From NCBI GenBank assembly GCA_900696625.1, contig CAADGU010000382.1, forward strand, positions 1 through 43,424: 43,424 nucleotides of DNA, read 5' to 3'. The stretch is from an uncultured Chloroflexota bacterium. GTDB taxonomy: Bacteria > Chloroflexota > Anaerolineae > Promineifilales > Promineifilaceae. Below the pieces are notes generated by a model that searched no databases, was not told the DNA's origin, and saw nothing but the letters and a program-made list of their open reading frames with translations. The position numbers and the translations under genes are program-made. Below are positions 1 through 43,424 of this stretch, in pieces (positions within the stretch are counted from its first letter, which is position 1; every line of letters begins with the position of its first letter).

Positions 1-27
1 GATTAAAATCGCGGCTACAGAGGGCGA

Positions 28-70
28 AGCCCACCTTCGTGGGCTGGGTTTCAGTCGGCGAAGGCCGACT
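28..70. repeat. Two short hairpins at the window edge
   Basis: Two perfect 7-bp stems lie side by side: 28-34 with 39-45 (AGCCCAC/GTGGGCT) and 53-59 with 64-70 (AGTCGGC/GCCGACT), each with a 4-nt loop. The bases up to 170 hold no gene I can support. The hairpins may be the 3' end signal of a gene left of the window or a dispersed repeat; they lack a clean T-run. Confidence 0.4.
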
Positions 71-170
71 TTGCCTTCTGTTGGTGCAGATTTATCTGCC
101 GCATTGAGGAATATGCGATTGCCCTAGCAGGTAGGTAACTGGTGGCAGGTGGCAGGCAATCGGTGCTAAA

Positions 171-971
171 ATGAAGGGCATGGCAAGTAAAAAAGCACGA
201 TCTGGGCAACGGCCGTCGCCACGACAGGCACGTACCACCCTCTCTCCCCAAAATCGGGTCATTGTGGCGCTGTTGGCGCCGGTGTTGGCCGGCACGCTGC
301 TGGCCTGGCTGACCGGGTTGCTGGTAGAGGGCGCAGCGGCCTCATCAGGCAGCCGGGCGCCGGTGTGGGCCGCCATTGGGCTGGCAGCCTGGTTTGTGGG
401 GCTGGCATTTTATGGGCTGCCGGGCATGGGGCTGAAGGGGGGACGGCCGTTATTTGCCGGTATTGCTTTTGCCACGTTGGGCTGGGTCACCTTTTTACTC
501 TTTCGCGCCATTTTTATCCCCATTGACCCGGAAGTGACCGGCTCTACCCGCGCCTTCATTTACACACTGTTATTTGAAGCGTTTGCTTTGCAAGTGTGGA
601 CATTTGGCCTGCTCTTCCGGGCCATAGCCGATTGGCGTGGGGCGCTGACAGCCGCCGTTGCCGGCGGCGTCGTTTTTGGCGCTGCTGGCTTTCTGCTTTT
701 TCAGAACGTGTACACCGCTTCCCTCATCACGCTGATTTACTATACAACCTGGGGGATTTTTTACGGTATCATTCGCCTGCGGACGGGCAGCCTGCTGGGT
801 ACGGCCATCATCCAGGCCATGCAAATTTTTACGGCCTGGGTGGCGCTGGGCAGTATGCCGCCGCAAACAGCCGAGGTTCAGCTTTTGTGGGTCTATGGCT
901 TGTCCGCTCTGGTCACGGCGGTGTTCATCTGGCGGTTGTGGCCGAAAGTGGAGAGCGACTATAGGATGTAA
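171..971 (+). CDS. CPBP-like integral membrane protein, probably without protease activity
   Basis: The 266-residue protein has a basic N-terminus and about seven or eight hydrophobic segments. Near the C-terminus (about residues 196-222) it has the pattern YGIIRLRTGSLLGTAIIQA, which resembles the third conserved block of CPBP (CAAX protease/bacteriocin-processing) membrane proteins, where an R-TG-SL run is followed by HA-x-x-N. A segment LLFRAIADWRGAL followed by VVFGAAGF sits where the EExxxR and FxxxH blocks are expected, but the glutamates and histidines are missing. I infer a degenerate, non-catalytic member. The start could be ATG 171 or ATG 180; neither has a clear ribosome binding site. 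The stop is followed three bases later by a large palindrome. Function is unknown. Confidence 0.6.
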   Translation: MKGMASKKARSGQRPSPRQARTTLSPQNRVIVALLAPVLAGTLLAWLTGLLVEGAAASSGSRAPVWAAIGLAAWFVGLAFYGLPGMGLKGGRPLFAGIAFATLGWVTFLLFRAIFIPIDPEVTGSTRAFIYTLLFEAFALQVWTFGLLFRAIADWRGALTAAVAGGVVFGAAGFLLFQNVYTASLITLIYYTTWGIFYGIIRLRTGSLLGTAIIQAMQIFTAWVALGSMPPQTAEVQLLWVYGLSALVTAVFIWRLWPKVESDYRM

Positions 972-974
972 CTG

Positions 975-1024
975 GGTAATTGAGTCATTGGGTAATTACG
1001 TAATTACCCAATGACTCAATTACC
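975..1024. repeat. Perfect 50-bp palindrome of the GTAATTG repeat type
   Basis: A 24-bp left arm (975-998) is exactly mirrored by 1001-1024 around a central CG, so all 50 bp are self-complementary. It is built from GTAATTG/GTCATTG-like units and sits three bases after the preceding stop codon. There is no T-run. It may act as an RNA 3' end hairpin between two codirectional genes. Confidence 0.85.
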
Positions 1025-1039
1025 AATTGAGAAACAGCT

Positions 1040-1903
1040 ATGACGACCATCGAAGTAAAAATTGATGACCGGGCGCGTTTAGTGACGGCCGTACTCGCCG
1101 CCAGCGATTGGCCAGATGAGGAGCAAAAGCAATTGACCCATGCCGTTCATCCACACGCCAAACAAACGCGCCAGTTTGTGCAGAAATATAAATATCACCA
1201 GGCGATACGCGGCGTGAACGAGGCGCTGCTGAATGGGGTGACGCTAGAAGAACTGTTTAGCACGGCCGTGCGCTGCGCCTGGCCCACCTTTGAACCGGCC
1301 GAACCGCTGCCCCATTTGCTAAAAATTGAACGATGGGCGCGCTCCCTGGCAGACTTTGAACACGACACCGACATCGCCACCACCTTGTGGGTGCAGTACC
1401 AGGACGTCTGGCAGGAAGCGGTGGCGGCGCTGCACGGTATTTTTGCCGACGGCCGTGTGGCGGCCTTCCTGGATCGTCTGACGCGCATAAGCAACCCACC
1501 CATCGTGATCATGCCCAATCTGGTCTATCCGGCGTTAACGGCCGTTATTGCCACCACCCAGACCACTCTCTACCTGCTGCTGCCGCCGCCCAAAGCCGTT
1601 GGCGAATCCCCCCCCTGGCCTTTTGATGAAGACCCGCCCACCGTCGTGGCCACCGTCTGCCATCATCTCAGCATCCGGTTGATGGCCGACCGGTTGGCGG
1701 CGCTGGAACGGCCGCAGCGCGAACTATTTCGCCATGCCGCCACCACCCTTTGCCTGGAAGCAACCTTTGATGAATTTGAAGCCCAGGCTTACCAGCTTCG
1801 CATCAAAAAAGCGGAAAACCTGCCCAACCTGCCAGTTGTCACCAACCAACTCCGTCGTTATTTGGATAGCGAATTGGCGGAATTGGCCGACATTTTCTCG
1901 TGA
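1040..1903 (+). CDS. Hypothetical protein, 287 aa
   Basis: I do not recognise this protein with confidence. It is soluble, with no signal peptide or membrane segment. The first 20 residues (VKIDDRARLVTAVLAASDWP) faintly recall the N-terminus of DUF4932-type proteins, but no HExxH metal site is visible. It has a long central alpha-helical stretch and a C-terminus rich in charged leucine repeats. ATG 1040 follows the palindrome closely and has only a weak purine-rich stretch upstream. Three ACGGCCGT octamers fall inside the frame (1262, 1449, 1538) and a fourth at 1085, typical of resident genes here. Its TGA stop (1901-1903) lies inside the first unit of a GTGATGC repeat. Confidence 0.7.
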   Translation: MTTIEVKIDDRARLVTAVLAASDWPDEEQKQLTHAVHPHAKQTRQFVQKYKYHQAIRGVNEALLNGVTLEELFSTAVRCAWPTFEPAEPLPHLLKIERWARSLADFEHDTDIATTLWVQYQDVWQEAVAALHGIFADGRVAAFLDRLTRISNPPIVIMPNLVYPALTAVIATTQTTLYLLLPPPKAVGESPPWPFDEDPPTVVATVCHHLSIRLMADRLAALERPQRELFRHAATTLCLEATFDEFEAQAYQLRIKKAENLPNLPVVTNQLRRYLDSELAELADIFS

Positions 1904-1960
1904 TGCGTGATGCGTGAACCGTGAGGTTTCTTTGGTCACGCATCACGTATCACGCATCAC
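1900..1960. repeat. Inverted GTGATGC heptamer repeat
   Basis: Tandem GTGATGC units (1900-1920) are followed by inverted copies ending at 1960, giving a potential long hairpin. The first unit contains the stop codon of the upstream gene, and the repeat ends just before the ribosome binding site of the enoyl-CoA hydratase gene. Confidence 0.8.
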
Positions 1961-1981
1961 TTGAACCAAGAGGAGAAAACA

Positions 1982-2755
1982 ATGAGCTACGAGTACATTC
2001 TCACCCGCATAGACGGCCGTGTGGGTATCGCCCAAATTAACCGCCCCAAAGCCCTCAACGCCCTCAATGTAGATGTGATGATGGAATTGATGTCTGCACT
2101 GGAAGTGTTTGACGATGATGAGGCCGTTGGCTGCATGGTGATCACCGGCAACGAACGCGCTTTTGCTGCCGGCGCCGACATTAAAGCCATGGCGGAAGCC
2201 ACCCCGGTGTCCATGCTCCACAGCTCTATGATTGACCAATGGGACCGGCTGCAAAAAATAACAAAACCGGTTATCGCCGCCGTTTCCGGCTTTGCCCTGG
2301 GCGGCGGCTGCGAACTGGCCATGGCCTGCGACATGATCGTCGCCAGCGAGAGCGCCCAATTCGGCCAGCCAGAAATCAACATTGGCGTCATGCCCGGCGC
2401 CGGTGGCACACAGCGCATGACCCGTGCTGTGGGCAAAGCATTGGCAATGGAAATTGTGTTGAACGGCCGTTTCCTCTCCGCCCACGAAGCGCAGCAATAC
2501 GGCCTGGTCAACCGGGTCGTGCCCGTGGAACTCTACCTGGAAGAAGCCATCAAACTGGCCCAATCTATTGCCGAACGCGCCCCCGTGGCCATACGCCTGG
2601 CCAAAGAAGCCATCAACGCCGCCTTTGAAACCAATTTGCAATCAGGATTGGGACTGGAACGCCGCCTCTTTTATATGCTCTTTGCCACTGCCGACCAGAA
2701 AGAAGGCATGGACGCCTTTATCAACAAACGGTCGCCGGTTTGGAATGGACGGTAA
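1982..2755 (+). CDS. Enoyl-CoA hydratase/isomerase (crotonase family)
   Basis: The predicted enzyme hydrates trans-2-enoyl-CoA to 3-hydroxyacyl-CoA in fatty-acid or amino-acid breakdown in the cytoplasm. The 257-residue length is normal for the family. The oxyanion-hole region AFAAGADIKAM is at about residues 60-70. FALGGGCELAMACD with Glu111 and FGQPEINIGVMPGAGG with Glu131 match the two catalytic glutamates of crotonase, so an active hydratase is expected. ATG 1982 was chosen over an upstream TTG (1961) because AGGAG lies six bases before it. No other beta-oxidation gene is adjacent, so the pathway cannot be fixed. The stop codon TAA (2753-2755) lies inside a GGTAATC repeat shared with the convergent clpS gene. 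Confidence 0.93.
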   Translation: MSYEYILTRIDGRVGIAQINRPKALNALNVDVMMELMSALEVFDDDEAVGCMVITGNERAFAAGADIKAMAEATPVSMLHSSMIDQWDRLQKITKPVIAAVSGFALGGGCELAMACDMIVASESAQFGQPEINIGVMPGAGGTQRMTRAVGKALAMEIVLNGRFLSAHEAQQYGLVNRVVPVELYLEEAIKLAQSIAERAPVAIRLAKEAINAAFETNLQSGLGLERRLFYMLFATADQKEGMDAFINKRSPVWNGR

Positions 2756-2800
2756 TCGGTAATCGGTCACTGATTACCGATAACTGATTACCGATTACTG
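2751..2800. repeat. Inverted GGTAATC repeat between convergent genes
   Basis: GGTAATCGGTAATCGGT (2751-2767) is followed by inverted GATTACC units to about 2798. It lies between two converging genes and supplies the stop codon of both: TAA 2753-2755 for the hydratase and, on the minus strand, TAA 2797-2795 for ClpS. It may act as a bidirectional 3' end structure, though it has no T-runs. Confidence 0.8.
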
Positions 2801-3220
2801 ATCCGGTTCAATCGTAAAACGAAACGGAAACCCTTGCAGACGGGCGGCAAAGGTGGCCTGGGCAACACGCCGCTCTGCTTCCGCTTTTGGCAGCACATCC
2901 ACAACTGACTGCCCCTCCGTATGTACCTGCCACATAATCGCCTCGGCAAAGATGAGCGGCTTGTAAAAGAACTGCACCATTGCCCACACCACAAAATCCA
3001 TCGTCGTAATGGGGTCGTCGTGGGCAATCACCTTCCAGCGGTCATCGTCTACGGCCGTGTCTTCCAAAACTGGCGACTCTTGCACATCTGGCGCTGCAAC
3101 AATAAGCATTTGTAAATAGGTTAGTAGGGTCATTTTTCCGCTCGCCCCATATCTCAGATGTCTGGCCTTCATTGTGATACGCTTTGCCTCCCAGGTCAAC
3201 CCTTGTATGGCCCGATTCAT
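2795..3220 (-). CDS. clpS: ATP-dependent Clp protease adaptor ClpS
   Basis: ClpS delivers N-degron substrates to the ClpAP or ClpCP protease. Residues about 62-139 match the family core: WKVIAHDDPITTMDFVVWAM holds the Asp pair of the N-degron pocket (D68-D69), and MWQVHTEGQ holds the conserved His (H100). RVAQATFAARLQGFPF and a FTIEP end complete the fold. The 141 residues are longer than the usual 85-110, so the real start may be M17 (3172) or M30 (3133); none has a decisive ribosome binding site. No clpA or clpC lies nearby. The gene is divergent from the peptide importer and converges with the hydratase gene. Confidence 0.85.
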   Translation of the reverse strand: MNRAIQGLTWEAKRITMKARHLRYGASGKMTLLTYLQMLIVAAPDVQESPVLEDTAVDDDRWKVIAHDDPITTMDFVVWAMVQFFYKPLIFAEAIMWQVHTEGQSVVDVLPKAEAERRVAQATFAARLQGFPFRFTIEPDQ

Positions 3221-3256
3221 ACCCTGTTGCCTAAAAAAACAATCACCTGTAAACTG

Positions 3257-3285
3257 TTGTCATGAGGGAAAGAATGGAGTAAAAA
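3257..3285 (+). promoter_or_regulatory. Candidate sigma-70 promoter of the ABC importer
   Basis: TTGTCA at 3257-3262 (five of six to TTGACA) is followed after 17 bp by TAAAAA at 3280-3285, in the clpS/importer divergent gap. It would give an 80-base leader. Prediction by eye only. Confidence 0.35.
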
Positions 3286-3370
3286 TAGAGACCTTTGCGG
3301 GTCATACTGGTGAACCTGCCCTGACAAATCCACTATCACAGACATACATTGGAAAATTTAACAAGACATT

Positions 3371-4378
3371 ATGGCACCACTTTTAGACGTTCGTAACCTG
3401 GTAACGCGATTTTATACCGAAGACGGGGTTGTTTATGCCGTGAATGGTATTAGCTACACCCTGGATGAAGGCGAGTCTATGGCCATTGTCGGCGAAAGCG
3501 GTTCCGGCAAATCCGTAGGCGTTATGTCCATCATAGGATTGATTCCCTCCCCACCAGGCAAAATAGAAGCCGGTGAGGTATGGTACACTGGTCGTGATCT
3601 ACTCAAACTCAACCAGGAAGAACTGCGGCAACTACGCGGCAATGAGATCGCCATGATCTTCCAGGACCCCATGACCTCCCTCAACCCCGTCCTCACCGTT
3701 GGTCTGCAAATGACTGAGTCCCTGGAGCTCCACTTGAATATGAGTAATGCCCAGGCCAAAGAGCGGGCAGTGGAAATGTTGCAATTGGTAGGCATTCCCA
3801 ACGCTGCTGACCGGTTGGAAGACTACCCTCACCAATTCTCTGGCGGTCAGCGACAGCGCCTGATGATCGCCATGGCCCTCAGTTGTAACCCCTCCATCCT
3901 CATCGCCGACGAACCTACGACGGCTTTGGATGTGACCATTCAAGCCCAAATCATCGAGTTAGTTCAAAAATTACAAAAAGAGTTAGGCATGGCCATCATC
4001 TGGATTACCCATGACCTGGGCGTGGTGGCCGGCATGGTGCAAAAATTGGCCGTCATGTACGCCGGTTTCATTGTAGAATACGGCGCCGTTGATAACCTGT
4101 ACAAACATACCAGCCACCCGTATACCATGGGACTGCTCAATTCAATTCCAAAGGTGGACGCCAAGGAACGCACCCGCCTGGCTTCCATCGAAGGTTTACC
4201 CCCCGATTTGTTGATGGAACCGAAAAGTTGTCCTTTTGCGCCGCGCTGCACCTTTGCCGTGGAGCAGTGCTGGGTTGAAAATCCTCCCTTAATACAGGTT
4301 GCGCCCGCTCACTCGGCTGCCTGCTGGCGCTGGGAAGCAGTCCGTTCACAAACTACTGAAGTTGGAGTCGCTGCATGA
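3371..4378 (+). CDS. dppD: Peptide/oligopeptide ABC importer, ATPase subunit (DppD/OppD type)
   Basis: This is the first ATP-hydrolysing subunit of a peptide-type importer at the inner face of the membrane. Walker A GESGSGKS is at 41-48, the Q-loop FQDP at 97-100, the signature FSGGQRQR at 156-163, Walker B ILIADEP at 176-182 and the switch His at 214. The C-terminal oligopeptide-transporter extension is present, with CPFAPRC and a later Cys (about 286-300), which in DppD-type proteins can hold an iron-sulfur cluster. The 335-residue length is typical. The last four bases overlap the start of the next gene (ATGA), indicating translational coupling. The coding sequence has no ACGGCCGT octamer, unlike most genes in the window. 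Whether the substrate is a peptide, nickel or a sugar cannot be told from sequence alone. Confidence 0.93.
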
Positions 4379-5418
4379 GTCAAGAGAATGGCCAAAAGAA
4401 TGGCCCAAAGAATGGCCAAAAGAATGGCAAGGAAGTCCTGGTCAGTGTCAATGATCTCAAATTACACTTTCCCATCATGCGGGGCGTTATTCGGCGACAG
4501 GTGGGCGCCATTAAAGCTGTAGATGGGGTATCTTTTGACATTTACAAAGGCGAAACGCTGGGGCTGGTGGGCGAAAGTGGTTGTGGCAAGTCCACGGCTG
4601 GGCGCGCCATCTTACAACTACTCAAGCCTACGGCCGGTGAAGTCTTTTTTGAAGACCGAGATTTGACCAAGCTGGGCAAGGGGGATTTACGCCGCGCCCG
4701 TCGTCATATGCAGATGATCTTCCAGGATCCGCAGGCTTCGCTCAATCCCCGGTTAACCGTCGGCAGCATCATCAGCGAACCGCTGGAAATTCACAATTTA
4801 GGTGATAAAAACAGCCGCAAAGAACGGGTGCAAGAACTGCTGCGCGTGGTCGGCCTGAATCCTTACTTCATCAGCCGCTACCCGCACGAATTTTCTGGCG
4901 GACAGCGGCAGCGCATCGGCATTGCCCGCGCCCTGGCGACAAACCCCAGCTTTATTGTGGCTGATGAGCCGATTTCAGCTCTAGATGTTTCCATTCAAGC
5001 ACAGGTCGTGAATTTACTGGATGACCTGAAAGCAGAGTTGGGGCTTACCTATTTGTTTATTGCGCATGATCTTTCGATGGTGCGTTACATCAGTGATCGG
5101 GTAGCAGTGATGTACCTGGGCAAGCTGGTGGAATTGGGCAGCCGGGATGATGTGTATGATCGGCCGTACCACCCCTATACCCAGGCATTGTTATCCGCCA
5201 TTCCTATCCCCGATCCTGATAAAGAAGCCCGGCGCGAGCGTATAATCTTAAAAGGCGAGGTGCCGAGTCCGGCCAACCCGCCAACGGGCTGCCGTTTTCA
5301 TACCCGCTGCCAATATGCGACGGAGATTTGCAGCCAACAGGACCCTGAATTTCGGAATTTGGGCACGGCCGTAGCACCCCATATGGTCGCCTGTCACCAT
5401 GCTGAAAAATTCTTGTGA
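4375..5418 (+). CDS. dppF: Peptide/oligopeptide ABC importer, second ATPase subunit (DppF/OppF type)
   Basis: The partner ATPase of the preceding gene, starting on its stop codon. Walker A GESGCGKS is at 66-73, the Q-loop Gln at 117, FSGGQRQR at 173-180, Walker B FIVADEP at 193-199 and His at 231. The C-terminal domain has CRFHTRC and a further Cys, as in DppF/OppF. The N-terminus carries an unusual low-complexity stretch of Asn-Gly-(Gln/Pro)-Lys repeats (residues 5-19) encoded by 12-bp tandem repeats (4387-4431). These probably form a flexible tail and are absent from typical family members. One ACGGCCGT octamer lies near the 3' end (5365). Confidence 0.93.
4387..4431 (+). repeat. 12-bp coding tandem repeat in dppF
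   Basis: Three full units of AATGGCCAAAAG type and one partial unit encode the Asn-Gly-Gln/Pro-Lys tail of the second ATPase. Whole-codon units mean slippage would change tail length without breaking the frame. Confidence 0.85.
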
Positions 5419-5420
5419 CG

Positions 5421-5478
5421 TTTGTTTATAGTAGGCGATTTATCGTCTGCATACAGCGATAAATCGCTTACTACAAAC
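5421..5478. repeat. Long imperfect palindrome between dppF and the binding-protein gene
   Basis: GTAGGCGATTTATCG (from 5431) pairs with CGATAAATCGCTTAC, with one wobble pair, around a loop of about ten bases. The outer bases TTTGT and ACAAA extend the stem. There is no T-run, so it looks like a dispersed intergenic hairpin or a differential-stability element ahead of the binding-protein gene. Confidence 0.7.
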
Positions 5479-5490
5479 CATCTTATTATT

Positions 5491-5570
5491 AAGGAGGTGA
5501 TGCGCACAGAAGAGTCATGAACAGTTTCCTCAATAGAGCGAGGAGTACACCTTATTCAAAACCCCGATAA
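5491..5570 (+). other. Leader with a full anti-SD match and two tiny overlapping reading frames
   Basis: AAGGAGGTGAT at 5491-5501 is an exact complement of the usual 16S rRNA 3' end. It overlaps an ATG opening a six-codon frame (5500-5520, MRTEES). That stop overlaps (ATGA) the start of a 17-codon frame (5517-5570), which ends ten bases before the ribosome binding site of the binding-protein gene. The spacing of the SD is too short for the first ATG and too long for the second. A leader-peptide or ribosome-standby role is possible but not shown. Confidence 0.3.
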
Positions 5571-5592
5571 TCTCAAATTTGGAGGAGATTCA

Positions 5593-7686
5593 ATGTTTAC
5601 GAAAAAGAAGTCCCTATTATGGTTAACAGCCTTAGCCATCATTGCTCTGGCTGTAGCTGCCTGCCAACCACAGGTCCAAACAGTTGAAGTGACGCGCGTT
5701 GTAGAAAATACGGTGATAGAAACTGTGACCATAGAAGGTCAGGCAGTCGAAGTCACCCGCGTCGTCACCGAAACCATTGTGGAAACCGTCGTGGAGACCG
5801 TCACTGTAGAAGTGCCGGCGCCCGGCGAAGAAGTAGCCCCCGCCGAATTCATGGCTGCAGACAACACCACCTACCGGGTGCAGACCTTTGGCGATATTGA
5901 CACCATGGACCCAAACCTGGCTTATGACACCGCCAGCGGCGGCGTCATTATGAATACCATGGAGCCGCTCATCTTCTTCAACCATGCGGACGCCAATACC
6001 TTTGTGCCGGTGCTGGCCAAAGAAGTACCCAGCCTGGAAAATGGCCTCATCTCTGAAGATGGCCTTACCTACACCTTCAATATCCGTGAAGGCGTCACCT
6101 TCCACGAAGGTGGTACGCTGGAACCCCATGACGTGGCCTATACTTTCCAGCGAGGCCTGTTGCAATCAGACCCCAATGGCCCACAGTGGTTGTTAATCGA
6201 ACCACTCATGGGTGGTGGATACCACGACATTACCTACCTGGTTGATGCCGAAGGTACCTATGAGGGCGACCCCGATGCGCTGAAGGGTGCTGATCCCGCA
6301 GCCCTGGTAGCCGCCTGTGAGGCTGTTAAGGCCGCTGTTGTCGCCGACGATGACGCCGGCACTGTCACCTTCAACCTGGCTGTGCCCTGGGGTCCTTTCC
6401 TGGCTACCATTGCTCAAACATGGGGCGCTGTCCTTGACAGTGAATGGGCCATAGAACAAGGCGCCTGGGATGGTAGCTGCGACACCTGGCAAAACTACTA
6501 CGCCCCCGGCTCTGAAAACGATGAACTGTCCGCCGTGATCAACGGTACCGGCCCCTTCATGTTGGAAAGCTGGACGCCCGGTCAGGGTTGGGTCTTTGTG
6601 GCCAATGATAACTACTGGCGCGCCGCGGATGATCCCATGTGGGAAGGTGGTCCGGCCGGCCCGGCCGCCATTAAAACCATCGTCGTCTCCCTGGTGAACG
6701 AGTGGGGCACGCGCTTCACCTCCCTGCAAGTTGGCGACGCTGAATCGGTAGCTATCCCTGTGGCTAACCGGCCAGAGGTGGACGCCTATGTCGGCGAATT
6801 CTGCGATTACGCTACAAGCGAATGTACGCCCAACCCGGCTAACCCCAATGGTCCTCTGCGCAAGTGGGGTGGCCTGCCCAATGCCTCCCGTACCGACATG
6901 TTTATGACCTTTGACGTTGGTGAGGCATCACCATACATCGGCAGCGGCCAGTTAGATGGCAACGGTATTCCGCCGAATTTCTTCTCGGACATCCATGTGC
7001 GCAAAGCGATGAACTACTGCTTTGACTACGACACCTACATTACCGAAGCGCTCAACGGCGAAGGCGTGCGCAATAACGGCCCGATCATCCTGGGTATGTT
7101 AGGCTACAATGAAGATGGCCCCTACTATCCCTATGATCCGGAACAATGCGCCGCCGAACTGGCCGAGGCCTGGGATGGACAATTACCCGAAATCGGCTTC
7201 CGCTTCCAGGTTGGCTATAACACCGGTAACACCACCCGCCAGACTGTCTGTGAAATTTTGCAGGCTGAACTGGGCGCGATCAATGATAAATACCAGGTGG
7301 AATGCATTGGCCTGCCCTGGCCCACCTTCCTGCGTACCTTCCGCGCTTCCCAGATTCCGGTCATCGCCAGCGGGTGGGTTGAAGACATCCATGACCCGCA
7401 CAACTGGGTACAGCCCTTCACCATTGGCACCTATGCCGGTCGCCAGAAATTGCCAACCGAGATCATTGACCAATTCAAGGCGCTGGTAGATGCTGGTGTG
7501 GCTACCGCCGATCCGGCCGAACGTGAACAAATCTACTTTGAATTGCAGCAACTGCATCACGATCTGGCCATTCAGGTGACGTTGGCCCAGGCTTTGGGTG
7601 CCCGCTATGAACAGCGGTGGGTGCAAGGCTGGTACTTCAATCCTATCTACTTCGACACCTATTACTATCCGCTATCCCTGAAGTAA
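5593..7686 (+). CDS. dppA: Peptide ABC importer, substrate-binding lipoprotein (family 5)
   Basis: This is the extracytoplasmic receptor of the importer. A lipoprotein signal peptide ends in AVAAC with the lipidated Cys at 24. Residues about 30-75 form a Val/Thr/Glu-rich stalk with EVTRVV occurring twice, a feature I associate with Chloroflexota binding proteins. The family 5 binding domain follows: DIDTMDPNLAYDTASGGV, then LTYTFNIREGVTFHEGGTLEPHDVAYTFQR, then a C-terminal lobe with IHVRKAMNYCFDYDTY. At 697 residues it is longer than E. coli DppA (about 535), consistent with the stalk and inserted loops. GGAGGAG lies six bases before ATG 5593. There is no ACGGCCGT octamer in 2.1 kb. A strong terminator directly follows, so this gene can be expressed in excess over the permeases. 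Confidence 0.93.
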   Translation: MFTKKKSLLWLTALAIIALAVAACQPQVQTVEVTRVVENTVIETVTIEGQAVEVTRVVTETIVETVVETVTVEVPAPGEEVAPAEFMAADNTTYRVQTFGDIDTMDPNLAYDTASGGVIMNTMEPLIFFNHADANTFVPVLAKEVPSLENGLISEDGLTYTFNIREGVTFHEGGTLEPHDVAYTFQRGLLQSDPNGPQWLLIEPLMGGGYHDITYLVDAEGTYEGDPDALKGADPAALVAACEAVKAAVVADDDAGTVTFNLAVPWGPFLATIAQTWGAVLDSEWAIEQGAWDGSCDTWQNYYAPGSENDELSAVINGTGPFMLESWTPGQGWVFVANDNYWRAADDPMWEGGPAGPAAIKTIVVSLVNEWGTRFTSLQVGDAESVAIPVANRPEVDAYVGEFCDYATSECTPNPANPNGPLRKWGGLPNASRTDMFMTFDVGEASPYIGSGQLDGNGIPPNFFSDIHVRKAMNYCFDYDTYITEALNGEGVRNNGPIILGMLGYNEDGPYYPYDPEQCAAELAEAWDGQLPEIGFRFQVGYNTGNTTRQTVCEILQAELGAINDKYQVECIGLPWPTFLRTFRASQIPVIASGWVEDIHDPHNWVQPFTIGTYAGRQKLPTEIIDQFKALVDAGVATADPAEREQIYFELQQLHHDLAIQVTLAQALGARYEQRWVQGWYFNPIYFDTYYYPLSLK

Positions 7687-7697
7687 ACTTTGTTTCT

Positions 7698-7742
7698 GGC
7701 TATGGTGGCAGTCAATTGATGACTGCCACCATGGCCTTTTTT
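7698..7742 (+). terminator. Rho-independent terminator after the binding-protein gene
   Basis: A 17-bp stem (7698-7714 with 7720-7736, one G-T pair) with a 5-nt loop is followed by six Ts. It sits inside the importer operon, between the binding protein and the permeases, and probably attenuates readthrough. Confidence 0.85.
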
Positions 7743-7745
7743 ATA

Positions 7746-7780
7746 AGAAGGACGGCATTCTCCCAAGAATGCCGTCTTCT
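7746..7780. terminator. Second hairpin, possible bidirectional terminator
   Basis: GACGGCATTCT (7751-7761) pairs perfectly with AGAATGCCGTC (7766-7776) over a CCCA loop, with flanking AGAA/TTCT extending the stem. It has only a short T-rich tail. It lies right after the first terminator. Confidence 0.55.
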
Positions 7781-7950
7781 TACCTCATCCATCCATCACT
7801 TCAAGCAAATCCAGTGCAGATTGTGAACGTCTGGTGCAGAGTATGTAATGGACTTCCTTGAAGCACAGCCATAAACAAAGGCATTGACCACGTATAAGGG
7901 TGTATGAAAAAAGCGCCCCACCACCATGATATGCGCCTGTGAGGTAAATT

Positions 7951-9015
7951 ATGACCACCTATATCATTCGTCGCTTGTTGATTATGCCAATTACCCTGAT
8001 GGGTGTCACCTTTCTCATTTTTGCTATGATGCAAATTCTAGGTCCCGTTGAGCGTTCGGCACTGTATGTGCGGGATGTACCTAAGACCGAAAATCAGATC
8101 AATGCCATTATCCAACGGTATGGCCTGGCCGATCCCGTTCATCTGCAGTATTGGTATTGGCTGGTAGGGCGCAGAGATCCACAAACAGATGAAGTTGTTG
8201 GGGGTATCTTACGCGGTGATCTTGGTTTTTCCCGTACCGGCCGCGAACCAGTTATTGAAATGTTGCAACGGCGCTTCCCCGCCACACTAGAGCTGGCCTT
8301 GTGGTCCATGATACCGATTATTGTCGGCGGCATCTGGATGGGCATTAAGGCCGCCTTGAATCATAATAAACCGATAGACCAAATCTCGCGTATATTTGCC
8401 ACCCTGGGCTGGTCAATTCCCACATTTGTCTTGGGGTTGCTTCTGCTCCTGGTTTTCTACGCCCGTTTAGGCTGGTTTGCCCCCGGCCGTTTATCTACTC
8501 AATTTGCCCTGGAGGTTACCCGTCCCGGTTTTACGCAATATACGAAGATGATGACGGTGGATGCGTTGCTGAATTTGCGCATTGATATCTTTTTGGATGC
8601 GCTCAATCACATGGTGATGCCGATTATTACCCTGGCGGTTATTCAATGGGCGCTTTTGCTGCGTGTCACCCGTTCTTCCATGCTGGAGGAGATGCGGCAA
8701 GATTATGTACGCACGGCACGCTCCAAAGGTCTAAGGGAACGGACAGTGGTGAACCGCCATATTCGTCGTAACGCGCTTATTCCTGTGGTGACTATTGCCG
8801 GGGCGACGCTGGCCGGTTTGATGAACGGCGTGGTTGTCACCGAAACGATCTTTAATTACCCTGGCCTGGGGCAGATGGCGGCGGAAGCAGCCGTCACGTT
8901 GGATGTTATCACCATGTTGGGGTTTGCCTTGTTTAATGGGATCTTGTTTATTGGGGCTTACTTGATAGTAGATATTCTCTATGTGGTGATTGACCCGCGC
9001 ATACGTCTTTCTTAG
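7951..9015 (+). CDS. dppB: Peptide ABC importer permease (DppB/OppB type)
   Basis: The first transmembrane subunit of the importer. The N-terminus TTYIIRRLLIMPITLMGVTFLIFAMM is the classic first helix of DppB-type permeases. There are about six membrane helices, and the ATPase-contact EAA loop reads TARSKGLRERTVVNRHIRRNALIP near residues 252-275. The ending DILYVVIDPRIRLS is typical. Its 354 residues are slightly longer than usual, with a loop insert after helix 1. GAGG lies seven bases before ATG 7951. The 264-bp gap upstream holds two hairpins, so a separate promoter or readthrough must drive it. No ACGGCCGT octamers. Confidence 0.92.
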   Translation: MTTYIIRRLLIMPITLMGVTFLIFAMMQILGPVERSALYVRDVPKTENQINAIIQRYGLADPVHLQYWYWLVGRRDPQTDEVVGGILRGDLGFSRTGREPVIEMLQRRFPATLELALWSMIPIIVGGIWMGIKAALNHNKPIDQISRIFATLGWSIPTFVLGLLLLLVFYARLGWFAPGRLSTQFALEVTRPGFTQYTKMMTVDALLNLRIDIFLDALNHMVMPIITLAVIQWALLLRVTRSSMLEEMRQDYVRTARSKGLRERTVVNRHIRRNALIPVVTIAGATLAGLMNGVVVTETIFNYPGLGQMAAEAAVTLDVITMLGFALFNGILFIGAYLIVDILYVVIDPRIRLS

Positions 9016-9117
9016 TTCCGAAACGGAGTGGCACGGTGGGGACACCGGCCACAGCATAAACATGATGACAAATTGCCGACTGGAAGTCGGCGCTACCCGT
9101 AAAGCAGAGGTGCAGAT

Positions 9118-10182
9118 ATGACAATCAATACCAGTGAGGCAGTAACCCCGGCGGGCAGACCCGCCGGTATTCCTCTGGATGAGGGGTTTTTGCGGCCACC
9201 CAGCCGGCTGGAAAAAGCGCTTGGCCCGGAGTGGGCGCGCCTGATCAGAGGTATATTCACCAACCCACTTTCGGTAATAGGACTGATTATCGTGACCGGT
9301 TTTATTGTGGTGGGTCTCCTGGCGCCTGTTTTGGCGCCGCCCCCTAAACCCGGCGCGAACCCCTATCAAATTCCGCGGGATGGCTTTTTGCCGGAACCCA
9401 AACCGCCGGGCACACCCTGGGTAAAAAACGCGCCTTATTATGTACCTGCCTGGTATAGCCTGACCGGTAATGAGGAGTGGGTGCATTTGTTGGGCACCAC
9501 CGGGGGCCAGTATGACATCTGGTATGCCCTGATTTGGGGAACACGCACGGCGCTGCTGGCGGGCACGGCCGTTGTCGTCGCTTCGGCGACCATTGGTATT
9601 TTAGTTGGCTCAGTGGCCGGTTACTTTGGTGGCCTGGTTGATGAAATGCTGATGCGTATTCTGGAAATTTTTGTCGTCTTCCCCAGTTTGGTGGCCGTAT
9701 TGGTGCTGTCTTCTATTCTGGTGCCTATCTTCGGGCGCAGTTTGTGGCCGGCGATGATCGCCCTGATTGTGTTTGGCTGGATGGGGTACGCCCGTTTATT
9801 GCGCGGTGACATTTTGTCCAATAAGCAACGGGATTATGTGATGGCCGCCAGAGCCAGCGGCGCTAAAGACACGCATATTATCTTGAAACATGTGCTGCCC
9901 AATGCCATGTTCCCCACGTTGGTGTTTCTGTCGCTGGACATGGGGTCAATCGTGCTGAGTTTTGCGGCGCTGAGTTTCCTGGGGGTAGGCGTGGAACCGG
10001 GTTATGCGGATTGGGGGCAGATTGTGAGCTTTGCCCGGAATTACATCGTGTCGCTGGATACCTTCTGGTACGTTATTGTCTTCCCGGCCATCGCCTTGCT
10101 GCTGTATGGACTGGGCTGGAATCTGCTGGGGGACGCTATGCGGGACATTTTGGACCCGAAATTGCGCGGAAAAATTGGGTAA
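9118..10182 (+). CDS. dppC: Peptide ABC importer permease (DppC/OppC type)
   Basis: The second permease subunit. The N-terminal OppC-type segment and first helix (about residues 44-66) are followed by a long external loop of roughly 70 residues. The core then has about five helices and the EAA loop DYVMAARASGAKDTHIILKH followed by VLPNAMFP. The end, NLLGDAMRDILDPKLRG, is the standard family ending. AGAGGTG lies upstream of ATG 9118. A small hairpin (GCCGAC/GTCGGC) sits in the 102-bp gap after dppB. One ACGGCCGT octamer (9565) interrupts a 4.2-kb stretch lacking it. It closes the importer operon, being followed by a strong terminator. Confidence 0.92.
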   Translation: MTINTSEAVTPAGRPAGIPLDEGFLRPPSRLEKALGPEWARLIRGIFTNPLSVIGLIIVTGFIVVGLLAPVLAPPPKPGANPYQIPRDGFLPEPKPPGTPWVKNAPYYVPAWYSLTGNEEWVHLLGTTGGQYDIWYALIWGTRTALLAGTAVVVASATIGILVGSVAGYFGGLVDEMLMRILEIFVVFPSLVAVLVLSSILVPIFGRSLWPAMIALIVFGWMGYARLLRGDILSNKQRDYVMAARASGAKDTHIILKHVLPNAMFPTLVFLSLDMGSIVLSFAALSFLGVGVEPGYADWGQIVSFARNYIVSLDTFWYVIVFPAIALLLYGLGWNLLGDAMRDILDPKLRGKIG

Positions 10183-10213
10183 ACCGGTGATCAGGTATCG
10201 TTAATCGGTACAG

Positions 10214-10243
10214 AGCGGGCTACGTGTAGCCCGCTTTTTTTTT
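10214..10243 (+). terminator. Rho-independent terminator of the importer operon
   Basis: A perfect 9-bp GC-rich stem (10214-10222 with 10227-10235) and a CGTG loop are followed by a run of nine Ts. Confidence 0.92.
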
Positions 10244-10384
10244 ATCTGTTGTATTCCCGGTTTCTTCACGGGTTAGTAGAGAAAGGGTATAGCAGCAGGC
10301 ACACGGCCGTGTAGTACCCCACCCCCTCTTGTTATATGATGACCTCAAATTAGACTGTGTAGTTGCGATGGAAGGAGGTCCATC

Positions 10385-11677
10385 ATGTTACGCAAAACAA
10401 CTTTTCTGCTCATCCTATTCTTTAGTCTGCTGTTCGCTTCGGCCGCTTATGCCCAGGGGCAGCCAGAGCCACAACATACCGATCCCACCTGGCAGGCCAG
10501 CTATTGGAACAACCAGACGCTCTCTGGCCCGCCCGCGCTGCAACGCGCCGAAGCTGATATTAACTGGGATTGGGGAACCGGCTCACCCGACCCAACCATT
10601 ACGCCCGACAACTTCTCGGCGCGCTGGACAAAGGTGATAGACGTGACCGCCGGCAGTTACCGCTTCACGGCCACAACCGATGACGGCATTCGCCTGTGGG
10701 TGGATGATCAGCCCATTATTAACCAGTGGTATGACCACCCGGCGCAGACCTACTCCGAAGATGTGCCGCTTTCAGCCGGTCATCATACCATCAGGGTGGA
10801 GTATTATGAAAATAGCGGTTTCGCCGTCGCCAAAGTTTCCTGGGGGCTAACGCCGATCAACACCAGCGTCTGGCGGGGTGATTATTTTGACAACCAGACC
10901 CTTTCCGGCGCGCCGGTGCTGACGCGCAATGACGCTTTCATTGATTATAACTGGAGTACCGGCTCACCCGCGCCCACCATTCCCGCCGATCACTTTTCGG
11001 TGCGATGGACCCATACACTGACGCTCCCGGCGGGTAACTACCGCTTTACCACCCGCACCGATGACGGCGTGCGCTTGTGGGTAAATGACCATCTCTTGAT
11101 TGACCAGTGGCATGACATGGCTGTCAGTTCGCACAGTGGCACGATTTATGTGGGCGGCACGGCCGTACTCCGCATGGAGTATTACGAAAACACCGGTCTG
11201 GCCGAAGCCCACCTCAGTTGGGAACTGGTCGGCAGCCCGCCGCCGCCCGCCGGAACGGTGATTGTGGATGATCTGGATGCCGGTTTTGTGAAGGGTGGCG
11301 CGGCCAGCAGTTGGCGCACAGAAGCTGAAGGGTACAACGGCCGTCTGCTCTGGACACATAACAACGACACCACCCGCGCCAACTACAACTGGGCGCGCTG
11401 GTATCCGCAGTTAGCCGCCGGGCAGCGGTATGAACTCTTCGTCTACATTCCCGACCGCTTCACCACCACCGCCCAGGCCCGTTACTGGGTTTCCCACCGC
11501 GATGGTTTTACCCTGCGCGTGGTCAACCAATCCGCCTTCAGCGACCAGTGGGTTTCGCTCGGCACGTATACCTTCCGGGGTACCAGCAGCGACTATGTCT
11601 CCCTGGCCGATGTCACCTTTGAGCCGTATCTGTCGCGGCTGATTGCTTTTGATGCGGTAAAGTTTGAAAGGCGGTAA
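10385..11677 (+). CDS. Secreted protein with two PA14 domains and a golvesin-like C-terminal domain
   Basis: The 430-residue protein has a cleavable signal peptide (hydrophobic residues 6-20, likely cut after AYA at 23). PA14 domain 1 spans about 36-155 and domain 2 about 160-283. Each shows the WDWGTGSP/YNWSTGSP turn, then FSARW or FSVRW, a G-YRF-T-TDDG(I/V)RLWV motif and an EYYEN block. PA14 domains are beta-barrels that often bind carbohydrate. Residues about 288-430 (DDLDAGF ... VKFERR) resemble the golvesin/Xly carbohydrate-binding-like domain. No catalytic domain is present, so I infer a surface or secreted glycan-binding protein. GGAGG precedes ATG 10385 closely. It is monocistronic: a terminator lies upstream and a GTGATGC hairpin downstream. 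Confidence 0.85.
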   Translation: MLRKTTFLLILFFSLLFASAAYAQGQPEPQHTDPTWQASYWNNQTLSGPPALQRAEADINWDWGTGSPDPTITPDNFSARWTKVIDVTAGSYRFTATTDDGIRLWVDDQPIINQWYDHPAQTYSEDVPLSAGHHTIRVEYYENSGFAVAKVSWGLTPINTSVWRGDYFDNQTLSGAPVLTRNDAFIDYNWSTGSPAPTIPADHFSVRWTHTLTLPAGNYRFTTRTDDGVRLWVNDHLLIDQWHDMAVSSHSGTIYVGGTAVLRMEYYENTGLAEAHLSWELVGSPPPPAGTVIVDDLDAGFVKGGAASSWRTEAEGYNGRLLWTHNNDTTRANYNWARWYPQLAAGQRYELFVYIPDRFTTTAQARYWVSHRDGFTLRVVNQSAFSDQWVSLGTYTFRGTSSDYVSLADVTFEPYLSRLIAFDAVKFERR

Positions 11678-11690
11678 GAAGAGTGATACA

Positions 11691-11730
11691 TGATGCGTGA
11701 TGCGTGATGGATCTCACGCATCACGCATCA
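11691..11730. repeat. Inverted GTGATGC repeat between convergent genes
   Basis: A perfect 17-bp stem (11691-11707 with 11714-11730) with a 6-nt loop, made of TGATGCG units. The minus-strand stop codon of the SIS-domain gene (11728-11730) lies in the right arm. Confidence 0.85.
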
Positions 11731-12765
11731 CGTCGTCTTCGTCACTTTGTTCAATCCTCGTGGGGCTTCCGTGTTGTAGCCTTTCACGGCCGTCAGCCAA
11801 TAGCTAAACAACTGCCCCGGCACAATGCTCACCAGCGGCGTCAGCCATTCCGGGACATCCGCTGGCGAAGCGATAGGGCTGGTCGCCAGTTCCAGCGCCT
11901 CCGGCTGATCGGAGATGACCAGCAGTTCGGCCCGCCGCTCCTGTACCAGTTTTTGCAGCAGCGCCAGCATATCAGCATACACCGCCCCGCCGGGGGCCAC
12001 CGCCAGCACCGGGAACCCATCCGCCACCACCGCAATCGGCCCATGCCGGAAATCGGCCGACGAGTACGGCTCGGCTACCACGTAGGTCAATTCCTTCAGC
12101 TTCAACGACCATTCAAAGGCGGTGGCATAATTGTAGCCCCGCCCCAAGACCACGCACTGCTGCATATAGCGATAACGGGGCGCACACCGGGCAATATGTT
12201 CATCCTGGCGCAGCACCTGGCGCACCCATTCCGGCAGTTGCGCCAACTGCGCCAGCCGCGCCTCGTCATTCGCTAACGCCGCCGAGAGCATGGCCATGGC
12301 CAGCAGTTGCGTGGTGTACGTTTTCGTCGCCGCCACCGCTTTTTCCGGCCCGGCCTGAATGTCAATGACGTAATCGGCCGTTTGCGCCAGCGGCGAATTT
12401 GGGTCGTTAGTAATTGCCAGCGTGGGGCGACCCTGCCGTTTGCCTTCGGCCACCACGTTCACAATGTCCGGCGATTGGCCGGATTGGGAGACGCCCATCA
12501 CCAGCGCCCCATCCAGCCGGGGTGGGCTGCCATACAGGCTGAAGAGGGACGGCGTGGCTAACGCGACGGGCAAATGGTTATAAGCGCCCCATAGATAGTT
12601 GGCATAACGGGCGGCATTATCGGAGGTGCCCCGCGCGGCCATAAAGGCGTACTGAATCTGGCGCTGCCGCAACTCCTGGGCAATGGCGCGCACCGTTTCC
12701 AGGTTTTTTTCATAACTCAGTTTTAGAATCTCAGGTTGAGAATGGATTTCGTCGTAAAGGGACAT
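11728..12765 (-). CDS. SIS-domain aminosugar isomerase/deaminase (NagB-II/GlmS isomerase-like)
   Basis: The 345-residue protein has two sugar-isomerase (SIS) domains and no N-terminal glutaminase. Domain 1 has ARGTSDNAARYANYLWG at 44-60 and GVSQSGQSPD at 91-100, the phosphosugar loops of the GlmS isomerase half. The second domain follows from about residue 190. Proteins of this form act as glucosamine-6-phosphate deaminase (NagB-II) or related keto-aldose isomerases, releasing ammonia and fructose-6-phosphate. It follows nagA on the same strand at 45 bp, so it is probably the last step of the amino-sugar operon. The start ATG 12765 has no good ribosome binding site. Its TGA lies inside a GTGATGC repeat. 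Confidence 0.87.
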   Translation of the reverse strand: MSLYDEIHSQPEILKLSYEKNLETVRAIAQELRQRQIQYAFMAARGTSDNAARYANYLWGAYNHLPVALATPSLFSLYGSPPRLDGALVMGVSQSGQSPDIVNVVAEGKRQGRPTLAITNDPNSPLAQTADYVIDIQAGPEKAVAATKTYTTQLLAMAMLSAALANDEARLAQLAQLPEWVRQVLRQDEHIARCAPRYRYMQQCVVLGRGYNYATAFEWSLKLKELTYVVAEPYSSADFRHGPIAVVADGFPVLAVAPGGAVYADMLALLQKLVQERRAELLVISDQPEALELATSPIASPADVPEWLTPLVSIVPGQLFSYWLTAVKGYNTEAPRGLNKVTKTT

Positions 12766-12774
12766 GGGTTTCTC

Positions 12775-12829
12775 GTGATGCGTGATGCGTGATGCGTGAC
12801 CGGAAAATCCTCACGCATCACGCATCACG
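12775..12829. repeat. Inverted GTGATGC repeat between nagA and the SIS gene
   Basis: GTGATGC units (12775-12799) mirror 12811-12829, giving a perfect 19-bp stem with an 11-nt loop. The right arm is also the last codons of nagA: its final residues Val-Met-Arg-Asp-Ala and TGA stop are repeat sequence read on the minus strand. Confidence 0.87.
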
Positions 12830-13962
12830 TCATAGACCACGTCGCCATGCACAATCGTCATGGCAACCTGTAAATCAGGCGTCAATAATACCAGGTCAGC
12901 GTCGTAGCCGGGGGCGATGCGCCCTTTTTGTTGCCCCATCCCCAGCAGGTCGGCGGGCACGGCCGTAACCGCAGCCACTGCTTCGGCCAACGTACAGCCA
13001 GTGTATGTGATGAGATTGCGCACGGCCGTGTCCATGCCCAAAATACTGCCCGCCAATGTGCCATCCGGCAAATGGCAGGTCGTCTCATCCACCGTCACCT
13101 GGAAATCACCCAAGTCATACCTGCCGGGTGGCATACCCAACGCCGCCATCGCGTCTGTGACCACGTTCAGGCGGGGGCCAGCGGTTTGCCAGACCAGCTT
13201 CAGCAGTGCTGGATGCACGTGGATGCCATCGGGAATGATGCCAATGGTTACCCGTGCATCGTCCAGCAAGGCGCCCACCAGCCCCGGCTCGCGGTGATGC
13301 AGCCCCGGCATGGCGTTAAACAGGTGCGTGCCGTAGCGCACCCCGGCGGCAAAACCGGCTTTAGCTTCGGCAAACGAGGCCATGCTGTGCCCGGCGCTGA
13401 CGATGACGCCCCGCTCCGCCAACGCCGTGATGACGGGCAGCGCGCCGGGCAGTTCCGGGGCCAACGTCACCAGCCGCACTTGCGTTTCCGGCGACCAGTC
13501 CGCGATGGCGGTTAAGGTGGGCAGTTGCATGTGGTGGGGATTATGCGCCCCCTTTTTCTGCGGATTCAAGAACGGTCCTTCCAGGTGCAGTCCCAATGGT
13601 TCCGCGCCGGTAAAGGTGGACCTCCTTTGCCCCAACGTCTGTTGGGCCATGACCGCTTGCGCTTTTTGCACCGTCGCCAACGGGCAGGTAATCACCGTCG
13701 GCAAAAAACCGGTGACGCCGTACTGCGGCAGCCGTTCGGCCACTGCCCAGATCGTCTCCGGCTGCCGCGTAAAATCCAGCCCAAATGCGCCGTTCAACTG
13801 CAAATCTATAAAACCGGGCACAAGGAAATGGTCAGGCGCGTATACGGTTGCCGGGCTGAGGGAGGGGGGGGACACGGCCGTGATGCGGCCACCTTCCACC
13901 ACCACCACGCCATCTTGAAGTAACCCATCGGGGGTGAGAAGTTGGGCTTGAATGGTTAACAT
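12811..13962 (-). CDS. nagA: N-acetylglucosamine-6-phosphate deacetylase
   Basis: The enzyme removes acetate from GlcNAc-6-phosphate to give glucosamine-6-phosphate in the cytoplasm. It shows [17 protein letters not shown] at 48-64, [17 protein letters not shown] at 124-140 with metal ligand Glu128, SAGHS with His192, GTHLFNAM with His213, DGIHVHP at 245-251 and VTDAMAALG with catalytic Asp270. The 383-residue length is standard. It lies in an operon with the GH3 enzyme upstream and the SIS isomerase downstream, giving a consecutive GlcNAc-6-P to fructose-6-P route. The C-terminal five residues are encoded by the GTGATGC repeat. Confidence 0.95.
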
Positions 13963-13969
13963 AACATGG

Positions 13970-14029
13970 AGGTAATTGAGTAATTAAGTAATTGAGTAAT
14001 TGCCAAATTACCCAATTATCCAATTACCT
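13970..14029. repeat. Inverted GAGTAATT repeat between the GH3 gene and nagA
   Basis: Four direct GTAATTGA-type units (13970-14002) are followed by inverted CCAATTA units to 14029. Read on the minus strand, the right arm encodes the last residues (Gly-Asn-Trp-Ile-Ile-Gly) and the TAA stop of the GH3 protein. Confidence 0.85.
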
Positions 14030-15696
14030 TCTACCGGCAGCTTACCTTGAAACGATATTTCCCCCCACAGTGCTGCCGCCAGGGCGCGCATGGCCGGTTC
14101 CTGGATGCTGTAGGTGCAAATGTGGGTGCGGGCGCGAGGATAGGCCGCCAGGTCATACGGGGTGCGCAGGGCAACGGTAATTAGCGGCGCGCCCGCATCT
14201 AACAACACATTCACCAGTTCCGCCTGCGCCGGTTGGCGGGACGCTTCAATGGTGCCCACGATGACCAGATCATACTGCGCCGCCCGCTCGCGGAAGGCGC
14301 TGATGTAGGATTCGTCCGGCTGCTGGGGGATCACATATTCATCCACATACGGGTGGTATTGGCGCAGCGCCCGGCCCAACGTCATCTTTTCCGAGGCGGA
14401 GGTGTCGGCTGGGGTCAGGTTTTGGAAGGTGGGCAGAATAACGGCGATACGGCCGTCTACCGGCACACGCAGCGGCAGCAACCCGGCCGCATCCCGCACC
14501 AGCGTCACCGACCGGTTAGCCACTTCCTGCGCCAGCCGGCGGTGTTCTTCACAGCCAATCACCGTTAAATCGGGCTGTGTTTGCGCCGCTATCCACTGCT
14601 TCAAGGCCAGGATGCGCTGCACCGATTCAAAAGTAGCGGCCTGGCTGATGGCGCCCGCTTCCAGGCCATTGAGCAGGGCGTGATAAGCGGTCTCTTGCGT
14701 GGTGGGATCGTCGGTCATCAACAGTATGTCCACCCCAGCCTGCACCGCCCGCCGCACATCATCGGCTAACCCCGCCCCCTGGGTGATCGCGGCCATATCC
14801 ATGGCGTCGCTGACAATGACGCCCTGGAAAGCCAGCTTCTGGCGCAGCAGCCCTTGTAAGACGGTGGGGGAGAGAGTGGCGGGCAAGACACGGCCGTCGT
14901 GCAGCGCCGGTAAACCCACGTGGGAAGTCATCACCATTTTGGCCCCCGATTCAATGACGGCACGGAACGGCCGTAGCTCCACTTCCCACAACCGTTTTTC
15001 GTCATGTGCCACCACCGGAATACCATGATGCGAATCGGAAACGGTATCGCCATGCCCCGGAAAATGTTTGGCGGCGCTGACTACACCCGCAGCCTGGATA
15101 CCCTGGGCCATCGCCGCCGCCAGTTCACCGACCAGCGCCGGATTTTCGCCAAAGGAGCGTGCGCCAATGACCGGGTTTTGCGGATTGCTGTTCACGTCAC
15201 AACTGGGGGCGTAATTGACATTTACGCCCAATGCGGCACATTCACGCCCCAGCGCCAGCCCCACGCGGAAGGCCAGGTCAGCATCACCCACGGCGCCCAG
15301 CGCCATATTACCGGGGAAAGGAGTCATGGCCGGCCCCAGGGCATTGAGCTGCCCCCCTTCCTGGTCGGCGCAGATGAGCAGCGGCGGCTGCCCGGCAACG
15401 CGGGCGGCCCGCTGCAAAGCGGCCGTTAATTGCCGCACCTGGCAGGGATTTTCCACATTGCGATAACGAAAAAGGGTGATGCCACCTAACGGCCGTGTCG
15501 CCAACCATTGGTACAGGCCCGGCGGCGCTTCCGTGCCCGCAAAGGCCACCAGCAGTTGATACCCCGCCTGGGTGGGGTCATTGGTCGGTGTCCAGGTGAA
15601 CTTTTCTGGCGGTTCCTCTTTTTCCAACAGAAATCTCTTCTCTACCACATCATTCCTAACCAGTGTGTCTGGGTAAACACCTATCATAATGACCAT
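14008..15696 (-). CDS. nagZ: Glycoside hydrolase family 3 beta-N-acetylhexosaminidase (NagZ-like)
   Basis: The enzyme probably releases GlcNAc from chitin or peptidoglycan fragments. It has no signal peptide, so it acts in the cytoplasm. The N-terminal barrel has CADQEGGQ at 109-116 and the NagZ hallmark KHFPGHGDT at 210-218 followed by DSHHGIP with the catalytic-loop His223. The nucleophile Asp297 lies in VIVSDAMDMAAI. A second domain (about 370-562) makes it longer than E. coli NagZ (341) and similar to two-domain GH3 enzymes. Some enzymes with this His loop act as phosphorylases yielding GlcNAc-1-phosphate, which cannot be excluded. The start may be M1 (15696) or M4. It is the second gene of the ROK-GH3-nagA-SIS operon. 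Confidence 0.9.
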   Translation of the reverse strand: MVIMIGVYPDTLVRNDVVEKRFLLEKEEPPEKFTWTPTNDPTQAGYQLLVAFAGTEAPPGLYQWLATRPLGGITLFRYRNVENPCQVRQLTAALQRAARVAGQPPLLICADQEGGQLNALGPAMTPFPGNMALGAVGDADLAFRVGLALGRECAALGVNVNYAPSCDVNSNPQNPVIGARSFGENPALVGELAAAMAQGIQAAGVVSAAKHFPGHGDTVSDSHHGIPVVAHDEKRLWEVELRPFRAVIESGAKMVMTSHVGLPALHDGRVLPATLSPTVLQGLLRQKLAFQGVIVSDAMDMAAITQGAGLADDVRRAVQAGVDILLMTDDPTTQETAYHALLNGLEAGAISQAATFESVQRILALKQWIAAQTQPDLTVIGCEEHRRLAQEVANRSVTLVRDAAGLLPLRVPVDGRIAVILPTFQNLTPADTSASEKMTLGRALRQYHPYVDEYVIPQQPDESYISAFRERAAQYDLVIVGTIEASRQPAQAELVNVLLDAGAPLITVALRTPYDLAAYPRARTHICTYSIQEPAMRALAAALWGEISFQGKLPVEGNWIIG

Positions 15697-15771
15697 TCAC
15701 CCCCTTGCCAACAAACATTGTGTCTTGGCTAATTATTTGGATGGAGATTGAAATAATTTTTCAATCTCCGC

Positions 15772-16917
15772 TCAAATCACCCCTAACTGCTGTTTCAGCA
15801 CCAGCGCCGAAGCGCCCATCAGCACCACATCATCGCCTAACGTGGTGTAGCTGATATGGGTACCGGCAGCCATGGCTGGCAATACCCGCTGGCTGACGGC
15901 CGTTTGCACCCCCGCTAAAAATGGCTCGCCCGCCCTGCTCAACTGCCCGGCAATGACAATATGCCGCGTGTTCAGGATGCCAATGAGATGGGCGACGGCC
16001 GTGCCCAGGTGCGCCCCGGCCTGGTACATAATGGTGTGGATACGGCCGTCGCCGGCCTGCGCCGCCTGCACCACATCTTCCCAGGTAGGGTCGGGCTGCC
16101 CGGTAACGGCCGTGACCTGCCGCAAAATGCCGCGAATACTGGCTACCGTTTCCAGGCAGCCGCGATGGCCACAACTGCACAATTCGCCTTCTTCTACCAC
16201 CGTCACGTGCCCAATTTCGCCCGCGCCAAAACCATCGCCCACAAAAAGCTGCCCATTCAGCACAATGCCCGCGCCAATGCCCCGCCCGGCCTTGATCAAC
16301 ACCAGGTTATCGGTTTCGTGCGGGTCAAAGGAGTAAGAGGCCAGCGCGGCCACATGGCTGTCATTGCCCACGTACACCGGCAGGCCATACTGCTCTTCCA
16401 ACAACGCGCGCAAGGGGAGGTCATGCCAGCCCAGGTTCACCGCATCCAGCACAATGCCACAGGCAGCATCCACCAGACCGGGGGTGCCAATACCAATGCC
16501 CAATAGAGGCGCATTGGTTCGAGACTGTAGCTGGTTGATCAGGTCGTGGACGAGGGTGAGGGCGGCGGCGGCGGTACGGCCGTTTACAGCCACGTCCACC
16601 CGCTGCGACATCTCCCCACGCAAATTCACCAGCGCCCCCCGGAAATAACTGGCGCTCAAATCCAGGCAGAGCAACTGCCGGGCATCCTCTGCCAGTTGCA
16701 GCAGGCGCGGCGGTTTGCCGCCAATGGAAGGGCCGAGGCCCGTTTCCCGCACCAGCCCTTCATCCATCAGGTCGGCCACAATGCTGGAAACGGTGGTGCG
16801 CGTCAGGTTCGTCTCACGGGCAATATCGGCCCGGCTGATCTCCTGCTGCTCATAAATCATCTTCAAAATGAGGCGGGAGTTATGTTGTTTGGTGAGTTGG
16901 TGGGTGGCTTTTTGCAT
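15772..16917 (-). CDS. ROK-family transcriptional repressor (NagC/XylR type)
   Basis: This is a sugar-responsive DNA-binding regulator. A winged helix-turn-helix at about 10-60 (SRADIARETNLTRTTVSSIV) precedes a ROK domain with GIGIGTPGLVD at 140-150, a GND at 184-186, AGRGIGAGIV at 210-219 and EIGHVTV with His237. The zinc cluster CSCGHRGC spans 247-254. The kinase phosphate motif is degenerate (DLSASYFRG instead of DxGxT), as expected for a regulator. It heads the amino-sugar operon and probably represses it in the absence of an amino-sugar ligand. A perfect inverted repeat lies 35 bp before its start. Confidence 0.93.
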   Translation of the reverse strand: MQKATHQLTKQHNSRLILKMIYEQQEISRADIARETNLTRTTVSSIVADLMDEGLVRETGLGPSIGGKPPRLLQLAEDARQLLCLDLSASYFRGALVNLRGEMSQRVDVAVNGRTAAAALTLVHDLINQLQSRTNAPLLGIGIGTPGLVDAACGIVLDAVNLGWHDLPLRALLEEQYGLPVYVGNDSHVAALASYSFDPHETDNLVLIKAGRGIGAGIVLNGQLFVGDGFGAGEIGHVTVVEEGELCSCGHRGCLETVASIRGILRQVTAVTGQPDPTWEDVVQAAQAGDGRIHTIMYQAGAHLGTAVAHLIGILNTRHIVIAGQLSRAGEPFLAGVQTAVSQRVLPAMAAGTHISYTTLGDDVVLMGASALVLKQQLGVI

Positions 16918-16951
16918 GAGTGCCCCAGGTCATCGATCTTTGTAAGTCAAC

Positions 16952-16971
16952 TAAACTTACTAAGAAGTTTA
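16952..16971 (-). promoter_or_regulatory. Operator-like inverted repeat before the ROK repressor
   Basis: TAAACTT and AAGTTTA, separated by six bases, form a perfect 7-bp inverted repeat 35 bp upstream of the repressor start. The size and position suit an autoregulatory operator for a dimeric winged-helix protein. It is the only AT-rich inverted repeat in this gap. Confidence 0.5.
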
Positions 16972-17048
16972 ACAGGCATAACAAAGTGTGTCAATGGAAA
17001 ATGGGACAAATGGGTATGCGGAGTTTTCTAGATACCAGAGAGGAGTTC

Positions 17049-17096
17049 GCACGCCCACGTGCGAACGGGCACGTGCGAACGGGCACGTGGGCGTGC
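17049..17096. repeat. GC-rich hairpin with an internal 14-bp tandem duplication
   Basis: A perfect 14-bp stem (17049-17062 with 17083-17096). Two exact tandem copies of GTGCGAACGGGCAC (17059-17072, 17073-17086) run across the loop. It is part of a 321-bp gene-free stretch (16918-17238) that also holds the operator and two further hairpins. Confidence 0.75.
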
Positions 17097-17111
17097 CCTA
17101 CTCCTCAACAA

Positions 17112-17150
17112 GAAATCCGCACACCCTGGGCTAATCGGCGTGCGGATTTC
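17112..17150. repeat. 11-bp stem hairpin
   Basis: GAAATCCGCAC (17112-17122) pairs perfectly with GTGCGGATTTC (17140-17150) across a 17-nt loop. Possible 3' end signal of the small-protein or glucokinase transcript. Confidence 0.6.
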
Positions 17151-17162
17151 TGTGCAACGGGC

Positions 17163-17225
17163 AGTGCCAGGCAGGGGCAAGACCATTTTGGCTGACCACC
17201 GTCGTACTGCCCCTTGCCTGGCACT
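17163..17225. repeat. Long-armed inverted repeat
   Basis: AGTGCCAGGCAGGGGCA (17163-17179) mirrors 17208-17225 with one bulged base, around a 28-nt loop. It ends 14 bases before the stop of the small protein and may be its transcript terminus. Confidence 0.6.
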
Positions 17226-17238
17226 ACTTGTCAGTGAC

Positions 17239-17385
17239 TTAATCCTGCAAAGCCAGGCGTAGGGCGCGGCTCATTTCATCCGGGCCGATCAGTTCCGCCA
17301 GCGCCCGCAGCAAATTCGGGTGTTCCGCCCACAACCATTCCAACCGCAGCCAGAAACCCGGCAGCACTTCCGATATTGTACTCAT
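17239..17385 (-). CDS. Small protein of 48 residues, unknown function
   Basis: A short frame with a good ribosome binding site (GAGGTG, about eight bases before ATG 17385) encodes 48 residues. It is rich in Leu, Trp and Glu: it begins MSTISEVLPGFWLRLEWLW and continues with HPNLLRALAEL and MSRALRLALQD. Codon choice (CTG, GCG, CGG) matches neighbouring genes. It is predicted to be helical and amphipathic, with no signal peptide. It follows the polyphosphate glucokinase gene by 52 bp on the same strand, so the two may be cotranscribed. I do not recognise a family. Confidence 0.55.
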   Translation of the reverse strand: MSTISEVLPGFWLRLEWLWAEHPNLLRALAELIGPDEMSRALRLALQD

Positions 17386-17437
17386 CAGGTATCACCTCAC
17401 ACTCCCGATTATATCACCCTTTCACCCCAACACCTGC

Positions 17438-18178
17438 TCACTCCGCCACGGCCGTCACCGCCGCCCCTACGATCCCCGCCTCATTGCGCAGTTCAGCCGG
17501 TACCAGCCTGGCCCGCGTCTGGATGTAAGGGAAGAACTTATCATGTTTTTTGCTCACCCCACCGCCGATAATGATCAATTCCGGCGAAAAGAGAAACTCG
17601 ATGTGCTGAAAGTAGACGTTGAGCCGTTCGCCCCATGCCTGCCATTTCAATTTTTTCTCTGTGCGGATGCGGTCCGAAGTGTACCCCTCGGCGTCCACCT
17701 TCATGCTGCGCAGGTAGAGATGCCCCAATTCCATGTTGGGCACCAGACGGCCGTCCAGAAACAGCGCCGACCCGATGCCTGTGCCCAGTGTAAACATCAT
17801 CACCACCCCTTTCTGGTTGTGCCCGGCGCCAAAATGGTGTTCGGCCAACGCCGCCACGTCGGCATCGTTGTAGACAACGGCCGTGCAACCTGTCTCCCGC
17901 GTAATCGCTTCCTGCGCATTGAACCCAATCCACCCTTTGTCAATGTTGGCCGCGCTGTACAACACGCCATGAATGGCAATACCCGGAATGCCCACCCCCA
18001 TCGGCCCCTGGTAATGGAGCGTCTCCGTTATCTGGCGAATAACCTGTATACACGCCGCCGGTGTAGACGGATTGGGCGTATCTATACGGATACGCTCGCT
18101 GACCAGTTCCCCCGTCTCCGTATTCACCAACGCGCCCTTAATCCCCGACCCGCCAATGTCAATGCCCAGTGCAATCAT
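17438..18178 (-). CDS. ppgK: Polyphosphate glucokinase (ROK family)
   Basis: The enzyme phosphorylates glucose to glucose-6-phosphate using polyphosphate and often ATP. The phosphate loop [14 protein letters not shown] is at 5-18, the catalytic Asp in [13 protein letters not shown] (NDAD, 104-107), [11 protein letters not shown] at 130-140 and [11 protein letters not shown] at 146-156. It lacks the CxCGxxGC zinc motif of bacterial ATP glucokinases of the ROK type, which fits the PPGK subgroup, as does the 246-residue length. AAGGAGG sits just upstream of ATG 18178. Given the amino-sugar operon beside it, activity on glucosamine or GlcNAc is a possible but unproven side role. Confidence 0.9.
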
Positions 18179-18194
18179 GGTGCCCTCCTTATCT

Positions 18195-18268
18195 GGTAAT
18201 CGGTAATCGGTGAACGGTATTCGATAATCGGAAGATCTACTGATTACCGATTACCGTTTACCGATAAC
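18195..18268. repeat. Inverted GGTAATC repeat
   Basis: GGTAATCGGTAATCGGT (18195-18211) and imperfect further units are followed by inverted GATTACC units to 18268. Read on the minus strand, the right arm supplies the C-terminal Val-Ile-Gly-Lys-Arg and TAA stop of the patatin-like protein. Confidence 0.8.
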
Positions 18269-19081
18269 CTCTTGTAACACATGCTCCACCTGCCACACGG
18301 CCGTCCGACCCGCCGATACCCCCTCCTGCCAACGATGAAAATCAAACAGCCCGATGGCGCCAATTTCGGGGCGTAAGAGCAGGTCGGGTGGGTTTTCGGC
18401 CAGGTTTTTTTCCATATTTTGGGTAGTGATCACATCCAGCGTGGCCGCCAGCACCCACCATAGTTCATTGCGCTGGATCATTTCCGCCGCTTTTGTCAGT
18501 GGCCCGGTACGGCCGTACCGCCGTTGTATGGGCGCATAGGGGTCCGTATTGGTCAGGTCTATCGCCAGCACGTACTCTGCCCCCAACTGCCGGGCCACAT
18601 CAAACGGCGTGTTGTTCTTTACACCGCCATCCACCAGGATCATGTCGCCCATCTCCACCGGCGGCAGGGCGACGGGGATGGCAATGGTGGCCAGCACGGC
18701 CGTGACCACATCCCCCTCCTGCAACACCACTTCCTGGCGGGATACCAGGTCGGTGGCAACGACCGCCAGCGGCAGTTTGAGGTCGGCAAAATTCGGCCGG
18801 CCGATGGCCTTTTCCAGCCGTTTTTCCACGCGCCGGTTGCTGACCAGCGCCGGCACACGCAGATCGGCCGGCCGATACAATTGTTCCAGGTTGAACTGTT
18901 GGAAAAAGTCCAGCATCTCTTCGGGCGATAGTCCGGCAGCCAACAGCGCCCCTAACAGGCCGCCAATGCTGGTACCCACCACCAGGTCAGGCCGCAGCCC
19001 CAGGCGCTCTAATTCCAGCAGCACGCCAATGTGCGCCGCGCCTCTGGCCCCACCCCCGCCAAGAACTAAACCGAGTTTCAT
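18251..19081 (-). CDS. Patatin-like phospholipase (RssA type)
   Basis: A serine lipid acyl hydrolase of about 276 residues. The oxyanion loop GGGGARG is at 8-14, the nucleophile motif GTSIG at 36-40 with Ser38, and the catalytic Asp151 lies in VDGGVKNNTP. No signal peptide or membrane segment is seen, so it is cytoplasmic or peripheral. An in-frame ATG 48 bases upstream (19129) would add 16 residues, but these are a translation of the intergenic GGTAATC repeat (TDYRLPIT), so I place the start at 19081. It lies between the phosphorylase and glucokinase genes on the same strand, each gap filled by a repeat. Confidence 0.9.
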   Translation of the reverse strand: MKLGLVLGGGGARGAAHIGVLLELERLGLRPDLVVGTSIGGLLGALLAAGLSPEEMLDFFQQFNLEQLYRPADLRVPALVSNRRVEKRLEKAIGRPNFADLKLPLAVVATDLVSRQEVVLQEGDVVTAVLATIAIPVALPPVEMGDMILVDGGVKNNTPFDVARQLGAEYVLAIDLTNTDPYAPIQRRYGRTGPLTKAAEMIQRNELWWVLAATLDVITTQNMEKNLAENPPDLLLRPEIGAIGLFDFHRWQEGVSAGRTAVWQVEHVLQEVIGKR

Positions 19082-19084
19082 AGA

Positions 19085-19160
19085 GGTAATCGGTAATCGG
19101 TAATCGGTTATCGGTTGCGGCTTGATCACCCATTACCGCTAACGGATGACCGATTACCGG
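19085..19160. repeat. Inverted GGTAATC repeat
   Basis: Three GGTAATC units and a GGTTATC unit (about 19085-19115) face inverted, partly degenerate ATTACCG units up to 19160. It fills the gap between the pyrimidine phosphorylase and patatin genes. Confidence 0.8.
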
Positions 19161-20465
19161 CTAAGTGATAGTCCCGTAAAAATGGGGCAACGGCCGTACC
19201 GCTGCCTCCGTCCACTCAATAGCCGCCAGGAGTTCCTGCTGCGCCTGGGCCAGTTTGGCGGGGTCATTGGCGTGGATTTCGCCTAACCGGTCGCCGGCGG
19301 CGAACTCGTCGCCCACTTTGGCGCGCAAGACGAAGCCGACAGCGTGGTCAATGTCGTCCGTTTTCACCAGCCGACCGCCGCCCAAATGCACGGCGGCCCA
19401 GCCGATGGCGGCCGTATCCATGGCCGCGATTGTGCCCGATTGTGGCGCGAGAATTGGTTCAATCAACTGCGCTGTGGGCAATAAATCGGGATTGTCTACC
19501 TGACGGCCGTCACCCCCCTGTGCGGTCACCAGTTCGCGGAATTTTGCCAGGGCACGGCCGTCTTCTCTAACGGCCGTTATTAATTTCTTTGTCTCATCCA
19601 GTTCCTTTGCCTTGCCTGCCAGCAGCAGCATGTGGGCCGCCACCTCCAGGCAATGCGCCCAAAAGTCGGCCGGGCCGTCCCCTTGCAACGTGGCAATCGC
19701 CTCTTTCACTTCCAGGGCGTTGCCAATGGCATGGCCGAGCGGCTGGTTCATGTCAGAAATGAGGGCGATGGTTTTGCGCCCGGCGTCCGCGCCAATGTCT
19801 ACCATGATTCGCGCCAGTTGGCGGGCGCTTTCCACCGTGGGCATAAACGCGCCGTTGCCCGTTTTTACATCCAGCACAATGGCGTCTGCGCCCGCCGCCA
19901 GTTTCTTAGACATGATGGAGGCGGCGATGAGCGGCGTGCTGGCAACCGTGCCGGTGACATCACGCAGGGCATAGAGTTTACCGTCGGCAGGGGCGAGTAC
20001 GGCCGTTTGCCCGGCCAACACCAGCCCAATTTCCGCCAACTGCCGTTTGAACTTAGCCAGCGGCATGGCTGCCGACCAGTCGGTGAAGGACTCCATCTTG
20101 TCCAGTGTGCCACCGCTGGAACCCAGGCCGCGCCCGCTCATCTTGCCGACGGGCACGCCGCAGGCCGCCACCAATGGCTGCACGGCCAGCGTGGTTTTGT
20201 CGCCCACGCCGCCGGAGGAATGTTTGTCTACTACAAAGGGGGCCACGTCGTGCAGGTCTAGCTGGTCACCGGAGCGGGCCATCGCCAGGGTCAGGTCAAC
20301 GGTTTCGCGGCGGCTCATACCGCGCAGGAAAATAGCCATCAGCAGCGCCGCCGTCTGGTAATCGGGGATGCGCTCGGCCGTCAGTTCGTGGATGAACCAG
20401 GTGATCTCGTCGGTGGTCAGGTCACGGCCGTCGCGTTTTTTCTCGATAATGTCTACCATGCGCAT
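19161..20465 (-). CDS. pdp: Pyrimidine-nucleoside phosphorylase
   Basis: The enzyme splits uridine and thymidine/deoxyuridine with phosphate to give the base and (deoxy)ribose-1-phosphate in nucleoside salvage. The nucleoside phosphorylase family 3 signature [17 protein letters not shown] is at 110-126, and the phosphate-binding [13 protein letters not shown] at 81-93. The helical N-terminal domain and C-terminal domain are complete at 434 residues, the usual length. Choosing between DeoA and Pdp is not certain by eye; length and K-H-S-S-G context fit Pdp. The start may be M1 or M3. Seven ACGGCCGT octamers lie in or near this gene (for example 19503, 19554, 19570, 19999, 20424). Confidence 0.92.
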
Positions 20466-20488
20466 GGGGAAAATCCGTCCTTTTCCCG

Positions 20489-20512
20489 ATTATAACAGGA
20501 TTCCGCTATAAT
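20489..20512. promoter_or_regulatory. Two opposed TATAAT boxes in a divergent gap
   Basis: A plus-strand TATAAT at 20507-20512 and a minus-strand TATAAT at 20494-20489 lie in the 68-bp gap between divergent genes. Neither has a strong -35. The plus box would give a very short leader before the AAGGAG at 20521. Confidence 0.4.
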
Positions 20513-20533
20513 CCAGGCGAAAGGAGATCTCCC

Positions 20534-21082
20534 ATGTCCGCGCAAATTGAAATTAAATTGAGTAGCCTGGAAGAGATGTTTGCCGAACCCGCCGCCGATC
20601 CCTTCGACCCGGACAGTCGTTATATTTCCGGTATGGATGAGGTTGTCGGCCAATTGCGCCTGAAACGGCGCGAGTTGGATGAGAAGACGCGATTGCTCAT
20701 TCGGCTGCCGCAAACGGCCGTGACCGCCGACACCGCCGCCATCCTCAAAGCCGCCCTTGACCGCTATGGCGCTGCCCAGATCGCCCAAAACCAGCAAGCT
20801 ATTGAAGAATTGCGTGTAGGCAGCCGCCGGGAAACGCTCAGCGCCATTGTCATTGCGACTATGTTGATCATCCTCACCATTTTCCTGGTAAACCTGATCC
20901 CAGAGTTGGAACAGGTCAGCGGGGCGCTGGCCGGTTTTGTGGGTATTGCCGTATGGGTCATCTTTTGGGACCCCATCTACAATTACGTCTACGCCTGGCG
21001 GCCCAACCGGCTGGACATTAAGGTGTTTGAGAATTTGCAGAAGGCGGAATTGGTGATCGAGGGAAAAGAAAGTGAACAGTGA
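20534..21082 (+). CDS. Hypothetical membrane protein with two TM helices, 182 aa
   Basis: I do not recognise a family. Residues 1-95 are soluble and mostly helical. Two membrane helices follow: TLSAIVIATMLIILTIFLVNLI (about 100-121) and a second segment ending in GIAVWVIFWDPIYNYVYAW (about 128-155). A conserved-looking WDPIYNYVYAWRP boundary and a charged tail come last. Similar hairpin-anchored proteins are often of unknown function. AAGGAG lies seven bases before ATG 20534. It is divergent from the phosphorylase gene. Its TGA is part of a GTGAGTGG repeat. Confidence 0.75.
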   Translation: MSAQIEIKLSSLEEMFAEPAADPFDPDSRYISGMDEVVGQLRLKRRELDEKTRLLIRLPQTAVTADTAAILKAALDRYGAAQIAQNQQAIEELRVGSRRETLSAIVIATMLIILTIFLVNLIPELEQVSGALAGFVGIAVWVIFWDPIYNYVYAWRPNRLDIKVFENLQKAELVIEGKESEQ

Positions 21083-21172
21083 GTGGTTAGCAGTGAGTGG
21101 TTAGCAGTGAGCGGTTAGCAGTGAGCGGTAAATGATTGACTGCTTACTGCTCACCGCTTGCTGCTCACTACT
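21079..21172. repeat. 14-bp tandem repeat with inverted half
   Basis: Three GTGAGTGGTTAGCA-type units and one partial unit (21079-21134) are followed by an inverted stretch rich in TGCTCAC (about 21139-21172). The first unit holds the stop codon of the upstream gene. The repeat ends next to the ribosome binding site of the amidohydrolase gene. Confidence 0.85.
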
Positions 21173-21183
21173 GGAGATGAGCT

Positions 21184-23169
21184 ATGACTGAACAAGTTGA
21201 CGTATTACTGATGGGCGGCACGGCCGTGACCATGAACCCCGCCTATGACATTATCCCCAACGCCGGTATTGCCATTCGCGGCGATTCCATTGTGGCGGTT
21301 GGCCCGGCGGATCAAATACAGGCGGCCTACAGCGCTGCGGAAACGGTAGACTGCACCGGGCAGGCCATTATCCCCGGCCTGGTGAATGCGCACACCCACA
21401 TCCCCATGACCCTGCTGCGTGGCCTGAATGACGACCTGCGCCTGGATGTGTGGCTGGGCTATCTGATGCCCCTGGAACGGGAATTTGTGACGCCCGACTT
21501 TGTGAAATTGGGCGCGCAAATCGCCTGCGCCGAGATGATTCGCTCTGGCGTGACCAGCTTTGCCGATATGTACTATTTTGAGGATGCCATTGCCGAGGAG
21601 ACGGCCGTCATCGGCATGAGAGCGTTATTGGGCCAGACCGTGCTCGTCTTTCCCGCGCCGGACGCCGCCACCTACGAAGATGCGCTGGTACTGTGCCGCC
21701 GCTTTATCGAACGGTGGAACGGGCACCCGCTCATCCAACCGGCCGTTGCCCCCCATGCTTGGTACACCGGCACACCGGAGATGGACCGCGCCTGCGCCGA
21801 CCTGGCCCGCGCCTATAATGTGCCCATTCACACCCATGTTGCCGAGACCGCCCTGGAAGCGGAAAACAGCCGTGAACAAAATCAGATGTCGGTGGTAGAA
21901 TGGATTGCCAGCCAGGGCTTGTTAGAGACCAAGCTGTTAGCCGCGCACTGCGTCCATTTGGATCAGACCGAGATGGTGGCTTTGAAAAAGGCTAACGCCG
22001 GCGTAGCCCACTGCCCCACCAGCAATCTGAAGCTGGCTTCCGGCATTGCCCAGGTGGGCGAGATGTTGGAAATGGGGCTGAATGTGGGTGTGGGCACGGA
22101 CGGACCCGCCAGCAACAATGACCTGGATATGTTTGAGGAGATGCGGCTGGCGGCGCTGCTGGCAAAAACGAAAAGTAATGACCCCACGGTGTTACCGGCG
22201 TGGCAGGCATTGATGCTGGCGACCATTGGCGGGGCGCGGGCGCTGCATATGGGGCACATCACCGGCAGCCTGGAAGTGGGCAAACGCGCCGACCTGGCCA
22301 TTGTGAACATGGATGGGGTGCATAACCGGCCCCATTTTGCCAATAACCCGGACGCCATTTATTCGCGGCTGATTTATGCGGCCAAGGCGGGGGATGTGCA
22401 GCACGTGTTGTGCAACGGCCGTTGGCTGCTGCGCGATCAACAATTGTTAACCGTAGACGAAGCGGCGGCGCTGGCAGCGGCGGCGGTTGTTGCCAAAAAG
22501 ATTGACGCTTTTGTCCTGGAACGGGAAGCCAGCCCGTACAACAAGCTGGTGCTGCTCTCCGGCGTAAAGCGGCAGGAAAGTTTTGAGGTGCAGGTGAAGG
22601 TGCCGGATGTGGATAAGACGGCCGTGCTCACTTTCCTGCACAGCGACCAATGCAAAATCAGCCGCCACGCTCATTACAAGCAGTATGACCATTACTTCAT
22701 CTTTGGCGGCGATGACCCAGACGCGGCCCGCCTGCGCCACCGCGAAGATGAATTTATAGATGAGGACGGGCAGGTCTACCAGACGCGCTCCCGGCTCACT
22801 CTCACCAGCCAGGCCGAGCGGCAAGAATTCCCCAACGCCGTCATGCTTTCTCGCTCCCGCTACCTGGCCGAAGCCGACCGCAGTTTGCGTTTTTACCGCG
22901 AATACTTTGCCCCCGCCCAGGAATTAGAGGTATGCAAAGACAGGCTGCGCTGGCACATCCTTTACCAGGATACAGATTTTGCTATCAACCTGGATAAACT
23001 GGTCAAACCGGATCGACCTGGTTACTTTTTGGAAATCAAGTCCCGTACCTGGTCACGCACGGACGCCGAACGCAAGGCGGGCCTGATTGCCATGATGTTG
23101 GCGCAAATGGGGGTGGCGCTGGACACGGCCGAACGGCAGGAGTATGCCGAAATTGCCATGAATGCATAA
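21184..23169 (+). CDS. Amidohydrolase (MTA/SAH deaminase-like) fused to a C-terminal CYTH-like domain
   Basis: A single uninterrupted 661-residue frame. Residues 1-445 form a complete metal-dependent amidohydrolase: NAHTHIPM with His70/His72, PIHTHVAET with His216/His218 and Glu221, AAHCVHLD with His255/His258, and GTDGPASNND with catalytic Asp306. This pattern fits the 5'-methylthioadenosine/S-adenosylhomocysteine deaminase group. Residues about 465-655 look like a CYTH (triphosphate-tunnel) domain: an ExExK-like strand (E468-V-Q-V-K472), an RLRHRED strand at 516-522, RSRLTL at 535-540, and LEIKSRTW at 616-623. The middle Glu of ExExK is Gln. I know of no standard enzyme with this architecture. 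GGAGATG precedes ATG 21184. A bidirectional terminator follows. Confidence 0.85.
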   Translation: MTEQVDVLLMGGTAVTMNPAYDIIPNAGIAIRGDSIVAVGPADQIQAAYSAAETVDCTGQAIIPGLVNAHTHIPMTLLRGLNDDLRLDVWLGYLMPLEREFVTPDFVKLGAQIACAEMIRSGVTSFADMYYFEDAIAEETAVIGMRALLGQTVLVFPAPDAATYEDALVLCRRFIERWNGHPLIQPAVAPHAWYTGTPEMDRACADLARAYNVPIHTHVAETALEAENSREQNQMSVVEWIASQGLLETKLLAAHCVHLDQTEMVALKKANAGVAHCPTSNLKLASGIAQVGEMLEMGLNVGVGTDGPASNNDLDMFEEMRLAALLAKTKSNDPTVLPAWQALMLATIGGARALHMGHITGSLEVGKRADLAIVNMDGVHNRPHFANNPDAIYSRLIYAAKAGDVQHVLCNGRWLLRDQQLLTVDEAAALAAAAVVAKKIDAFVLEREASPYNKLVLLSGVKRQESFEVQVKVPDVDKTAVLTFLHSDQCKISRHAHYKQYDHYFIFGGDDPDAARLRHREDEFIDEDGQVYQTRSRLTLTSQAERQEFPNAVMLSRSRYLAEADRSLRFYREYFAPAQELEVCKDRLRWHILYQDTDFAINLDKLVKPDRPGYFLEIKSRTWSRTDAERKAGLIAMMLAQMGVALDTAERQEYAEIAMNA

Positions 23170-23174
23170 AAAAA

Positions 23175-23197
23175 GCCCGCTCTTGGCGGGCTTTTTT
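23175..23197. terminator. Bidirectional rho-independent terminator
   Basis: GCCCGC (23175-23180) pairs with GCGGGC (23186-23191) over a 5-nt loop, with A-runs before and six Ts after. It separates the converging amidohydrolase-CYTH and SCP2 genes. Confidence 0.88.
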
Positions 23198-23198
23198 G

Positions 23199-23516
23199 TT
23201 ATCCCATAATGGATTGCAGCTTCATCACCGTGTTCAGGTCGCCTTCGACCTTGATTTTGCCGGACATGAAGGCCATCATCGGGTTCAGGCTGCCGCTGGT
23301 CATGGCGACGTAATCGGCGTCGGTCATTTTGATAGTGGCGGACGCGCCGGGATCGGCGCCGTCGGTGACATTGGCGGCGCCATCGGCGACTTTCAGCGTC
23401 CATTGGCCGCCGTTATCACCAGAGAGGTCAAAAACGACGGTGGCGTTCAAGCCCGCCAGTTTGGCCGGGTCTACAGTTGTCGGGAGTTTGTTAAGAATTT
23501 CAGCAGGTGTTGTCAT
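23199..23516 (-). CDS. SCP2 sterol-carrier domain protein
   Basis: A small lipid-binding-fold protein of 105 residues consisting of one SCP2 domain: helical start, then VVFDLSGDNGGQWTLKVADGAANV, the ATIKMTDADYVAMTSGSLNPMMAFMSGKIKVEG signature (split here: ATIKMTDADY at about 71-80 and FMSGKIKVEGDL at about 91-102), and a short final helix. SCP2 folds bind fatty acyl chains or sterols; in bacteria the ligand is usually unknown. ATG 23516 was chosen because AGGAG lies about eight bases upstream; longer in-frame extensions are intergenic. It is divergent from the next gene. Confidence 0.88.
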   Translation of the reverse strand: MTTPAEILNKLPTTVDPAKLAGLNATVVFDLSGDNGGQWTLKVADGAANVTDGADPGASATIKMTDADYVAMTSGSLNPMMAFMSGKIKVEGDLNTVMKLQSIMG

Positions 23517-23649
23517 TTGCGGTCTCCTAATTTTGTTCTTGTGCCAGAAGGGCAGGGATTGGATTAACGAAGGGAGTATAACAACGGCCGTGCCTCTGTC
23601 AAGAATTTTAATGCCGCACCGCGCTATAAATTCCAATTAAACATAATAC

Positions 23650-23677
23650 TTGACGCAACTTTATGTTATGGTAAGAT
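23650..23677 (+). promoter_or_regulatory. Candidate promoter of the two-TM protein gene
   Basis: TTGACG (23650-23655) is followed after 16 bp by TAAGAT (23672-23677), about 77 bp before ATG 23754, in an AT-rich divergent gap. By eye only. Confidence 0.4.
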
Positions 23678-23753
23678 ATTCACAGCAGAGGGGATGTACA
23701 TAATGTTATATATGTTGCATCCCACAAGGGGGCAATAATAAGGTAGGTGCCGC

Positions 23754-24812
23754 ATGGATTTTATAAGAAAGTATCTTTTCGTGATTGTGGCGTTTGTGGT
23801 GGGGTGGGCCGTTGGGCTGTTCATTTTTGGCTGGTGGCTGACGCCGGTTGAATATGTGTGGACGGCCAATGCCACACCCAATGATTTAGCCCCGCAGTAC
23901 CAGGCTCAATACATTAATACAACCGCCATTGCCTTTGCGCAGACCAATAACCCACAGGTTGTTACCAATGCCTTCAATGGTTGGAGCGATCCCTACGCAG
24001 CAATTTGTGGCGCTATCCCCACTGCGCCCGATCAGGCCACCATCAACACGTACAACCAGATGGCCATCATCGTTAGTGGGCAAGATTGCTCCGCAGCCGT
24101 GACCACCCCCGTTGATACCACGCAGCCAACCACCCCACCGGCCGAGGAAGGGGGTGGCAGTGGCCTGATCATCCTGCTGATCATCGTCCTTATTGTCTTG
24201 GCGGTGGGTATTATCCTGGTGCTGCGGATGCGGGGTTCAGTGTCGGATGATGAAGGCCCCAGCACGTATTATGACATGCCAGATGCCGGCCCAATTAGCC
24301 AGGAAGAAGTGAATGCCATTCCGTTGGCGCGCTTCCCCAGCAATTACACCTACGGCCGTGACAACTTTGACGATTCACACAGCATTGAAAACACCAATGG
24401 GGACTTCCTGGGTGAATGTGGCGTGGGCATTGCCGAGTCCATCGGCGCCGATTCACCTAAAAACGTGACCGCATTTGAAGTGTGGCTTTTTGACAAGAAT
24501 GACATTCGCACCGTCACCAAAGTGATTATGAGCGACCACGCCTTCTACGATGACGCCATCAAAGCCAAACTGGCCCCCAAAGGGGAACCGGTTTTGGCTG
24601 CCGAAAACGAGGTCATCGTATTGGAAACGGCCGCGCTCATCATCAACGCCGAAATTAAAGAACTGCGCTATGGCGAAGGGGGCAACCTGCCGCCGCAGAG
24701 TTACTTTGAGACCTTTACCATTGAACTTTCGGCCTGGGCTAAAAGCAGCGATGCCGGCGTCGCAGTGAGCGATACGGTTCAACCACAAGATGACGATCTG
24801 CTGGCATATTAA
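23754..24812 (+). CDS. Hypothetical membrane protein with an external and a cytoplasmic domain, 352 aa
   Basis: I do not recognise a family. TM1 is at about 8-28. An extracytoplasmic region (30-136) has two cysteines (C85, C112) that could form a disulfide, and ends in a Pro/Thr/Gly linker. TM2 is at 137-157. The rest (160-352) should be cytoplasmic: an acidic linker, then a mixed alpha/beta domain with ENTNGDFLGECGVGIAESIG and FEVWLFDKNDIRTVTKVIMS. The N-in, two-TM layout resembles a sensor or scaffold that links an outside helical domain to a cytoplasmic domain, but this is inference. AAGGTAGG lies before ATG 23754. A strong terminator follows, shared with the convergent dGTPase gene. Confidence 0.75.
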   Translation: MDFIRKYLFVIVAFVVGWAVGLFIFGWWLTPVEYVWTANATPNDLAPQYQAQYINTTAIAFAQTNNPQVVTNAFNGWSDPYAAICGAIPTAPDQATINTYNQMAIIVSGQDCSAAVTTPVDTTQPTTPPAEEGGGSGLIILLIIVLIVLAVGIILVLRMRGSVSDDEGPSTYYDMPDAGPISQEEVNAIPLARFPSNYTYGRDNFDDSHSIENTNGDFLGECGVGIAESIGADSPKNVTAFEVWLFDKNDIRTVTKVIMSDHAFYDDAIKAKLAPKGEPVLAAENEVIVLETAALIINAEIKELRYGEGGNLPPQSYFETFTIELSAWAKSSDAGVAVSDTVQPQDDDLLAY

Positions 24813-24840
24813 TGAGCTGGCAGCGTCCTGGTAAGGAGGG

Positions 24841-24873
24841 AAAGGCCGCAGTTAATGACTGCGGCCTTTTTTT
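24841..24873. terminator. Rho-independent terminator between convergent genes
   Basis: GGCCGCAGT (24844-24852) pairs with ACTGCGGCC (24858-24866) over a 5-nt loop. AAA before and seven Ts after extend it. It serves the plus-strand gene and possibly the minus-strand dGTPase gene, which ends two bases later. Confidence 0.9.
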
Positions 24874-24874
24874 G

Positions 24875-26029
24875 TCAGGCACGGCCGTAAGGGTCAAACA
24901 ATTTCTGCCACTCGTCCAGCGCGTAACGGTCGGTCATACCGGCAATATAGTCGGCCACAATGCGGTGCAAGTCTGCCTGTTCCAACTTTTTCTGCGTATC
25001 GGTAGGCAGCATTTTTGGCTCCTTGATATACGCTTCAAAGAGTTGGGTGATAAAACGTTCCGCTTTGCTTTGCATCCGCACCAACCGGTAATGACGATAC
25101 ATATTGTCCAGCAAGAATTGTTTGAGACGCTGTACTTTCAGCCCAAAATCTGGCGCATACGTGACCAGATTGGCCGGATGCAACTGCACTTTGTCGGGGG
25201 AATCAATCTGGTGGTGGCGCAGGTTCACGGCCGTTTGCTCCAGCACATTCGTCACCGACATACCAATCAATTCCCGGATAATCTCGTGTCGCACCAGCGT
25301 GGTAAACGGTTCCCATGTTTGCCAACCCACCACCGCCTTTAGCTCATGCCACAATTCCAACTCGTCCAGGGCCGCCAGATCAAACATACCCGCCCGCAGC
25401 CCATCATCCAGATCGTGGGCATTGTAGGCGATCTCATCGGCCAGATTGGCAATTTGCGCTTCCAGCGAACCACGCCGGTCGGGTTCATAACCGGTGGCGT
25501 CGCTTTTGTCATAATCGGTCTCATGTTTGATCATGCCTTCGCGGGTTTCATAGGTCAGGTTCAGGCCATCAAAGTTGGGATAACGCCGCTCCAGGCTGGT
25601 AACAATGCGGTAACTTTGCGTATTGTGGTTAAAGCCGCCGTGCCCTTGCATCAGCGCATTTAAGGCGTGTTCACCGGCATGGCCGAAGGGGGGATGGCCC
25701 AGGTCGTGCGCCAGACAAATGGCCTCGGTTAAATCCTGGTTGACGCCCAATCCCCGCGCCAGCGAACGGCCTAGCTGCGACACTTCCAGGGTGTGGGTGA
25801 GGCGGGTGCGGTAATGGTCGCCTTCATAGTAGACGAAGACCTGGGTTTTGTATTCCAACCGGCGGAAGGCGGTGGTGTGGATGATGCGGTCACGGTCACG
25901 GCCGTAGGCCGTGCGTGTGTCCGATTCCGCCTCCGGGTAGACGCGCCCTTTGGAGCGGGCGCTCTTTTGGGCAAAGGGGGCTAAGGTGACAGTTTCCAAT
26001 TCTTCTAGCTGCGGACGTTTGTACATCAT
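24875..26029 (-). CDS. dgt: dGTP triphosphohydrolase-like HD-domain protein
   Basis: The predicted enzyme hydrolyses dGTP or other dNTPs to nucleoside and triphosphate, controlling nucleotide pools. The 384-residue HD fold is complete: FRRLEYKTQVFV at 56-67, metal ligand His79 in RLTHTLEVSQLGR, AHDLGHPPFGHAGE with His108-Asp109, and the last ligand Asp198 in LADEIAYNAHDLDD. It lacks the long insertions of E. coli Dgt (505 residues) and fits the shorter 'deoxyguanosinetriphosphate triphosphohydrolase-like' group. ATG 26029 was chosen because GGAGG lies six bases upstream; a longer start at 26074 would run into an intergenic hairpin. Its substrate range is unknown. Confidence 0.92.
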   Translation of the reverse strand: MMYKRPQLEELETVTLAPFAQKSARSKGRVYPEAESDTRTAYGRDRDRIIHTTAFRRLEYKTQVFVYYEGDHYRTRLTHTLEVSQLGRSLARGLGVNQDLTEAICLAHDLGHPPFGHAGEHALNALMQGHGGFNHNTQSYRIVTSLERRYPNFDGLNLTYETREGMIKHETDYDKSDATGYEPDRRGSLEAQIANLADEIAYNAHDLDDGLRAGMFDLAALDELELWHELKAVVGWQTWEPFTTLVRHEIIRELIGMSVTNVLEQTAVNLRHHQIDSPDKVQLHPANLVTYAPDFGLKVQRLKQFLLDNMYRHYRLVRMQSKAERFITQLFEAYIKEPKMLPTDTQKKLEQADLHRIVADYIAGMTDRYALDEWQKLFDPYGRA

Positions 26030-26043
26030 CTTGATCCTCCACC

Positions 26044-26076
26044 GTAGACCTGACAGGCTGCTGAGACCTGTCAAGT
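26044..26076. repeat. Hairpin of the GACCTGACAGG type (copy 1)
   Basis: TAGACCTGACAGG faces CCTGTCAAGTCTA with one mismatch. A better copy of the same element lies at 26849-26882, on the other side of the LysM gene. Confidence 0.65.
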
Positions 26077-26177
26077 CTAATAATTAATGCTTGCGATTAG
26101 TTTATGACAAGTGTACCATAAGGTGAAAGTGACATAACCAACAGTTTCCCCTGTTGGCATGTCAGGGCAGGAAAGAC

Positions 26178-26843
26178 GTGAGGCAAAGGCCAGATTTTGC
26201 CATTGTGGTATTGATGATCGTCGTCGCCATTATCCTGGCGATGGGTGTATTTTTGATTGGCCTTGTTATCTGGGACCGGCCTGACACGCCGGCAGGCGTA
26301 GCCCAAACAGAAAGCCAGCCGGCCAACATCGTGATGGTGGGGAATGAACCAGTCACGCTGCAAGTAGACCCCAACCAGCGCCCCTTCACGGTGCAGCCCA
26401 CGGCCGTGCCCCAGGTAATAGAACAACCAACAGCCGCGCCAGAAACGGCCGTTGCCGCCCCCGAAGCAGCGGCCGCGCCAGCCGTGGACGCCAGCACATT
26501 AGGTGGCGGTGGGCAGCCGGCTACCAATCGCCTCATCTTCATCAACTACCAGGTACAGCAGGGTGACACCTTGTTTCGCCTGCAATCCAACTTTGTGACG
26601 ACCATTGCGCTGATGGCTCGATTTGGCATTTCTGCCAGCGACCTGGTAGTAGGCAATGTGCTGAGTCTGCCGGTAGGTGACCCGAATGCCTGCACGCCCT
26701 GGCGGCCCTATGTGGTGCAGCGGGGGGACACGGCGTTTGGCCTCAGCCGGTTTTATGGCATCTCCTTGCAAGAGTTACAAGCGCGCAACGGGCTAGACGC
26801 CAACTACTCCCTGTATGAAACAGAGGTGATTTGTGTGCCTTAG
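26178..26843 (+). CDS. Membrane-anchored protein with two LysM domains
   Basis: A single N-terminal membrane helix (about 7-31, starting after RQRPDF) anchors an outward Pro/Ala-rich linker (about 70-115). Two LysM repeats follow: YQVQQGDTLFRLQSNFVT (from about 124) and YVVQRGDTAFGLSRFYGI (from about 178 to the end). LysM domains bind N-acetylglucosamine in peptidoglycan or chitin. GTG 26178 is my start, because AGGAAAG lies just before it; a TTG at 26154 would add eight residues without a ribosome binding site. Two ACGGCCGT octamers (26400, 26445) encode Thr-Ala-Val in the linker. It is flanked by two copies of the GACCTGACAGG hairpin. Confidence 0.85.
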   Translation: MRQRPDFAIVVLMIVVAIILAMGVFLIGLVIWDRPDTPAGVAQTESQPANIVMVGNEPVTLQVDPNQRPFTVQPTAVPQVIEQPTAAPETAVAAPEAAAAPAVDASTLGGGGQPATNRLIFINYQVQQGDTLFRLQSNFVTTIALMARFGISASDLVVGNVLSLPVGDPNACTPWRPYVVQRGDTAFGLSRFYGISLQELQARNGLDANYSLYETEVICVP

Positions 26844-26848
26844 GCCAT

Positions 26849-26882
26849 AGACCTGACAGGTTTCAAAAAACCTGTCAGGTCT
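26849..26882. terminator. Perfect 15-bp hairpin between convergent genes
   Basis: AGACCTGACAGGTTT (26849-26863) pairs exactly with 26868-26882 over a CAAA loop. It lies between the converging LysM and mrpG genes, a natural place for a bidirectional terminator, though the T-run is inside the stem. It is the second copy of the element at 26044. Confidence 0.7.
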
Positions 26883-26888
26883 GTCTCG

Positions 26889-27236
26889 TTAGTCGGGCTC
26901 AAGACCCTCCCCCATCCCCTCTGGCAAATCATTCCGCATGGCTTCTTTCATGGGAATGCCTAACCTATACGCCGCCGAAGCGATGGCATGAGCCGCCACC
27001 GGCCCCGATACCATCAGCAACACCATCAGCAGCAGCGCCTTGCCCCAGCCCAGGGGCGTCCACATGACGGCGGCAACCAACAGCAGCACCACGCCAAACA
27101 ACCCCACTTTGCCGGTGGCGTGCAGCCGGGTATACACATCGGGAAAACGAAGGTAACCCAACACACCGACTACTGAAAAAAAAGTGCCCACAAGAACGGC
27201 AATGAGCGCCACTGCCTGCGAAATTGTTTCCATCAT
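26889..27236 (-). CDS. mrpG: Mrp-type Na+/H+ antiporter subunit G
   Basis: A small membrane subunit of the multi-subunit cation/proton antiporter. Three helices are visible in 115 residues, with the family core VGTFFSVVGVLGYLRFPDVY and RLHATGKVGLFGVVLLL (about 16-52), then a third helix KALLLMVLLMVSGPVAAHAI. AGGAG lies five bases before ATG 27236. In the usual operon subunit G is the last gene; here it is transcribed away from the A-F genes, back to back with mrpA across a 180-bp control region. A linked -10 box lies upstream. Confidence 0.92.
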   Translation of the reverse strand: MMETISQAVALIAVLVGTFFSVVGVLGYLRFPDVYTRLHATGKVGLFGVVLLLVAAVMWTPLGWGKALLLMVLLMVSGPVAAHAIASAAYRLGIPMKEAMRNDLPEGMGEGLEPD

Positions 27237-27263
27237 TTCACTCCTGATTCTAGACCTTTTGCC

Positions 27264-27293
27264 ATTATAACCTTTGACAACTGGTTACAACAA
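27264..27293 (-). promoter_or_regulatory. Candidate promoter of mrpG
   Basis: On the minus strand TTGTTG (27293-27288), 18 bp, TATAAT (27269-27264), 28 bp before the mrpG start. A plus-strand TATAAT at 27364-27369 could serve mrpA but lacks a -35. Confidence 0.4.
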
Positions 27294-27416
27294 ACCAAAA
27301 TGATCACCGCCTGATTTGTAGGGATTGCCAGGGGGAACAGGTGGCGACCCGGTCATATGTGGCTATAATCGTTTGAGAAGGCGGACAGGCACACGGCCGT
27401 CTCTGTAGTATAGCGC

Positions 27417-30299
27417 ATGACTCAGACCACCTTACTTTTAGCCCCACTCATCACATTGTTACTTGGCACGGCCGTTGGCTTTGCGTTTTCCCACCCCACT
27501 CTCAATGCCCGCCTGCCCATCACCCGCCAGGCCTGGCTGCTGGCTCTTTTCCCCCTTATTGCCTTTATCATTTTGCTGCTACCTGTGCCCGCCCTGAATG
27601 AGGGGCAGATATTTCTGTGGCGCATCGAATGGCTGCCCTCCTTTGGGCTGCAACTAGGCCTATACTACGACAGTTGGAGCGCCCTCTTTGCCCTCATTAT
27701 CACCTTCATCGGCGTCCTGATTGTCATTTATGCCGGGCAATACTTCAACGGCCAGCAAGACGCCTGGCGATTCCAGGTTTACACCCTGCTTTTTATGACC
27801 TCCATGCTGGGCCTGGTGATGGCCGGTGATGTGCTGACCCTGTTCATCTTTTGGGAAGGCACCAGCATCACCTCTTATCTGCTGATCGCCTACAAATACA
27901 AAGACCCGGAAGCCCGCGCTGGCGCCTTCCGCTCCCTGTTCATCACCGGCGGCGGCGGCATCGCTTTGTTGGCCGGCCTGTTGTTTGTGAGCTATGTCAG
28001 CGGCAGCACGCAGTGGACAGAGATCCTCAGCAGCGGCGACCAACTGCGTTCCAGCGAGTTTTATAATGTGATGCTGGCATTGGTGGCATTTGGTGCGTTT
28101 GCCAAAAGCGCCCAATTCCCGGCGCATATCTGGCTGCCGGGCGCGATGAGCGCCCCCACGCCCGCCAGCGCCTACCTGCACTCGGCCACAATGGTTAAAG
28201 CCGGCATCTACCTGATGGCCCGGCTCAACCCGGCGCTCGGTTTTACCAGCCAATGGTTTTTCCTGCTAACGGTGGTGGGCATGGCCACCATGTTGTGTGG
28301 CGCTTATTTGGGTCTGAAGCAAAAAGACCTCAAGGGACTGCTGGCCTACTCCACCATTGCCCAGTTGGGCATTTTGATGATGCTCATTGGGCAGGAGGAT
28401 GAAGAAAGTTACAAGGCGCTGGTGATTGGCATTGTGGCTCACGCGCTTTACAAGAGCGCCTTGTTTATGGTTGCCGGTATTATAGACCACGAAACAGGCA
28501 CCAGGGACATCACCCGCCTGGGTGGGCTGCGCCGGGCAATGCCCGTCTCTTTCGCCATTGCCCTTTTAGCTGGTCTTTCCATGGCCGGGCTGCCTCCCAT
28601 GTTTGGCTTTTTGGCAAAGGAAACGCTGCTGGCGGCTACGTTACATCCAAACTTGCAGCCGGTGCTGGCGGCCGTATCTGTGTTCACCGGCGCCCTCATG
28701 TTGGCCCAGGCCGGGTTGTTTGTGATAGACACGTTCCTGGGCCAACCGCGTGATCCTACTGTTCATGCACACGAAGCGCCGCAAACGATGCTGCTGTCCC
28801 CGGCCATTCCGGCGGCATTGTCGTTGATCATTGTGCTTTTACCTGGGCCGAAGGAAGAATCGGCATTTCTGGCTGCCGCCGCCGCCGCTGCTTTTGGCAG
28901 CAAGGTCAAAGTTTCGCTGGCGCTCTTTCATGGGCTGAATGCGCCGCTGCTGCTTTCGATCATTGCTATCACGTTGGGGTCGGTTATCTGGTATTTCCGC
29001 TGGCCGCTGCGCGCCTGGCAAGACCGCCTGGGGGCAACACTCACTTTCAACCGGCTGTATACCGGTGTGTTGGCCGCCATGGACAAAGGGGGTTTTGTCG
29101 CCACTCGCTTGCAGCAGGGCAAATTACGCACCTATCTGGTGATTATGATCCTGGCAGCCGTGTCCCTGGTCTTCTTTTTCATGGGCTGGCCCACGTATTC
29201 GTTGGCCGGTCTCACCTGGCCCGGCCTCGATTTTCCTGGGGAGATGGCTTTATTGCGTTTCTTTTCCCTGCTGGTTGTCACCGGTTCGGCCCTGGCGACC
29301 CTGGTTTTGAACCGCGACTTCTACGCCATCCTGGCTATGAGCGCCATGGGGTTGGGCACGGCCGTCTGGTTTGTGCTGGAACCGGCGCCCGATGTGGCCC
29401 TGGTGCAAATTGTGGTAGATATTCTGTCGCTGGTCATTCTGGTGCTGACGCTGGCAAAATTACCCCGGGCGCAGCGCCTGAAAGCACAACGGATGCGGTG
29501 GGCGGAACGGCCGTCGCGCCCGCTGCTGCTGCGGGATGCCATTGCCTCTATCGCCATTGGTTGTGTGGTTGCCTTGATCACCCTAACTGCTTTAACCTCC
29601 CGCCCCCGCCTAAGCCAGGTGACGCCTTACTACATCGCCAACGCCAAAGAGGAAACCGGCGCGGCCGATATTGTCGGCGCCATCATTGTAGATTTCCGGG
29701 CAATGGACACCCTGATAGAAATCACCGTCTTCAGCCTGGCCGGGCTGGGCGTTTTTACCCTGTTGAACTATGCCGCCCGCACGCACGGCGACCACGCCCA
29801 GGGCGAGAAAAAAGTCCGGCGTACTTTCTCGACTCTGGGCATTGGCGGCCGGCGGGCTTCTCCATTTCTGCGCGCACCGGCCTATGCCCTCCTGCCGGTG
29901 GCGCTGGTGTTAGGCATTGTGCAGATGATGTTCGGCCACGACCAGCCCGGCGATGGGTTTACCGCCGGCGTGGTGATTGGGCTGGCGGTGGCGCTGTGGT
30001 ATGTGGTGTTTGGCTACACCGAGACGCGCGCCCGCCTGCCCTGGCTGCGTGCCTCGGCGCTCATTGCCGTTGGTGTGCTGCTGGCAATTGTAAACGGGAT
30101 CATTGTGACCCTTTTTACCGACCATTTTTTGGGAAATGTGGATTACGGCGAACTGGTAGGGCTGCCGCTTCCCGGTGGTTTCCACATCAGTTCATCCTTC
30201 CTGTTTGAAATAGCCATCTGCCTGGCCGTCTTGGGCAGCGCCACGCACATGCTCAATGCGCTGGGGCACCCTGGAGAAGAGGAGGAGGGTACTGCGTGA
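27417..30299 (+). CDS. mrpA: Fused Mrp antiporter subunits A and B
   Basis: The 960-residue membrane protein is the large proton/sodium-translocating subunit. Residues about 1-500 are NuoL/ND5-like: FWEGTSITSYLLIAYKYKDPEARAGAF, AHIWLPGAMSAPTPASAYLHSATMVKAG and GLLAYSTIAQLGIL. A MrpA-specific C-terminal part follows, with DVALVQIVVDILSLVILVLTLAKLPR at about 658-683 and MDTLIEITVFSLAGLGVFTLL at about 762. From about 815 the sequence is a MrpB domain: FLRAPAYALLPVALVLG, then FGHDQPGDGFTAGVVIG, ending with FHISSSFLFEIAICLAVLG. An A-B fusion is known in 'group 2' (Pha-type) operons. Complex I was rejected because B, C, E, F and G subunits are present. Its TGA is inside a GTGATGC repeat. Confidence 0.93.
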   Translation: MTQTTLLLAPLITLLLGTAVGFAFSHPTLNARLPITRQAWLLALFPLIAFIILLLPVPALNEGQIFLWRIEWLPSFGLQLGLYYDSWSALFALIITFIGVLIVIYAGQYFNGQQDAWRFQVYTLLFMTSMLGLVMAGDVLTLFIFWEGTSITSYLLIAYKYKDPEARAGAFRSLFITGGGGIALLAGLLFVSYVSGSTQWTEILSSGDQLRSSEFYNVMLALVAFGAFAKSAQFPAHIWLPGAMSAPTPASAYLHSATMVKAGIYLMARLNPALGFTSQWFFLLTVVGMATMLCGAYLGLKQKDLKGLLAYSTIAQLGILMMLIGQEDEESYKALVIGIVAHALYKSALFMVAGIIDHETGTRDITRLGGLRRAMPVSFAIALLAGLSMAGLPPMFGFLAKETLLAATLHPNLQPVLAAVSVFTGALMLAQAGLFVIDTFLGQPRDPTVHAHEAPQTMLLSPAIPAALSLIIVLLPGPKEESAFLAAAAAAAFGSKVKVSLALFHGLNAPLLLSIIAITLGSVIWYFRWPLRAWQDRLGATLTFNRLYTGVLAAMDKGGFVATRLQQGKLRTYLVIMILAAVSLVFFFMGWPTYSLAGLTWPGLDFPGEMALLRFFSLLVVTGSALATLVLNRDFYAILAMSAMGLGTAVWFVLEPAPDVALVQIVVDILSLVILVLTLAKLPRAQRLKAQRMRWAERPSRPLLLRDAIASIAIGCVVALITLTALTSRPRLSQVTPYYIANAKEETGAADIVGAIIVDFRAMDTLIEITVFSLAGLGVFTLLNYAARTHGDHAQGEKKVRRTFSTLGIGGRRASPFLRAPAYALLPVALVLGIVQMMFGHDQPGDGFTAGVVIGLAVALWYVVFGYTETRARLPWLRASALIAVGVLLAIVNGIIVTLFTDHFLGNVDYGELVGLPLPGGFHISSSFLFEIAICLAVLGSATHMLNALGHPGEEEEGTA

Positions 30300-30337
30300 T
30301 GCGTGAGCCGTAGTCGGTTCACATATCACAGTCCACG
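30294..30337. repeat. Degenerate GTGATGC inverted repeat between mrpA and mrpC
   Basis: GCGTGATGCGTGAGCC (30294-30309) faces a degenerate inverted half containing TTCAC and ATATCAC. It is inside an operon, overlapping the mrpA stop codon and ending just before mrpC. Confidence 0.65.
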
Positions 30338-30343
30338 ATAAAT

Positions 30344-30685
30344 ATGGAACTATTAACAGCACTCACTATCGGTACCTTATTTGCTATCGGCGTTTTCCAA
30401 CTGCTGCGGCGGAATGTGATCCGCTCGGCGATTGGGCTGGTGATTCTGGCCAATGCCGTGAACCTGTTTTTGCTGACGACAGGGGCTTATCTGGGTGAAG
30501 ACCCGGCTTATGCAACGTATACCGGTGTGGGGCAGCGAATCGCGGACCCACTGCCCCAGGCGCTCATCCTCACGGCCATTGTCATCAGTATGGGTGGCAC
30601 GGCCTTTGTGCTGGCAATGCTTTACATCATTTCCGCCCGCTACCAGACAGCCAATATGGATGATGTAGATAATTTGAAGAATTAG
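30344..30685 (+). CDS. mrpC: Mrp-type Na+/H+ antiporter subunit C (NuoK-like)
   Basis: A 113-residue protein with three membrane helices. The core is QLLRRNVIRSAIGLVILANAVNLFLL and DPLPQALILTAIVISMGGTAFVLAM, both typical of MrpC/NuoK. It follows the A-B fusion by 45 bp, the gap being filled by a repeat, so no clear ribosome binding site is seen. It is followed after four bases by mrpD, indicating tight coupling. Confidence 0.93.
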   Translation: MELLTALTIGTLFAIGVFQLLRRNVIRSAIGLVILANAVNLFLLTTGAYLGEDPAYATYTGVGQRIADPLPQALILTAIVISMGGTAFVLAMLYIISARYQTANMDDVDNLKN

Positions 30686-30689
30686 CACC

Positions 30690-32183
30690 ATGACGATTGA
30701 ACCGCAGTTGATTTTATTACCCTTACTCATCCCGCTGTCGGGGGCGGGCGTGGCGCTGCTGCTGCGCAAGCGACGGCCGTACCAGGCTGGATGGGCATTG
30801 GGCAGTATGCTCCTCTCGTGCGGGGTTAGTTTGTGGTTGTTTGTGGATGTGTGGCAAACGGGACGGCCGTTGGTGTGGCAGGGTGGCGGTTGGCTGGCTC
30901 CTTTTGGCATCACGCTGGTGGCGGACATTCTCGCCCTGTTTTTTGTGGTAATGACCCAGGTGGTGATGGTGACGGGCATGGTATATGCCCTGGGCAGCGG
31001 GGATAAAGCGGTGAAGTATCCCGCCTTTTTGGTGCTGTTTCTCACCCTCTGCACCGGGCTGACCGGGGCGTTAATGACCGGCGATATCTTCAATATGTAT
31101 GTTTTTGCCGAACTGCTGGTCATTTCCGGCACAGTGCTGACGGCCATTTCCGATGACAAATTTGGCACAGAAGCTGCCTACAAATACTTTTACATGAGCT
31201 TACTGGCCTCTTTCTTGATGCTGCTGGGCATAGGCTGCCTGTATGTTTCCTACGGTACGCTGAATATGGCCGACCTGTCCGTGCGCATTCAGGCACAGCC
31301 CGATGGCCTGCTCCTCTTACCGGCCATTGGCTTTTTGTTGGCCACATTCATGATCAAAAGCGCCGTCTTTCCCTTTCACTTCTGGCAGCCCGATTTTCAT
31401 GCCGCTTCGCCAACGGCCGTGTCCGCCATGCTCTCTTCCGTGGTGGTGAAATTGGGTGTCTATGGCTTTTTGCGTATGACCTTCCTACTTTTTGCGGCGC
31501 AGGCGGTGCAGATGCGCGGGCTGCTGCTGGTGCTGGGCATTGTGGGCATCCTGTTTGGCGGGCTGTCGGCCATTGGCACGCATAATGTCAAACGGATGCT
31601 GGCCTACTCTACGCTGGCGCAAATTGGCTTTATTCTGGTGGGCATTGGCTGGGGGACGCCGCTGGCAATTACGGCGGCGCTGGTTTTTGCCTTTAACCAC
31701 AGCCTGATCAAAGCGGCCATGCTGATGTTGGCCGGGTTTGTGGCCAGCCGGGCTTCGATTAAATCGGCCGCTTTTGATGTGGTGACGGGGGTGGGACGGC
31801 CGTTGCCCGCCGCCGGGCTGTTGTTCTTCATCGGTAGTCTGGCGCTGGCTGGCATTCCCCCCACCAGTGGGTTTGTAAGCAAACTGCTGCTCTTTTCCAG
31901 CGGTATTGAAGCTGCCGCCTTTTGGCCGCTGCTGATCCTGGGCCTGTTTAGCATTCTGACGCTGGTATATACCATGCGCGCCTTTATGCGCATCTGGTGG
32001 CAAGACCCGGCGGAGGGCATCAGCACCAAACCAACAGGCGACCATTTATTAGCGCCCATCCTGCTGATTGGGCTGATTCTGGTGCTGGGCATTTGGGCCA
32101 GCCCGCTGGTAGAGGCAGCACAGGCGGTGAGCGCCTGGGTAGCAGACCCGGCAGCGTATGTGACGGCGGTGTTGGGGAATTGA
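30690..32183 (+). CDS. mrpD: Mrp-type Na+/H+ antiporter subunit D (NuoM/N-like)
   Basis: The second antiporter-like subunit, 497 residues with about 14 helices. Key blocks: GDIFNMYVFAELLVISGTVL (TM5 with the conserved Glu), FMIKSAVFPFHFWQPDFHAASPTAVSAMLSS (Lys and His of the proton path) and NVKRMLAYSTLAQIGFILVG. FFIGSLALAGIPPTSGFVSK is a standard NuoM/N/MrpD motif. It has no complex I partners. The TGA stop is inside a GAGTAATT repeat. Confidence 0.94.
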   Translation: MTIEPQLILLPLLIPLSGAGVALLLRKRRPYQAGWALGSMLLSCGVSLWLFVDVWQTGRPLVWQGGGWLAPFGITLVADILALFFVVMTQVVMVTGMVYALGSGDKAVKYPAFLVLFLTLCTGLTGALMTGDIFNMYVFAELLVISGTVLTAISDDKFGTEAAYKYFYMSLLASFLMLLGIGCLYVSYGTLNMADLSVRIQAQPDGLLLLPAIGFLLATFMIKSAVFPFHFWQPDFHAASPTAVSAMLSSVVVKLGVYGFLRMTFLLFAAQAVQMRGLLLVLGIVGILFGGLSAIGTHNVKRMLAYSTLAQIGFILVGIGWGTPLAITAALVFAFNHSLIKAAMLMLAGFVASRASIKSAAFDVVTGVGRPLPAAGLLFFIGSLALAGIPPTSGFVSKLLLFSSGIEAAAFWPLLILGLFSILTLVYTMRAFMRIWWQDPAEGISTKPTGDHLLAPILLIGLILVLGIWASPLVEAAQAVSAWVADPAAYVTAVLGN

Positions 32184-32240
32184 GTAATTGGGTAAATGAG
32201 TAAATGAGTAATTACCTGATTACTCATTTACTCGTTTACA
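32179..32240. repeat. Inverted GAGTAATT/GAGTAAAT repeat between mrpD and mrpE
   Basis: Units AATTGAGTAATTGGGTAAATGAG and onward (32179-32213) are mirrored by ATTACTCATTTACTC to 32240. The first unit supplies the mrpD stop codon. It sits inside the antiporter operon. Confidence 0.8.
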
Positions 32241-32257
32241 TCTTTTAGTGAGGCAAG

Positions 32258-32743
32258 ATGGTACGGGTGCGGGTGATTTTGACACTGGCATTGGTTTATC
32301 TGGCGCTGACCGCCAATCTGACGCCGCTGAATGTGTTGATGGGGGTGTTGGTGGCAACGGCCGTGACCTTTTTGCTGCCTGGCGGTAATCATGACTGGCA
32401 GATGAGCTGGCGCAGTTGGCCGGCGGCCAATTGGGCCTTTGTCCGTTATGTGCTTATGTTGGTCATAGATTTAGTGGTGAGCGGTGTGCAGGTGGCGCGG
32501 ATTGTGCTGTCGCCCAAAATGTCCATTCAACCCGGCATCATTGCCATTCCTTCCCAGACTTCTTCCGACCTGGCTACGGCCTTTAGTGCCCACGCCATTA
32601 CGCTGACCCCCGGTGAACTGGTGGTGGAAATTGACGAAAATGGCGTCATGTACACCCACTGCCTGGATGTGGAGCAGGCGGCCATCACCCTCGCTGCTGC
32701 CCAGCAAGAACGACGCGAATTGTTAGAAAAGATATTTTCTTAA
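32258..32743 (+). CDS. mrpE: Mrp-type Na+/H+ antiporter subunit E
   Basis: The 161-residue protein matches MrpE: two N-terminal helices (about 4-22 and 24-45), a third around FVRYVLMLVIDLVVSGVQVARIVLSP and a cytoplasmic domain containing IAIPSQTSSDLATAFSAHAITLTPGELVVEIDENG, with the ITLTPG turn highly typical of the family (split at the domain border). GAGGCAAG precedes ATG 32258. MrpE stabilises the complex and is needed for full antiport in known systems. Confidence 0.93.
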   Translation: MVRVRVILTLALVYLALTANLTPLNVLMGVLVATAVTFLLPGGNHDWQMSWRSWPAANWAFVRYVLMLVIDLVVSGVQVARIVLSPKMSIQPGIIAIPSQTSSDLATAFSAHAITLTPGELVVEIDENGVMYTHCLDVEQAAITLAAAQQERRELLEKIFS

Positions 32744-32802
32744 ACTACGGTCTGGTAGTTAGTGGCTGGTTGGTGCCAGCTACCAGCCAAACCTCATCTA
32801 AT

Positions 32803-33078
32803 ATGTCAAACCTGTTGCTCATTGCCCTCTATATCTCCCTCATTATCCACGTCGTCCTGATCGGTATTTCCGTGTGGCGGGTGTGGCGTGGAGATAATGT
32901 CATAGACCGGCTAATGGGCACGGAATTGGTGACAACGCTCTTTTTGGCGGTGCTGGTGCTGGTTTCCCTTATCTTTCGAGAAAGTTTATATATTGATGTG
33001 GCCCTCGGGTTGGCGGCGCTGAGTTTTATTGGCACGGTGGCGCTGGCGAAGTATCTGGCGGATGAGCAGATGTTTTAG
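32803..33078 (+). CDS. mrpF: Mrp-type Na+/H+ antiporter subunit F
   Basis: A 91-residue protein with three helices. VWRVWRGDNVIDRLMGTELVTTLFLAVLVL has the RG-x-x-x-x-DR-x-x-(G/A) motif of MrpF, and the last helix is ALGLAALSFIGTVALAKYL. I start at ATG 32803, because a GTG at 32770 would only translate the imperfect hairpin between mrpE and mrpF. No ribosome binding site is evident. The gene ends the plus-strand antiporter set. Confidence 0.9.
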   Translation: MSNLLLIALYISLIIHVVLIGISVWRVWRGDNVIDRLMGTELVTTLFLAVLVLVSLIFRESLYIDVALGLAALSFIGTVALAKYLADEQMF

Positions 33079-33083
33079 TCCGT

Positions 33084-33103
33084 GATTGACGGCAACGTCA
33101 ATC
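33084..33103. terminator. Hairpin between mrpF and a convergent lipoprotein gene
   Basis: GATTGACG (33084-33091) pairs perfectly with CGTCAATC (33096-33103) over a GCAA tetraloop six bases after the mrpF stop. There is no clear T-run. Confidence 0.55.
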
Positions 33104-33105
33104 AA

Positions 33106-34278
33106 TCACTCAATTGTCACCGGCAGCCGCATTTCCCGGTAGGTGGCTTCGCTGCTGCCGATGGTGATGTAGAGCAGCGCCCCACCCCTGGCGTTTGCCG
33201 GTATCTCCAGGTCTATTTCCCAAAATCCATATTGGTTGGCGTAGGCAGTGGCGCTGGTGATGAGGCCAGACGGCCGTGCCGGATCATCTGCTTCCAGGCG
33301 CAGCCGCACTTCGCGTTCCGGGGCATTGATGGCAATGCCAAAAAGATATGTGTTTTGACCGGCGCTAAAGCCAATTGTGCCGCTGTTACCCAGTTGCAGT
33401 TGAATGGCCTGCTCATCGTCTGCCGCCAAAATAGTGAGGGGGATGCGCACTTCGCGCAGGTTTTCCTGGCCGGGGACGCCGGTATAGGCGATGGCGCAGC
33501 CAGGGCCGGGCATTGCCTGGGTAGAAACGATGGTGTAACCAAGCCAATTCCCCCGCGCTACATTGAAACTCTGGTTGGCAACAGTGGTGGTACACGCCTG
33601 ATCCAGCACGGTAATGGTGATTGTTTCATTGACGGGGTTATTGACGCGCCCTTCAAAGAGGATGGTGTAACCGGCCACGGCGGTATCCCCCGCCGCCGGA
33701 CGGTCCAGGGTGATGAATGATTTATCTGCGCCGGTTTGGGGCAGCAGGGTAATGGGCACGGCCGTACCATTGGCCACGCCGGCCAATTGGGCGCTCAGTT
33801 CGGCCGGTCCGGTAGTGGTGAACGGCAAGACGGCCGTCACCGACCATTCACCGGCAGCATCAGTCGTAGTCGTTTCTTGCCAAACGTCCTGCCCACCGGC
33901 GGCGGTGATGCGCACGGTTAACGGTTGGGTGGGCGGCGGCACAGCCCGGCCTTGAATAATGAGTTCCTGCCCCACCGTGATTTCAGCGTTGGGGGCCGGA
34001 GCGAAAATGGTGATGGTGCTGGCGGTGGAAACGGCCGTGTCGGTGGGCGCCGGGGTTGGCGTGAGGGTAGCCGGTGTGGTGGCGGTCGGAGAAGGGACGG
34101 CCGTTTCAGTTGGCGTGGCTGTGTTTGTTGGCAGTGGTTCGGTGGGGATGGCAGTGGGAGTAGGCGGCGGTAGGGTGTTGGCGGTAACGGCCGTTGGCGT
34201 TGCTTCCCCCTCCTGCCCACAGGCTGTAACCAAAATTCCCACACAAATGAACCAGATAACCTGGGGTAATCGCATCAT
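33106..34278 (-). CDS. Lipoprotein with a Pro/Thr-rich stalk and beta-sandwich domains, unknown function
   Basis: A lipoprotein signal peptide ends LVTAC with the lipidated Cys at about 20. A stalk of about 60 residues rich in Thr/Pro/Ala (PTPT, TATPTET repeats) follows. From about residue 88 it is beta-rich: ITIFAPAPNAEITVGQELIIQG and PLTVRITAAGGQDVWQET resemble bacterial Ig-like (Gmad2-type) domains, with a second such unit from about 190 and a third near the C-terminus. No catalytic motif is visible. GGAG precedes the start. It is convergent with mrpF. Six ACGGCCGT octamers encode Thr-Ala-Val in or near the stalk. A surface adhesion or scaffold role is plausible but unproven. Confidence 0.8.
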   Translation of the reverse strand: MMRLPQVIWFICVGILVTACGQEGEATPTAVTANTLPPPTPTAIPTEPLPTNTATPTETAVPSPTATTPATLTPTPAPTDTAVSTASTITIFAPAPNAEITVGQELIIQGRAVPPPTQPLTVRITAAGGQDVWQETTTTDAAGEWSVTAVLPFTTTGPAELSAQLAGVANGTAVPITLLPQTGADKSFITLDRPAAGDTAVAGYTILFEGRVNNPVNETITITVLDQACTTTVANQSFNVARGNWLGYTIVSTQAMPGPGCAIAYTGVPGQENLREVRIPLTILAADDEQAIQLQLGNSGTIGFSAGQNTYLFGIAINAPEREVRLRLEADDPARPSGLITSATAYANQYGFWEIDLEIPANARGGALLYITIGSSEATYREMRLPVTIE

Positions 34279-34427
34279 CTACAGCTCCTCAACTTCCGTA
34301 TGAAATAAGTATCAACCCGCCAAAGTATAACAAAAACCAGACTTTTGCCAGTGAGGGGGGAATGAGAATGGGTTAGCGACGACTGAATTCTCGACCGTAT
34401 AGCAGTTTGGCCTGATTGCCGCGTGGA

Positions 34428-35123
34428 CTAATCGCCAGGCTCCAGCACCGCTGTATTCCGGTCACTATGGGGTGGGCAGAGGCGGGGATGGTCAGCATAA
34501 ACGCCGCGATACTGTTCCGGCAGCATAGCCGCAATGCGCGTCATGATCTCATCGGTCCCCTGGGCCAACATCTCATCACGGGTAGCGCGTTTCAACGCCG
34601 GCAGGGTAAACGCCGGGCCAATACGAATATGTATGTCCAATCGCCGCAGCCGGAACAACCGTTCTTTAACGACTCGATCTTCGGTGCCCCACAAAGCCAC
34701 CGGGATCACCTGAGCCCCCGTTTTAGCCGCCAGGTAGGCTGCCCCCGGTTTGCCCGGCAGCAGTGATTCCGTCTTGCTGCGCGTCCCCTCTGGGGCAATC
34801 CCGCTGATGCCCCCCGCTTGCAGCCGCTTGGTCACCTCCCGCAAGGCGTGAAAATCTGCCTCTTCCCGGTTCAGCCAGATCGCATTGAGCTTGTTACCCA
34901 AAAACCGCCAGAAGAGAGATTTTTCATACTTGTCCGCGATCATCAAGATGATGTCATCCCGATCGGCCAGGACCACTCCCAACATGGCATCCAGCCGCCC
35001 CAGATGATTAGAGACGATCAGTGCCCCTCCGGTTGCCGGTATGTGTTCCATCCCTTGTATATCAACTCTGGCAATGATCTTCAAAATAAGACGGCATAAA
35101 ATACGTAATCCATGCAAAAACAT
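34428..35123 (-). CDS. plsC: 1-acyl-sn-glycerol-3-phosphate acyltransferase
   Basis: The enzyme adds the second acyl chain in phospholipid synthesis at the cytoplasmic membrane. The catalytic NHLGRLD motif (His40, Asp45) and the glycerophosphate-binding APEGTRSK (110-117) are intact. The block SLFWRFLGNKLNAIWLNRE (69-87) fits motif II. A hydrophobic N-terminal helix (about 5-20) and 231 residues are typical. It faces a 399-bp divergent control region. A small antisense frame at its 5' end (from 35112) was rejected. Confidence 0.92.
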   Translation of the reverse strand: MFLHGLRILCRLILKIIARVDIQGMEHIPATGGALIVSNHLGRLDAMLGVVLADRDDIILMIADKYEKSLFWRFLGNKLNAIWLNREEADFHALREVTKRLQAGGISGIAPEGTRSKTESLLPGKPGAAYLAAKTGAQVIPVALWGTEDRVVKERLFRLRRLDIHIRIGPAFTLPALKRATRDEMLAQGTDEIMTRIAAMLPEQYRGVYADHPRLCPPHSDRNTAVLEPGD

Positions 35124-35281
35124 AAGACCTTATCACCTTGTCAGCGTTGTGGGGCAATTTTCCCCATCACCTCACGAATGAAAGCAGTACATCATCTACG
35201 ACGCACTGCGCCATATGATTATAGCCGGGGGAGAAAGGCATACAAAAAATCATACAAGTTGGGTAGCAATTGGCAGTATAT

Positions 35282-35354
35282 TGGGGATAAGTAAGCAAAA
35301 AGTGGGGATAAGTTACCCGCTTATGGGGATAAAGTTGGGCAAAATAGGGGATAA
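35282..35354 (+). repeat. Four phased GGGGATAA repeats (DnaA-box-like)
   Basis: TGGGGATAA occurs at 35282, 35303 and 35324, exactly 21 bp apart, and AGGGGATAA at 35346, 22 bp on. On the minus strand they read TTATCCCC(A/T), one mismatch from the DnaA box TTATCCACA. Regular two-turn spacing places all copies on one face of the helix. The flank 35240-35281 is AT-rich. They lie in the gene-free stretch 35124-35522 between divergent plsC and a permease gene. Confidence 0.7.
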
Positions 35355-35359
35355 TGTGC

Positions 35360-35471
35360 GTGAGTAGTGAGCGGTGAGCGGTGAGCGGTGAGCAGTGAGC
35401 AGTGAGCGGTGAGCGGTGAGCGGTGAGCAGTGAGCGGTGAGCGGTGAGCAGTGAGCAGTGAGCAGTGAGCA
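35360..35471 (+). repeat. Array of 16 GTGAGCG/GTGAGCA heptamers
   Basis: Sixteen head-to-tail 7-bp units; the seventh base varies between G and A, and the first unit is GTGAGTA. No inverted half is present here, unlike the other repeats. It ends 51 bp before the permease start. It completes the gene-free stretch 35124-35522, in which I see no other feature. Confidence 0.95.
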
Positions 35472-35522
35472 GGTGAATGATGAACCAAACAACAAATCGG
35501 CCAATACCTGGACAAATGACCA

Positions 35523-36353
35523 ATGACCACATTACTTTTTGTTGAACTGACGTTGCGCGAGACGCAGCGTCGCAGAATTTTATGGGTGGCGCTGTTATTG
35601 GCGTTTGGGTTTTTGGTGGTATTTGCTCTGGGTTTCCATGCGATTGTGACGGAAATGGAGAAGTTTGCCAACCTGGAAGAAGCGATAACCATCAGTGGGC
35701 TGCTGTTGATGACGGGGCTGTATGCGGCCAATTTGCTGGTGGTGCTGCTGGCGGTACTGATTTCGGTAACGGCCGTGTCTGGCGAGATTGATTCCCACAC
35801 CGTAGAGGCCATTGTCACCAAACCCATTCACCGTTGGCAAATGATTTTGGGTAAATGGCTGGGGTTTACGTTGTTGATGGCATTGTACATTTTGCTGCTG
35901 GCCGGTGGCCTGATGCTCATTGTGTACCTGCGTACCGGCGTGGCGCTGGCCAATATCCCCACCGGGCTGGCGCTGATGCTGCTGCAAGGGTGTATTATCC
36001 TGTCTATCACCATGTTGGGCGGTACCCGCCTGTCCACGCTGGCGAATGGGGTGCTGGCTTTTATGCTGTTTGGCATTGCCACTCTGGGGGGGTGGATCGA
36101 GCAAATTGGGGCGCTGCTGGAGAATGAAACGGCCGTGAACATTGGCATTCTCACCAGCCTGCTCATGCCTACCCAGGCTTTGTGGAACCGGGCGCTGCTG
36201 CTGTTTCAGCCCAACTTTGCCACCTCCGCCTATTTTGCCGGGCCGTTTGCCGTTATTTCCCAACCCAGTGATTTAATGGTGACCTATGCGCTGCTGTATG
36301 CCGGCGGTTTCCTCTTGCTTGCCCTGATCAGCTTCTCCCGCCGCGATCTGTGA
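35523..36353 (+). CDS. ABC-2 type transporter permease
   Basis: A 276-residue membrane protein with about six helices. The amphipathic start LLFVELTLRETQRRRILWV and the block SVTAVSGEIDSHTVEAIVTKPIHRWQMILGKWLG (SGEI...KP.-R-...GK) are typical of ABC-2/NosY permeases. It has no ATPase in the same operon; the nearest is at 42325-43254 on the opposite strand, 6 kb away. The start ATG 35523 has no strong ribosome binding site. Its TGA is at the head of a GTAATCC repeat. Substrate unknown. Confidence 0.88.
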   Translation: MTTLLFVELTLRETQRRRILWVALLLAFGFLVVFALGFHAIVTEMEKFANLEEAITISGLLLMTGLYAANLLVVLLAVLISVTAVSGEIDSHTVEAIVTKPIHRWQMILGKWLGFTLLMALYILLLAGGLMLIVYLRTGVALANIPTGLALMLLQGCIILSITMLGGTRLSTLANGVLAFMLFGIATLGGWIEQIGALLENETAVNIGILTSLLMPTQALWNRALLLFQPNFATSAYFAGPFAVISQPSDLMVTYALLYAGGFLLLALISFSRRDL

Positions 36354-36424
36354 ACCGTAATCCGTAATCCGTGATCCGTAACCCGTAATCGGTAATCCGA
36401 AGCCGGACATCGGATTACCGATTA
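36350..36424. repeat. Inverted GTAATCC/GGTAATC repeat between convergent genes
   Basis: GTGAACCGTAATCCGTAATCC and further units (36350-36398) face GGATTACCGATTACC to 36424. The stop of the permease gene lies in the first unit. On the minus strand the right arm encodes the last Gly-Asn-Arg and the TAA of the GMC oxidoreductase. Confidence 0.82.
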
Positions 36425-38388
36425 CCATCCCTGATTTGCCCGGCAATATAATGCGCGGCGGCCATCACAGCCAGCATGGGGTTCACGCCAACGGCCGTTG
36501 GGAAAACACTGGCATCTGCCACCCACAAATTCCCCACCTCATACGTCTCCCCTGTTGGTTTCAGCGCCCCGGTTGCCGGGGAGTCACCCATGCGACAGGT
36601 GGACATCTGGTGGGCGCTGAACAGTCCGTACCCATTAGGGGGAAAACCCTGCTGGCGTACTTTTGCCAGGAATGCCTCAAAATCTTCCCCCGGCTGCCAG
36701 GTGGTGTACCGATTATGTGGTGCAATCAGACGCTGCACACCCGCGGCCCGATGGATTTTGAACGATTCTACAATGCCTTGCCAGAAATGGTGGGCATCAT
36801 ACTTGTGCAGATGGTAATGCAAAACCGGCTGGCCCCGTTTATCCAGCCGTACCTGCCCGCCATGAAAGTCGCGGGTGAGAACAATGTGGTTCGCCATGTG
36901 GTGCAGGCGCTGCACCAGCCGTTTGTGCTGCCGCCCAGACTGCCAGGGCAGCGACGAGGTATAAGAACCGGGATGCCCCGGTGAAGTTTCTAACCAGACG
37001 CCATAACCACGGCCGTCCAGATTGGCAAAGTCATGAACGACGCGCGTTTGGGGCGCACCCTGCCAGCTATACACCGGTTCTGCGTAAATACCCCAGGTTT
37101 GGGTAACAGGATGCAGGTGTAAATGCTGCCCAATATGTTTATTATGCAGGCCAGAACGGCGCAGCAGCGCCGGGGTGTGAATGGCCCCCGCCGCCGCCAC
37201 AACCACATCAGCCTGGATGGTCAGGCGATGCTGTTGGCCGTTTTGGGTAACGGTAACTACAGCGCCGGTGACACGGCCGTTTTGGTGCAAAATACGGTCA
37301 GCATGGGCATTCACCAACATGCGCCCGCCCCGTTCAAAGGCATCCTGCAAATAGGTCTTGAGCGTGCTTTGTTTAGCGGCATAGATGCAGCCGTAATTGC
37401 AAAAGGTGCAGTCTACACAGCCCTGCACATTGCGCGGAATCACATCCACCTGGTAGCCCAACGCCTGCGCCCCCTGCGCCAGTAGTTCATTTTGCCGGTT
37501 GATTTCGCTTTCCTGGGTGTTGATGCCGGTGCGGGCGCTGACGGCCGTCAGGCTGTCTTGAAATTCAGATGTAGTGGCGGCGGCAAACCCATGCGTCGCC
37601 CATTCCGCCAGCACCACATCCGGGGGGATGAGAGAGGTAAGCCAGTTTACGGTTGTCCCCCCACCCAAGGCGCTGCCCGCCAATACACTCATGCTCATGT
37701 CGGCCGTTGTCAGCGCCCCTTCATTTTCATACAGGTGTTTGTATCCCGCCAATTCCTGCCCGGTATAATCCGATTCGGCAAAGTAGCCGCCCTTTTCTAC
37801 CACCAGCACATCCAGCCCGGCGGCGCTGAGTTCACCGGCGACCACACCCCCACCGGCCCCGGAACCAATGATGAGTACGGCCGTTTCCAACACCATATCT
37901 TCTGTAACCGTGAGCGGCTGAATAGGGCGCGGCCGCTCAACCGGCCCAGGCGGTGGATTGGTATAGGCAAAAACAGGCCAGGTAGGGTTTGGTTTGCCGT
38001 CAGGCATGGTGGCATAAAAGAGGAAAATGATCACCCGTTTCAGGCTTTGAAAGGCGCGGCGGCGCGCCGCCAACCGGCTGTTACCCCATGTCCGCAGTAC
38101 GGCCGTGCGTCGCTCTAAATTCATCGCCGAAAACCTCCCCCACTGCCCGGCCAATAGCAAATTCACCAACGGCATTTCCAGCAGGCGTAAGAAAAAGCGA
38201 ATCTCCTTCAATCTATGGGCGGTTGCAATCGCTTCCAACTTGGCTTCGGCCAATTCGCCAATGTTCAAATCAGAGGCGCGTATGCCAAAGAGTCGTTCAT
38301 CTTCTCCATCTTGTACTTCCAGGGCGGGTATGAGTGTGTCAGCCAGGCGGCTAAGAGTATGTTTTTGCCGGGTGTTCAAAAAAGGCAT
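36415..38388 (-). CDS. GMC-family FAD oxidoreductase (long-chain alcohol oxidase-like)
   Basis: The predicted flavoenzyme oxidises an alcohol. The 657-residue protein has an N-terminal helical part (about 1-150) as in long-chain fatty alcohol oxidases, then the FAD-binding VLIIGSGAGGGVVAGELSAAG (split here; GSGAGGG at 175-181). A four-cysteine segment GCVDCTFCNYGC (C324, C327, C330, C334) follows, and near residue 600 HQMSTCRMG, with GVNPMLAVMAAAHYIAG at the end (His/Asn active-site pair). I start at ATG 38388 because GGAG lies seven bases before it; longer starts at 38412 or 38445 are possible. No signal peptide is seen with this start. The C-terminal Gly-Asn-Arg is repeat-encoded. Substrate is unknown. 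Confidence 0.9.
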   Translation of the reverse strand: MPFLNTRQKHTLSRLADTLIPALEVQDGEDERLFGIRASDLNIGELAEAKLEAIATAHRLKEIRFFLRLLEMPLVNLLLAGQWGRFSAMNLERRTAVLRTWGNSRLAARRRAFQSLKRVIIFLFYATMPDGKPNPTWPVFAYTNPPPGPVERPRPIQPLTVTEDMVLETAVLIIGSGAGGGVVAGELSAAGLDVLVVEKGGYFAESDYTGQELAGYKHLYENEGALTTADMSMSVLAGSALGGGTTVNWLTSLIPPDVVLAEWATHGFAAATTSEFQDSLTAVSARTGINTQESEINRQNELLAQGAQALGYQVDVIPRNVQGCVDCTFCNYGCIYAAKQSTLKTYLQDAFERGGRMLVNAHADRILHQNGRVTGAVVTVTQNGQQHRLTIQADVVVAAAGAIHTPALLRRSGLHNKHIGQHLHLHPVTQTWGIYAEPVYSWQGAPQTRVVHDFANLDGRGYGVWLETSPGHPGSYTSSLPWQSGRQHKRLVQRLHHMANHIVLTRDFHGGQVRLDKRGQPVLHYHLHKYDAHHFWQGIVESFKIHRAAGVQRLIAPHNRYTTWQPGEDFEAFLAKVRQQGFPPNGYGLFSAHQMSTCRMGDSPATGALKPTGETYEVGNLWVADASVFPTAVGVNPMLAVMAAAHYIAGQIRDGNR

Positions 38389-38544
38389 CCTTACGCTCCA
38401 TGAATCAGCCATGTTGCCGCGGTTACGGTCATATAGTTTTACCATTGGATCGCGTACTGTCCAAAGATCAGAGATTGACAGGTGGAGAGATCGGGGAATT
38501 TTTCACGCTCCCCATTCGCCCCTGTTCGCCTCTGACCTGGTTAT

Positions 38545-38556
38545 GCATTATAATGC
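38545..38556. promoter_or_regulatory. Palindromic double -10 element between divergent genes
   Basis: GCATTATAATGC is a perfect 12-bp palindrome that contains TATAAT on both strands (plus 38549-38554, minus 38552-38547). It lies between the divergent GMC and LCP genes. Neither strand has a strong -35. Confidence 0.4.
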
Positions 38557-38591
38557 GCGCGCGAAATTTGCTCTAATTAAATGGCGCTCCT

Positions 38592-40046
38592 ATGAAGTCA
38601 AAATCACCTGGTCGTCGTCCCCCTCCACGTGTTCGGTTCCCCCTCTGGGTATGGGGCATTATTGCCGGCGTTGGTCTCGTTTTGCTGCTGGCCGTTTCGG
38701 TGTGGCTGTTCCGCTCGGTGCAAGGTGTTGTTTCCACGTTTGATGTGGTCAGTGCGGATTTTAGCGACACGGCCGTTGTGCAGCCGATACCTGTAACCGG
38801 TCAAACTCTGCCGGGCACCCCATCATTCACCGTTAGCCAGGAAGAAAGCCCTCTCATTACCAGTGAAGGGCTGCAACCCTGGCGGGGGACAGAACGCATT
38901 TCTATTTTGCTGCTGGGTATTGACCAACGCTGTGACGAAATCGGCCCCACACATACAGACACCATGATGATCATCACCATTGATCCTCTAGGGTTATCCG
39001 CAGGCGTTCTCTCCCTGCCTCGTGATATGTGGGTGGAAATCCCCGGTTTTGGCGCTGACCGCATCAACCAGGCACACTATTTTGGGGAAGCATATGAATA
39101 TCCCGGTGGCGGCCCGGCGCTGGCTGTAGAAACCGTTGAAGGGTTGTTGGGCATTCCCATTGATTATTTCGTAACGGTCAACTTTGACGCCTTTGTGGAA
39201 ATGGTGGATCTGATAGGTGGTATTGACATCGAAGCGCCAGAGGCGATTGATGATCCCACGTACCCCGATCGTTGTTATGGGTATGATCCGTTCGCCATTG
39301 AGGAAGGCTTACACCATTTGGATGGACAACAGGCGTTGAAATATGCCCGCACACGGGCTACCTTTGGCGGCGATGTAGACCGGGCCGGTCGGCAGCAAGC
39401 GGTCATCTTGGCGGTGCGTGACAAAGTGCTGCGCTTAGGCAATTTGCCCAGCCTGATCGCTCAGGCGCCGCTGTTGTGGCAGACATTCCAGAAAAATGTA
39501 CGCACGAATATGTCTTTAGACGAAGCGTTGCAGTTGGCGCTGTTGGCGAAGGAGATACCGGAAGGCAGCATTTATACGGCCGTCGTCAATTACAACTATG
39601 TCTACAATGAAGTGACGCCGGATGGCCGGGCTGTGCTGGTGCCCATCCGCGAAAATATCCGCCAACTGCGCGATCAATTGTTTACCCCTCCCGTCATCCC
39701 TACTCCCGTGATTGAAAATTTACCGGCCTTGATGGCCGCTGAAAATGCACGAGTGGCTGTGTATAACGGCACGGCCGTATTTGGTCTGGCAGCTGCTACC
39801 CAGGAATACTTGCAACAGTATGGCATCAATGTGGCCGAAGTTGGCAACGCCGACTCCTCCACTTACCTGACCTCACAGGTGATAACGTATGGGCGGTTCC
39901 CCAACACCGCCCGTTACCTGACGCAACTGATGCACATTCCGCCGCTTAATGTGAGCGACAGCACAACGCCCGCAGGCGACTTCGACGTGCTGGTGATTAT
40001 TGGCGACGATTGGCGTGTCCCCGGCAGCGAAACACCAACCCCGTGA
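38592..40046 (+). CDS. LytR-CpsA-Psr (LCP) family protein with LytR_C domain
   Basis: LCP enzymes transfer polyprenyl-phosphate-linked glycopolymers to the cell wall. A basic cytoplasmic N-terminus is followed by a TM helix at 18-40. The LCP domain (about 101-310) has LLGIDQR with Asp111, SLPRDMWV with Arg144, DRINQAH with Arg157, and ALKYARTR with Arg253/Arg255. These match the catalytic and pyrophosphate-binding residues. A LytR_C domain (about 386-480) has ARVAVYNGTAVFGLAAATQEYL and ends in FDVLVIIGDDW. ATG 38592 has no clear ribosome binding site. It suggests a decorated peptidoglycan or other envelope glycopolymer. It is followed by a PPC lipoprotein gene; a GTGATGC repeat supplies its stop. 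Confidence 0.93.
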   Translation: MKSKSPGRRPPPRVRFPLWVWGIIAGVGLVLLLAVSVWLFRSVQGVVSTFDVVSADFSDTAVVQPIPVTGQTLPGTPSFTVSQEESPLITSEGLQPWRGTERISILLLGIDQRCDEIGPTHTDTMMIITIDPLGLSAGVLSLPRDMWVEIPGFGADRINQAHYFGEAYEYPGGGPALAVETVEGLLGIPIDYFVTVNFDAFVEMVDLIGGIDIEAPEAIDDPTYPDRCYGYDPFAIEEGLHHLDGQQALKYARTRATFGGDVDRAGRQQAVILAVRDKVLRLGNLPSLIAQAPLLWQTFQKNVRTNMSLDEALQLALLAKEIPEGSIYTAVVNYNYVYNEVTPDGRAVLVPIRENIRQLRDQLFTPPVIPTPVIENLPALMAAENARVAVYNGTAVFGLAAATQEYLQQYGINVAEVGNADSSTYLTSQVITYGRFPNTARYLTQLMHIPPLNVSDSTTPAGDFDVLVIIGDDWRVPGSETPTP

Positions 40047-40100
40047 TGCGTGATGCGTGATGCGTGATGCGTGTTACGGATTACGGTTCACGGTTTACGG
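40043..40100. repeat. Four GTGATGC heptamers and a GATTACGG-type stretch
   Basis: Four exact GTGATGC units (40043-40070) run into GTGTTACGGATTACGG and similar words to 40100. The first unit contains the TGA of the LCP gene. A spurious longer start (40064) for the next gene would translate this repeat. Confidence 0.85.
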
Positions 40101-40126
40101 CAAAGGGCCAGACAGGAGGAGAATTG

Positions 40127-42253
40127 ATGGCGAAAAGTGGCTGGAGTTGTGTGTTGCTGGGCGTGATGGTGACGGCCGTTGTCGCTTGCAGCAAGCCAGC
40201 CATTGAACAAGACCGGGAGTTCAGCGCCACCGATGAACCATCCCTGGCGCTTACTGAGGACGTCCAACAAGACCTCGCCGCCTCTGCCGCCCCTACCCAA
40301 AATCAACCAACCATCCCCCCCCCGCCATCCCCCACTGCCGCCCCCACCACTTCGCTCTATAGTAACTGGCAGCAGGCGGGCAATGCTACCACCGGGCTGC
40401 AACTGCAAGCTCCACCAGAATGGGTTAATCTTTCTGGTCAATTAGACACTGCCGGCGCGTCTAATACCTCTGGTCTCATTGTGCTGCTGCTGAGTGATTC
40501 CACCCGTACCGGCGAAAGCTTGTTGGCGGGCAAACCTTTGGGCGATGGCGCTTACGTGGCCGGGTTGGTTTCCAATCAGGCACAGTCACTCAACACACCA
40601 CAGGCGGCGCTGATGCAATATCTGCACCAGCTCAACAAAAACATTACGATTCTGAACGAGCCAACACCGGTGACCGCTTTCACCAATTCTGGCAGCCGCA
40701 TCACCGGCGCGTATGCAGATGTGGTGGGTGAGCCACTCATCTTTAGCAGCGGCCAAACAGACCTGCGCACCCGTGTGCTGCTGTTTACATCGGCTCTGAC
40801 GGGGGCGGTGAACCAGAATACCCAGGCTGTTTTTTTGTTAAGCGCGCCGGAAGGGGTCTGGCCGGAAATGGAAGCAGTGCTGGCGCAAATGGCGCGTACC
40901 ATTGTGGTGCATCATGTGGAAGGGGATTTCACCATTCGTGACGGTGCGGCCAATGTGATGGGCGCCTTAGGTGGAACCGATCTGGTGCAGGGCGCCTTAA
41001 GCAGCGGCGTCAAGGACATCTGGACGCTTGAAGTAACGGAGGAACGGTATGCTACCCTGACGCTCAGCCCTCAGGCGGCGGCGCTGGATCTGACCATGAC
41101 GCTCATTGGGCCCTCAGGCCAGACCATTGCGCAGGTGGACAATGGGTATGCGGGTGATACAGAAACGGCCGTAGACCTGTTATTACGGGAAAACGGCCGT
41201 TACATTGTGGAAGTGGGCGAGTTCTTCAATATGGCCGGGGGGTATACCTTGCGGCTTTCGCTGACGCAGCAGCCGCTCTTTGGCGGCGGTGGGTCGGTGG
41301 GGTTGGGGCAAACCATTCAAAGTACGCTGCCGCCAGGTGGGGAGCAGTTGTGGCGTTTTACGGCCGTTGCCGGCGATGTGGTCAGCGTGGTCTTAAACCC
41401 GGTTAATTTTGATGTGGTGCTGTATGTGTATACCGCCGACGGCCGTAGCCTGGTTGAACTGGACGAAGGGTTTAGCGGCGATGCGGAAGTGGTTTCGGGG
41501 TTGCTGCTGCCGGTGGACGGGGAATATACCATCGTGGTGCGTAGTTTTGGCGGCGGTGGCGGTTCTTACACCCTGTCGTTGGATAGAGGCGGCAAAGAAA
41601 CGATCAATCTTTACGACGCCGGCGACCTGCTTTACGGCGAAACGCGCCAGGAAATGTTGCAGGAAGATGAAACCCATGCCTGGTTTTTCCACGGCCGTGC
41701 CGGTGATGAAATCATGGCCGATGTCACGCCGCTGGACAACCACCTTGATCTGGAAATATGGTTGGTAAACCAGGATGTGCAGCGCCTGACTACCGTAGAC
41801 GCACTGTTGGCCGGCCAGCCGGAATATCTGGTGTATACCCTGCCCGCCGATGGGCAGTATCTACTGCTGGTGCGAGACTTTTTTGGGGAGCCGGGGCGGT
41901 ATGAGGTGAGCCTGACGGCCGTGCCTGCCGATGCGCCCCAGGTAGTGGGCATGCTTACCTTCGGCCAGAGCGTGCAGGGGGCGCTGACAGCCGGGCAGCA
42001 AGTGGTGTGGCAGTTTGACGGCCGTAATGGAGATTCCATCTCCGCCCAACTGCTGCCCGGCGCCCAATCCGACCTGCAACTGGTCTTGCTAGACCCCGCC
42101 GGCAACCGGGTGTTGGATGTTGACCAGACCGGCGCCGGACAGCCAGAAGAAATCGCTGCCTTCACCCTGACCACCGACGGCATCTGGAGCCTGCTCATCT
42201 CCGAATTCTTCGGCGAGACCGCCAGCTACACCCTCAGCCTTGACCGGCGGTAG
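40127..42253 (+). CDS. Lipoprotein with four tandem PPC-like domains
   Basis: A lipoprotein signal peptide with TAVVAC places the lipidated Cys at 21. It is followed by a Pro/Thr linker (about 50-78). Residues about 85-280 are a mixed domain I do not recognise. From about 290 to the end four beta-sandwich repeats of about 95-105 residues occur, each with a G-x-(L/I) start, D-x-D-L-x-L-x-L-x-D(P) core and a final Y-(T/E)-(L/V)-(R/S)-L strand, the pattern of bacterial pre-peptidase C-terminal (PPC) domains. ATG 40127 was chosen because AGGAGGAG lies just before it. Seven ACGGCCGT octamers fall in the frame. An envelope-associated role is inferred from the adjacent LCP gene. Confidence 0.85.
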   Translation: MAKSGWSCVLLGVMVTAVVACSKPAIEQDREFSATDEPSLALTEDVQQDLAASAAPTQNQPTIPPPPSPTAAPTTSLYSNWQQAGNATTGLQLQAPPEWVNLSGQLDTAGASNTSGLIVLLLSDSTRTGESLLAGKPLGDGAYVAGLVSNQAQSLNTPQAALMQYLHQLNKNITILNEPTPVTAFTNSGSRITGAYADVVGEPLIFSSGQTDLRTRVLLFTSALTGAVNQNTQAVFLLSAPEGVWPEMEAVLAQMARTIVVHHVEGDFTIRDGAANVMGALGGTDLVQGALSSGVKDIWTLEVTEERYATLTLSPQAAALDLTMTLIGPSGQTIAQVDNGYAGDTETAVDLLLRENGRYIVEVGEFFNMAGGYTLRLSLTQQPLFGGGGSVGLGQTIQSTLPPGGEQLWRFTAVAGDVVSVVLNPVNFDVVLYVYTADGRSLVELDEGFSGDAEVVSGLLLPVDGEYTIVVRSFGGGGGSYTLSLDRGGKETINLYDAGDLLYGETRQEMLQEDETHAWFFHGRAGDEIMADVTPLDNHLDLEIWLVNQDVQRLTTVDALLAGQPEYLVYTLPADGQYLLLVRDFFGEPGRYEVSLTAVPADAPQVVGMLTFGQSVQGALTAGQQVVWQFDGRNGDSISAQLLPGAQSDLQLVLLDPAGNRVLDVDQTGAGQPEEIAAFTLTTDGIWSLLISEFFGETASYTLSLDRR

Positions 42254-42261
42254 GGATGTAG

Positions 42262-42340
42262 CAGGAGATTGGGAGATTGGGAGATTAGCCTTTTACCCCC
42301 TCACCCCCTCAACCCCTCACCTGCTCACCCCCTCACTTCA
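42262..42340. repeat. GGGAGATT and CCCCTCA short tandem repeats between convergent genes
   Basis: Three GGGAGATT units (about 42264-42287) are followed by a CCCCTCA/CCTGCTCA array (42297-42340). On the minus strand the latter encodes the last Val-Arg-Gly and TGA of the ABC ATPase. Confidence 0.75.
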
Positions 42341-43254
42341 TCATCCCCACCAATGATTTGCAGGAAGCGATCTTCCAGCGAAAGGCGCTGCGGCGTGAGT
42401 TCGTACAGAGCGTGGCCCTGCGCGGTGAGCCAGGCGGCCAGCAGCGGAATTTGTTCTTCATGGGCCAGTTGCAAGGAGATACGGCCGTTCTCCGGCGTCA
42501 GTGCCACGTCCTGCCCAAATTGACATAAATCTTGCAGCAGTTGGGGCGTGGGCTGCCCTACTCGCAGGTGAACCTGCACCGCCTCTTCTGCATAACTGTG
42601 CAGATCAATCGTCTCCAACACCGCCCCCTGCCGAATAAAGGCCACCCGGTCACACGTTTTTTCTACTTCGCTCAGCAGGTGGGAGTTCAGGAACACGGCC
42701 GTGCCCTCCTGCCGCAGCCCGTTGATAATGTCCCGCACCAGCCGCCGCCCAATGGGGTCTAAACCAGAAGTTGGTTCATCCAGAAACACCAGTTCTGGGC
42801 TGTTGAGCAATGCCTGCGCCAGGCCAATGCGCTGCAACATCCCTTTGGAAAAGGCGCGCAACTGTGCCTGACCTCTGTCTTGCAAACCAACCAGTTCCAG
42901 CAAATCGGGAATCGTCACCTGTCGCTCAACCTGGCTCATGCCATACAAACGGCCGTGCAAATCCAAAAACTCTACGGCCGTCAGCCATTCATGGAAACGA
43001 AAATGCTCCGGCAAAAAGCCGATTTTGGCCCGCGCCGGGCGGTCGCCCAACGGCCGTCCCAACAGGGTAGCCGTGCCCGCCGTTGGCCGCGTCAACCCCA
43101 GCAGCATCTTCACCGAAGTCGTCTTACCCGCCCCATTTGGCCCCAAAAAGCCAAAAATCTCACCTCGTTTCACCTGGAGCGAGAGATTGGCTACGGCCGT
43201 TTTGCGGCCAAACTCTTTGCGTAAACTGTGGGCTTCAAGGGCCAGATCGGTCAC
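42325..43254 (-). CDS. ABC-2 type transporter ATP-binding protein
   Basis: A 309-residue ATPase of the DrrA/NosF exporter kind. Walker A GPNGAGKT is at 38-45, the signature reads FSKGMLQR at 135-142 (SKGM in place of SGGQ, common in this group), Walker B LVFLDEP at 155-161 and the switch His at 192. A C-terminal domain of about 90 residues follows, as in multidrug-type ATPases. The start is GTG 43254, with no clear ribosome binding site, so a downstream start is possible. No permease is adjacent inside the window; the ABC-2 permease at 35523 could be its partner or one may lie outside. Six ACGGCCGT octamers are present. Confidence 0.9.
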   Translation of the reverse strand: MTDLALEAHSLRKEFGRKTAVANLSLQVKRGEIFGFLGPNGAGKTTSVKMLLGLTRPTAGTATLLGRPLGDRPARAKIGFLPEHFRFHEWLTAVEFLDLHGRLYGMSQVERQVTIPDLLELVGLQDRGQAQLRAFSKGMLQRIGLAQALLNSPELVFLDEPTSGLDPIGRRLVRDIINGLRQEGTAVFLNSHLLSEVEKTCDRVAFIRQGAVLETIDLHSYAEEAVQVHLRVGQPTPQLLQDLCQFGQDVALTPENGRISLQLAHEEQIPLLAAWLTAQGHALYELTPQRLSLEDRFLQIIGGDDEVRG

Positions 43255-43265
43255 AACAGTGAATT

Positions 43266-43307
43266 GTAATTGAGTAATTGAGTAACTGGGTAATTACCTA
43301 AGTAACC
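43266..43307. repeat. GAGTAATT inverted repeat upstream of the ABC ATPase
   Basis: GTAATTGAGTAATTGAGTAA (43266-43285) is followed by a short inverted half with GTAATTACC. It is in a divergent gap, so unlike most copies it is not tied to a stop codon. Confidence 0.75.
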
Positions 43308-43371
43308 GTTCGTTAATAACATAGTGGTTTTGTACAATTCTGCGCACTACTCAAAACGAGAGGTGCAACCG

Positions 43372-43424
43372 ATGGCAACCAGAGAAGTCTATCAATGCCA
43401 ATGTGAGAATTGTCAAAAACCCGA
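43372..43424 (+). CDS. Start of a cysteine-rich protein, cut by the window edge
   Basis: ATG 43372 is preceded by GAGAGGTG at a good distance. The 17 visible complete codons read MATREVYQCQCENCQKP, with Cys at 9, 11 and 14. A short zinc-binding knuckle is likely. The beginning resembles some N-terminal zinc ribbons of transposases or transcription-linked proteins, but too little is visible to name it. Confidence 0.5.
   Translation, partial: MATREVYQCQCENCQKP

Follow-up and report, generated by a model that had tools for sequence, protein, structure and literature searches.

A single gene of the window (the whole 43,424-nucleotide stretch of Chloroflexota DNA analyzed here), at positions 21184-23169 on the + strand, encodes one protein in which a nucleoside deaminase is fused to a CYTH/triphosphate-tunnel (TTM) domain; that the fusion is real is as good as certain. 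The folds are known but the architecture is new, and the CYTH half belongs to a subgroup with a distinctive and invariant loss of catalytic residues. It is proposed, at about even odds, that the protein is a nucleoside deaminase carrying its own sensor, in which a non-hydrolyzing tunnel would bind a phosphate-rich ligand and regulate the deaminase.

The Fusion Gene and Its Deaminase Half

The gene starts with ATG and runs through an open frame of 661 aa (21184..23169, +), and the full-length orthologs likewise consist of a single frame. Thus, the initial annotation, which had seen a single frame joining a deaminase to a CYTH-like domain, described the gene correctly. In the full-length AlphaFold model (pLDDT 92.3), helices at residues 426-448 and 451-459 make up a helical connector (residues 426-460; 22459..22563, +). 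Conservation counts given below refer to 119 full-length orthologs from two classes.

Residues 1-440 (21184..22503, +) constitute an adenosine/MTA-type amidohydrolase deaminase domain, as judged both by Pfam (Amidohydro_1, residues 62-414, E 4e-75) and by structure. The model of residues 1-443 superimposes on 4dzh with a Z of 59.1, an rmsd of 1.2 and 39% identity, and on the adenosine/MTA deaminases of Xanthomonas, Chromobacterium, and Pseudomonas at 1.2-1.7 Å, with Z values of 57-59 and 38-39% identity; the ligands in these matched structures are inosine, methylthio-coformycin, and compounds of the MTA type. The MTA/adenosine deaminases of P. aeruginosa (4gbd/4dyk), C. violaceum (4f0r), X. 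campestris (4dzh), and T. maritima (TM0936) have the same fold as this half and share its metal and catalytic residues, with 34-39% identity across the whole domain. However, the PDB chains of such enzymes stop at about 410-470 residues without a tunnel domain, whereas the fusion continues to residue 661.

The initial annotation had also described a complete metal-dependent deaminase with its ligands intact, and the orthologs bear this out. The HxH metal motif is present as H70-T-H72 (21391..21399, +), with H70 in 118/119 (the remaining one being an X) and H72 in 119/119. Invariant in all 119 are H218-x-x-E221 (21835..21846, +), which supplies a metal ligand and the catalytic Glu, the active-site H255 (21946..21948, +), and the metal/catalytic D306 (22099..22101, +); H191, W90, E98, and S310 are conserved to the same extent. 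The domain consequently carries the HxH, HxxE, His, and Asp residues of an MTA/adenosine-type deaminase within Amidohydro_1, and there is high confidence in the prediction that the N-terminal half deaminates adenosine-type nucleosides. The MTA, SAH, and 5'-deoxyadenosine deaminase models of NCBIfam are among the best matches. Nevertheless, all NCBIfam equivalog models, those for MTA/SAH deaminases included, score below their curated cut-offs with the window copy (bits/cut-off: PRK09045, 438/540; PRK07228, 350/522; PRK15493, 286/779), and the 5'-deoxyadenosine deaminase model, at 350 bits, lies under its whole-model cut-off. Consequently, annotation does not fix the substrate; adenosine, MTA, and 5'-deoxyadenosine are possible candidates.

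The Tunnel Half: Fold and Catalytic Site

Residues 462-661 (22567..23166, +) were assigned to the CYTH/triphosphate-tunnel domain from AlphaFold models and structure matches, and there is very little doubt that this half is predicted correctly as a CYTH/TTM fold. The initial annotation had proposed a structure prediction compared with ThTPase and CyaB, and had regarded a C-terminal model other than a beta-tunnel as fatal to its reading. Modeled alone, the domain (pLDDT 85.5) has its strands and helices in CYTH order and displays the eight-stranded beta-tunnel plus C-terminal helix of the CYTH/TTM superfamily (PF01928). Its best match is 2een (Z 17.8 over 171 residues), followed by 1yem (17.4), SaTTM (16), CyaB (15.8, 3n0z), mouse thiamine triphosphatase (14.3), and YgiF (13.4). 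At the level of sequence, residues 443-661 of the window copy gave no match in Pfam, NCBIfam, or PDB searches. Pfam CYTH (PF01928) exceeds its curated cut-off in at least nine orthologous fusions, with the window copy falling below it, and at E 0.01 or better it hits 27 of the 59 members sampled; furthermore, an hhalign comparison with four canonical CYTH proteins from the same class yields a moderate probability of 60% and an E of 1e-5 with every motif in register.

The CYTH motifs that the initial annotation had read (E468-V-Q470-V-K472, R516-L-R518-H-R520, and L616-E-I-K619-S) are found at just those positions. The first (22585..22599, +) is an ExQxK in place of the canonical ExExK, with Q470 in 119/119. 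The second (22729..22743, +) is the canonical RxR triphosphate clamp, with R518 and R520 in 119/119. The third, L616-E617-I-K619 (23029..23040, +), corresponds to the canonical beta-8 ExE with the second Glu changed to Lys, both E617 and K619 being present in 119/119. E468, K472, K585, R587, R589, N602, D604, and R621-T-W-S624 are also invariant in all 119; of the invariant residues, K472, K585, R587, and E617 count with R518 and R520 toward the triphosphate clamp. Missing here is the LTxK lysine, a substrate contact in many TTMs: position 541 is mostly T, I, V, or L.

TTM enzymes bind metal 1 through the ExE of beta-8, by its first Glu; metal 2, whose role is to activate the water for attack, is bound by both Glu residues of ExExK together with the second Glu of ExE (PMC4641920; PMC8233210). 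In several TTMs, catalysis suffers when an ExExK Glu is mutated (PMC4641920). In the fusion, two of the three catalytic metal-2 Glu residues are invariantly replaced, by Q470 and K619; of the features of the catalytic triphosphatase/ThTPase subgroup, the RxR clamp and the metal-1 Glu are present, and ExExK plus ExE are not. Given ExQxK and ExK in place of ExExK and ExE, the catalytic metal-2 site is incomplete. Normal triphosphatase activity would probably not be expected of such a tunnel, as far as its residues allow a prediction. One-metal or otherwise altered chemistry is possible, because E468 and E617 remain.

The Gln in ExExK had already led to the suggestion that the tunnel may bind rather than hydrolyze, and the presence of Q470 in 119/119, together with the second replacement at K619, supports this idea. 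The case is in fact stronger than was first held, because two of the three metal-2 Glu residues are invariantly replaced. The Glu-to-Lys change at residue 619, which affects the same catalytic metal site, had been overlooked. Finally, the window genome also contains a free-standing, canonical CYTH protein with EVEVK and FVELE; the fused copy is therefore a diverged paralogue rather than a duplicate of the canonical one.

Relation to Known Tunnel Proteins

SaTTM, YgiF, archaeal PH1819, and thiamine triphosphatase have the fold, the RxR clamp, the ExExK Lys, the metal-1 Glu, and the C-terminal helix in common with the fusion. What separates the fusion from the CYTH/TTM enzymes is its ExQxK, its ExK, the missing LTxK lysine, and the catalytic metal-2 site that these changes leave incomplete. 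CyaB also shares the fold (Z 15.8 to 3n0z). The signature of the class IV cyclases consists of Ala at the second ExE Glu, a small residue for the first RxR Arg, and an intact ExExK (PMC8233210); in contrast, the fusion has a Lys rather than an Ala at the second ExE residue, retains both RxR arginines, and has an altered ExExK, with K619, R518, and Q470 all invariant.

Tunnels joined to a second domain have precedents in the CYTH-CHAD protein YgiF and in plant TTM1/2, where the partner is a kinase domain. Among CYTH partners, CHAD and phosphoribulokinase have been listed, and fusions with HD, exopolyphosphatase, and kinase domains mentioned (PMC8233210). Plant TTM1/2 have also lost ExExK and ExE (PMC8233210). 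Unlike in YgiF and TTM1/2, the partner in the present fusion is a nucleoside deaminase, placed N-terminally, and the loss consists of a fixed Gln and a fixed Lys rather than of whole motifs. No description of a CYTH-amidohydrolase pairing was found in the literature searched, where "triphosphate tunnel" combined with "deaminase" led only to trypanosome polyphosphate and not to a fusion. Within that literature, the statement of the initial annotation that no characterized enzyme has this pairing is upheld. Domain databases may show the pairing for those orthologs that Pfam recognizes; "undescribed" thus applies to the literature searched and does not mean undetectable.

Genome Context

The divergent, head-to-head neighbor of the fusion gene encodes a pyrimidine-nucleoside phosphorylase (19161..20465, -; NCBIfam Y_phosphoryl over cut-off). 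BLAST finds this neighbor in 30 of 80 related loci, always upstream and on the opposite strand, and it persists down to 55-57% identity of the fusion. On the other side, a gene for an SCP2-fold protein (23199..23636, -; Pfam SCP2, E 1e-20) is the convergent neighbor in close relatives (16/80 loci). Other features of the region were noted as well. Two genes past the nucleoside phosphorylase lies a polyphosphate--glucose phosphotransferase (17438-18178, -; NF045942, 306 bits, cut-off 250), with a BLAST match in 19/80 loci at varying positions. Directly upstream of the fusion, 20534-21082 (+) encodes a small, predicted membrane-like protein without a family match, for which the three nearest relatives alone showed a homologue. 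The gap before the fusion start (21083-21175) is occupied by gttagcagtgagcggt and variants of it as short tandem repeats, after which comes a near-inverted copy. No Rfam element was found in 17000-27500.

An MTA phosphorylase (MTAP; TIGR01694 over cut-off) lies tail-to-tail with the fusion, no more than about 350 bp away, in 8 of 40 fused genomes belonging to six families (loci L192-L199: G001:C268, G040:C29, G049:C202, G016:C75, G054:C179, G018:C99, G030:C1, and G020:C210). The window genome has no phosphorylase over the TIGR01694 cut-off, and within 8 kb an MTAP neighbor is absent from the 80 fetched loci, which represent the closer relatives of the window. In the neighboring phosphorylases the TDYDxW motif of adenine-type MTAPs is retained, and their matches to MTAP structures are better than that to 3ozb, which is the weakest of their 13 PDB matches and which we take to be the P. 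aeruginosa enzyme. A route from MTA through methylthioinosine to a phosphorylase, as in P. aeruginosa, is consequently unsupported, the neighboring phosphorylases being MTAP-like. A second route, from SAH to S-inosylhomocysteine, was rejected in view of the SAH hydrolase of the window genome, which carries HVTTE; HxTxE, the SAH-preferring motif of this enzyme (PMC10978960), was present in 5/5 motifs read from eight SAH hydrolases fetched. Since the MTAPs look adenine-type and the SAH hydrolase has the SAH-preferring motif, there is no obvious need for prior deamination on the part of either downstream enzyme. A short SAH hydrolase (~425 aa), its PF05221 match split in two, is found in most genomes of the class, and a few other genomes have the long canonical form.

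A replacement of classical adenosine deaminase by the fusion was likewise rejected, as PF00962 occurs regardless of whether the fusion is there (34/26 against 21/19, p 0.69). In the second class with the fusion, which we take to be probably Chloroflexia, no conserved operon or neighbor was found, apart from a CoaE (dephospho-CoA kinase) gene next after the fusion gene in two genomes. Overall, the context supports nucleoside/MTA and methionine salvage, not cyclic-nucleotide signaling.

Proposed Function and Alternatives

The retention of the clamp and the loss of the metal-2 site suggest that the tunnel has been kept for binding and freed from hydrolysis. In the model proposed here, the tunnel would bind, without hydrolyzing it, a ligand bearing a triphosphate or polyphosphate, such as ATP or another NTP, PPPi, or polyP, with K619 perhaps standing in for the second metal. 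Occupancy of the tunnel would then tune how the other half deaminates adenosine, MTA, or 5'-deoxyadenosine, and the salvage of purine nucleosides and SAM by-products would thereby be tied to energy or phosphate status. The parts of this model differ in strength. That the tunnel binds a phosphate-rich ligand is reasonably likely from its conserved residues; that such a ligand regulates the deaminase is a proposition with an equal chance of being right or wrong. The broader notion, that these proteins form a class of allosteric nucleoside deaminases in which adenosine/MTA deamination is switched by a catalytically dead triphosphate tunnel that reads polyphosphate, ATP, or another triphosphate, is tentative and falls slightly short of even odds.

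Alternatively, the tunnel could be a scaffold for oligomer assembly or for the stability of the deaminase, with no physiological ligand. The replacement of the catalytic metal-2 residues, the well-defined arrangement of the halves in the full-length model (pTM 0.86), and the gene's standing alone, outside any conserved operon, in the second class would all agree with such a role. However, a scaffold needs no tunnel-lining K472, R518, R520, K585, R587, R589, or E617, all of which are kept in 119/119, and this lining stays fixed though pairwise identity in the C-terminal half drops to about 35%. A mere scaffold is consequently unlikely.

It is rather improbable, too, that the tunnel is an unusual one-metal triphosphatase, pyrophosphatase, or transferase, with K619 serving as the second metal and the deaminase acting on a related molecule. 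Such an activity would be in keeping with the invariance of E468, K472, E617, and D604, and loss of the motifs does not by itself abolish activity elsewhere: plant TTM1/2, without ExExK and ExE, are pyrophosphatases in vitro (PMC8233210), and Vtc4p, a polyP polymerase, has basic residues in part of what is an acidic patch in other TTMs, as does the fusion (PMC4641920). The fusion differs from Vtc4p, however, in retaining the first Glu, E468, in being bacterial, and in having no VTC context. Moreover, the replacement of two of the three metal-2 Glu residues, and the impairment of several TTMs when an ExExK Glu is mutated, argue against an active tunnel.

The initial annotation had favored a substrate or signal containing both adenine and a polyphosphate, such that both halves would act on one molecule, a triphosphorylated or cyclic purine. 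The combination of an adenine-nucleoside deaminase with a triphosphate tunnel is what invites this idea. Yet the nearest deaminases were solved with phosphate-free ligands (inosine, MTA-type compounds, and methylthio-coformycin), the class IV cyclase signature (PMC8233210) is lacking, and the genome context is one of nucleoside and MTA salvage. With no sign of cAMP or a triphosphorylated purine as substrate, a shared substrate is very unlikely, and this part of the annotation is not upheld.

Distribution and Inheritance

The fusion is old and spread over two Chloroflexota classes. Of 150 genomes sampled from the class, 89 have its C-terminal domain, nearly always within a frame of 620-840 codons, as do 89 of 400 genomes of a phylum sample, families outside the class included. 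In a separate genome collection, the fusion was present on 80/80 fetched contigs, 77 at full length and three with truncated frames. Because the fused frame recurs in this way across class, phylum, and fetched contigs, chance and the artefact that the initial annotation had guarded against, a frameshift or misassembly merging two separate genes, are excluded for all practical purposes.

Deaminase relatives with at least 50% identity are all fused, save two apparently cut by contig ends, and unfused relatives have 44% identity or less. Conversely, no free-standing tunnel domain was found in the phylum sample, save two at contig ends without a complete deaminase. Divergence of the N-terminal half correlates with that of the C-terminal half (r 0.85 over 1500 pairs); judged by these comparisons, both halves are inherited together. 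A copy 65% identical to those of Anaerolineae occurs on a contig labeled Calditrichia (L104), which may be misbinned, with transfer as the alternative. No plasmid relative was found.

Implications

One practical consequence is that Chloroflexota genes annotated merely as amidohydrolase can carry a second, unannotated domain. To our knowledge, nearly all CYTH/tunnel domains described so far are enzymes. If the proposed function is true, a tunnel fold has here been converted from an enzyme into a sensor; with its metal site gone and its clamp kept across two classes, the domain would be a natural triphosphate/polyphosphate sensor on an easily assayed enzyme. Such a protein would connect the salvage of SAM by-products and purines with the phosphate or energy state of the cell in Chloroflexota.
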